In this document: piece by piece, positions 1-38,290 of the stretch
Numbering within the stretch: position 1 is the first letter of the stretch
Layout of the letters: each line of letters starts with the position of its first letter
Origin: Candidatus Edwardsiibacteriota bacterium
GTDB taxonomy: Bacteria > Edwardsbacteria > AC1 > EtOH8
DNA length: 38,290 nucleotides
Assembly: GCA_020053305.1 (NCBI GenBank)
Contig: JAGVNJ010000043.1
Location: 1 to 38,290, forward strand
Reading direction: 5' to 3'
The notes under the pieces: model-generated
Databases searched by the model: none
Seen by the model: only the letters and a program-made list of their open reading frames with translations
Told to the model about the DNA's origin: nothing
Position numbers and translations under genes: made by a program

Positions 1-109
1 ATTTGTCCGGCATCTGTTCCATGGTATTCTCTCTGTTCTGTTTCCGTGAGTATACCATAGATTCCCGATACTAACCCATCCTTAACAGCGAATAACCAAT
101 TTAATTTTA

Positions 110-694
110 TTGCCGCTTGGCTTGCTGTGCTTTGCGGCAGAAACTTTTGCCCAACCGGTTACCACCCTAAGCAACGCCGAGCTGTTCAGCCGGCAGTATG
201 CCCAGGCGGATACGGCGAGAAATGATTTGAATGAACCAATCGTATCCCTGAGTAATAAAACGGTTAGCAAGAAAAAAATAAACGGTTGGGCCATACCGAA
301 AACCATGCTTGGAGGAATAGCTGGGGAAACTGTGGGCGCATTGGCATTCGGTGGTATAGCTTTTATGGGCGGGCTATATTCTTCAGGTAGTTCCAATAAT
401 TATTGGTCAACTTTATTTACAGCGATTGTTTTTGCTGGTGGTGGTGCAGCTGTGGGATGTAGCTATGGTGTTCATAAAGTAGGTAAAAAATATAAACGAG
501 GGTCTTTCTGGACTGCTATGGAAGGAGCATTGGTCCCACCGTTGGCTGCGGCCCTCATTGCTTCAATTATTTCAAAAGATACGCAGTTGCCGTCACAGGT
601 TGCTCAAATCACTTTTGCTCTTGCTCCAGTTACATCGACAGCATATTATTTCATTTATTCGGATGACTTGCCGGATACAGTAAAAGCACCATAA
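110..694 (+). CDS. Hypothetical exported or membrane protein, glycine-rich
   Basis: I do not recognise the family. The frame encodes about 194 residues with an N-terminal hydrophobic stretch ending in AETFAQ, which looks like a signal peptide, and four later hydrophobic segments (about residues 68-88, 100-122, 138-155 and 165-182), the first two very rich in Gly and Ala. There is no ATG at the 5' end. The first usable start in frame is TTG at 110, but the signal-like sequence continues upstream in frame (codons from 86, after a TAA at 83-85), so translation may begin at a rare codon such as ATA 92 or ATT 104. No clear ribosome binding site is visible. A strong terminator follows at 711. Base composition is somewhat lower in GC than the metabolic genes downstream. 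Function unknown. Confidence 0.6.
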   Translation: MPLGLLCFAAETFAQPVTTLSNAELFSRQYAQADTARNDLNEPIVSLSNKTVSKKKINGWAIPKTMLGGIAGETVGALAFGGIAFMGGLYSSGSSNNYWSTLFTAIVFAGGGAAVGCSYGVHKVGKKYKRGSFWTAMEGALVPPLAAALIASIISKDTQLPSQVAQITFALAPVTSTAYYFIYSDDLPDTVKAP

Positions 695-710
695 GAGCAA
701 GTTATTCCAG

Positions 711-736
711 GGAGCGGGATTACCGCTCCTTTTTTA
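711..736 (+). terminator. Rho-independent terminator
   Basis: A perfect 7-bp stem (GGAGCGG 711-717 with CCGCTCC 723-729) and a 5-nt loop are followed directly by a run of six T. It lies 17 nt after the stop of the first gene and should end its transcript. Confidence 0.9.
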
Positions 737-823
737 TTTGTCTTTTTTATCCTTGATTTTGGCTTTTATAGGTGCTAAAATTACCCCTCGTGCCAATAAT
801 AAAGCGAGATCTCTGTGAAACCA

Positions 824-922
824 ACCACTGAAACACGGAAATACTGAAAATATTTAAAAACCCGGCTTATTAAATCTGGTGTTTTGGTTATTTCCTTTCC
901 GGAAATTCAGTGTTTCTGTGGT
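824..922. repeat. Inverted pair of purine-rich degenerate repeats
   Basis: The left arm at 824-848 (begins ACCACTGAAACACGG) and the right arm at 906-922 (TTCAGTGTTTCTGTGGT) are imperfect reverse complements, about 57 nt apart. They belong to the same style of repeat seen at 11237-11334. The stretch 737-973 holds no other gene that I can support. Confidence 0.7.
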
Positions 923-973
923 AAAAGTTTTTTTCAGAAGACTCAAAGCATTAAAAATATAAAGGATGCGGGT

Positions 974-1357
974 ATGAAGTATCTTAAGACCAATCCATCC
1001 CTGTGCAAAGGGATCAAGGCCTGCGAGAAGACCTGTTCCAAGGCCTTCTTTAAGGTGGAGGATCCGGAGAAATCGGCCATCAGGGTCAAACAAACCGACA
1101 GCGGCTTCGAGATCAACGTCTGCAACCAGTGCGGCGAGTGCATCGCGGTCTGCCCGGTGCTGGCCCTGAAACGCAACAGCCAGGGCGTGGTGATGCTGGA
1201 CAAAAAGCTGTGCGTGGGCTGTCTGATGTGCGTGGGCTACTGCCCTACCCTGTCCATGCGCACCCACCCCGAGCAGCGGGAGCCATTCAAGTGCGTGGCC
1301 TGCGGGATCTGCGCCAGGGCCTGCCCCGAGCAGGCCCTGGAGATAGCGGAACGGTAG
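974..1357 (+). CDS. Polyferredoxin, electron partner of the adjacent AOR
   Basis: A 127-residue iron-sulfur protein that probably passes electrons to or from the aldehyde:ferredoxin oxidoreductase encoded next. Three complete CxxCxxCxxxCP motifs are visible in order (CNQCGECIAVCP, CVGCLMCVGYCP, CVACGICARACP), enough for three [4Fe-4S] clusters. An extra N-terminal group (C11, C17, C21) could serve a further site. The ATG at 974 has AAGGA about 7 nt upstream. The frame stays open further upstream, but the added residues do not look like protein. Small ferredoxin subunits beside AOR-family proteins are known from several bacteria (BamC with BamB, AorA with AorB), so the pairing is expected. The stop is separated from the AOR gene by 104 nt holding three hairpins. 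Soluble and cytoplasmic. Confidence 0.85.
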   Translation: MKYLKTNPSLCKGIKACEKTCSKAFFKVEDPEKSAIRVKQTDSGFEINVCNQCGECIAVCPVLALKRNSQGVVMLDKKLCVGCLMCVGYCPTLSMRTHPEQREPFKCVACGICARACPEQALEIAER

Positions 1358-1438
1358 GGACGCAATATACCGCGTCCGGTAGCGTAAGGGCCGGCATGCC
1401 GGCCCCAACAACCAGTAAGGGCAATTCATGAATTGCCC
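1358..1438. repeat. Three consecutive hairpin palindromes
   Basis: Between the ferredoxin and AOR genes lie three palindromes in a row: an imperfect hairpin at 1358-1377 (GGACGC/GCGTCC arms, starting right after the stop codon), a perfect 18-bp palindrome at 1388-1405 (GGGCCGGCATGCCGGCCC), and a perfect 20-bp palindrome at 1419-1438 (GGGCAATTCATGAATTGCCC). None carries a T-tract, so they resemble dispersed REP-type palindromes or mRNA-processing elements rather than terminators. Confidence 0.85.
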
Positions 1439-1461
1439 CAACAGATAACGAGGAGAGAACC

Positions 1462-3978
1462 ATGGACGAGAACAAGGTCTTTGAATATACCAGATACACC
1501 GAAGGCATCGAGGCCATGAAGGCGGCCCACAAGGTGCTGGCCGAATATGCCTTCACCCCCAGCCTGCCCCAGAAGGGCTACAACAACCGTTCCCTGCATG
1601 TTGACCTGAGCACTTTCAAGATCACCGAGAAGAAGATCGGCGAGGACATGAAAAAAACCTTCACCGGCGGGCGGGGTTTTGGCCTGAAATACCTGTGGGA
1701 TGCCATCAAGCCCGACACCAAGTGGAACGACCCGGAGAACGACATCATCATCTCGCCCGGCCCCATCTGCGGCATCACCCAGTACCCGGGGGCCGGCAAG
1801 TCGCTGGTGGTGGCCCTGTCGCCCATCACCAATATCCCCATCGACTCCAACGTGGGCGGCTATTTCGGCCCGCTCTTAAAATTCTCGGGCTTCGACGCCC
1901 TGGAGCTTCAGGGCAAGGCCCAGGAGGACGTGATCATAGTACTGGACGGGGTCAAGGGCAAAGTGACGATCGAGACCGCGCCCCAGGAGTCGCTGGATTC
2001 CCACATCGCGGCCGAGCAGTTCACCCACCAGTACGCCACTGATGAGGCCGACCTGCGCAACGTCTCGGTGGTCAGCGCCGGGGCCGCCGCGGCCCACAGC
2101 CTGATCGGCTGCCTCAACTTTTCCTATTACGACGTGCGGCGCAAGGTGACCCGGCTGAAGCAGGCGGGACGGGGCGGCATCGGCACCGTGTTCCGGGACA
2201 AGCACCTCAAGGCCCTGATCGTTCACGGCCCGCAGGTCAAGGGCGACATGAACCATCCGGCCGATCTGGGCCGGATCCAGCGGGCCGGTGTCAAGCTTCA
2301 CAGGGAGATGCACGACTTCGACGACAAGATGTGCACCATGCGCAAGGTGGGCACCACCAACATTGTCAGCGTGATGGACGCCTACGATCTGCTGCCGGTG
2401 ATGAACTTCCAGTACGGCAGCCATCCCGACACCAAGAACATTGACAAGACGATGTGGGTCAAACAATTCACCCAGGGCATCCCGGACGGCTGCTGGTACG
2501 GCTGTTCCATGGCCTGCGCCCACGGGGTGGACGAGTTCGCCCTGCGCACCGGACCCTATAAGGGCCACAAAGTGGTGGTGGACGGGCCGGAATACGAGAC
2601 CGCGGCCGGCTGCGGCTCCAACTGCGGGATCTTCGATCCCCTGTGGGTGATCGAATGCAACTTCTATTGCGACACCTATGGCATAGACACCATCAGCTTC
2701 GGCACCATCACCGGCTTCATCATGGAGTGCTGGCAGCGGGGCATCCTGACGCCTGAGCGCACCGGGGGGCTGGACATGAGCTGGGGCAAGGGTGAGTCGC
2801 AATTGGAACTGATGCACCAGATGGCTAAGGGGCAGGGCTTCGGGCTGATCGCCGGGCAGGGCGTCCAGCGCATGAAGAAGATATTCGCCGACAAGGGCTG
2901 GGGAGAGTACGCCTTCCTCAACGACATCGGCCTGGAGGGCAAGGGGCTGGAGCAGTCGGAATACATGTCCAAGGAATCGCTGGCCCAGCAGGGCGGCTAC
3001 TACCTGACCAACAAGGGCCCCCAGCACGACGAGGCCTGGGTGATTTTCATGGACATGGTCAACAACCAGATCCCCACCTTCGAGGACAAGGCCGAGGCCC
3101 TGTACTATTTCCCGATGTTCCGGACCTGGTTCGGACTGAACGGCCTGTGCAAGCTGCCCTGGAACGACATCGAGCCGGGCGACAACCGCACCAAGAACGC
3201 CCCCATGGACGCGGCCAAGGTGCCGGAGCACGTCCAGAACTACGTGGACCTTTTTTCCGGGGTCACCGGCCGGGAGATCACCAAGGAGGAGATCATCAAA
3301 ATGTCGGAGCGGGTCTACCAGTTCCAGAGGGTGTTCGATCTGCGGATGGGCAAGGGAACCCGGAAATATGATCAGCCGCCCTACCGGGCCATGGGGCCGG
3401 TCACCAGAGAGGAATACGAATCCCGCCAGGAGCGATACGACAAGCAGCTTATGGACTGGATGCAGATAGACCCGGCCGGAAAGTCCACCGAGGAGAAGAT
3501 GGCCCTGCACCGCAAATTCCGGGAGGACCGCTATCAGAAGCTGGTGGATGCGGTCTACCGGCGGCGGGGCTGGACCTCCAACGGGATCCCCACCCTGGAG
3601 ACCCTGAAACGCAACGGCATCGACTTTCCGGAGGTGGTGGCCGCGGTGCTGCCGCACCTGTCGGAAGCGGAGGTCAGGGAGGTGCGGGCGGCCTACGTGA
3701 TTTCCAAGAAGGCCGAGCCTAAGGAAAATAAAAAAGCAAAAGCCAAAGATAAAAAAATGGTTGCCAAAAAGAAAGCGGCTTCCAAAAATCAAAAATCAAA
3801 GACCAAAAATAAAAAAGCTCCGGCCAAAAAGGTTCAGATTAAAAAGAAACCGGCTAAAAAAATCATAACCAAGAAAAAGACCTTAAAGAAGGTCGTCAAT
3901 AAAACAAAGCCGAAAGCCAGAAAGACCGTTAGAAAAGCAGTCGCCAGAAAGCCGGTGAAAAAATCCAAGAGGAAATAA
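1462..3978 (+). CDS. Aldehyde:ferredoxin oxidoreductase family, with lysine-rich C-terminal tail
   Basis: Encodes 838 residues. Residues about 40-745 form an AOR-family tungstopterin enzyme, a family that oxidises aldehydes to acids with ferredoxin as acceptor. Visible hallmarks are the N-terminal GGRGFGLKYLWD motif, the RxxxAGRGGIG-type segment near residue 235, and the presumed cluster ligands C344, C348, C352 and C563 (NGLCKLPW). The first spacing is CxxxCxxxC, not the classical CxxCxxxC. Residues 749-838 are a roughly 90-residue tail composed mainly of Lys, Ala, Pro and Val, resembling histone H1 tails, and unusual for this family. The tail is in the same uninterrupted frame and its DNA is far richer in A than the body. 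A GAGGAG ribosome site precedes ATG 1462. Substrate cannot be told; a BamB-like or generic aldehyde role is possible. Confidence 0.9.
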   Translation: MDENKVFEYTRYTEGIEAMKAAHKVLAEYAFTPSLPQKGYNNRSLHVDLSTFKITEKKIGEDMKKTFTGGRGFGLKYLWDAIKPDTKWNDPENDIIISPGPICGITQYPGAGKSLVVALSPITNIPIDSNVGGYFGPLLKFSGFDALELQGKAQEDVIIVLDGVKGKVTIETAPQESLDSHIAAEQFTHQYATDEADLRNVSVVSAGAAAAHSLIGCLNFSYYDVRRKVTRLKQAGRGGIGTVFRDKHLKALIVHGPQVKGDMNHPADLGRIQRAGVKLHREMHDFDDKMCTMRKVGTTNIVSVMDAYDLLPVMNFQYGSHPDTKNIDKTMWVKQFTQGIPDGCWYGCSMACAHGVDEFALRTGPYKGHKVVVDGPEYETAAGCGSNCGIFDPLWVIECNFYCDTYGIDTISFGTITGFIMECWQRGILTPERTGGLDMSWGKGESQLELMHQMAKGQGFGLIAGQGVQRMKKIFADKGWGEYAFLNDIGLEGKGLEQSEYMSKESLAQQGGYYLTNKGPQHDEAWVIFMDMVNNQIPTFEDKAEALYYFPMFRTWFGLNGLCKLPWNDIEPGDNRTKNAPMDAAKVPEHVQNYVDLFSGVTGREITKEEIIKMSERVYQFQRVFDLRMGKGTRKYDQPPYRAMGPVTREEYESRQERYDKQLMDWMQIDPAGKSTEEKMALHRKFREDRYQKLVDAVYRRRGWTSNGIPTLETLKRNGIDFPEVVAAVLPHLSEAEVREVRAAYVISKKAEPKENKKAKAKDKKMVAKKKAASKNQKSKTKNKKAPAKKVQIKKKPAKKIITKKKTLKKVVNKTKPKARKTVRKAVARKPVKKSKRK

Positions 3979-4041
3979 AGCGACCTTGCCGGCATGATAG
4001 AGTTTTTAAATTTTATTTTCTATTTTTAATTTATTAAAATC

Positions 4042-4491
4042 ATGCGACTGGTCATTCAGCGCGTTTCTTCGGCCTCGGTAACCGTTGAAAACAATGCCGC
4101 CGGGAAGATCGGCCAGGGTCTTGTTATCCTGGCCGGATTTTCACATCTGGACGATGAGGCGACAATCGGCAGGCTGGCCGAGAAGGCCGTCAATCTGCGG
4201 ATATTTGAGGATGCCGAAGGCAAAATGAACCTTTCCCTGATGGATGTCAAGGGAGCCATCCTTTTAGTATCGCAGTTCACCCTGTATGCCGACTGCCGGA
4301 AGGGGAGGCGTCCCTCTTTCACCGATGCGGCCGCACCGGAAAAGGCCGAGGCCTTATATCAAAAGACTATCCGGGCTTTTAAGTCCTACGGAATCGAGGT
4401 GCAGACCGGAATATTCGGCGCCAGAATGCTGGTCAGCACCAATAACGACGGTCCGGTGACCATAATGCTGGATTCGGAAGACCTTGGCTGA
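4042..4491 (+). CDS. dtd: D-aminoacyl-tRNA deacylase
   Basis: A full-length 149-residue DTD. The enzyme hydrolyses D-aminoacyl-tRNAs, and glycine mischarged on tRNA-Ala, in the cytoplasm, protecting translation. The diagnostic SQFTLYADCRKGRRPSF segment (about residues 77-93) and the C-terminal TNNDGPVTIMLDS segment, which carries the Gly-cisPro motif of the active site, are both present. The start ATG begins the typical MRLVIQRV sequence. It has no good Shine-Dalgarno and follows an AT-rich stretch (4000-4041) that may contain its own promoter. The threonine dehydrogenase gene starts 54 nt downstream. Confidence 0.95.
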   Translation: MRLVIQRVSSASVTVENNAAGKIGQGLVILAGFSHLDDEATIGRLAEKAVNLRIFEDAEGKMNLSLMDVKGAILLVSQFTLYADCRKGRRPSFTDAAAPEKAEALYQKTIRAFKSYGIEVQTGIFGARMLVSTNNDGPVTIMLDSEDLG

Positions 4492-4545
4492 CCTTTGGGA
4501 ACCATAAAATAAACATCAACCCATATAATAACAGGAGTTTTGGCA

Positions 4546-5661
4546 ATGCTTCAAAAAATGAAGGCGGTGGTCAAGACCAAACCCCAGCTGGGGGCCGAGT
4601 GGCAGGAGGTCAATGTTCCGGAACTGAAGCCCGACTGGGTGATGGTCAAGGTGAAGGCCGCCTCCATCTGCGGAACCGACGTCCACATCTACGAATGGAA
4701 CAAGTGGTCCCAGGACCGGATCGGGGCCAAAAGACTTCCCCAGATCCTGGGCCACGAGGTGGCCGGCGAGGTCATAGAAGTTGGGCCGCACTGCAAGCGG
4801 ATCAAGGTAGGCGACTACATCTCGGCCGAGACCCACATCTACGATCCCGGCGACCTGCAGGCCATGCTGGGCCAGCTGCACATAGGGGAGCGGATGAAGA
4901 TCGTGGGGGTGGACCACGACGGCTGCTTCGCCGAATACTTCACACTGCCGGAGTCGGTCTGCTGGGTCAACGACAGGAGCATTCCGCCGGAGCTGGCCAC
5001 GGTCCAGGAGCCGATGGGCAACGCCTGCTACACCCTGCTGGGCGAAGATGCCGACGTGGCCGGCAAGAGCGTGGCCATCTTCGGGGACGGGCCCACCGCG
5101 CTGTTCGCCGCCGGGCTGGCCCGGGCCTGTGGGCTTTCCCAGATATTCATCATCGGCATGTCGGATTTCGCTTTGAACATCGCCAAGAAAATGGGGGCCG
5201 ACCACACTTTGAACATCTCCGACAAATCCATCAATCGCCTGGAGTTCATCCGGGACCACACCGGCGGCTACGGCACCGATCTGGTGCTGGACATGGTGGG
5301 CGCGCCCTCAGCCATCGAAGAAGGGATGAAGGTCATCCGCAAGGGCGGCCGCTACAGCGCTTTTGGGGTGCCGAACACCACCCCGGTTCCGGTGGACTAC
5401 ACCAACGGGATAGTATTCCGGGGCATCACTATCAACGGCATATCGGGCCGTAAGATGTTCGATACCTGGTATCGGGTCCGCAATCTGCTGGCCTCAGGAA
5501 GGATAGACATCAAACCGATAGTTACCCACCTGTTCAAGCTCAAGGATTTTGCCCAGGGGTTCGAGGCGGCCATGGGCAACCCCCGGCAGTGCGGCAAGGC
5601 GGTGCTGTTCCCCGACCCCAAGGAGCTGGAGGCGGCCAAAAAGAGGATGGGGATAAAGTAA
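4546..5661 (+). CDS. tdh: L-threonine 3-dehydrogenase, zinc-type MDR family
   Basis: A 371-residue medium-chain dehydrogenase that most resembles threonine 3-dehydrogenase, which oxidises L-threonine to 2-amino-3-ketobutyrate with NAD+. Visible are the catalytic zinc region (C42 in SICGTDVHIYEW, H70-E71 in GHEVAGEV) and a nucleotide-binding GDGPTA loop. The lobe that carries four structural-zinc cysteines in E. coli and Pyrococcus Tdh (after the SAETHI segment, about residues 96-118) is present at similar length, but its cysteines are gone. The ATG at 4546 has AGGAGT seven bases upstream. A TTG six bases earlier would overlap that site. Two Kbl paralogues that would use the product lie elsewhere in the window (15198 and 18942) rather than in an operon. 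Other sugar or polyol dehydrogenases of the family are possible but less likely. Confidence 0.85.
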   Translation: MLQKMKAVVKTKPQLGAEWQEVNVPELKPDWVMVKVKAASICGTDVHIYEWNKWSQDRIGAKRLPQILGHEVAGEVIEVGPHCKRIKVGDYISAETHIYDPGDLQAMLGQLHIGERMKIVGVDHDGCFAEYFTLPESVCWVNDRSIPPELATVQEPMGNACYTLLGEDADVAGKSVAIFGDGPTALFAAGLARACGLSQIFIIGMSDFALNIAKKMGADHTLNISDKSINRLEFIRDHTGGYGTDLVLDMVGAPSAIEEGMKVIRKGGRYSAFGVPNTTPVPVDYTNGIVFRGITINGISGRKMFDTWYRVRNLLASGRIDIKPIVTHLFKLKDFAQGFEAAMGNPRQCGKAVLFPDPKELEAAKKRMGIK

Positions 5662-5717
5662 ATTCCGACGACCCCTCAATGCGAGGGATCGCTTTATTGT
5701 TAAGGGAAAGGAAGCAA

Positions 5718-6104
5718 ATGAAAATCAAACCCCCGGTCAGTTTTACCCTGGGCATACTTCTGGCAGCCTTCGGCGCTTGGGGAATCATCGCCAGCAGCAA
5801 CCCGGCCAAGTTCATCCCGCTGGTCATCGGGCTTTCCCTGGTTTACCTGGGATGGCGGGGCGGACGCCGGGCCACGATCATAATGGGCCACATCATAGTC
5901 GCCTGCGGGTGCTTTCTTATCACCTACGGCATCTACCTGCTGCCTTACGCCAAGCCGGACCTGGGCCACATTCTGGGCCTACCCCTGTTCTGGGGGCTGT
6001 TCTGCCTGTTCGGCGGGATCTGCGCCATCTACCACGGATTCTGCAACTGCGTCATTTGCCGGTCATCCGGTGGCAAAACAAGCGATCCCGGTTGCTGCCG
6101 TTAA
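5718..6104 (+). CDS. Small integral membrane protein, unknown function
   Basis: A 128-residue protein with four predicted membrane segments (about residues 8-25, 32-46, 53-74 and 84-106) and a Cys-rich C-terminal tail (CNCVIC near 109 and a final CC). The frame is open further upstream, but ATG 5718 has AAAGGAAG just before it and begins the hydrophobic protein properly. It follows tdh by 56 nt and is probably cotranscribed. A good terminator follows at 6147. I do not recognise the family. The cysteine tail could bind metal, but this is only a possibility. Confidence 0.7.
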   Translation: MKIKPPVSFTLGILLAAFGAWGIIASSNPAKFIPLVIGLSLVYLGWRGGRRATIIMGHIIVACGCFLITYGIYLLPYAKPDLGHILGLPLFWGLFCLFGGICAIYHGFCNCVICRSSGGKTSDPGCCR

Positions 6105-6146
6105 CGGTGATACATAACAGGGTTGCTGTCCAAGATGCTTCGATTA

Positions 6147-6175
6147 AACGTTCCGGAAAACCGGGGCGTTTTTTT
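6147..6175 (+). terminator. Rho-independent terminator
   Basis: A 10-bp stem (6147-6156 with 6161-6170, including two G-U pairs) with an AAAA loop and a run of seven T at 6169-6175. It ends the tdh / membrane protein transcript. Confidence 0.85.
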
Positions 6176-6249
6176 GTCATTATTATTGCATTAAACCCGA
6201 TATTTTGATATGATTACCCGTTGTATTAAGTAAACGGCGGAGTCCTAAA

Positions 6250-6459
6250 ATGGTCAGAAACATAGAAGTATTAGAAAAATTTGAGCGGGAGCTTCTGGCC
6301 CAAAGTAAGCTGACCCACGGCCAGGCTTTATCCATAGTAGAGGGCTTAAGACAGGAGGCTGTGGCCTTGGGCGTTTGGCCCCCCAAAAATCTATTGGAGG
6401 GGATAGAGGTGGATATAGAAGTGGCCAGGATATTGAATTCATGTTCAAAGAGCTGTTAA
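6250..6459 (+). CDS. Small helical protein, possible antitoxin or NTase partner
   Basis: Encodes 69 residues with a charged amphipathic N-terminal helix (VLEKFERELLAQS) and a central LTHGQALSIVEGLRQEA segment. It is followed with a 19-nt overlap by a nucleotidyltransferase gene. A GGCGGAG sequence precedes the ATG by about 7 nt. Small genes directly upstream of AbiEii/MNT-type nucleotidyltransferases often encode an antitoxin or regulator, so that role is inferred from context only. No DNA-binding motif is obvious. Confidence 0.65.
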   Translation: MVRNIEVLEKFERELLAQSKLTHGQALSIVEGLRQEAVALGVWPPKNLLEGIEVDIEVARILNSCSKSC

Positions 6460-6983
6460 TAATATTAGCCCGGTCTTTCCAGGCCCAAAACATACCCTAT
6501 ATGATAGTTGGCGGGCAGGCGGTGTTATTGTACGGGGAGCCGCGGCTTACCAGGGATATTGACGTCACTGTAGGCCTGGGGCCGGACCGGCTTGACGAGA
6601 TCCTGGCCCTGGCGGGGAACATTCCCCTGAAAATCCTGCCCGCCAACCCCCGGGAATTCGTGGCATCAACCATGGTGCTGCCGCTGGAAAGTGAAAACAG
6701 CGGAATAAGGGTGGACATTATTTTCTCTTTTACGCCCTACGAAAAAGAGGCCCTGGCCAGGGCAAATGAAGTGAGGCTTGAAAATGAGATGGTGCGTTTT
6801 GCCGCCCCCGAGGACGTCATAATCCACAAACTGTTTGCCGGTAGGTCCAGGGACATAGATGACGCTAAAACAATAATGGCCCGGCAAAAAAAAATAGACG
6901 CCGGCTATATTATAAATTGGCTGACCAGCTTTGATCGGACATTTCCCGAAAAGAGATTATTGGATTTATTTAAGGGCCTGTAG
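6441..6983 (+). CDS. Nucleotidyltransferase, AbiEii/MNT-like
   Basis: A 180-residue protein of the polymerase-beta nucleotidyltransferase fold. The core motif is clear: the helix-capping GG at residues 24-25 (IVGGQAVLLYG) followed by D39 and D41 in TRDIDVTVG, and a later acidic strand VDIIF near residue 94. AAPEDVIIHKLFAGR (about 117-131) is typical of the AbiEii-like group, whose members transfer nucleotides to tRNA or protein and act as toxins in type IV toxin-antitoxin or abortive-infection systems. ATG 6441 lies inside the end of the upstream small gene, indicating translational coupling. Whether this pair is a toxin system or a housekeeping transferase cannot be decided from sequence alone. 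Confidence 0.8.
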   Translation: MFKELLIILARSFQAQNIPYMIVGGQAVLLYGEPRLTRDIDVTVGLGPDRLDEILALAGNIPLKILPANPREFVASTMVLPLESENSGIRVDIIFSFTPYEKEALARANEVRLENEMVRFAAPEDVIIHKLFAGRSRDIDDAKTIMARQKKIDAGYIINWLTSFDRTFPEKRLLDLFKGL

Positions 6984-7041
6984 TCACTAACAAGTGAAAT
7001 TCTCCACCTGCGGCGGACAGGCATGCAAAACATATGGTAAG

Positions 7042-7064
7042 CACTTCGACAGGCTCAGTGCAGG
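7042..7064. repeat. Dispersed repeat, CTTCGACAGGCTCAG type
   Basis: The motif ACTTCGACAGGCTCAGTGCA at 7043-7062 has a reverse-complement relative at 10730-10747 (ACTGAGCCCGTCGAAGC). Such a sequence in two unrelated intergenic regions indicates a dispersed repeat family. Confidence 0.6.
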
Positions 7065-7131
7065 CTTTGCCGAACCATGTATAGAATATCCATGCGGCAG
7101 TAAAGCATGTGGCCTACCCCAAGACAGGTTT

Positions 7132-7218
7132 TTTGACAGGATTTACAGGATGATCAAGATTTTGTGTAACAGACATTTACAAAAGTATAATCCGGTAAAT
7201 CCTGTTAATCCTGTCAAA
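7132..7218. repeat. Inverted repeat, ACAGGATT type
   Basis: The left arm 7132-7152 (TTTGACAGGATTTACAGGATG) and right arm 7198-7218 match in reverse complement at 19 of 21 positions by eye, with 45 nt between. This repeat fills the 403-nt gap between the nucleotidyltransferase and the DUF485 gene, in which I see no convincing gene. Confidence 0.8.
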
Positions 7219-7386
7219 TTTGGTTTCGGCTTGTCCGGGTTAGGGTTTACGATAGTGATAATTCCGATAGCGCCAAAATCGCAGGCCGGTTATTCCTCCG
7301 GAAGGTCTATGAAATAAAAATCAGTTCAACCACCAACCCTTAGTTTTCAGGTTTCTACAAACAAATCACAAAACAGGAGAGAGCAG

Positions 7387-7695
7387 ATGCACGAACCCTC
7401 CAGCCAATGGACCAAGGACCACGCATCCTCGATCAAACGGGTATTGGGGCTTTGGTTTGTGACCCTCTACGCCATGGTCTACGCCGGCTTTATCGTCATC
7501 AATGTGGTCAGCCCCGGCTTCATGGCGGTTGATGTGGGAAGCTTCAACGTGGCCATAGTCTATGGATTTTTGCTGATCATCTTCGCCATATTTCTGGCGG
7601 CCGTCTACAACCATGTATGCACCCATGCCGAGGAAGTGATGACAAACCTGCATCCCGGCGAAGAGGCGGAAAAAATGGAGGAGGGACACTCATGA
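7387..7695 (+). CDS. DUF485 family inner-membrane protein
   Basis: A 102-residue protein with two membrane helices (about residues 22-41 and 56-77), an N-terminal cytoplasmic segment with SSIKRVLGLW, and a charged tail. This matches the DUF485 (YjcH-like) family, whose genes almost always precede acetate-type sodium/solute symporters, as yjcH does actP in E. coli. An AGGAGAGAG ribosome site lies just before the ATG. Its stop overlaps the next start in ATGA (7692-7695), so the two are translationally coupled. The family's exact role is unclear; an accessory subunit of the symporter is a reasonable inference. Confidence 0.85.
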   Translation: MHEPSSQWTKDHASSIKRVLGLWFVTLYAMVYAGFIVINVVSPGFMAVDVGSFNVAIVYGFLLIIFAIFLAAVYNHVCTHAEEVMTNLHPGEEAEKMEEGHS

Positions 7696-9653
7696 ATTAC
7701 ATCGTATCGCCCTGGGCCATCGCCATCTTCTGCGCCTTCGTGATTGGAGTGCTGGGCATCTCCTACCATTTCGCCCGGTCAACCAAGTCGGCCTCCGGTT
7801 TCTACGCCGCCGGCGGCCAGATTCACTGGTCGGTCAACGGCATCGCCTTCGCCGGGGACTACCTCTCGGCCGCCTCCTTCCTGGGGATATGCGGCATGAT
7901 CGCCTTCTCGGGCTACGACGGCTTTCTGTATTCCATCGGCTACCTGGCCGGCTGGGTGGTGGCCATGTTCGTGGTGGCCGAGCCGATCAAGCGCCTGGGC
8001 AAGTACACCTTCACCGACGCCCTTAACGCCAAGTTCAACTCCCGGGGCATCCAGCTGGCGGCGGCCATAAGCACCCTGCTGGTGTCCATCTTCTACCTGA
8101 TCCCCCAGATGGTCGGCGCCGGCAGCCTGGTGACCCCGCTGTTGGGCCTGCCCCACGAGTTCGGGGTGATCATGGTGGGCACCCTGGTGATCATCATCGT
8201 GGCTACGGCCGGCATGGCCTCCACCACCTACGTCCAGTTCCTCAAGGGCGGCCTGCTGCTGATCTTCTCCCTGGTACTGGTGTTTTTGGTTATGTCCCGC
8301 GGCGTTTCCACCAAGCCCGATCAGGGCGGAGACGCGCCCTTTCGTCATTTCTCCACGGTCAATGTCGCCTCCTGGGACGGCCAGAACATATTATTGGCCG
8401 ACAGCGGGTATGCGGTGGCGGGGGTCTTCCCGGAGAATATGGGAAAACTCGTTTTCGCCAAACTGATCAAAGACGGCCAAAGTTCTTTCTGGAAACTCAA
8501 TCCCGCAGAGATGCGCCTGGAGGAGACCCAGACCATCGCCGTCAGGCCTGACGGATCCAAGCTGTACAACGGCGAGCCCAAGGAGAACGGGAAATTTTAC
8601 CAGGTGGGCCACATGAGCCGGTTGGTCAAGGACGGCCAGGAGGTCGAGAAGAGCGGCACCACCGATTTCTTCAGCTTCATCAAGACCATCAAGGACGGGA
8701 CGGTGATACGCTGGCTTAAATTCGCGGGATTGAAAGACGGCCAGGACCAGGTGACCGTCTACTACCAGCAGCCGACGGCAGGCAAAGAAATGCTCAAACC
8801 GGGGGTGAAATTCAAGGTGGACAGCGCCAAAGGGGCCACCACCTCCGACAAGGTCAACTTCATCTCCCTGATGATAGCCCTGTTCTTCGGCACCGCGGCC
8901 CTGCCGCACGTGCTGATCCGCTACTATACGGTCCCCGACCCGGCCAGCGCCCGGAAATCCACCATAGTGGCCATCGCCGCCATCGGCCTGTTCTACATGC
9001 TGACCCTGTACATGGGGCTGGGGGCCATGGTCAACGGGGTGCTGGACCTGACCAACGACAACATGTCGGCCCCGTTGTTGGCCAAATCGTTCGGGGTGAC
9101 CATATTCGCCATCATCTCGGCCCTGGCCTTCGCCACGGTGCTGGGCACGGTCAGCGGGCTGATCATCGCCTCCTCGGGCGCGGTGGCCCACGACCTGATG
9201 GACAGGTTCTTCAAGATCAAAATGGACGACCATCAAAAGGTGATGTGGGGCAAGCTGGCCGCGGTGGTGGTGGGCATCATCGCCATGGTGTTGGGCATTT
9301 TGTTCAAGGGGATGAACGTCTCCTACCTGGTGGGCTGGGCCTTTGCGGTGGCGGCCTCGGCCAACCTGCCGACCATCGCCATGATCCTGTTCTGGAAGAA
9401 GACCACCTCCCGCGGGGTGCTGGCCTCGATTCTGGTGGGCCTGGGTTCGGCCCTGGGGATGATACTGCTGTCCCAGGAGACCTTCAACGAGGTCTACAAT
9501 ATTCCCCATATCAAATCCCTGATCCCCATCAACAACCCGGCCATCATCTCGGTGCCCTTGAGCTTCCTGACCCTGGTGGTGGTCTCCCTGCTGACCCAGC
9601 GACAGGAGGCCGCCCGGCAGTCCAGAAACGAAGCTCGGGAGGGAGGGGCATGA
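7692..9653 (+). CDS. Cation/acetate-type symporter (SSS family) with large extra-membrane insert
   Basis: A 653-residue sodium:solute symporter of the ActP-like branch, expected to import acetate or another short monocarboxylate with a cation. The N-terminal core has the expected YHFARSTKSASGFYAAGG and FAGDYLSAASFLG motifs. The second half has FFGTAALPHVLIRYYTVPD and the SGLIIASSGAVAHDL segment. Between membrane segments, residues 206-385 form a roughly 180-residue hydrophilic insert without membrane helices. ActP of E. coli is only about 549 residues, so the insert explains most of the extra length. It begins at ATG 7692, overlapping the DUF485 stop, and ends overlapping the porin start (ATGA 9650-9653). 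Substrate is inferred from family and from the acetyl-CoA synthetase-like gene nearby. Confidence 0.85.
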   Translation: MNYIVSPWAIAIFCAFVIGVLGISYHFARSTKSASGFYAAGGQIHWSVNGIAFAGDYLSAASFLGICGMIAFSGYDGFLYSIGYLAGWVVAMFVVAEPIKRLGKYTFTDALNAKFNSRGIQLAAAISTLLVSIFYLIPQMVGAGSLVTPLLGLPHEFGVIMVGTLVIIIVATAGMASTTYVQFLKGGLLLIFSLVLVFLVMSRGVSTKPDQGGDAPFRHFSTVNVASWDGQNILLADSGYAVAGVFPENMGKLVFAKLIKDGQSSFWKLNPAEMRLEETQTIAVRPDGSKLYNGEPKENGKFYQVGHMSRLVKDGQEVEKSGTTDFFSFIKTIKDGTVIRWLKFAGLKDGQDQVTVYYQQPTAGKEMLKPGVKFKVDSAKGATTSDKVNFISLMIALFFGTAALPHVLIRYYTVPDPASARKSTIVAIAAIGLFYMLTLYMGLGAMVNGVLDLTNDNMSAPLLAKSFGVTIFAIISALAFATVLGTVSGLIIASSGAVAHDLMDRFFKIKMDDHQKVMWGKLAAVVVGIIAMVLGILFKGMNVSYLVGWAFAVAASANLPTIAMILFWKKTTSRGVLASILVGLGSALGMILLSQETFNEVYNIPHIKSLIPINNPAIISVPLSFLTLVVVSLLTQRQEAARQSRNEAREGGA

Positions 9654-10645
9654 GGAAAACCCTCTGGATAACTGTGCTGTCGGCCGCTCTTATTTTGCCC
9701 TCAATCTCTTTGGCGGCCGCACCGGTGGAGGTCGGCCTGGGGACCCTCCGCCTGGGCGGAAATCTCCAGACGGTCTACGGCTACTCCCAGACCGGCAAAT
9801 GGTCCTTCGCCGCCAAGCGGGTCCGGCTGATCCTGAACGGGGAATTTCCCGAACAACGGCTCAAGTATCTGATCCAGCTGGAGGCCCTTACCAGCCCGGC
9901 CCTGCTGGATGCCAGGGTCCAGGCCGTAGGCTGGTTGCCGAAGACCGATATCTATCTTGGCCAGTTCATACCCGCGTTTGGATTTTATATGCCGCGTTCC
10001 ACCACCGCGCTGGAGATGATCAACTATCCGGTCGTTCTGACCAAGTACGCCATGTGGCGCCAGGTAGGGCTTCAAACTACGACCAAGTTGGGTTCATTAG
10101 AAGGGAACCTGGGCGTGTTCAACGGCTATCCGGCCAGCAATCATTTTACAAACGTCAGTTATGATAATCCGGGCAAGGACCTACTTTTCTCCTCATCCTA
10201 CAAGCCACTTGGATACGTTCAGTTTTTGGGATACTGCTGGCTGGGGAATGCGGTCCTGGCCAGAGAGGCGGACATACTGAAGAACAGGTTCGGGGGGGGA
10301 TTCAGCATTGAACATAAGCTCAGCCAATCGATGCTCCTGACCGTCCGCAGTGAGGCCATAGCCGGACAGGACCGGCTGCCCTTCTCCGGTGGCCTGGTCA
10401 AGAGCGGAGGCTACTATGCCCATCTCGGCCTGCGACCCCACCCGAAATTCGAAACCCTGGTCCGCTGGGAGAAGTTCGACACCGAGCGCTCAGACGACGG
10501 CACTGCCTGGCTGACGCTGGGAGTCAACTATTACCTGTCGGGGACCAACGCCATGATCTATGCCAACTATATACGCAAGAAGATGGAACAGCCGGGCGCA
10601 CTGCAAAACGACGAGTTTGCCGTCCAGGTGCAGCTGGCCTTTTGA
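9650..10645 (+). CDS. Outer-membrane porin-like beta-barrel
   Basis: A 331-residue exported protein with a signal peptide (about residues 1-23, ending SISLAAA) followed by alternating amphipathic strands and a terminal VQVQLAF. A final Phe is the outer-membrane insertion signal of bacterial barrels. Segments such as WSFAAKRVRLILNGEF, QAVGWLPKTDIYLGQFIPAFG and LGVFNGYP match the general pattern of phosphate-selective porin O/P-like proteins. The start codon overlaps the symporter stop (ATGA) and is preceded by GGGAGGGG, so it is coupled to the symporter. A porin coupled to an inner-membrane carrier suggests one uptake route across both membranes. The substrate is not visible in the sequence. 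Confidence 0.8.
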   Translation: MRKTLWITVLSAALILPSISLAAAPVEVGLGTLRLGGNLQTVYGYSQTGKWSFAAKRVRLILNGEFPEQRLKYLIQLEALTSPALLDARVQAVGWLPKTDIYLGQFIPAFGFYMPRSTTALEMINYPVVLTKYAMWRQVGLQTTTKLGSLEGNLGVFNGYPASNHFTNVSYDNPGKDLLFSSSYKPLGYVQFLGYCWLGNAVLAREADILKNRFGGGFSIEHKLSQSMLLTVRSEAIAGQDRLPFSGGLVKSGGYYAHLGLRPHPKFETLVRWEKFDTERSDDGTAWLTLGVNYYLSGTNAMIYANYIRKKMEQPGALQNDEFAVQVQLAF

Positions 10646-10655
10646 TGCTGGGAGG

Positions 10656-10801
10656 ACCTGCCTGCCTGGCCTCGATACAGCTGTTCATCGAGTAGGCAGC
10701 AGGTCGTCTCGATACGCTGCAACTACTTGTACTGAGCCCGTCGAAGCACTCAACAATCGCCATATCGAGATGAACAGCCACTCGGCCAACGGCAGGCAGG
10801 T
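10656..10801. repeat. Long imperfect inverted repeat enclosing a dispersed repeat
   Basis: The arms 10656-10689 and 10769-10801 are imperfect reverse complements of about 33 nt (both begin or end with ACCTGCCTGCC / GGCAGGCAGGT, plus GCTGTTCATC / GATGAACAGC). The 79-nt centre contains ACTGAGCCCGTCGAAGC, related in inverse to the repeat at 7043. The element has no coding capacity and could be a small non-autonomous element or a structured RNA. It lies between the porin and acpS. Confidence 0.75.
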
Positions 10802-10862
10802 TAACCTTAATGAGCGTTGACTTAAAAAAATATTGATGCTATAATTTTTCGTTCCTACTGAA

Positions 10863-11252
10863 ATGGTGATAGGTATCGGGGCCGATATCGTGGCGGTGGA
10901 AAGGTTCAGAAAGCTTAAGGACAGGGAAGAATTTCTGGCCCAAGTCTTTTCGCCAGAGGAGCTGTCACGCGCGCCCAAGGCGAACCGGGACAGGTTCTAC
11001 GCCTCGCTATTCGCCGTCAAGGAATCTGTGCTCAAGGCTTTGGGCTGCGGCCTCAGCCGGGGATCGTTCTGGCATGATATTCAGATATCAAAAGATATCC
11101 GGGTAATCCTCTCTGGCCGGCTGCTCAAGTTTCTGCCGGCCGGCGGCGGCCATGCCATTCATGCCTCGGTATCGGAAGCCGGGGAGTTCGCAGTGGCCTA
11201 TGTAATAATTGAAACTAAAATTAAAAAACGAAATTTACCACGGAAACACTGA
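10863..11252 (+). CDS. acpS: Holo-[acyl-carrier-protein] synthase
   Basis: A 129-residue AcpS-type phosphopantetheinyl transferase, which moves 4'-phosphopantetheine from CoA to a serine of acyl carrier protein. The family signatures are present: GIGADIVAVERF with magnesium-binding D8, and FYASLFAVKESVLKALGCGL with E54. The length is normal, with a slightly extended basic C-terminus that runs into repeat sequence (the last residues RNLPRKH are encoded by the left arm of the repeat that follows). A free ACP gene lies 2.4 kb downstream at 13309, a natural partner. No strong Shine-Dalgarno is seen. Confidence 0.9.
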   Translation: MVIGIGADIVAVERFRKLKDREEFLAQVFSPEELSRAPKANRDRFYASLFAVKESVLKALGCGLSRGSFWHDIQISKDIRVILSGRLLKFLPAGGGHAIHASVSEAGEFAVAYVIIETKIKKRNLPRKH

Positions 11253-11334
11253 ATTTACGGAATAATTATACGGGTTCATCATAATGGATATCGCATTTTT
11301 CCATTTTTCTTTTCTTTCCGTGGTTCTGTGGTTG
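11237..11334. repeat. Inverted pair of CCACGGAAACACTGAA-type repeats
   Basis: The left arm 11237-11254 (ACCACGGAAACACTGAAT) and right arm 11317-11334 (TTCCGTGGTTCTGTGGTT) form an imperfect inverted repeat. The left arm overlaps the last codons of acpS. It is the same family as 824-922. Confidence 0.75.
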
Positions 11335-11383
11335 GTTTCTTAAATTATCCAAAGATAAAAAATCAACAATGGGAGATAACGGC

Positions 11384-13084
11384 ATGAGCAACATCGGTTC
11401 CTACGAGGATCGCTATAAGAATTTCGATTGGAAGATATCGGAACAGGAGCTGGAGTACGGCAAAGACGGGCAGTACAACATCGGCTATTACTGCAGCGAC
11501 CGGATCTGTGAAAAGGGCCTGGGCTCAAAGCCGGCCCTGATCTGGGAAGGGTTCACCGGCGAGGTCAAGAAGTACACCTACGATGACATTCGGGCCTACA
11601 GCAACACCACCGCCAAGTTCCTGCAGGACCAGGGGGTCAAGCCGGGCGACCGGGTCTGCCTGTTCATGGACAAGATCCCCGAGCTTTACATCTGCTTCCT
11701 GGGCATCTTAAAGATGGGGGCCATCGCCCAGCCGCTGTTCTCGGCCTTCGGCGAGGAATCCCTAATCACCAGGCTGGACGACGCCAAAACCAAGGCGGTG
11801 CTGACCACCAGAAAACACGCGGGCAAGGTCCGCCGGATCCGCAAAGACCTGCCGGAGCTGGCCACCATCATCATAGTGGACGCCGACGACAAGCCTTTGA
11901 ACGCCGGGGAAGCCGCCTTCGCCATGGAGAAACTGCCCCGGGTGGAGAAATTCGACATAGTCAAGGTGACCCCGGAGACCGCCTCGGTGCTGCACTACAC
12001 CTCGGGCACCACCGGAAAGCCCAAGGGGGCCCAGCACGTCCACAATTCACTGGTGGCCCAGTACATCACCGCCAAGTGGGTGCTGGACCTTAAAGCCGAT
12101 GACATCTACTGGTGCACCGCCGATCCCGGCTGGGTGACCGGAACCTCCTACGGCATCATCGGGCCCTGGTCCAACGGGGTCACCCAGGTGGTGCTGGACG
12201 CCGGCTTCAGCGCCCAGAACTGGTACGCCTTCATCGAGCGGATGAAGGTCACCATGTGGTACTCGGCCCCCACCGCCATCCGGATGCTGATGAAGGAAGG
12301 ATTTGACACCGTCAAGAAGAACGACCTCTCCAGTCTTCGTCATCTGGCCAGCGTGGGCGAGCCGCTCAACGCCGAGGCCGTGATCTGGTCGGAAAAGGCT
12401 TTCGGCCAGCCGTTCTACGACACCTTCTGGCAGACCGAGACCGGGGCCATGATGATCTGCAACTACCCCGGCATGAAGGTCAAGCCCGGGTCCATGGGCA
12501 AGCCCTTCCCCGGCATCACCGCCAGCGTGGTCAACCCCAAAACCTACGAGCCGGTGGACAAGCCCGGCACGGTGGGCCTGATCGCCTTTAGGCCCGGCTG
12601 GCCCTCGATGATGCGGGCTTACTGGAACAACAAGGAGACCTACGACGGCAAGTTCAAGAATGGCTGGTACCTCTCGGGCGACCGCTCCAGCATCGACGCC
12701 GACGGCTACTACTGGTTTGTGGGGCGCGATGACGATGTCATCAATACGGCCGGACACCTAGTGGGGCCGTTTGAGATCGAGTCTGCTTTATTGGAGCACC
12801 CGGCGGTGGCCGAGTCGGCCGCGGTGGGCAAGCCCGATCCCATCAACATGGAGGTGGTCAAGGCCTTCATCGCCCTCAAGCCGGGCTTTACGCCTTCCAG
12901 CGACCTGGAGATGGAGATCATGAACTTCATCCGCAAAAAACTGTCGCCGCTGGCCATGCCCCAGGAGATCGAGTTCATGGCCTCGATGCCCAAGACCCGG
13001 AGCGGAAAGATCATGCGCCGGATGCTGCGGGCCAAGGAGTGGGGCGAAGAGATCGGAGATATCTCGACTTTGGAGAACGACTAG
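11384..13084 (+). CDS. AMP-forming acetyl-CoA synthetase / acyl-CoA synthetase
   Basis: A 566-residue adenylate-forming enzyme of the acetyl-CoA synthetase (AcsA-like) group. These activate acetate or a related acid with ATP to an acyl-adenylate, then transfer it to CoA. Signature motifs are YTSGTTGKPKG (205-215), WQTETGAMM, the hinge region GDRSSIDADGYYWFVGRDDD, and the C-terminal catalytic lysine in PKTRSGKIMRR (K542). The segment usually reading GHRxG or GYRVG here reads AGHLVGPFE, with Leu replacing the customary Arg. ATG 11384 is preferred over ATG 11369 because GGGAGA sits at proper spacing before it. The symporter operon upstream supports acetate use. The free ACP gene downstream leaves room for an acyl-ACP-forming role. 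Confidence 0.88.
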   Translation: MSNIGSYEDRYKNFDWKISEQELEYGKDGQYNIGYYCSDRICEKGLGSKPALIWEGFTGEVKKYTYDDIRAYSNTTAKFLQDQGVKPGDRVCLFMDKIPELYICFLGILKMGAIAQPLFSAFGEESLITRLDDAKTKAVLTTRKHAGKVRRIRKDLPELATIIIVDADDKPLNAGEAAFAMEKLPRVEKFDIVKVTPETASVLHYTSGTTGKPKGAQHVHNSLVAQYITAKWVLDLKADDIYWCTADPGWVTGTSYGIIGPWSNGVTQVVLDAGFSAQNWYAFIERMKVTMWYSAPTAIRMLMKEGFDTVKKNDLSSLRHLASVGEPLNAEAVIWSEKAFGQPFYDTFWQTETGAMMICNYPGMKVKPGSMGKPFPGITASVVNPKTYEPVDKPGTVGLIAFRPGWPSMMRAYWNNKETYDGKFKNGWYLSGDRSSIDADGYYWFVGRDDDVINTAGHLVGPFEIESALLEHPAVAESAAVGKPDPINMEVVKAFIALKPGFTPSSDLEMEIMNFIRKKLSPLAMPQEIEFMASMPKTRSGKIMRRMLRAKEWGEEIGDISTLEND

Positions 13085-13095
13085 GAACGTGAACC

Positions 13096-13272
13096 ATCCG
13101 CAGATTACGCAGATTTCCGCAGATAACTCTTATTTAAAAGCGGGTGTATCTGTGAAGCTGGGATAGGTTGGAAAACATCGGTAAATAAAACGATCCACGG
13201 ATTATTGCAATGAATCACTGATTGCAGTTAAGCCTAAAAAATAAATCTGTGTTAATCTGTGAAATCTGCGGA
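13096..13272. repeat. Inverted repeat of CCGCAGATTACGCAGAT type
   Basis: The left arm 13096-13124 and right arm 13244-13272 are largely reverse complementary (left begins ATCCGCAGATTACGCAG; right ends AAATCTGCGGAT). Each arm itself is built from tandem CGCAGATT-like units. It occupies most of the gap between the synthetase and ACP genes. A solo copy of the left arm occurs at 16453-16485. Confidence 0.85.
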
Positions 13273-13308
13273 TAAAAACAACAACCGCCCAAACCTAAGG
13301 AGACTACA

Positions 13309-13566
13309 ATGTCCGACGAAATCAAGAAAATGATCATCGAATACGTCAAAAAAGAGTACTTGGACGAGGATTCCGACCAGGAGGTCAAGGAAGACACCAA
13401 GCTGATCTCCAGCGGGATCGTGGATTCTTTCTCCATGGTCTCCCTGAAGACCTACCTGGAGAAGAAATTCCAGATCAAACTGCCGGACGAGGACGCCACC
13501 CCCGAGGCTTTTGACTCGGTCAACAACATCATTGAGCTGATCAAGCGGTTCGGGGTGCAGGTCTAG
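13309..13566 (+). CDS. Acyl carrier protein, stand-alone
   Basis: An 85-residue acidic ACP-like protein. The phosphopantetheine-accepting serine is S40 in SGIVDSFSMVSL, where the usual DSL is DSF, a change often seen in specialised rather than fatty-acid-synthesis ACPs. The C-terminal ATPEAFDSVNNIIELI helix fits the family. AAGGAG lies about 7 nt upstream of the ATG. No fatty-acid synthesis genes (fabD, fabG, fabF) adjoin it. The nearby partners are an adenylate-forming enzyme (11384), AcpS (10863) and a Kbl-like alpha-oxoamine synthase (15198), which suggests a dedicated acyl-transfer role, as inference. Confidence 0.85.
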   Translation: MSDEIKKMIIEYVKKEYLDEDSDQEVKEDTKLISSGIVDSFSMVSLKTYLEKKFQIKLPDEDATPEAFDSVNNIIELIKRFGVQV

Positions 13567-13645
13567 CTATTAATCTAAAATCGCTTACTTCATTATGAGC
13601 CGGCTTCAGGTGGTTATTAACCTTTAATAAAAAAGGAGAAACACC

Positions 13646-15160
13646 ATGAAAAAGCAGTTTGTTTTGGCTGTATTGGCGGTATTAATCATCTGCGGTCAAA
13701 TCTGGGCTCAGGCACCGGACACAGTTTGGGTGCGCAGCTACAACGGCCCGGCCAATGGCAACGACCAGGGTATCGGCTGTGCGATGGACAGCTCCGGCAA
13801 TCTTTATGTGACAGGCCTTTCTTACAACGGGTCAAACTATGACTACCTCACCGTAAAGTACAATAGCGCCACCGGCGACACCCTGTGGACCCGCAGATAC
13901 AACGGCCCTGCCAATGGCAATGACGCCGGCATGCGTTGCGCAGTGGACAATTCAGGCAATCTTTATGTGGCCGGCTCCAGTTACGATGGGGTCAGCGAGG
14001 ACGATTATCTGACCATCAAGTACGATGCCGCCACCGGAGATACCCTATGGACGAGGAGACACGGAGCGCCGGGCGACACCAGCAATAAGGGCAGCGGCTG
14101 TGCGGTGGATGATTTAGGATATGTTTATGTGACCGGTTCGTCGACCGATGGTTTGGGAAACGCCGATTATCTGACCGTCAAGTACCATGCCGCCACCGGC
14201 GATACCTTGTGGACCAGAAGATACAACGGGCCGGCCAACGGAAAAGACGAAGCGTCCGACTGCTCCACGGACCCCTCGGGCAATCTTTTTGTTGTCGGAT
14301 ATTCCTTCAACGGCACGGATTATAACCTGCTCACGGTGAAGTACAATCCCGGCGGCGATACCGTCTGGACCCGGAGGTCGGCGGATGCTACCGACAGTGC
14401 GAACATGGACTATACGATGGCCGGTTGTGCCGTGGATGGTTCGGGGAACGTTTACATTACCGGTGAATGCGGCCCGCTGACGGGAAACAGGTACAGCGTG
14501 ACCATCAAATATAATGCTTCAGGGACTCCGCTCTGGACCGGTATATACGACGGTACTCCCTGGATGGATGGGACTATCGGTTGTGCTGTAACCGGCCCGG
14601 GAGACCGTTTGTACGTGACCGGCTCCACCTACAGGGGGCCGCATGACCACTATCTTACGGTCTGTTACGACGCTGCCACCGGAGATACGCTCTGGAGCAG
14701 GTCATATCTTTCCTCGGCCGGCCGGACCGAGTATTCCATCGGCTGCGCGGTCGATGGCGACGGCAACCTTTACGTCAGCGGTGTGTCTCTTGATACACTG
14801 ACTTGGATCGGGGACTACCAAACCATCAAATACAACACTGCCACCGGTGTGACGGGCGAGCCTGCAGAAAAGGTGGAATGGCGGACTGTCAAATTGTTGC
14901 CCAACAAGCCGAACCCGTTCAGTCACAACACAACGGTCAGCTACCAACTGGATAGAGCAGGCCGGGTAAGCCTTGCGGTTTACAACATAGCCGGGCAGAA
15001 AATCAAAACCCTGGCAAACGACCTGCAAGCTGCCGGAACCCACAGCGTGAGTTGGAACGGTTGCGACGAAAAAGGTAACAAAGCCTGTTCGGGTGTTTAT
15101 TTTATCCGCTTACAGGCAGGGGAGCAGCAAGCCACACATAAGCTGGTTAAGATAAAATAA
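13646..15160 (+). CDS. Secreted SBBP-type beta-propeller protein with C-terminal sorting domain
   Basis: A 504-residue exported protein: signal peptide 1-22 (ends IWAQA), then about seven repeats of roughly 50-55 residues with the pattern GCAVDxxGNLYVTGxS, DYLTVKYxxATGDTLW and TRRYNGPANG, matching SBBP beta-propeller repeats, and finally residues about 415-504 with KPNPFSHNTTVSYQL, VYNIAGQKIKTL and SGVYFIRLQAG. The last part is the FlgD-like/type A domain used for export through the type IX system in Bacteroidota and common in candidate phyla. AAAGGAG precedes the ATG. It is probably a cell-surface or released protein. The strong internal repetition at the DNA level could allow copy-number changes. 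Ligand unknown. Confidence 0.85.
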   Translation: MKKQFVLAVLAVLIICGQIWAQAPDTVWVRSYNGPANGNDQGIGCAMDSSGNLYVTGLSYNGSNYDYLTVKYNSATGDTLWTRRYNGPANGNDAGMRCAVDNSGNLYVAGSSYDGVSEDDYLTIKYDAATGDTLWTRRHGAPGDTSNKGSGCAVDDLGYVYVTGSSTDGLGNADYLTVKYHAATGDTLWTRRYNGPANGKDEASDCSTDPSGNLFVVGYSFNGTDYNLLTVKYNPGGDTVWTRRSADATDSANMDYTMAGCAVDGSGNVYITGECGPLTGNRYSVTIKYNASGTPLWTGIYDGTPWMDGTIGCAVTGPGDRLYVTGSTYRGPHDHYLTVCYDAATGDTLWSRSYLSSAGRTEYSIGCAVDGDGNLYVSGVSLDTLTWIGDYQTIKYNTATGVTGEPAEKVEWRTVKLLPNKPNPFSHNTTVSYQLDRAGRVSLAVYNIAGQKIKTLANDLQAAGTHSVSWNGCDEKGNKACSGVYFIRLQAGEQQATHKLVKIK

Positions 15161-15197
15161 CAAATTATAAAAATGCCATTGAATTAAGGGAGGAAGT

Positions 15198-16445
15198 ATG
15201 GCCTACAGTTCCAAAGCCAAGGATTTCTACGCCGGCGAGCTTCAGGGGATGAAGGACAAGGGGATCTTCAAGGAAGAGCGCTACATCCAGTCGCCCCAGG
15301 CCGCCAGCATCAAGGTGGAATACCCCAAGGGGGCCGAGCCCAAGCAGGTGCTGAACTTCTGCGCCAACAATTACCTGGGGCTTTCCAGTCATCCAGACGT
15401 GGTCAAGGCGGCCCACCAGGCCCTGGATTCGCGGGGCTACGGGCTGTCCTCGGTCCGGTTCATCTGCGGCACCCAGGACATCCACAACGAGCTGGAAGAG
15501 AAACTGAGCGAATTTTTGGGCATGGAGGGCACCTGCCTGTTCCCCTCCTGCATGGAGGCCAACGCCGGGCTGTTCGACGTGGTGCTGACCCCGGAGGACG
15601 CCATGATCTCGGACCGGCTGGTCCACGCCTCCATCGTGGACGGCCTGAAGCTGTGCAAGGCCCAGATGTTCAACTACAAGCACAACAGCATGTCGCACCT
15701 GGAGGAAAAACTGCAGGAGGCCCAGAGCTGCCGCCTGCGGATGATCATCACCGACGGGGTGTTCTCCATGGACGGCGACATCGCGCCATTAGACAAGATC
15801 TGCGACCTGGCCGACAAGTATGACGCCATGGTGATGGTGGACGATTCCCACGCCACCGGGTTCATCGGCAAGACCGGCCGGGGCACCCACGAGTACCACA
15901 ACGTGATGAAGCGGGTGGACATCATCACTACCACCTTCGGCAAGGGCCTGGGCGGCGCCACCGGCGGCTCGGTCAGCGGACCCAAGGAGATCGCCGAGAT
16001 GTGCCGGCAGAGAGCCCGTCCCTACCTGTTCTCCAATACCGTGCCCCCGGCAGTGGTGGCCGGATCGCTAAAGGTGCTGGAGATCCTTTCCAAATCCACC
16101 GACCGCCGGGACAAGCTGGAAAAGAACACCAAGTATTGGCGCGAAGGCCTCACCAAGGCCGGGTTCGACCTGAAGCAGGGCGACACCCCCATCGTCCCGG
16201 TGATGCTGTACAACGCCAAGCTGGCCCAGGACATCGCCCGCGACCTGTACCACGAGGGCATCTACGTAACGGGCTTCTTCTTCCCGGTGGTGGCCCAGGG
16301 GCAGGCCCGGATAAGGACCCAGATCTCGGCCGGCCACGAGATGGAGCATTTGGACAAGGCCCTGGCGGCCTTCACCAAGATCGGGGAGAAGTACGGGATA
16401 CTGGGGCTGAAGAAGGACGAGATCATAGCCAAGTACGGGCTGTAG
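15198..16445 (+). CDS. Kbl-like alpha-oxoamine synthase, divergent paralogue
   Basis: A 415-residue PLP enzyme very similar in outline to 2-amino-3-ketobutyrate CoA ligase (glycine C-acetyltransferase), which cleaves 2-amino-3-ketobutyrate with CoA to glycine and acetyl-CoA. Catalytic K249 (TTTFGKGLGG), H143 and the DDSHATGF segment are present, as is the ending ARIRTQISAGHEMEH. Compared with the second copy at 18942, the pocket differs: SSCFDAN is FPSCMEAN, and NHASIIDG is VHASIVDG. The protein has a 12-residue C-terminal extension. An excellent GGGAGGAAG ribosome site precedes the ATG. Since ACP and acyl-CoA synthetase genes lie just upstream, a different acyl donor or amino acid is possible, but the overall sequence still favours Kbl function. 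Confidence 0.85.
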   Translation: MAYSSKAKDFYAGELQGMKDKGIFKEERYIQSPQAASIKVEYPKGAEPKQVLNFCANNYLGLSSHPDVVKAAHQALDSRGYGLSSVRFICGTQDIHNELEEKLSEFLGMEGTCLFPSCMEANAGLFDVVLTPEDAMISDRLVHASIVDGLKLCKAQMFNYKHNSMSHLEEKLQEAQSCRLRMIITDGVFSMDGDIAPLDKICDLADKYDAMVMVDDSHATGFIGKTGRGTHEYHNVMKRVDIITTTFGKGLGGATGGSVSGPKEIAEMCRQRARPYLFSNTVPPAVVAGSLKVLEILSKSTDRRDKLEKNTKYWREGLTKAGFDLKQGDTPIVPVMLYNAKLAQDIARDLYHEGIYVTGFFFPVVAQGQARIRTQISAGHEMEHLDKALAAFTKIGEKYGILGLKKDEIIAKYGL

Positions 16446-16452
16446 ACTTTAC

Positions 16453-16485
16453 TATCCGCAGATTACGCAGATCATCGCAGATTAG
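16453..16485. repeat. Solo CCGCAGATTACGCAGAT repeat
   Basis: The sequence after the kbl-like stop (ATCCGCAGATTACGCAGATC and onward) matches the left arm of the inverted repeat at 13096. No right arm is seen nearby. Confidence 0.75.
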
Positions 16486-16529
16486 GTTATAAAACTGAAG
16501 GGCATACTGTGGGGTCTTTTATTTAGGCC

Positions 16530-16929
16530 AACGTGTCATTCCTGCGGAAGCAGGAATCCAGGCCGTATTGACCTCACCCCGGCCCTCTCCAAATAAATTT
16601 GGAGAGGGGGCGTCATTGCAAGAAAACCTGCATATTGGCTTACGTGTCATTGTGAGAAGGCACTAATCTTTTTACAATTTCTTACCTGCGCTGGCACGCA
16701 TCTCCCCTAAAAAGGGGAGATAAGGAACCTGTCCTGAGGTAGGCCAGTATGATGCTTTCGAAGGAGGGGTGTCTTGCCCCTAATAAGGGGAGATCAAGAG
16801 GGGTGTCAAGCCGTAATTTAGAGAGTTAATCCGCCGAAGCTGCCTAGGCCTATGCGTAGGAGGACTTGTCCGTCGTAGCTTGTGCGTAGGCGGACTTGTC
16901 CACCAAAGCTTAATGCGTAGGCGGATAAC
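16530..16929. repeat. Cluster of several unrelated intergenic repeat families
   Basis: This gene-free stretch contains a series of distinct hairpin repeats: ATTCCTGC/GCAGGAAT at 16538-16557; CCCTCTCC/GGAGAGGG at 16583-16608; a GTCATTGTGAGAAGG-type element near 16645; TCTCCCCT/AGGGGAGA at 16701-16720 with a relative near 16773; and three tandem units at 16831-16869, 16870-16899 and 16900-16929 (CCGCCGAAGCT...GCGTAGGCGGAC). I see no coding sequence in it. Confidence 0.8.
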
Positions 16930-16933
16930 AATG

Positions 16934-16965
16934 CGGCGGGAAGGGATTTAACTCCCGTCCCGCCG
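16934..16965. repeat. GC-rich stem-loop upstream of the AT-rich gene
   Basis: The 13-nt arms 16934-16946 and 16953-16965 (CGGCGGGAAGGGA / TCCCGTCCCGCCG) pair with one mismatch around a 6-nt loop, followed by TTTGTGCTTGTTG. It could be a weak terminator shielding the following gene, or another repeat. Confidence 0.7.
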
Positions 16966-17031
16966 TTTGTGCTTGTTGTGTGCTGAGTAGAATTGCAAAT
17001 ATTTTTATATAAAACTAAAGGCATAAATAAT

Positions 17032-18828
17032 ATGATTACTATTGATATAATAAAGAAGTATGATTGGGAAAGTAAACTTGTTCAAGCAGATAAACGAAGT
17101 TGCATGAACTATAGTTCCATATTTTTTTCGCAAGCTAAAGAATGTGAAAAAAGCGGGGACCAAAACGGCAATGATGTATATCGTTTGCTAGGTGATATTA
17201 CATCCATGCATATAGACAATGATGACCCAAATAATCCGTTTAAGCCCCAAGTTGTGATGAATGGGAAAAGGTCCGCTTTATTAGATGATTTTAATGAGGA
17301 AATATTAGCTATTATTAGTGAATTAATAATAGTAACAACAAATACGGTAATCAAGGCCAGATTTGCAGATATATTATGGGTCGCACAAAATAAATATAAA
17401 GCTGCTCAAATAGCATCAGAAGAATATCTCAATAACTTTATGAGTATTGATGTGAGCAAGGAATGGGTGTATCACATTAATGCATTAGAACGAGGGTTTT
17501 TTCTTGCTGGGGTGCTTGGAAGAAACAAAGAATTATTTTTGAAATATGTATCATTTTGTGAGGGGCTCATAGATTCAATTGCCTCGGATGAAAAAACAGC
17601 ATGTTGCGTACGTTTTTTAGAGTTGTTGCATAAACAAAGAGCCGGTAATTTTAACAAGATGGCGATAACAGCAGAACAAATAGCAGATAACAATAACGCA
17701 TCAGGCAATGGATTTTTAGTCCGGCAATATTATGAAATATCATCTCGGCTGTATAGATTATCAAAAAAAGAAGAAGAATCGCAAAAAGTCTTAATAAAAA
17801 AGGGTTATAGCTTTGTCACTGAGGCTGAGGCAGTTGTTGGGAGACCAGGGCAAGGATATATAGCTGCTGTACATTTTTTAGCTAATGCAATTGAGTGTTT
17901 AAGACAAAATAACGCACCCAAAGAAAAAATAGATGAGTTACACAAAAAACTACGTGAATGGCAACAATTATCTTTAGCTGAAATGAAAGGTTTTGGACAA
18001 AATGTTGATATAAGTGAAATAGTTAAATCAGTTAGTAATGGTGTGTGTGGCAAGAACCTCCTTGATGCGATATTTTATTTAGCTTTAGGGCACCCTTTGA
18101 TAAACAAAAAAGAGCTTCGACAAACAACAGAAGAAAATATAAAGAAATATCCAATCCAGCATTTGTTCAAACATACAACATTAGCTAAGGATGGACGTGT
18201 CGTCGCAGAAAAACCATCAATTCTAAATGCAACGCCAGATGTTGCCGAAGATGTCTTTGAAGCTGAAATGTTTTCTCAATTAAGTCGTGTCATATGGCCA
18301 ATGCGAGTGCAATGCTTTATCGATACTTGTAGGGTAATTGTTAGAGATGAACATAGACCTTCCCTCAGAGATTTAGAATTTCTTGTCTATAATAATCCAT
18401 TCATTCCACCAGGGCACGAAGAAATATATCTAAAAGGCATTCATTCTGGTTTTTATGGGAATCTGGATTTATGCGCACATTATTTAACCCCACAAATTGA
18501 AGAGTCCATCCGCTATGTATTACGGCAAAATGGCATAGTGACTTCAAAACTTGATTCGAAACTTATACAGGAAGAGAGGCGATTGGGCACACTTCTTTCC
18601 ATGCCTGAAACCGTAGATATCTTTGGGGATGGACTTGTTTTTGAATTGCGTGGCTTATTGTGTGAAAAACATGGTTGTGATTTAAGAAATAGACTTGCGC
18701 ATGGCTTTATAGATTATAAAGAATGTTTTAATTATGATGTTTTACTCCTTTGGTGGCTTGTAATTAGACTATGCGCATATCCTATTTATATGGCAACCAA
18801 AAGTACTTCAGAAGAGATAAAACCATAA
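17032..18828 (+). CDS. DUF4209-like protein with HEPN-type RxxxxH motif, AT-rich
   Basis: A 598-residue mostly helical protein with no signal peptide or membrane segment. The C-terminal third carries FIDTCRVIVRDEHRPSLRDLEFLVYNNPFIPPGHE and then CDLRNRLAHG at about 548-558. R552 and H557 form the Rx4H motif of HEPN ribonuclease folds, and the arrangement resembles DUF4209 proteins as I remember them. The DNA is markedly AT-rich compared with the GC-rich kbl paralogues on both sides, and codon use differs (many ATA, AAA and TTA), which points to acquisition by transfer. ATG 17032 is preferred over an in-frame TTG at 16993; only AAAGG is seen as a weak ribosome site. Possible roles are RNA cleavage in defence or stress, but family assignment is from memory and not certain. 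Confidence 0.6.
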   Translation: MITIDIIKKYDWESKLVQADKRSCMNYSSIFFSQAKECEKSGDQNGNDVYRLLGDITSMHIDNDDPNNPFKPQVVMNGKRSALLDDFNEEILAIISELIIVTTNTVIKARFADILWVAQNKYKAAQIASEEYLNNFMSIDVSKEWVYHINALERGFFLAGVLGRNKELFLKYVSFCEGLIDSIASDEKTACCVRFLELLHKQRAGNFNKMAITAEQIADNNNASGNGFLVRQYYEISSRLYRLSKKEEESQKVLIKKGYSFVTEAEAVVGRPGQGYIAAVHFLANAIECLRQNNAPKEKIDELHKKLREWQQLSLAEMKGFGQNVDISEIVKSVSNGVCGKNLLDAIFYLALGHPLINKKELRQTTEENIKKYPIQHLFKHTTLAKDGRVVAEKPSILNATPDVAEDVFEAEMFSQLSRVIWPMRVQCFIDTCRVIVRDEHRPSLRDLEFLVYNNPFIPPGHEEIYLKGIHSGFYGNLDLCAHYLTPQIEESIRYVLRQNGIVTSKLDSKLIQEERRLGTLLSMPETVDIFGDGLVFELRGLLCEKHGCDLRNRLAHGFIDYKECFNYDVLLLWWLVIRLCAYPIYMATKSTSEEIKP

Positions 18829-18941
18829 AACATTAAATGTATTCCCATGTTTTGCTTATAGTAATATAATTTAATTGCCAAGCGATAGCTTTGTTAACTT
18901 ATTTCTTCTAATATAACACAAGGGGTAATCACCAACTCATC

Positions 18942-20153
18942 ATGGCACTTCACATCAAGGTAAAGGAATTTTACCGCAAGGAACTGGTGGAACTGCAGGA
19001 CGCCGATCTCTTCAAGGAGGAGCGCTACATCCACACGCCGCAGGCGGCCAGCATCAAGGTGGAGTACCCGCCCAACTCGCCCCAGAAGGAGGTCATCAAC
19101 TTCTGCGCCAACAACTACCTGGGGCTCTCTAATCACCCGGCCATAGTGGCCGCGGCGAAGCAGGGCCTGGAGGAGCGGGGCTTCGGGCTGTCCTCGGTCC
19201 GGTTCATCTGCGGCACCCAGGACAAGCACAAGGAGCTGGAAGGGAATATCTCCAAATTTTTGGGCATGGAGGACGCCATCCTGTATTCCTCCTGCTTCGA
19301 CGCCAACCTGGGCGTGTTCGAGGCCCTGCTGGGCGAGGAGGACGCCCTGATCTCGGACGAGCTGAACCACGCCTCCATAATAGACGGCATCCGTCTGTGC
19401 AAGGCCGAGCGGCGTCGCTTCAAGCACATGGACATGCACGATCTGGAGAATCACCTAAAGCAGACCAGAAATTCGCGCTTCCGGATGATCGTCACCGACG
19501 GGGTGTTCTCCATGGACGGCGACCTGGCCCCGCTGGAACATATCTGCAACCTGGCCGAGGAATACGAGGCCATGGTGCTGGTGGACGAGAGCCATGCCAG
19601 CGGGTTTGTGGGGCCCACTGGCCGCGGCACCCACGAGCATTTCGACGTGATGGGCCGGGTGGACATCATCACCACCACCTTCGGCAAGGCCCTGGGCGGG
19701 GCCTCGGGCGGCTGCATTGCCTCCAGCCGGGAGATCATCAACATCCTGCGCCAGCGCTCCCGGCCCTACCTGTTCTCCAATACCATCAGCCCGTCAGTCG
19801 TAGCCGCCACCATTAAGGCCATCGAGATGATGGAGACATCAACTGTCCTTCGGGACAAGGTGATGGAGAACGCAAAATACTTCCGGCAGAAGATCAAACA
19901 AGCCGGCTTCGACATCCGGGAGGGGATACATCCCATCGTGCCCATCATCCTGCACCAGGCCGAGATCGTCCAGCAGATGTCCCGGCTGCTTTACGACGAT
20001 GGCATATATGTGATAGGATTCTTCTATCCGGTGGTTCCGCGGGGCCGGGCCCGGATCCGGGTCCAAATATCGGCGGCCCATGAGCGGGAGCATTTGGACA
20101 AGGCCATTGAATCTTTTACCAAGGTGGGGAAGAAACTGGGAGTACTGAAATGA
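18942..20153 (+). CDS. kbl: 2-amino-3-ketobutyrate CoA ligase (glycine C-acetyltransferase)
   Basis: A 403-residue PLP enzyme close to E. coli Kbl over its whole length. It cleaves 2-amino-3-ketobutyrate with CoA to glycine and acetyl-CoA, the second step of threonine degradation after threonine dehydrogenase. The motifs FCANNYLGLSNHP, SVRFICGTQDKHKELE, MEDAILYSSCFDAN, LNHASIIDG (H143), VDESHASGFVG and TTTFGKALGG (K249) are intact. It is the canonical copy of the two in this window. The ATG lacks a close Shine-Dalgarno (AAGGGG ends 16 nt upstream) and the 113-nt upstream gap is AT-rich like the preceding gene. tdh lies 13 kb away rather than adjacent. Confidence 0.93.
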   Translation: MALHIKVKEFYRKELVELQDADLFKEERYIHTPQAASIKVEYPPNSPQKEVINFCANNYLGLSNHPAIVAAAKQGLEERGFGLSSVRFICGTQDKHKELEGNISKFLGMEDAILYSSCFDANLGVFEALLGEEDALISDELNHASIIDGIRLCKAERRRFKHMDMHDLENHLKQTRNSRFRMIVTDGVFSMDGDLAPLEHICNLAEEYEAMVLVDESHASGFVGPTGRGTHEHFDVMGRVDIITTTFGKALGGASGGCIASSREIINILRQRSRPYLFSNTISPSVVAATIKAIEMMETSTVLRDKVMENAKYFRQKIKQAGFDIREGIHPIVPIILHQAEIVQQMSRLLYDDGIYVIGFFYPVVPRGRARIRVQISAAHEREHLDKAIESFTKVGKKLGVLK

Positions 20154-20157
20154 TCTG

Positions 20158-20285
20158 CCACAGAGACACAGAGGCACAGAGGGGTACAAATTATCGGAAG
20201 GGTTTTGCCACAAAGACGCAGAGGGATATAAAATACTTCCCTGGAATATTAAATGCCACAGTGACACAGAGTAAAAATTTAATTG
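20158..20285. repeat. Three direct copies of CCACAGAGACACAGAGG-type repeat
   Basis: Copies begin near 20157 (GCCACAGAGACACAGAGGCA), 20208 (GCCACAAAGACGCAGAGG) and 20255 (GCCACAGTGACACAGAG), all in + orientation, upstream of the GxxExxY gene. Reverse-complement copies lie downstream of it. Confidence 0.85.
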
Positions 20286-20387
20286 GAGAGGTGATTCCCA
20301 GAAATACTGTCATACGTAGCTGCTATTATTAAAGTGCTTAAATCAAGCAGAGAACACCATGTGAATAATTATGATTAGGGATTATTT

Positions 20388-20759
20388 ATGGAGCAGCTAA
20401 ATGCAATCACCGAACAAATAATCGGGTGTGCCATAGAAGTGCACAAGAACTTAGGGCCGGGACTGCTGGAATCGATTTACGAAAAGGCGCTCTGTTGTGA
20501 ACTGGACCTAAGAGGAATAAAACATGAAAGCCAGGTAATGGTCCCGATCCTTTATAAAGGAAAACTGTTGGGGGAACATAGGCTTGATTTGCTGGTCGAA
20601 AACGAAATAATAGTTGAAATAAAGGCCGTGGAGCGCCATGAACCGGTTTTCAACGCTCAGCTTCTTTCGTATCTAAAGCTAACTGGTAAGCATCTCGGTC
20701 TTTTGGTTAATTTCAATGTTCCTGTCTTGAAAAATGGTATTAAAAGAATAATCCTCTGA
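20388..20759 (+). CDS. GxxExxY protein, PD-(D/E)XK-like
   Basis: A 123-residue protein of the GxxExxY family. The name-giving motif is G25-LL-E28-SI-Y31, and the downstream D67...E77-I-K79 fits a PD-(D/E)XK nuclease-like core. It ends with [19 protein letters not shown], typical for the family. The biological role is not known; members occur in many copies in some genomes and in repeat-rich contexts. Here it is bracketed by inverted CACAGAG repeats on both sides (20157-20272 and 20755-20869), so repeats and gene may move or be copied as a unit. It is between kbl and an M23 peptidase. ATG 20388 has only weak AGGGAT upstream. Confidence 0.9.
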
Positions 20760-20869
20760 GTCTCTGTGGCGAAGGGGAAACAAGAGTGAAATAAATCCTC
20801 TGTGCCTCTGTGTCTCTGTGGCAATACTTGGTTACCACAATAGTAAATCTCAGATCCTCTGTGGCGAAA
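20755..20869. repeat. Three inverted-orientation copies of the CACAGAG repeat
   Basis: Copies near 20754 (CCTCTGAGTCTCTGTGGCG), 20799 (CCTCTGTGCCTCTGTGTCTC) and 20856 (CCTCTGTGGCGAAAGG) are reverse complements of the set at 20157. The last supplies the AAAGG ribosome site of the next gene. Confidence 0.85.
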
Positions 20870-20877
20870 GGTAAACT

Positions 20878-21861
20878 ATGATCTTCAAAAAATCATACTC
20901 GTTCATAATTCTGCCGCATCATGGCGAGCACGGGAAGTCGGTGTTCTTCCACTCTTGGTGGCTAAATGCCATTTTGCTGGTAACGGTAGCATCGGTGGGT
21001 ATCTCCGGATTTTTTATCGCCCGGCACTACCTGTTCCATTACAAACTCAAGACGGCCTTCGAGCCCACATTCAAGGAAAATAAAATATTAAGGACCGAGC
21101 GGAAAAGCTACGACCATGTCAAGGATTCACTGGCCAGCGACATCTCGTCGCTCCAGAGACAGCTTCGTAAAGAGCGCAGCAATTATCTGGCCTCGGTGGG
21201 GAACCTGGCCCGGCAGGTGGACAACCTGCGCAAACTGGCGGTCAAGGTCAAGATACAGGCCGGATTCAAGACCGCCAACATCGTGGAGGAGGGCGAGGCG
21301 GCCGGCGGACCGGAATCGCCGATCAGTCTTGGCAGGTATGATCTCAATCTGCCGATTGAGACCGCCCAGCTGGAAACCAGGGTCAGCCCCGATATTTTTC
21401 AACAGATTGAAGAGCTTAAAAAAATTGACGGTTATCTGGAGACCAAGGAATGCCTGCTTTCGGCCACGCCCGAACTGGCGCCGCTATTCGGTAAGATGAC
21501 ATCCACCTTCGGGATCCGCAGGTGGAGACGGAGCGGGCACTCGGAGAACCATTACGGGCTGGACATCGCAGTGCCCCGGGGCACCCCGGTAAGCGCACCG
21601 GCCGAGGGGGTGGTGACCATCAGGAGCCGGGTGGGGGATTACGGCAACCTGGTCGAGCTGGACCACGGGACCGGCTATACCACCAGATTCGGGCATCTTT
21701 CCCGGTTCAACGTGGAGATCGGCGACCGCGTCATAAAAGGCCAGGTAATAGGGTATGTGGGCTCCACTGGGCGTTCCACCGGTCCGCATCTGCATTATGA
21801 AGTGCGGATGAACGGCACCCCGGTCGATCCCATCGGCTATATGGGAGATCTGGGAGAATAA
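20878..21861 (+). CDS. Membrane-anchored M23 (LytM) family peptidase
   Basis: A 327-residue protein with a short cytoplasmic N-terminus, one membrane helix (about residues 25-48), a coiled-coil region (about 65-130), and a C-terminal LytM domain (about 200-323). Zinc-binding motifs are intact: H225 and D229 in NHYGLDIA, and H304/H306 in PHLHYEVR. Family members cut peptidoglycan cross-links or, with intact or degenerate sites, activate amidases in cell division and envelope remodelling. The coiled coil plus LytM layout recalls septal or shape-related factors. Full zinc ligands suggest real hydrolase activity. The ribosome site AAAGG is within the upstream repeat. A strong terminator follows. 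Confidence 0.92.
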   Translation: MIFKKSYSFIILPHHGEHGKSVFFHSWWLNAILLVTVASVGISGFFIARHYLFHYKLKTAFEPTFKENKILRTERKSYDHVKDSLASDISSLQRQLRKERSNYLASVGNLARQVDNLRKLAVKVKIQAGFKTANIVEEGEAAGGPESPISLGRYDLNLPIETAQLETRVSPDIFQQIEELKKIDGYLETKECLLSATPELAPLFGKMTSTFGIRRWRRSGHSENHYGLDIAVPRGTPVSAPAEGVVTIRSRVGDYGNLVELDHGTGYTTRFGHLSRFNVEIGDRVIKGQVIGYVGSTGRSTGPHLHYEVRMNGTPVDPIGYMGDLGE

Positions 21862-21876
21862 GCCAGGAAGATAATC

Positions 21877-21909
21877 AAAGCCCCGGCGTTTTATACGCTG
21901 GGGCTTTTG
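21877..21909 (+). terminator. Rho-independent terminator
   Basis: A 13-bp stem (21877-21889 with 21895-21907, one G-U pair) followed by TTTT, 15 nt after the M23 stop codon. Confidence 0.88.
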
Positions 21910-22070
21910 TCATTTATGGAGTTCTGCTGTCACATATATTTGACAAAACCCGATAATTTAAAACATTAATATTTTATAATTATCAACGCAACATAAAGGA
22001 AATCAACACGATATGGGTTTGATATTCTATTGGCATGCTCCATGCTTAATATACTATTGGAGAGAGAAAA

Positions 22071-22568
22071 ATGAAAAAGCATGTCAAAATAATAATGATC
22101 GCGACCCTGATGATAAGCACAAAATTAGCTTTCGGTCAGACGGTTGCTTTATTGACCCCCAGCGACATCTCCCGGACCGTTAATGTGTCGGTAAGCGTGG
22201 CCAAAAAGGCCCGGATCGAAATTCTGAGCGCAACAAATATTTTAAGTGTCAGCATCGAAGATAAAACCAGGGGATATGTTGATCTGCCGAAAGCCATTGT
22301 TCTAAAAGTGTGGTGCAACAGCATTGATGGCGCTAGGGTAATGGGGCAGATAGATCCTTCAAGCAATGAGATAAAAGGGAAGATGCTGTACAGGCTGTCC
22401 GGCGAAAAGGGTTTCCATGAAGCCAATGGGAGCTTGCACGATATATACGAAAGTTATAAGATCGAGAGAGGCTCTAAAGTTTCATTGGATATAAGATATC
22501 TATTGGCCGACAATACGCCGGCTGGCGACTACCAATTTGAAGCTTCGTTTGTGGCCGAGCCCAAATGA
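22071..22568 (+). CDS. Small exported protein, pilin-like or Ig-like
   Basis: A 165-residue protein with a clear signal peptide (1-23, ending KLAFGQ) and a beta-rich mature part beginning RTVNVSVSVAKKARIEIL. It contains a sugar-independent alternating strand pattern and ends in AGDYQFEASFVAEPK. The general style (short exported beta protein, VNVSVSV near the N-terminus, AGxYxF/TxTxxxxP near the end) is shared with the protein at 23326, suggesting both are subunits of the same surface structure. GGAGAG precedes the ATG. It is separated from that gene by a tRNA and repeats. Family not recognised; resemblance to spore-coat-U/DUF4402-type fibre subunits is only structural impression. Confidence 0.65.
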   Translation: MKKHVKIIMIATLMISTKLAFGQTVALLTPSDISRTVNVSVSVAKKARIEILSATNILSVSIEDKTRGYVDLPKAIVLKVWCNSIDGARVMGQIDPSSNEIKGKMLYRLSGEKGFHEANGSLHDIYESYKIERGSKVSLDIRYLLADNTPAGDYQFEASFVAEPK

Positions 22569-22632
22569 TCATGACTTTTATTGTCCGCTATCAGGGGCTA
22601 TGAATCGAATATAAAATAGAGGTGAAAAATGT

Positions 22633-22669
22633 AACAGCTGAGGAAGATAAGAATATGTCCTTAGCTGTT
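22633..22669. other. Stem-loop without T-tract
   Basis: A 12-bp stem (22633-22644 with 22658-22669, one G-U pair) and 13-nt loop lie 64 nt after the stop of the preceding gene. Just upstream, AGAGGTG at about 22618-22624 is followed by ATG-TAA (22629-22634), a minimal start-stop. It may help end transcription or be a processed RNA element. Confidence 0.5.
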
Positions 22670-22696
22670 CTGCTATAGCGCTGGGCTGGGTAGTGC

Positions 22697-22726
22697 TTGA
22701 CAAAGCAGCCTAAAATGATATATACT
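22697..22726 (+). promoter_or_regulatory. Sigma-70-type promoter for tRNA-Val
   Basis: A consensus -35 box TTGACA at 22697-22702 and a -10 box TATACT at 22721-22726, with an 18-nt spacer. The predicted start is about 25 nt before the tRNA. Confidence 0.75.
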
Positions 22727-22758
22727 ACAATTACACAAAGGCCTTATTTTATCATTTT

Positions 22759-22836
22759 GGGCGATTAGCTCAGCTTGGTTAGAGCGCCTGCTTTACACGC
22801 AGGAGGTCGGGGGTTCGATCCCCTCATCGCCCACCA
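22759..22836 (+). tRNA. tRNA-Val (anticodon TAC)
   Basis: A complete cloverleaf: acceptor stem GGGCGAT/ATCGCCC, D arm GCTC...GAGC, anticodon stem CCTGC/GCAGG with loop TTTACAC giving anticodon TAC (reads GTA valine codons), T arm with TTCGATC loop, and encoded CCA. It is 78 nt with CCA. Its 3' end is duplicated 106 bp downstream. Confidence 0.96.
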
Positions 22837-23028
22837 TATTGACACCAGAGCTTGGCAGAAGCCCCGATAGCGGAGCGTATCGGGGCACCCACTACGAATT
22901 GACGCAGGGGTCGCCCCGATTTATCGGGGTCATCGCCCACCATATTGACACCAGAGCTTGGCAGAAGCCCCGATAGCGGAGCGTATCGGGGCACCCACTA
23001 CGAATTGGCGCAGGAGGTCGCCCCGATT
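22824..23028. repeat. Tandem 106-bp repeat that starts in the tRNA-Val 3' end
   Basis: Copy 1 (22824-22929) and copy 2 (22930-about 23028) both begin TCATCGCCCACCATATTGAC, that is, with the last 13 nt of the tRNA including CCA. Each also contains a CCCCGAT...ATCGGGG palindrome and a GCAGG(A)GGTCG segment like the tRNA anticodon/variable arm, so the units look partly tRNA-derived. They are nearly identical apart from a small indel and a few changes near the right end. Confidence 0.85.
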
Positions 23029-23253
23029 CGTTGAGGTTATTGAGTACCACTCTATATGCGCTCACTATTCAGTTTTTGTTATGAAATTCGATATTTTTGT
23101 ATTAGATATGATAATATAAAAGCACAAAATTGCAAAACGCAAGACGAATATTTGCACTTAAAATTTCGGACAAATTGATTCACAAACATATTGTATGTGC
23201 CTGGAAGCAAAAGCACAAAATGTAGTATACAAAAACAATGGGCTAAATGGAAT

Positions 23254-23273
23254 AATAATTGCATGCAATTATT
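23254..23273. promoter_or_regulatory. Perfect 20-bp palindrome upstream of the pilin-like gene
   Basis: AATAATTGCATGCAATTATT is fully self-complementary and lies 52 nt before the start codon at 23326. Its position and symmetry suit a dimeric regulator's operator. The surrounding 23029-23325 stretch is AT-rich leader sequence with no supported gene. Confidence 0.45.
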
Positions 23274-23325
23274 GTTAAGACAACAAGTTGAAAAATAATT
23301 AACAACTTAATAAGGAGGTAGATCC

Positions 23326-23835
23326 ATGAAAAAACTTTTGCTTGCCAGCTTAGTAGTTGTCCTGTTTGCCGGGATGGCAATGGCCCAGCCTGCGGACTTA
23401 ACAGCCGATGTGAATGTACAAGTAACTGTCAACGGCGTTTGGTCAATTACGTTGGATGTGGCAGCAGTTGATTTTGGCACCTTGGAGCCGGGTGATATTG
23501 CAACGCCGGCAAACGTGGTTGCAACCGTAAGGTCGAATCAAAAGATACCTTGGGGTTTGCAGCTTAACAAAGATCGGGATCTGACTAATGATGTCGCTTT
23601 GGAATCGATCCCGTCCGCCAATTTCACTTATACTGGAGGTGGACCTGGAGCCGGCCTTTGGACTAATGGAGAGTTCTTTTTAGCGCCGACCACCGCTTAT
23701 CTGTGCGCCGCCACCGAATACAAGGTAGCAGCCGGGCTTGCATTGACAACCACTCTAAACTTAACCATCCCTGCACCTGCGGCTGCCGGCCTGTATACCA
23801 ACGTCATTACCTATACTTTGACCGCCACCCCGTAA
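23326..23835 (+). CDS. Pilin-like exported beta protein
   Basis: A 169-residue protein with a signal peptide (1-21, ending AMAQ) and a beta-rich mature part: ADVNVQVTVNGVWSITLDVAAVDFGTLEPGD, a middle with NKDRDLTNDV, and a C-terminal AGLYTNVITYTLTATP. A start FGxLxPGD plus a final AGxYxxxVTxTxT is the pattern of subunits such as spore coat U/DUF4402 and of chaperone-usher fibre subunits, whose last strand is swapped. The Shine-Dalgarno AAGGAGG at ideal spacing is the best in the window, and the terminator right after the gene suggests higher expression than the two following genes. It is the probable major subunit of the fibre locus. Fibre assembly is inference. Confidence 0.7.
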   Translation: MKKLLLASLVVVLFAGMAMAQPADLTADVNVQVTVNGVWSITLDVAAVDFGTLEPGDIATPANVVATVRSNQKIPWGLQLNKDRDLTNDVALESIPSANFTYTGGGPGAGLWTNGEFFLAPTTAYLCAATEYKVAAGLALTTTLNLTIPAPAAAGLYTNVITYTLTATP

Positions 23836-23852
23836 GCTGGCACTTCAACAAG

Positions 23853-23887
23853 GCGGGGCATCACTTATTTAAGGGGTGCCCCGCTTT
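23853..23887 (+). terminator. Hairpin terminator or attenuator between pilin-like and chaperone-like genes
   Basis: GCGGGGCA (23853-23860) pairs with TGCCCCGC (23877-23884), extended by partly paired bases and followed by TTTT. It lies between the pilin-like stop and the next start at 23915. Partial readthrough would yield much subunit and little assembly machinery. Confidence 0.8.
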
Positions 23888-23914
23888 TGACTTTAAATTT
23901 AGGCCCCGATAATA

Positions 23915-24988
23915 ATGAAAAATATCACTGCAATAATACTTATAATCCTTTTATCCGTATCCTTTGCTTTGGGCCAGGGGGCACTTTCCATAAACGTTTG
24001 GCCATCCAGGGTGGACATTAGCGTTGTGCCGGGTGAGAGCCGGACCGGAGTTATCAGCGTAGATAACAAGGGGAAGGAAAAAACCCAGGTATTATGTTAT
24101 ATTACTGATGTCGGAATGGATATATACGGTGAACTTCTTTTTCCCGAGGGAGGAACTCTGGCCACATCATGCGAATCCTGGTTTTTGGTCAATCCGGAAA
24201 ATTTCTTTCTTTCTCAAGGTACCAACCAGAAGATCCGTTATACTTTAAAGGTTCCGGATAATGCCTCGGGAACCTATCTGGCATCAATTTTTTTTCATAC
24301 CAAGCCTCAGGAAGGGGCCAAGAACAGCGGCAGCCGTTTATCAGTCAGGGTTGGCACCCTGTTCGTCATCAATGTTGCCGGCACCGGGCACAAGGATGGG
24401 GAGTTGAGCTCGCTATCATTGCACAATACGGTTAAAGCCACCACCGCCCAGGTAGAACTGGGGGTTTTAAATAAAGGGAATGTTCTGATCCGTCCCAAGG
24501 GTACGGTGGAAATAAAAACCAATGATGGCTGGACGGTTGACAAATTAATCATTAATGATGATAATCAGGCGGTTTTGCCAAATTCCGAGCGAATCTTTAG
24601 GATCCCGCTTGTCAACATAAAACCCGGTAACTATAATCTAGTTGCCATGGTGGATTACGGAGGGGCCGAGATTTTATCCGGAGAGACCATGGTCAATCTG
24701 GTGGCGACAGAAGTCCCCCGGCACGACTGGCCGATACCGCAGTCGAAAGGCCCAATAAAAATCTCCGGCAAAGCGGCCAAGCCGATAGAGCCGGTGGTCA
24801 AGCTTTCTCCCGAGGAGATAAAAAGCCTTTATAGTCTGGCCACCAAGCAATATACGGCAGGAGATTATCAATCTTCTTTGTCCACCTGGCAGAAACTTTT
24901 AAAAGCCGATCCTGGAAATACCACCGCCAGAAAGAACATGGAACGGACCAAAACCAAACTGGACGCCTTGAAAAAAATAAAAGGTTAG
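23915..24988 (+). CDS. Periplasmic chaperone-like Ig protein with C-terminal TPR-like module
   Basis: A 357-residue exported protein: signal peptide 1-20, then two Ig-like regions. The first (about 22-155) begins SINVWPSRVDISVVPGESRTGVISVDNKG, as PapD-type fimbrial chaperones and related Ig proteins do. The second (about 160-265) contains ELGVLNKGNVLIRPKGTVEIK. A Pro-rich linker leads to residues 296-357, a helical TPR-like module (LSPEEIKSLY...GDYQSSLSTWQKLLKADPGN...LKKIKG). That module recurs at the end of the next protein, with 34 of 62 positions identical by eye. The gene abuts the next one with no gap (stop 24986-24988, ATG 24989). Chaperone action on the preceding subunits is inferred from layout. 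Confidence 0.7.
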   Translation: MKNITAIILIILLSVSFALGQGALSINVWPSRVDISVVPGESRTGVISVDNKGKEKTQVLCYITDVGMDIYGELLFPEGGTLATSCESWFLVNPENFFLSQGTNQKIRYTLKVPDNASGTYLASIFFHTKPQEGAKNSGSRLSVRVGTLFVINVAGTGHKDGELSSLSLHNTVKATTAQVELGVLNKGNVLIRPKGTVEIKTNDGWTVDKLIINDDNQAVLPNSERIFRIPLVNIKPGNYNLVAMVDYGGAEILSGETMVNLVATEVPRHDWPIPQSKGPIKISGKAAKPIEPVVKLSPEEIKSLYSLATKQYTAGDYQSSLSTWQKLLKADPGNTTARKNMERTKTKLDALKKIKG

Positions 24989-27430
24989 ATGCGCAACTTT
25001 CTTAAAATCATATTTATACTGCTGATAACCGGCCCTGCCTTGACATGGGCTGCGGAGCAGCTTTATTTTACCTATGGTTTTGAGGAGGGCAATAGCTTGA
25101 TCGGGCAATACTACGGTCAGCAGGAATACCGCCATACCCTGAAAAGTGCTTTGGAAAAGAAAATGGACAATTTTAAGCTGTTGTCCGAATTCTCAATGTA
25201 TTACAGCAGCCTGGACCAGACACACCTTCAAACCGTCAGGCTGGCATTCAATCAGATATCTTTCGGCCACAGCCTGCTCAATGTAGGCTTGGGGGATAAC
25301 AACCCTAACCTACCCTACAATGCCGGTCTCTGGAATAACCGCCTACGGGGCGCCAGTGCCGATTATCAGTATAATAATTTAACTGCCGGAGTATTCGGGG
25401 GAACCCCCTCGGACCTTTATCGGGAAAGCGCTTCATTAAGCAGCCGCAATGTGCTTGGTTCATACTTGGGTTATAAACCGGCCAATTGGTTTTCCGAAAA
25501 GATATTCATCTATAAGGAATCCAGCAGCCTGTCTGCCGACTCCCTTTACCGGAAAGCAACCGGGTTTGGCCAGCAGATGGATATAACGATGTCCCAGGGC
25601 TTAAGTATAATGATGGCTACGGCCTGGAAGAAACGCCAAGAGGAGAGAACCGGAGTGATCATTTCCCGCTCGGCTCCTTGGGTTTCTACCAATATCTCCT
25701 GGACTGCAAAAAAATACAGTTTCTCAGCCGGCCTGGACTTTCTGGGAGCCAATTTCCGTCCGCTACAGACCAAGAATTATTACGGCCCCAGGTTTTACGC
25801 CAGCTGGAAGCCCAATGAGATATTCGGGCTGGACGGCAGATTCATCAACTATAATGCCGACGGCGACACCCTCTATCCCATGATCACCAATACCTGGGGA
25901 GCGGGCTCCAGTTTCAAATTATCAAATCTTCCCTCTCTGAAGGTCGGCTATACCAACCGAGATAACAAAATTAACTGGGGCGGGCCTAATGCCAGACGTT
26001 ATGTTTCCGATGGACAAACGATAGAATTAAGCCAAAAGTTTAACCAATTGGAAATGAAATTCAAATACCAGGTTGAAAACCGGGAAGAGAAAATATATCA
26101 GTCAATGGATGCCACCAGGCACCTCTGGATGGTAAAACCGCAGTACCGGTCCCAGCTGGCCACTTTCTGGCTGAGCGGGGAATTTGACCGGTGGAGCGAT
26201 AACCGGAAGATAGCCTCCGGATATTACAACCGCTACCGGGCCGGAGCCAATGCCGGATTGTGGAGCGGCAGCCGGGCCATTGTCGAAATCGGATTCAATC
26301 ACCGGGTCGACCAACACGATAGAAATAACACAAGCTTAATTGCCAGCCTGAATTTGAAATTCAATCTTTCGAAAAAATATTTGCTGGACCTCTCCTGGTG
26401 GAACGAGAACAATATTGCCCAGGATACCGGCTTCTTCTACCTGTGCGACAGGTCGCGGCTGGGTCTTTTCATTACCAGAAGGATCGACATCTCCGGCAAC
26501 GATATGGAGGGGTTGGTATTTCTGGATGCCAACAAGAATGGCCTTCAGGATGCCGGGGAATTCGGATTGCCCGGGATAATCTTGAATCTATCCAATGGTA
26601 GGAAGACCATCACCGATGCCAGGGGCAAATATTCCTTTACCAATATCAACAGCAGCAACCCAACCATTAAAATAGACCTGGCCACCCTTTCGGCCGAATA
26701 CAACATCATAGGCACTGGGGAGAAGCAGGCATCCCTGGGGGGTTGGAGGTCCACCCTGGTCAATTTTACCGTTTCGGCCCTGGGCGGAATCAAAGGGCGG
26801 ATATTTGTGGACAACAACAATAACGGGGTTTTTGACGGGGACGATTACGGAATGTCCGGGGTTATGGTTATAATACAGCCCTCCAATACCGCTGCAATTT
26901 CCAACGGTGGCGGCATGTTTCGCATCACTAATGCTCCCACCGGTCAGCAAACTCTGAACATTGATCTTAACAGTATTCCACCGGATTATGAGCTAAAAAG
27001 CGAACCTTCCCGGTTGATAAACATTAAGCAGGGGGAAATATCAAACCACCTGGAATTTGCGGTGGTGAAAAAGATCCGGCCGGTAAAGAAAGTGGTGTTC
27101 GGAGGAGTCAGCACTATAAAAATTGACACCACTCCCAAGACGGAAGCGAAACCGAGATTAGCCGGAAGCGAAAAGCAAGCAGAGAAAGCGATTAAACAGC
27201 AGGATAGGGTCAGCATTAAAGCCAAAGAACCGTCAACGCCGAAGTTATCAGCGGCCGAAATTGATGCCCTGTACAAGGAAGGCACCAAGCTGTTCAGCTC
27301 CGGGGATTATCAGGGGGCCTTAAGGATCTGGCAGAAAATATTGACAGCAGATCCGGGACATAGCCAAGCTAAAAGAAATCTGGAAAAAACCCGACAAAAG
27401 CTGGAGGCTTTGAAAAAAGCAAAAGGATAA
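24989..27430 (+). CDS. Usher-like outer-membrane barrel with SdrD B-like domains and TPR-like C-terminus
   Basis: An 813-residue exported protein. After the signal peptide (1-21), residues about 25-505 are rich in alternating aromatic and polar strands, as in a large beta-barrel. Residues 508-590 and 603-690 are two SdrD B-like/carboxypeptidase-regulatory-like modules, each opening with a calcium-type DxNxNGxxD loop (LDANKNGLQDAGE and VDNNNNGVFDGDD). A basic linker leads to a 62-residue TPR-like module at 752-813, near-duplicate of the end of the upstream chaperone-like protein. The start touches the upstream stop, giving translational coupling. By position it would be the outer-membrane secretion pore for the exported subunits, but it lacks recognisable PapC-type usher motifs. 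A strong terminator ends the operon. Confidence 0.7.
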   Translation: MRNFLKIIFILLITGPALTWAAEQLYFTYGFEEGNSLIGQYYGQQEYRHTLKSALEKKMDNFKLLSEFSMYYSSLDQTHLQTVRLAFNQISFGHSLLNVGLGDNNPNLPYNAGLWNNRLRGASADYQYNNLTAGVFGGTPSDLYRESASLSSRNVLGSYLGYKPANWFSEKIFIYKESSSLSADSLYRKATGFGQQMDITMSQGLSIMMATAWKKRQEERTGVIISRSAPWVSTNISWTAKKYSFSAGLDFLGANFRPLQTKNYYGPRFYASWKPNEIFGLDGRFINYNADGDTLYPMITNTWGAGSSFKLSNLPSLKVGYTNRDNKINWGGPNARRYVSDGQTIELSQKFNQLEMKFKYQVENREEKIYQSMDATRHLWMVKPQYRSQLATFWLSGEFDRWSDNRKIASGYYNRYRAGANAGLWSGSRAIVEIGFNHRVDQHDRNNTSLIASLNLKFNLSKKYLLDLSWWNENNIAQDTGFFYLCDRSRLGLFITRRIDISGNDMEGLVFLDANKNGLQDAGEFGLPGIILNLSNGRKTITDARGKYSFTNINSSNPTIKIDLATLSAEYNIIGTGEKQASLGGWRSTLVNFTVSALGGIKGRIFVDNNNNGVFDGDDYGMSGVMVIIQPSNTAAISNGGGMFRITNAPTGQQTLNIDLNSIPPDYELKSEPSRLINIKQGEISNHLEFAVVKKIRPVKKVVFGGVSTIKIDTTPKTEAKPRLAGSEKQAEKAIKQQDRVSIKAKEPSTPKLSAAEIDALYKEGTKLFSSGDYQGALRIWQKILTADPGHSQAKRNLEKTRQKLEALKKAKG

Positions 27431-27443
27431 TAAATTACTTAAC

Positions 27444-27478
27444 AAAAGCGACTCTATCGAAGATAGAGTCGCTTTTTT
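27444..27478 (+). terminator. Rho-independent terminator
   Basis: A perfect stem of about 15 bp (AAAAGCGACTCTATC with its complement) around a GAA loop, followed by six T. It ends the pilin/chaperone/usher-like operon. The rest of 27431-27699 is AT-rich and I see no gene in it. Confidence 0.95.
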
Positions 27479-27699
27479 ATGTGCAAAATTTTAACATAAA
27501 TTGCAAAATATTATATTTAAGCGTGTAGTTTTTGCATTTTAATTTTGGTATTCATTAAGGGATTACTATCCCAAAGTCAATAGTTTATCATAACTATAAT
27601 GCTTCCATAGTCTTAAATTGATATCAGCAAATCCCTGATTATTAGGCATGGAATTTGAATGATGTATAGTTAAGTAAACACAGTAAACGGCGAGTATTT

Positions 27700-30276
27700 A
27701 TGAAAAAGATATCACTGGTAATAATACTTTTCAGTCAGATATTATTTATAAGACAAACTCTGGCCGCGGATAATTCTTTCATCCTTAAATATCCCGTCTA
27801 TATATCCGGCCAGGCAACCTCCGGCACCGGGAATCCCTTTGCCGTTCTGGTGGGAATTGTCCCGGATACCACCGGCGAGAAATTTGTGGGGAGGTGCCGC
27901 ATCGGCAGTTCCAGCAGCAACGCCGGGAACAATCATTTCCACTGGCTTGATAGCACAGCGTGGCGAACCGCGTACCGTAATACCTGGGGCAATGACAACT
28001 CATGGTATATTGATTCTAAACGCACCGTAACTGCAGATTCAGGGGAAACCACAAAGGTTTGGTATGTTTCCAAATGCGATACAACGCCACAATCTCAATA
28101 TATCATGGCCAGAGTTCAGAGACTGATTAACGATAGCGTTAATAGCGGAAGTAGCCGAGATTCGCCCCGCCAGCTACTGAACGTGATGGATATCTCCACC
28201 CAGGGCGCCTGGATGGAGGGCCATATCTACGGCGATCCGTCATACGCTACGTCGCTTTCGAATTATGTTGTTCTGGCCTACCGGGCGGATACCATCGTCG
28301 GTTCCTACATCACCGAGAACAACTATGTTGTCGAAGGATACAATTCCGGCGATCCCGGCTATATCATGTTCACGGTCCCGGCCGGGACCATCGACTCATT
28401 CAAGGTCAGGGACATGTCCGACAACCCGGTCAATTTCTACGTAAAAAGCACTCCGCCCTGGACCATCACCGCCGGTGACACCATAAATTTCGACATCCTG
28501 CCCAATGTTCCCACCATCATCTATACCTCTCCGGCAAATAATACCGCCAATGTCGCGATAAATTCTCCCATCAAGATCGGGTTCAACAAGGCCATCAATC
28601 AGTCCAGCTTTGCCTACAGCTGCTCCACCGGGGCGGCAGGCTGGTTAGTGTCCTGGAACGGCACCAGTGATACTGCCACCCTTACCCATGATAATTTCAA
28701 CTATGTGACCACTTATAAAATCCAAGTTACTGCGGCCAAGGACCTTTCCAACAACGATCTGGTTCCGGGACCCAAGCCCAACCCTTTCCGCTTTGCCACC
28801 CAGCCGGATCCGGCCACCATACCCTTAAAAATAATCTGCCTGGATGTCGGCCAGGGAGACGCCACCTTGATTTTATCACCCTCCGGAAAATCGTTGTTGT
28901 TCGATGCCGGCGAGACCGGCAAGGGATACGGCAAGGTATGGCCTTTTTTGAGGGACAGCATACAAACCCATCACCTGGATTATACCGTGGTCAGCCACTA
29001 CCATGAAGACCATGTCGGGGGGATGGACGAGGTGATCGACAGCCTGGGAGGCAGGGATTCCATCTTAAGCTGGGGTTATGACCGGGGTGGAACCTACGCC
29101 ACGCAATCCTTTACCGATTACACTACTATTTTGGGCGCCAAACGAAAGACCATAGGATTGAACCAGGTAATTGACCTGGGCTCCGGCGTGAGCGCCAAAT
29201 GCGTGGCGGTCAACGGCCAGACCCAGGGCGACAACATCACACCTTCCGATGAGAACGACTACGGGGTGGGGCTGCTGATACAATACGGCGGGTTCAGGAT
29301 GATTGTGTCCGGCGATATGGGGGGATACAATTCGGGCGGATATAAGGATGTGGAATCCATCCTGGCTCCCGACATCGGCAAGGTCTCAGTGCTGCATGTC
29401 AACCATCACGGCTCGCAATACAGCAGCAACCCCACCTGGATAACCACCCTGGACCCCAAGGTTTCGGTCATCTCGGTGGGAAACAACGGTTATGGTCATC
29501 CCACCCAGCTGGCACTGGACCGGCTGTGCAACGATCCCGGGGCAAATAATTATATCTACCAGACGGAGCTGGGATCGGGCGGCACCATTCCCGCAGGCCG
29601 GGGGGAAATGGTGGGCAGCAACATCTGGATAGAGGTGACGGCCGATACCTTTACCGTCAACAGCAGAGACAGATATCCCAATCCGGTGCAGCTTTCTTTT
29701 TTATCCATCTATGCCGATGCCCAAGGGCGGGGCGAGGTCAAATGGCGCACCGAGAGCGAAAAAGACTGCGACAGATGGGAAGTTGAGCGGACGGATGAAA
29801 CATTTGTCGGGTATGTCAAGATCGGGGAAACAGCCGGGAACGGGACCACCAACCAGCCTTCGGAATATTTATTTACCGATCCCCATCAGCTGCCAGCCGG
29901 GGATTATTACTACCGGATCGCCCAATATGATTTTTCGGGCCGGATAACTTATTACGGGCCGGTAAAATTATCACTGGATGGCGGCGGGCCGCTGCCTGCC
30001 AAGTTTAAGCTTGGAAATAACTATCCCAATCCGTTCAGTCAGGCCACAGTTATCAGTTATCAGGCGGCAAGTGGAGGGCCGGTAAATTTATCAATCTACA
30101 ATGTGGCCGGACAGTTGGTAAGGACACTGGTCAATGATAACCGGGAGAGAGGGAAGCATCAAGCGGCCTGGGACGGCAGGGACAGCGCGGGGAAGACCCT
30201 TCCCAACGGGGTTTATCTGCTGCGGCTGTCGGCCGGAGGCGCCAGCGGTATACGAAAAATGATGCTGATAAGATAA
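27700..30276 (+). CDS. Secreted ComEC-like metallo-beta-lactamase-fold protein with sorting domain
   Basis: An 858-residue exported protein. Signal peptide 1-22; an Ig-like/unknown region to about 270; an SbsA-type Ig domain (about 275-365, SPANNTANVAINSPIKIGFNKAI); then a ComEC/Rec2-type MBL domain (about 375-650) with LDVGQGDATLILSP, the metal motif H433-x-H435-x-D437-H438 (SHYHEDHVGG), VSGDMGG and VNHHGSQYSSNP. An FN3-like segment follows (about 665-770) and residues about 775-858 are the FlgD-like C-terminal sorting domain (NYPNPFSQATVISYQ ... NGVYLLRLSAGG). The membrane competence domain of ComEC is absent, so this is a free extracellular hydrolase. ComEC MBL domains degrade DNA strands; a nuclease or phosphodiesterase role is plausible, not shown. 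Confidence 0.88.
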   Translation: MKKISLVIILFSQILFIRQTLAADNSFILKYPVYISGQATSGTGNPFAVLVGIVPDTTGEKFVGRCRIGSSSSNAGNNHFHWLDSTAWRTAYRNTWGNDNSWYIDSKRTVTADSGETTKVWYVSKCDTTPQSQYIMARVQRLINDSVNSGSSRDSPRQLLNVMDISTQGAWMEGHIYGDPSYATSLSNYVVLAYRADTIVGSYITENNYVVEGYNSGDPGYIMFTVPAGTIDSFKVRDMSDNPVNFYVKSTPPWTITAGDTINFDILPNVPTIIYTSPANNTANVAINSPIKIGFNKAINQSSFAYSCSTGAAGWLVSWNGTSDTATLTHDNFNYVTTYKIQVTAAKDLSNNDLVPGPKPNPFRFATQPDPATIPLKIICLDVGQGDATLILSPSGKSLLFDAGETGKGYGKVWPFLRDSIQTHHLDYTVVSHYHEDHVGGMDEVIDSLGGRDSILSWGYDRGGTYATQSFTDYTTILGAKRKTIGLNQVIDLGSGVSAKCVAVNGQTQGDNITPSDENDYGVGLLIQYGGFRMIVSGDMGGYNSGGYKDVESILAPDIGKVSVLHVNHHGSQYSSNPTWITTLDPKVSVISVGNNGYGHPTQLALDRLCNDPGANNYIYQTELGSGGTIPAGRGEMVGSNIWIEVTADTFTVNSRDRYPNPVQLSFLSIYADAQGRGEVKWRTESEKDCDRWEVERTDETFVGYVKIGETAGNGTTNQPSEYLFTDPHQLPAGDYYYRIAQYDFSGRITYYGPVKLSLDGGGPLPAKFKLGNNYPNPFSQATVISYQAASGGPVNLSIYNVAGQLVRTLVNDNRERGKHQAAWDGRDSAGKTLPNGVYLLRLSAGGASGIRKMMLIR

Positions 30277-30291
30277 GCCATATCTGCACTG

Positions 30292-30322
30292 AAAGGCGCC
30301 GATGTAATATCGGTGCCTTTTT
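30292..30322 (+). terminator. Rho-independent terminator
   Basis: A 12-bp stem (30292-30303 with 30309-30320, one G-U pair), five-nt loop and T-run follow the stop of the MBL protein gene by 15 nt. Confidence 0.9.
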
Positions 30323-30337
30323 ATTTCATAATTTTTC

Positions 30338-30366
30338 TTGACAGTTTAATAATATTTGACTATACT
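30338..30366 (+). promoter_or_regulatory. Sigma-70-type promoter for the sensor/DnaJ-like operon
   Basis: A consensus -35 box TTGACA (30338-30343), exact 17-nt spacer, and -10 box TATACT (30361-30366). Transcription would begin near 30373, about 20 nt before the start codon at 30394. This also shows that the longer open frame beginning at 30313 is not the true start. Confidence 0.82.
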
Positions 30367-30393
30367 ATAAATGATATAAACCCTAAAGTGATA

Positions 30394-31719
30394 ATGAACA
30401 ATACCTTAAGAATAACAATCGGGCTGGTGTTGACAGCCGCTGTATTGGGCCTTTCCTATTGGGCAAATAGGCCTGCCGGAAAAAAGCCCGGCGCCGGCCA
30501 GCCCGACGAGCTGGAGATCCGCTCCGAACTGGTGGCCAAGAACCTGGCCCGGGTGGTCTCGGACCCCTTTGCCAACCAGGACGATCTGGCCTTATCCGAG
30601 ATCATCGCCCAGACCAAGCAGGATTATTCCGAGGTCTCCGGCATCTATATAGCCAATCTTAAGGATGCCATAGCAGCGGCGAACGATGAGGACCTGGTGG
30701 GACAGAGTTTACCACTTCCGGCCGGCATAAAAAAGCTGGCTGGGGAACCGATATTGGTCCAAGCGGCAGGGAATCCCAAATCTGACGACCCGGTGTACTG
30801 GGCCGCCGCCCCGATATTGCTGGGGCGGGAGAGGATCGGCAGCGTCTATATCCAGCTTAAAGGCAGGGCCAAGACAACAGGGGCGATTAAAACTCCGCAG
30901 TCCATCTATATCCTGGCCGGCCAGGCCGCTGTGCTGGCGCTGATGATTCTTTTAATGATCTTCGGCCCCAAATCGAAAGCGGCCGAGGTTTCCACCGAGG
31001 CCTTCGACAAGCTGGAACAGAAGAAAAAAGATATCGAGAAGGATCTGGAGAACAAGCGCAAGGATCTGAAAAAGGTGGAGGCTGAGGCGGGTGACCATAA
31101 CCGCTGGCTGGAGATGTTCCGCTCCGAGGAGAACGACCTGGCCAGTCAGGTTAAGAAACTACGTGAGGAACGCGGGCAGATGGACGGCCAGCTGGATGAG
31201 GGGCGCAAACAGCTGATAGAATTCGAGACCCTGCTTAGGGAAAAACAGACCAAGCTGGAGGAAGTAAGCAACCATTTATCGGACCGGATACAGGAGGGCA
31301 TCGAACTGGACAAGAGGCTGGAGCGGATCCAGCACCAGGAGTCCGAATTGAATCAGCGGATGCTGGAATTGAAGAAGGGCGAGGAGAATCTGGCCCAGTG
31401 GCTCAAGCAGTCCAAGACCGAGGTGCAAAACCTGGTGCAGTTCATCGCCGAGAAACGGGTGGAGGAGAGCGAACTGGAGCAGACCATCGAGGAGAGACAG
31501 CGGCTCAACGCCGAATTGGAGGAAAGGGGCCAGCAGATGCAGTCCCAGATCGCAGAACTGGCCAGCGTCTGCGAACAGTGGAGCGCCGAGCATGAAAGGC
31601 TCTCCAACGAGGTCTCCGAGAAACAGCAGAACCTGACGGCCATCATGCAGCTGCTGGAGGGCTCCCGGACCAGGTTGGAGAAGCTTCAGAAACAGGGATC
31701 GGGGGTGTCCTCCTCATGA
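30394..31719 (+). CDS. Membrane-anchored sensor-like coiled-coil protein
   Basis: A 441-residue protein: first membrane helix about residues 7-23, an extracytoplasmic region of about 140 residues including SEVSGIYIANLKDAIAAANDEDLVGQSLP and WAAAPILLGRERIGSVYIQL, which is like a small PAS/Cache sensor domain, second membrane helix (about 174-191), and then about 240 residues of long charged coiled coil (from EAFDKLEQKKKDIEKDLE to LLEGSRTRLEKLQKQ). No kinase, cyclase or methyl-accepting output domain is present. The start ATG overlaps the downstream promoter logic and a GTG six bases earlier is possible; no clear Shine-Dalgarno is seen. It ends in an ATGA overlap with the DnaJ-like gene, implying a joint function. 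Confidence 0.75.
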   Translation: MNNTLRITIGLVLTAAVLGLSYWANRPAGKKPGAGQPDELEIRSELVAKNLARVVSDPFANQDDLALSEIIAQTKQDYSEVSGIYIANLKDAIAAANDEDLVGQSLPLPAGIKKLAGEPILVQAAGNPKSDDPVYWAAAPILLGRERIGSVYIQLKGRAKTTGAIKTPQSIYILAGQAAVLALMILLMIFGPKSKAAEVSTEAFDKLEQKKKDIEKDLENKRKDLKKVEAEAGDHNRWLEMFRSEENDLASQVKKLREERGQMDGQLDEGRKQLIEFETLLREKQTKLEEVSNHLSDRIQEGIELDKRLERIQHQESELNQRMLELKKGEENLAQWLKQSKTEVQNLVQFIAEKRVEESELEQTIEERQRLNAELEERGQQMQSQIAELASVCEQWSAEHERLSNEVSEKQQNLTAIMQLLEGSRTRLEKLQKQGSGVSSS

Positions 31720-33458
31720 AGGACTATTATTCACTGCTGGGCGTCCGCCGTGAAGCCAGCGCCTCGGAGATCACGGCAACCTACCGGAACATCCTGAGGG
31801 AAAAATTTCAGGAAGCAGGATATAGTTTCCTTTTTTCCGACGTTACCCAGGCCTATCGCACTCTGTCCAACCCCCAAAAGCGCAAGGACTATGATCTGCT
31901 GCTGCAAAAGGTGGTGGGCAAATACTTAGTGCAGAATCCCAATAATCCGACCCCGGCCGATAAGAAATATCAATCCGGGCTGAATGCCATAGAGCAAAAG
32001 AGGTTTCAAACAGCGGTTGATTTCTTTACCCAGGCTATAAAAATCGACCCCGAGAAAAGTCATTTTTACAGCCAGCTGGGACTGGCCCTGGGGATGTTCA
32101 ATGGCCGGCTGGCTGAGGCCGAAAGATACTGTAAAAAGGCCATAGATCTGGAGCCCGACAATCCGGAGCTGTGCTACAATCTGGGTTTTCTTTACCAGCG
32201 GCATAATCTCGTGGAAGCCGCGCAGCAGGCCTTTCTGCAGGCCCAGCAGGCCGAGCAGAAGCGATGGGGGACTGTCTTCAGCCAAGGCAACGCTGTGATC
32301 GAATTGCAGTGGAGTGAAGATGAGGAGGAACTAATAAAAGATAAGGAGCCTCTCAAAGAAGAATTGCCGGAAGCAATCGAGTCCGAAGAGACGGTGGAAA
32401 TGCCGGGGCCGGCAAAGGGAAATGAAACTGTCGAAACGCCCACCGAAGCCGAAATAACAGATGATTTCGAGGAGCCGATCATATTAAATGACGGACCTTC
32501 GATGGAAACAGCAGATACCGAATTAGCGACTGAAAAAATAAATCCCGAAAGCATTCCGGAAAAGAGTCAAGCCGAATCGGAAATAACTTCTGAGCCAATT
32601 TCAACCGAAGAGGCTGAACCAGACGACCAGATCATCATGGCCCAGATAATAGACGGCGACCAGGAGTATCTGTCCGCTTCAGAGCCGGAGAGGGAAAAGA
32701 CTAATGCTCCTGAAATCATACCAGAGATCAGGAACGAACCCGCCGGTTCAGAAACTGAGCCCCAAAAGGGCCTGGAGATAGTCTCCAATGCAGTAGATGA
32801 TGCCGGCCCGGATAAGGAAACTTTAACAGGGTCTGATCCGGTGGAATCCAGAGGGCCCGAATGGGAACATTCCCAGGCAGAAGGTGATGTTGATTACGGG
32901 GTGGTGGTGGACGCTGTTTCACCCCAGGCTGGACCGGCAGAGGAATCCGGCCGGGATGATCCCATACTCAAGGATCTGGCATCGTTGGAGGCGGAACTGG
33001 CCGAGGTGGATGCTTCCTCCGGCATAGGTTCCGGGGATAACGGGCTTCTTATGGAGATGGAGTCTCAGCATGGCATTATCGGCCAGGACTCTTCCAAAGA
33101 ATCCGCAGTATCGGACAGACCGCGTCCGCCGTCCGAAAAAACAGACGAACCGGAGAGCGCCAGCCTGGATGATCTGGAGGACGAGGCCTTGAGCCTTCTG
33201 CGGGAATTGGGGCTGAATCCCTCCGAATATGCTCAGGATGATACTGGGGAAGAGAACCCGGAGGGCGCCAAGCAGGAAGCCGTGCCGGATGACGCTGTTG
33301 AACAATCCGATTCTGGCGATAGCGAAGCGGAGCCGGACCATGACGATCTGGAGGAATTGAATAAGATCGAAGAAATGGAAAGGAAGATGGCCGAGGAGCT
33401 GGAGCGATTGAAGCAGGAGCGGGAGAAGCTGAAGAAACGGAAAAAGAAAAAGAAGTAA
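31716..33458 (+). CDS. DnaJ-like/TPR protein lacking HPD, long acidic linker
   Basis: A 580-residue cytoplasmic protein. Residues 1-65 resemble a J domain (KDYYSLLGVRREASASEITATYRNIL ... AYRTLSNPQKRKDYD) but where the HPD motif should be the sequence is REKFQEAGYS, so Hsp70 stimulation is not expected. TPR-like repeats follow (about 85-195: SGLNAIEQKRFQTAVDFFTQAIKIDPEKS and following). Residues about 210-540 are a very acidic, low-complexity linker rich in Glu, Asp, Pro and Ser. The end (about 550-580) is a coiled coil turning strongly basic (EKLKKRKKKKK). The gene overlaps the sensor-like gene by ATGA. The layout suggests a scaffold rather than a cochaperone. A terminator follows. Confidence 0.82.
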   Translation: MKDYYSLLGVRREASASEITATYRNILREKFQEAGYSFLFSDVTQAYRTLSNPQKRKDYDLLLQKVVGKYLVQNPNNPTPADKKYQSGLNAIEQKRFQTAVDFFTQAIKIDPEKSHFYSQLGLALGMFNGRLAEAERYCKKAIDLEPDNPELCYNLGFLYQRHNLVEAAQQAFLQAQQAEQKRWGTVFSQGNAVIELQWSEDEEELIKDKEPLKEELPEAIESEETVEMPGPAKGNETVETPTEAEITDDFEEPIILNDGPSMETADTELATEKINPESIPEKSQAESEITSEPISTEEAEPDDQIIMAQIIDGDQEYLSASEPEREKTNAPEIIPEIRNEPAGSETEPQKGLEIVSNAVDDAGPDKETLTGSDPVESRGPEWEHSQAEGDVDYGVVVDAVSPQAGPAEESGRDDPILKDLASLEAELAEVDASSGIGSGDNGLLMEMESQHGIIGQDSSKESAVSDRPRPPSEKTDEPESASLDDLEDEALSLLRELGLNPSEYAQDDTGEENPEGAKQEAVPDDAVEQSDSGDSEAEPDHDDLEELNKIEEMERKMAEELERLKQEREKLKKRKKKKK

Positions 33459-33481
33459 ATTAGGCGTTTGCCGGGTTTTTG

Positions 33482-33513
33482 CCCTTGCGTATGAAAGCGC
33501 AAGGGGTTTTTAT
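33482..33513 (+). terminator. Rho-independent terminator
   Basis: An 8-bp stem (CCCTTGCG 33482-33489 with CGCAAGGG 33498-33505), an 8-nt loop and a T-run follow the DnaJ-like gene. Confidence 0.88.
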
Positions 33514-33536
33514 TTTGCGGGGAATGAACCCTATAT

Positions 33537-33548
33537 CCCCCCCCCCCC
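33537..33548. repeat. Homopolymer of 12 C upstream of a promoter
   Basis: An uninterrupted tract of 12 C, ending 16 nt before the -35 box at 33565. A tract this long is prone to slippage and lies upstream of a gene for a surface-type protein. Confidence 0.9.
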
Positions 33549-33564
33549 AGTATTAAAATTATAC

Positions 33565-33593
33565 TTGACAAAAATACGCAATAATGTTATCGT
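33565..33593 (+). promoter_or_regulatory. Sigma-70-type promoter for the FG-GAP protein gene
   Basis: A consensus -35 box TTGACA (33565-33570), 17-nt spacer, and -10-like TATCGT (33588-33593). The start would fall near 33600, just upstream of AAAGGA and ATG 33620. The -10 is only a partial match. Confidence 0.65.
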
Positions 33594-33619
33594 TAACCGG
33601 TATGAAAGGACAGTATATT

Positions 33620-35260
33620 ATGAAACGCACGCTTGTATTTGTAGTTCATATTTTAGCATTGGCAATTCTGCCGGCTGTGCCGGCAGGAGGGCAAACCACC
33701 TACAACCTTGATATTATTTGGCATTGCCCCAAGCCGGATACCTTCCCGTGGCGTCTTTGGGGCTATTCAATTGCAGCGGGTGATTTTAATGATGATGGTA
33801 ATATTGAAATTGTTACATATACAACAAAAGGGAACGTGTCGCAAGCGAGAAGTTGGAAAAAATATTGTTATGAAAGCAACCCTTTGGATACAATTCCTGA
33901 GATAATAATAAACGACTCCCTCAGAAGTGCAAGTCCACCGGCAATGTGTTCGGGTGATTTTAACGGAGACGGCATAACGGATCTGGCCATAACCGATCCT
34001 ATCGGCTGGGACACACTGGGCCGGGTTGATATATATTACGGCAAGAGTTCATTTGATATGATACCCGACACGGCCATACATGGCCCGCCTTCCGCCTGGG
34101 GAAGTGAATTTGGTCGGGCCATAGCCAGCGGCGATGTAAACGGCGACGGTATAGACGATCTGATTGTGGGGGCCTATTGGGGCGGCGGGGTGTTTGTTTA
34201 TTATGGTGATACCTTGGGCATACATACCTCCCATGATGTCCGTTTACGAAGCCAATACAGCGAAAACTTCGGTCTTACTGTTGCCAGCGGCGGGGACATG
34301 AATGGCGACGGATATGATGAAATTGCAGTGGGCGCACCTTGGAATCCCGAAAATGTGGGCGGCGGGAAGATTTATATTTACCAAGGGGGAAACCCAATGG
34401 ATACCATCCCTGATGCCTGGATGTTTGGAGAGAATAGTGGGGCACAGTTGGGGGGATGGAGGTTTGCTATAGTTCCAAATAACAATGGAACTTATGCCAA
34501 TGGGTGGTGGGGTTCCCCTGATTCACCAAAACCAACGCCATCAACTGGAAAACAATATTGGCTTTTTGGCGGGAACCCGATAGATAATGATTATGATTTA
34601 TCCGCCGTGGGCAATTATTATAACAGTTGTATAGGATATTGCAGCGGATTTGCCGGAGACGCTGACAATAATGGTTATGGTGATTACATAGGCGGGACGC
34701 CATACGAGGGTAATTATCGGGGAGTGACCTACCTTTGGCTGGGCAGTAGTAATATTAAAAATTACTGTTATGGTTCAATAGCCGGGTTGGATTCCGGGTT
34801 GATTAATGGACGATCAATGAATTTGGGCGGTACTGTATTCCCGGTGGGGGATATTGATAAATGTGGTAGTGATGAATTTGCTGTGGCCAACTATTTTGGC
34901 GATACCTTACAGGCCATCTGGATTTGCAAATATACCGGACCGTCGGGGGTCGAACAGGGAACAGATGACGGTTTACGGATAACAGGGTTTAAGCTGTTTC
35001 CAAATGCCCCCAATCCGTTCAGCTATCGAACAACCATCAAATACCAAATAACCAAATCTCAAATGGTGAGCTTAAAGGTTTACAACATAACGGGGCAATT
35101 AGTGCGGGTGCTTGTCAATGAAGATAAGAAGGTGGGAAGATACGAGATTGTGTGGGATGGCAGGGACGACAGGGGTCAACGGGTTTCCAACGGGGTTTAT
35201 ATTTATAAACTTAACACAGGGGGAAAAAGCATGGCCCAAAGGATGACATTTATAAAATAG
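33620..35260 (+). CDS. Secreted FG-GAP/integrin-alpha-like propeller protein with sorting domain
   Basis: A 546-residue exported protein: signal peptide about 1-24 (ends PAGGQ), then at least five FG-GAP/VCBS-type repeats with calcium-binding DxNxDGxxD loops (GDFNDDGNIEIV, GDFNGDGITDLAI, GDVNGDGIDDLIVG, GDMNGDGYDEIAVG, GDADNNGYGDYIGG) and the propeller strands between them. Residues about 460-546 are the same FlgD-like sorting domain as in two other secreted proteins here (NAPNPFSYRTTIKYQ, VYNITGQLVRVL, NGVYIYKLNTGG). ATG 33620 is chosen because it has AAAGGA at proper spacing and starts the signal peptide; upstream ATGs at 33584 and 33602 overlap the promoter. Probably an adhesin-like surface protein. 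Expression may vary with the C tract. Confidence 0.88.
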   Translation: MKRTLVFVVHILALAILPAVPAGGQTTYNLDIIWHCPKPDTFPWRLWGYSIAAGDFNDDGNIEIVTYTTKGNVSQARSWKKYCYESNPLDTIPEIIINDSLRSASPPAMCSGDFNGDGITDLAITDPIGWDTLGRVDIYYGKSSFDMIPDTAIHGPPSAWGSEFGRAIASGDVNGDGIDDLIVGAYWGGGVFVYYGDTLGIHTSHDVRLRSQYSENFGLTVASGGDMNGDGYDEIAVGAPWNPENVGGGKIYIYQGGNPMDTIPDAWMFGENSGAQLGGWRFAIVPNNNGTYANGWWGSPDSPKPTPSTGKQYWLFGGNPIDNDYDLSAVGNYYNSCIGYCSGFAGDADNNGYGDYIGGTPYEGNYRGVTYLWLGSSNIKNYCYGSIAGLDSGLINGRSMNLGGTVFPVGDIDKCGSDEFAVANYFGDTLQAIWICKYTGPSGVEQGTDDGLRITGFKLFPNAPNPFSYRTTIKYQITKSQMVSLKVYNITGQLVRVLVNEDKKVGRYEIVWDGRDDRGQRVSNGVYIYKLNTGGKSMAQRMTFIK

Positions 35261-35335
35261 GGCTTTTCAAAATCTTGGTTCTAAGGGCTGGGAACAATCA
35301 CAATTAACCGTAAACTTTATACTCAAAGGAATCTT

Positions 35336-38290
35336 ATGAAAAAGATAACCTATGTTATGCTTATGGCTGGGTGCTTAATAGGTTTTGCAGTCAGTTCGGC
35401 CATGGCGCAGGAAGCAGTAACAAAAGAAAAGTGGGTGCAGGAGGGCGTCCCCACAACCGAGAACCTTAACGATGTCTGCGCGATAGACGCCAATACTGCC
35501 TGGGCGGTGGGGGATGGAGGCATTATATTAAAAAGACACGCTAACGGCTGGTGGGAAAGAATAGCTGAATATGAATATAGCTATCAAATTTATAATTTTA
35601 ACGGAGTTCATGCCCTTAAAAGCAATCCAAATTATGTCTGGATTGTGGGAGTGAACAGGGCTGACGGGAAGGGGGTTTTGCTTAAAACCATAAACGGGAA
35701 CAACGAAATGCCAACTTGGGATGTTGTCACGGATATTTATCAATCCCTCCCCACCGCGTTCAAGACGGTTAAATTTTATGATCAATTAAAAGGTTATATA
35801 TCTGGCGAAAATGGCACGATACTTTATTCAGCAGACGGCGGCGGCAGTTGGGCCCGCAAGCCTTCCCCGCCCACCTGGAACAGTTATGACAACAGCGACA
35901 CCCGCGATACCTTAACGGTGGGTTATAATTCATTCTGGCTTGACCCGGCGAATGCCGCCAATGTGTGGGCCAGCGGCGACAACTTCGGCACGATGGTTAA
36001 TACCTTTAATTCCGGCCTTACCTGGGATACCACCGGCAGCCGCCCATTTGACAAGGAATATGAATTCCCTCAGACTATTACTCATCAGCCATATGGGACA
36101 AAATACCCTAATTGGGGATGCGATGGCATTAACATGTCCTCGTTCTACACCGGCCTGGGTTTTGGCAGAGTGGGCTACACAACGAATGGCGGAAATACAT
36201 GGCAAACCCAAACTGATGCGTATAAATTTCCCGATACGACATATTGGGTTAAAGATGTGGCGGTCGGGGGAAATGACTTATGGGCAGTTGGAACAAATGG
36301 CGTTATCCAAAAATTCCCGAATCGTGATATGAATGCCGGGACAATGGTGGCCAGACAAGATTGGGGTGGTAATTTAAATTCTATAAGCATGTGCTCTGAC
36401 GGCAAAAGCGGTTATGCAGTGGGTGCGAGCAGTATAATAATGAGGGGAACCATCAGTGCCTACTATTATCTTGCGCCGCCTGAAATAATATGGGATCCAG
36501 AACATTCAAGCCGATATCAAGTAAAAGTATACAGGCCGGGCCCTGCCAGCAGTGTGCCATCATGCCTGATTAAAGTATTTATCACCCAAAATGATCCGGC
36601 ACATGTAGATGGACCTTTTTATACCTTTGAACAACGCTTATTTTTTGATGATAGTCGGCTGTTTGAGATATTGTCGGATTACACAACGCCTAAAGGTGGC
36701 GATCTGACATTATATTATCAGTACGTTGTTTCTTATGCTGATGGTCGTCAGGATGAATCACCCTGGAATGCTTCAACAGGGAATTATGGAAATGCAGATA
36801 TGAGCATTTCTATTGACCCGCCAACCATTACTAGTGCCACTTCAGTAAACGAAGGTTATGATTCGTATAGTATAAAACTTGAGTTTACACCGCCTTCGGA
36901 TATATCAAAAATATATTGTTATTATATATATAGGTATTCGGCTCTTGAGCCGGTGCCTAAACATATTGGGGATGCATATCCCTCCTATACCGAGTTTTGG
37001 GACAGAAGTATCATGAAGGGCATAGAATATAATTATTTTATCAGATCAAGACACGGATCTGATATTGCCTATTCGCCAGGTGGTGAAGATGTTCCACTTA
37101 AAGGCTGGCAATCTCCGCGTTCCACTAATATAGTGTCATGCACGGTCACCGACAACACAGCCCCGGCCCAAGTTACCGGTTTAACTTCATCGTATAATGT
37201 AGGCTTGCATACAGTTACCTTAAATTGGCCGAAATCGCCGGAAAGTGATATTGGCGGCTATTGGATATGTCCGGTTACACTGGATGAGTCGTTTCCGAGC
37301 ATTGACAATCTGCCGGAAGGCGTGTGGCGTTTAAATTGCAGTTCTCCCATCGATAGGACAACTTGGAATTATCAGTTGCCTGAGGCTTATTGGAGCGGGA
37401 ATTCACCGGCAGTATGTTTTGCCGTTGCCGCCATGGATAGATCGGGTCATATTGGCCAATGGAGCGAATACGCTTGGCAGGCGACCAAAGTTCTTACCAA
37501 TTCAAATACAATATTAGCCACCGCCTACAACAACGGCAAACATCTGGTTTACGATGATAAGGGCAGATTGTTCCTGGTTTACGGTTCCGGGGATTCGGTT
37601 CTTTACCAGCAATCATGGGACGATGGCATAACCTGGACGCCTTCCTCTGGTTTTGCCTCAGGCGGCACCAAACCGGTACCTGCAATCGGTTATTATGGAA
37701 CAGACACCACCATGACCTGGAAGGCCGAAACACCCTTGAGCGGCTGGGTTCTGAAATCCGCGAAACGATCCGGAAACGGTTGGCTGCCGGAAGAAACCAT
37801 ATTGGAACAAGCCGGGTGGTATGAGCAGGGCCATACGGTAAGCCCGCCGGCCATGGTCGTCAATAGCGCCGGAACCCATCTGGCCATCGAGCGCAGAGAC
37901 ATGCAAACCATACCCGGCGGTCAAGTAGGTTACTGGGACTGGAAGCTGTTATATGGCTTTAAGCCTGTTGGCAGTTCAACTTTCAGCTGGACGGTGCTGG
38001 ATACCGCCAGCGGCAGTTGGGACCATACCTGGCCCAACGCTTGTCCCACCATCTGCGTTGACACCAAAGGCGGCGTTCATGTAGCCTGGGATTACGAGGG
38101 AGAGATTTATTGGCGGGGTTATGACCCCTATCTTGGCGCCTGGAAGAACAAGATTAACCTGACCAATAGCCCGGATATCTTTTCCGCCGAACCGTCGCTG
38201 TCTTTCTACGGAGACGTGCATATAGTCTGGCAGGAGGGCAACGACATTCAACATCGCAAAGGCAACTGGGGCTATCCCCGGTTGGAAAAT
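35336..38290 (+). CDS. Large secreted Asp-box/YCF48-like and FN3 protein, 3' end beyond window
   Basis: An open frame of 985 codons from ATG 35336, preceded by AAAGGA, that runs past the end of the window without a stop. A signal peptide (1-23, ends AMAQE) is followed by YCF48/sialidase-like propeller repeats: DVCAIDANTAWAVGDGG at about 47-63, SADGGGSW (165-172), TTNGGNTW (282-289) and DLWAVGTNGVIQK. Residues about 608-700 are a fibronectin type III-like domain (TAPAQVTGL ... LNWPKSPESDIGGYW), and the last part has another Asp box (SWDDGITW, 760-767) with more propeller strands. By analogy with neighbours it may end in a sorting domain outside this window. No catalytic sialidase residues can be identified. 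Binding or adhesion is the likeliest role. Confidence 0.85.
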   Translation, partial: MKKITYVMLMAGCLIGFAVSSAMAQEAVTKEKWVQEGVPTTENLNDVCAIDANTAWAVGDGGIILKRHANGWWERIAEYEYSYQIYNFNGVHALKSNPNYVWIVGVNRADGKGVLLKTINGNNEMPTWDVVTDIYQSLPTAFKTVKFYDQLKGYISGENGTILYSADGGGSWARKPSPPTWNSYDNSDTRDTLTVGYNSFWLDPANAANVWASGDNFGTMVNTFNSGLTWDTTGSRPFDKEYEFPQTITHQPYGTKYPNWGCDGINMSSFYTGLGFGRVGYTTNGGNTWQTQTDAYKFPDTTYWVKDVAVGGNDLWAVGTNGVIQKFPNRDMNAGTMVARQDWGGNLNSISMCSDGKSGYAVGASSIIMRGTISAYYYLAPPEIIWDPEHSSRYQVKVYRPGPASSVPSCLIKVFITQNDPAHVDGPFYTFEQRLFFDDSRLFEILSDYTTPKGGDLTLYYQYVVSYADGRQDESPWNASTGNYGNADMSISIDPPTITSATSVNEGYDSYSIKLEFTPPSDISKIYCYYIYRYSALEPVPKHIGDAYPSYTEFWDRSIMKGIEYNYFIRSRHGSDIAYSPGGEDVPLKGWQSPRSTNIVSCTVTDNTAPAQVTGLTSSYNVGLHTVTLNWPKSPESDIGGYWICPVTLDESFPSIDNLPEGVWRLNCSSPIDRTTWNYQLPEAYWSGNSPAVCFAVAAMDRSGHIGQWSEYAWQATKVLTNSNTILATAYNNGKHLVYDDKGRLFLVYGSGDSVLYQQSWDDGITWTPSSGFASGGTKPVPAIGYYGTDTTMTWKAETPLSGWVLKSAKRSGNGWLPEETILEQAGWYEQGHTVSPPAMVVNSAGTHLAIERRDMQTIPGGQVGYWDWKLLYGFKPVGSSTFSWTVLDTASGSWDHTWPNACPTICVDTKGGVHVAWDYEGEIYWRGYDPYLGAWKNKINLTNSPDIFSAEPSLSFYGDVHIVWQEGNDIQHRKGNWGYPRLEN

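Follow-up and report, generated by a model that had tools for sequence, protein, structure and literature searches.

Five genes of interest lie on the forward strand of the DNA analysed here, a stretch of 38,290 nucleotides (the window) that is the entire contig C33 of a genome of 2.59 Mb and 99% completeness. In order, they encode a small exported beta protein (P1), tRNA-Val(tac), a second exported beta protein (Pil), a chaperone-like protein (Chap) and an usher-like barrel (Bar), as listed in Table 1. A preliminary description, made from sequence alone, had proposed P1, the tRNA, a pilin-like protein with a Shine-Dalgarno sequence, a terminator-like hairpin, an Ig protein and a large barrel, and all of these were confirmed. 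Bar starts at the base immediately after the stop codon of Chap.

Table 1. Features of the locus, with positions in the window
Feature	Position	Strand	Description and basis
P1	22071..22568	+	165 aa, signal peptide; small exported beta protein
tRNA-Val(tac)	22759..22836	+	ARAGORN; identical placement in L028, L029, L031
Shine-Dalgarno of Pil	23312..23319	+	AAGGAGGT, from sequence; present in L028, L029, L031 too
Pil	23326..23835	+	169 aa, exported; WxL/pilin-like beta protein
Candidate N-terminal donor strand of Pil	23404..23433	+	ADVNVQVTVN, alternating hydrophobic; sequence pattern only, inferred
Pil-Chap hairpin	23850..23888	+	Candidate partial terminator; fold of intergenic stretch
Chap	23915..24988	+	357 aa; two-domain PapD/WxLIP-like periplasmic Ig protein, C-terminal TPR hairpin
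G1-like strand of Chap	24335..24376	+	RLSVRVGTLFVINV, candidate donor strand; aligned by hhalign with EcpB ASARIGTILVVAP; role inferred
TPR-like tail of Chap	24803..24985	+	From LSPEEIKSL; domain search, AF2 model
Bar	24989..27430	+	813 aa; usher-like outer-membrane barrel; AF2 and PDB matches
Barrel region of Bar	25058..26488	+	Residues 24-500; about 26 predicted strands, no plug, no N-terminal domain
GD-x16-RG motif of Bar	25292..25351	+	Compare FimD GDGYTQGDIFDGINFRG; invariant in alignment of eleven barrels
Two C-terminal beta domains of Bar	26498..27070	+	SdrD_B / CarboxypepD type, at usher C-terminal-domain position; domain search, model
TPR-like tail of Bar	27245..27421	+	Weak Pfam match, clear in AF2 model

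Neighbourhood and conservation of the locus

In the sampled set, the closest relatives all belong to one family and number nine genomes, beyond which only the domain is shared, a pattern consistent with a small candidate phylum. A scan of genome contigs gave a single close relative. Within the genus the gene order is kept: M23 peptidase, P1, tRNA-Val, Pil, Chap, Bar, a metallo-beta-lactamase (MBL)-fold protein, a Cache protein and a DnaJ protein. Chap and Bar are present in all ten family genomes, with a gene order that varies among the more distant genera. L034 and L036, from another genus, have a second chaperone that lacks the TPR tail and precedes the barrel, and L034 has a small exported protein in two copies. 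No classical usher or chaperone matches were found in the genomes of the family.

P1 is retained across the genus. Its C-terminus (AGDY..) is similar to the end of Pil, and a domain search found no family for it; from its position, which is the only basis for inferring a role, it could be a minor or tip subunit. The tRNA gene is a conserved syntenic neighbour that lies outside the machine. Immediately 3' of it, and taking in its 3' end, is an 85-nt direct repeat (22824-23014, 99% identical, copies 106 nt apart), possibly a tandem duplication or the remnant of an integration site.

Three further features of the surroundings were noted. The MBL-fold protein (27700-30276), found 3' of Bar throughout the genus, has a type IX-like sorting tail. 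A low-GC ORF (16993-18828, 611 aa, DUF7380/DUF4209) lies between two paralogous KBL-like aminotransferase genes and matches the PADLOC candidate defence family PDC-S39 (3e-161); relatives hold other genes in this gap. A PDDEXK_3 gene (20388-20759) is absent from the corresponding place in relatives.

The probable subunit and the chaperone-like and barrel proteins

Pil is likely to be the major subunit, with the reservation that there is no structural model for its fold. It contains the first of the two WxL motifs, as WGL at residues 76-78, and in its C-terminal AGLYTNVITYTL it has Y-T-L at the place where WxL domains carry the second. The threshold of the Pfam WxL model (PF13731) is not reached. 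At the profile level, Pil aligns with the WxL-type proteins of genome G264 (hhalign 3.2e-6, score 41.7; one of them, shuffled, scores at most 20.4), and more weakly with Bacillota WxL domains (2.8e-4, score 31.5; shuffles up to 18.6). On these profile matches, Pil resembles WxL domains. Outside the phylum, the Pil profile finds relatives (29-33% identity) in the two lineages L078 and L086. Genome G264 encodes two WxL-domain proteins at L120 (92-1547) and also has the chaperone family.

An assignment of Pil to DUF4402 or spore coat U was rejected, with no significant match to either (best DUF4402 E 0.79, hhalign 0.006). Nor did Pil match subunits of the spore coat U/ECP type or of classical chaperone-usher systems, and its profile found no match in the PDB.

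The hairpin between Pil and Chap is strong and GC-rich and is followed by a run of T's; it is retained in L028, L029 and L031. A simple scan for consensus terminators did not list it.

The AF2 model of Chap (pLDDT 87, 29 sequences) has two Ig-like domains, a flexible loop, a G1-like strand and a TPR hairpin. When the model was compared with the PDB using Foldseek, the matches were, in order, WxLIP of E. faecium (7e-13), CfaA (2.6e-11), CsuC (3e-10), DraB, FimC, Caf1M, SafB, CupB2 and PapD (1e-8), with TM-scores to the known chaperones of 0.5-0.6, normalised by target. The sequence profile of the family gives matches as well. Among the E. coli chaperones compared, EcpB is the best (hhalign probability 93.5, E 2.3e-7, score 50.3; best of 100 shuffles 27.6), in an alignment that spans the G1 strand, and a profile of six classical chaperones also matches (probability 86.8, E 4.3e-6, score 45.3; shuffles up to 19.3). 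The profile also matches Bacillota WxLIP (hhalign 2e-10) and the PDB sequence EfmWxLIP1 (3.5e-10). The single Chap sequence does not match the WxLIP Pfam models (DUF916-DUF3324), the homology being seen at the level of the family profile. Since WxLIP has no direct match to EcpB, the Chap family bridges the two. As a yardstick, the sequence of EcpB alone, an accepted chaperone, gives no match when compared in the same way with the classical chaperones.

The G1-like strand is the candidate donor strand; the loop preceding it is of low confidence in the model. In archaic and alternative chaperones, an arginine in strand F anchors the subunit carboxylate (PMC4654587), and it is not conserved here (Chap GTYLASIFF, EcpB RYYRIVWF). 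The classical anchor residues are Arg8 and Lys112 of PapD. In the Chap family, R/K in P-S/P-R/K-V and R in RVGT are frequent, with a register that is not fixed structurally. In the model, the C-terminal transmembrane helix of WxLIP is absent from Chap, and the TPR hairpin is in its place.

The AF2 model of Bar (pLDDT 79, pTM 0.58, 21 sequences) shows a barrel, two beta domains, a disordered linker and a tail. Its twelve highest matches in the PDB are all FimD or PapC (5.5e-18 to 8e-11), followed by Ig arrays (7e-9, the best non-usher), Mtr (8e-7) and OmpT/AlgE (4e-6). The TM-scores to FimD are modest, about 0.35, with a large global rmsd; given these values and the pTM, the comparison supports the usher fold class and not its detail. 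The first strand begins at residue 24, so that the N-terminal recruiting domain of ushers is absent. The C-terminal domains comprise SdrD_B (2e-15) together with CarboxypepD_reg-type domains, and they align weakly, in a co-linear manner, with FimD 683-847. The tail of Bar is of the same TPR-like type as that of Chap, the two being 52% identical.

Homology of Bar to ushers was also sought by sequence. Nothing convincing was found against FimD or EcpC, with the latter of which Bar cannot be aligned, and the match to classical ushers is poor (hhalign E 0.027, score 29.6; shuffles 23.9). The usher assignment therefore rests on structure and on relatives of Bar that carry a plug, described below. 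The GD-x-RG motif was considered as an usher signature and set aside as no more than suggestive, being present in 21 of 40 barrels as against 13 of 77 other large ORFs. The window proteins match none of the PapC or PapD models of Pfam or NCBIfam, including PF00345 and PF00577.

A tandem exported pair with CarboxypepD domains and the Chap/Bar TPR tail is encoded on another contig of the same genome (G000 contig 44, L043 5014-8406). The N-terminal part of this pair differs from Chap and Bar, and a neighbouring gene appears SLBB-like by eye.

Distribution beyond the phylum

A profile of the barrel was searched over 386 genomes, and from among the matches in ORFs of about barrel length, 20 loci representing 16 families were picked on the barrel match alone. 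SdrD_B matches on their own were not accepted as evidence of homology, these repeats being found in many unrelated large or giant proteins. A relative of Chap lies near the barrel in 18 of the 20 loci (E 1e-11 to 1e-50, with a profile built without these loci), and one of the remaining two (L092) has such a relative when a wider profile is used. By chance, about 0.001 would be expected per locus (an estimate from about 112 chaperone places, roughly 1.2 Gb and 12 kb). The wider profile matches in 67 of the 386 sampled genomes, and in most of the further chaperone loci that were fetched a protein of 830-1140 aa adjoins the chaperone.

The loci of Polaromonas and Pseudoalteromonas consist of two DUF4402 genes, the chaperone and a 'carboxypeptidase-like regulatory domain' protein. 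Pairs of DUF4402 genes are present in L135-L137, and the gene set is found in Deinococcus. In the named loci the annotations are DUF4402, hypothetical or 'carboxypeptidase-like regulatory'. RefSeq calls one of the chaperones 'fimbria/pilus periplasmic chaperone' and another 'molecular chaperone', the rest being hypothetical, and gives the name 'usher' to none of the barrels. In two relatives (L093 and L135) the Pfam PapD_N model scores above its cut-off.

The barrels of L041, L092, L093 and Polaromonas have a plug at the position of that in FimD, which is absent in the family of the window. When the plug-bearing barrels of Polaromonas, Pseudoalteromonas, L092 and L093 are compared with six classical ushers, they match with E 1.7e-5 over 455 columns (score 55.7; shuffles up to 22.5); in the same test EcpC, an accepted usher, gives E 0.017 as a single sequence. 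Bar is linked to these relatives by its C-terminal domains (1e-18) and to FimD by structure only. The N-terminal modules of the barrels in other lineages include Cu_amine_oxidN1, T2SS-T3SS_pil_N, NEW3-like Ig and TPR, and the recruitment module of the barrel may thus be exchangeable.

In L099 (8687-15817), several near-identical exported proteins of 180-181 aa are encoded in tandem on the same stretch as the chaperone and barrel. Such an arrangement is what would be expected for fibres of many subunits. In L040 (5494-11333) and L109 (4057-9895), relatives of the chaperone and small exported proteins adjoin secretins and not an usher-like barrel, conceivably a chaperone-secretin variant. Given these two loci, the presence of a member of the chaperone family is not in itself proof of an usher pathway.

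Interpretation and comparison with known systems

The homologies, the folds and the gene order with its conservation are shown here by computation. On the basis of its organisation and fold, the locus is likely to work like a chaperone-usher system, and we consider it probable (about 0.82) that it represents a divergent and apparently unnamed class of such systems that builds thin surface fibres, with donor-strand exchange, export and fibre formation being inferred. It is filed apart from the classical, alternative and archaic members because the sequence models of the known families do not recognise it and it has neither the anchor arginine nor the N-terminal domain nor the plug.

The preliminary description had proposed that the locus mirrors chaperone-usher loci, with a barrel that lacks PapC-type motifs and carries SdrD B-like domains and a TPR-like tail. 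All of this held, the order being that of E. coli operons and the folds matching; that Chap has the same tail had not been stated. The tRNA had been counted in the order, which is correct only as synteny within the genus. The suggestion of an undescribed route in a candidate phylum held in part, and proved too narrow: the gene set is found also in Pseudomonadota, Deinococcota and others. Three outcomes had been named as refuting the idea, and none occurred: the barrel did not match an unrelated transport family, its best PDB matches being FimD and PapC; the Ig protein is similar in structure to fimbrial chaperones and has a family profile that matches EcpB and the classical chaperones; and the order is kept in relatives and far beyond. 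It had also suggested profile searches, of which those with DUF4402 and spore coat U gave no significant match to Pil and those with PapD and FimD succeeded through family profiles or structure, and a survey of gene neighbourhoods, which found the order kept in the genus and the chaperone near the barrel in the outside loci as described above. Overall, its reading is supported, with the qualification that the locus does not fulfil a number of the criteria, in sequence and in domains, that apply to the known chaperone-usher families.

It could be argued that the locus is instead a surface system like that of WxL and WxLIP, in which WxL-like proteins are retained by Chap at the peptidoglycan or the cell surface to form an adhesive platform, Bar is only an export pore or anchor, and no polymer is made. 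In favour of this are that WxLIP is the closest solved relative of Chap, that Pil is similar to WxL domains, and that the order of WxL and WxLIP in Pediococcus and Listeria equals that of Pil and Chap. However, Chap lacks the transmembrane helix of WxLIP, and the usher fold of Bar, the plug in its relatives and the multiple tandem subunits fit the assembly of a polymer. WxL and WxLIP are moreover predicted to bind by strand insertion (PMC10599100), which may be the same chaperone chemistry. We consider this alternative unlikely. Less likely still is that Bar is a porin or polysaccharide exporter, similar to AlgE or Mtr, that is unrelated to ushers, has acquired SdrD_B domains and has its neighbours by coincidence. 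AlgE and Mtr do appear lower in the structural list, barrels evolve fast and their general features are common; but the usher matches lead by orders of magnitude, the barrel adjoins the chaperone in unrelated genomes, and relatives carry a plug of the usher type in the right place.

In the chaperone-usher reading, which we prefer, Pil and probably P1 would enter the periplasm via Sec. Chap would bind each subunit and donate a beta strand to its incomplete fold, and the complexes would then reach Bar, where strand exchange would polymerise the subunits and a thin fibre would be exported. The TPR tails of Chap and Bar may stand in for the recruitment step, the N-terminal domain of ushers being absent, and the hairpin after Pil may, by attenuation, ensure that more of the subunit is made than of the assembly proteins. 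Strand donation, the role of the tails, export and polymerisation through the barrel, the fibre and attenuation are all inferred.

Published modelling has a hairpin strand of WxLIP completing the WxL sandwich in parallel (PMC10599100), in a paper that does not mention PapD or chaperones. By analogy with the completion of fimbrial subunits by their chaperones, we infer that WxLIP and Chap are both strand-donating chaperones. A bolder reading is that there is a separate, unnamed chaperone-usher class in many phyla, which includes forms with plugless ushers, and that its chaperone and subunit have their monoderm relative in the Gram-positive WxLIP/WxL pair. Taken as a whole, this is a reading towards which we lean by only a narrow margin. 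If it is true, monoderms and diderms share strand-donating chaperones, whose origin need not coincide with that of the usher. The known chaperone-usher families have been described as restricted to Pseudomonadota, Cyanobacteria and Deinococcus-Thermus (PMC4654587), and, should the present reading be right, a whole class, its chaperone profile matching in about one sampled genome in six, would have been missed by surveys with Pfam and NCBIfam models. If an usher has neither plug nor recruitment domain, it must be asked how its pore is gated and how it is supplied. For the Gram-positive surface family of WxLIP, whose role in the literature is mostly based on in silico analysis, the link found here suggests a function as a membrane-tethered, strand-donating chaperone.

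In the open-access literature searched, no paper names DUF4402, no title or abstract ties chaperone-usher systems to SdrD, and no paper accompanies the 2026 WxLIP structure entries. It remains possible that the system has been described under another name, in subscription papers or in preprints outside that literature.

The order of subunit, chaperone and usher is that of seven E. coli operons (fim, yad, sfm, elf, yra, yeh and ecp). With the classical systems (FimC/FimD, PapD/PapC) the locus has further in common the two-domain Ig fold of the chaperone, FimD and PapC as the best matches of the barrel and, in some relatives, the plug; two beta domains also stand at the C-terminus of the barrel, with only a weak alignment to the C-terminal region of FimD. 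An usher is expected to be a very large barrel of 24 strands, which Bar, at about 26 predicted strands, satisfies. Unlike the classical systems, the window has no PF00345 or PF00577 match, no N-terminal domain and no plug, and it has C-terminal domains of SdrD_B/CarboxypepD type and TPR tails on both chaperone and barrel. Among the EcpB, CfaA and CsuC systems, EcpB is the best E. coli match by sequence, while by structure the fimbrial chaperones that come closest are CfaA and CsuC; the differences are the missing strand-F arginine, the lack of a subunit of spore coat U/ECP type and a barrel that cannot be aligned with EcpC.

The WxL/WxLIP (DUF916-DUF3324) clusters of Bacillota have in WxLIP a clear sequence relative of Chap and in WxL a domain that Pil resembles, and in Pediococcus and Listeria the WxL gene directly precedes that of WxLIP, as Pil precedes Chap. 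In contrast, an outer-membrane barrel is missing from these clusters, the C-terminus of WxLIP is a transmembrane helix and that of Chap a TPR hairpin, and their second W-x-L is Y-T-L in Pil. The DUF4402 loci of Pseudomonadota, for example that on plasmid 2 of Polaromonas JS666, differ in the N-terminal domain and plug of their barrel and in having subunits, annotated as DUF4402, that are only weakly similar to Pil, but they resemble the window in gene order, in the chaperone (2.6e-16) and in the C-terminus of the barrel (1e-18).
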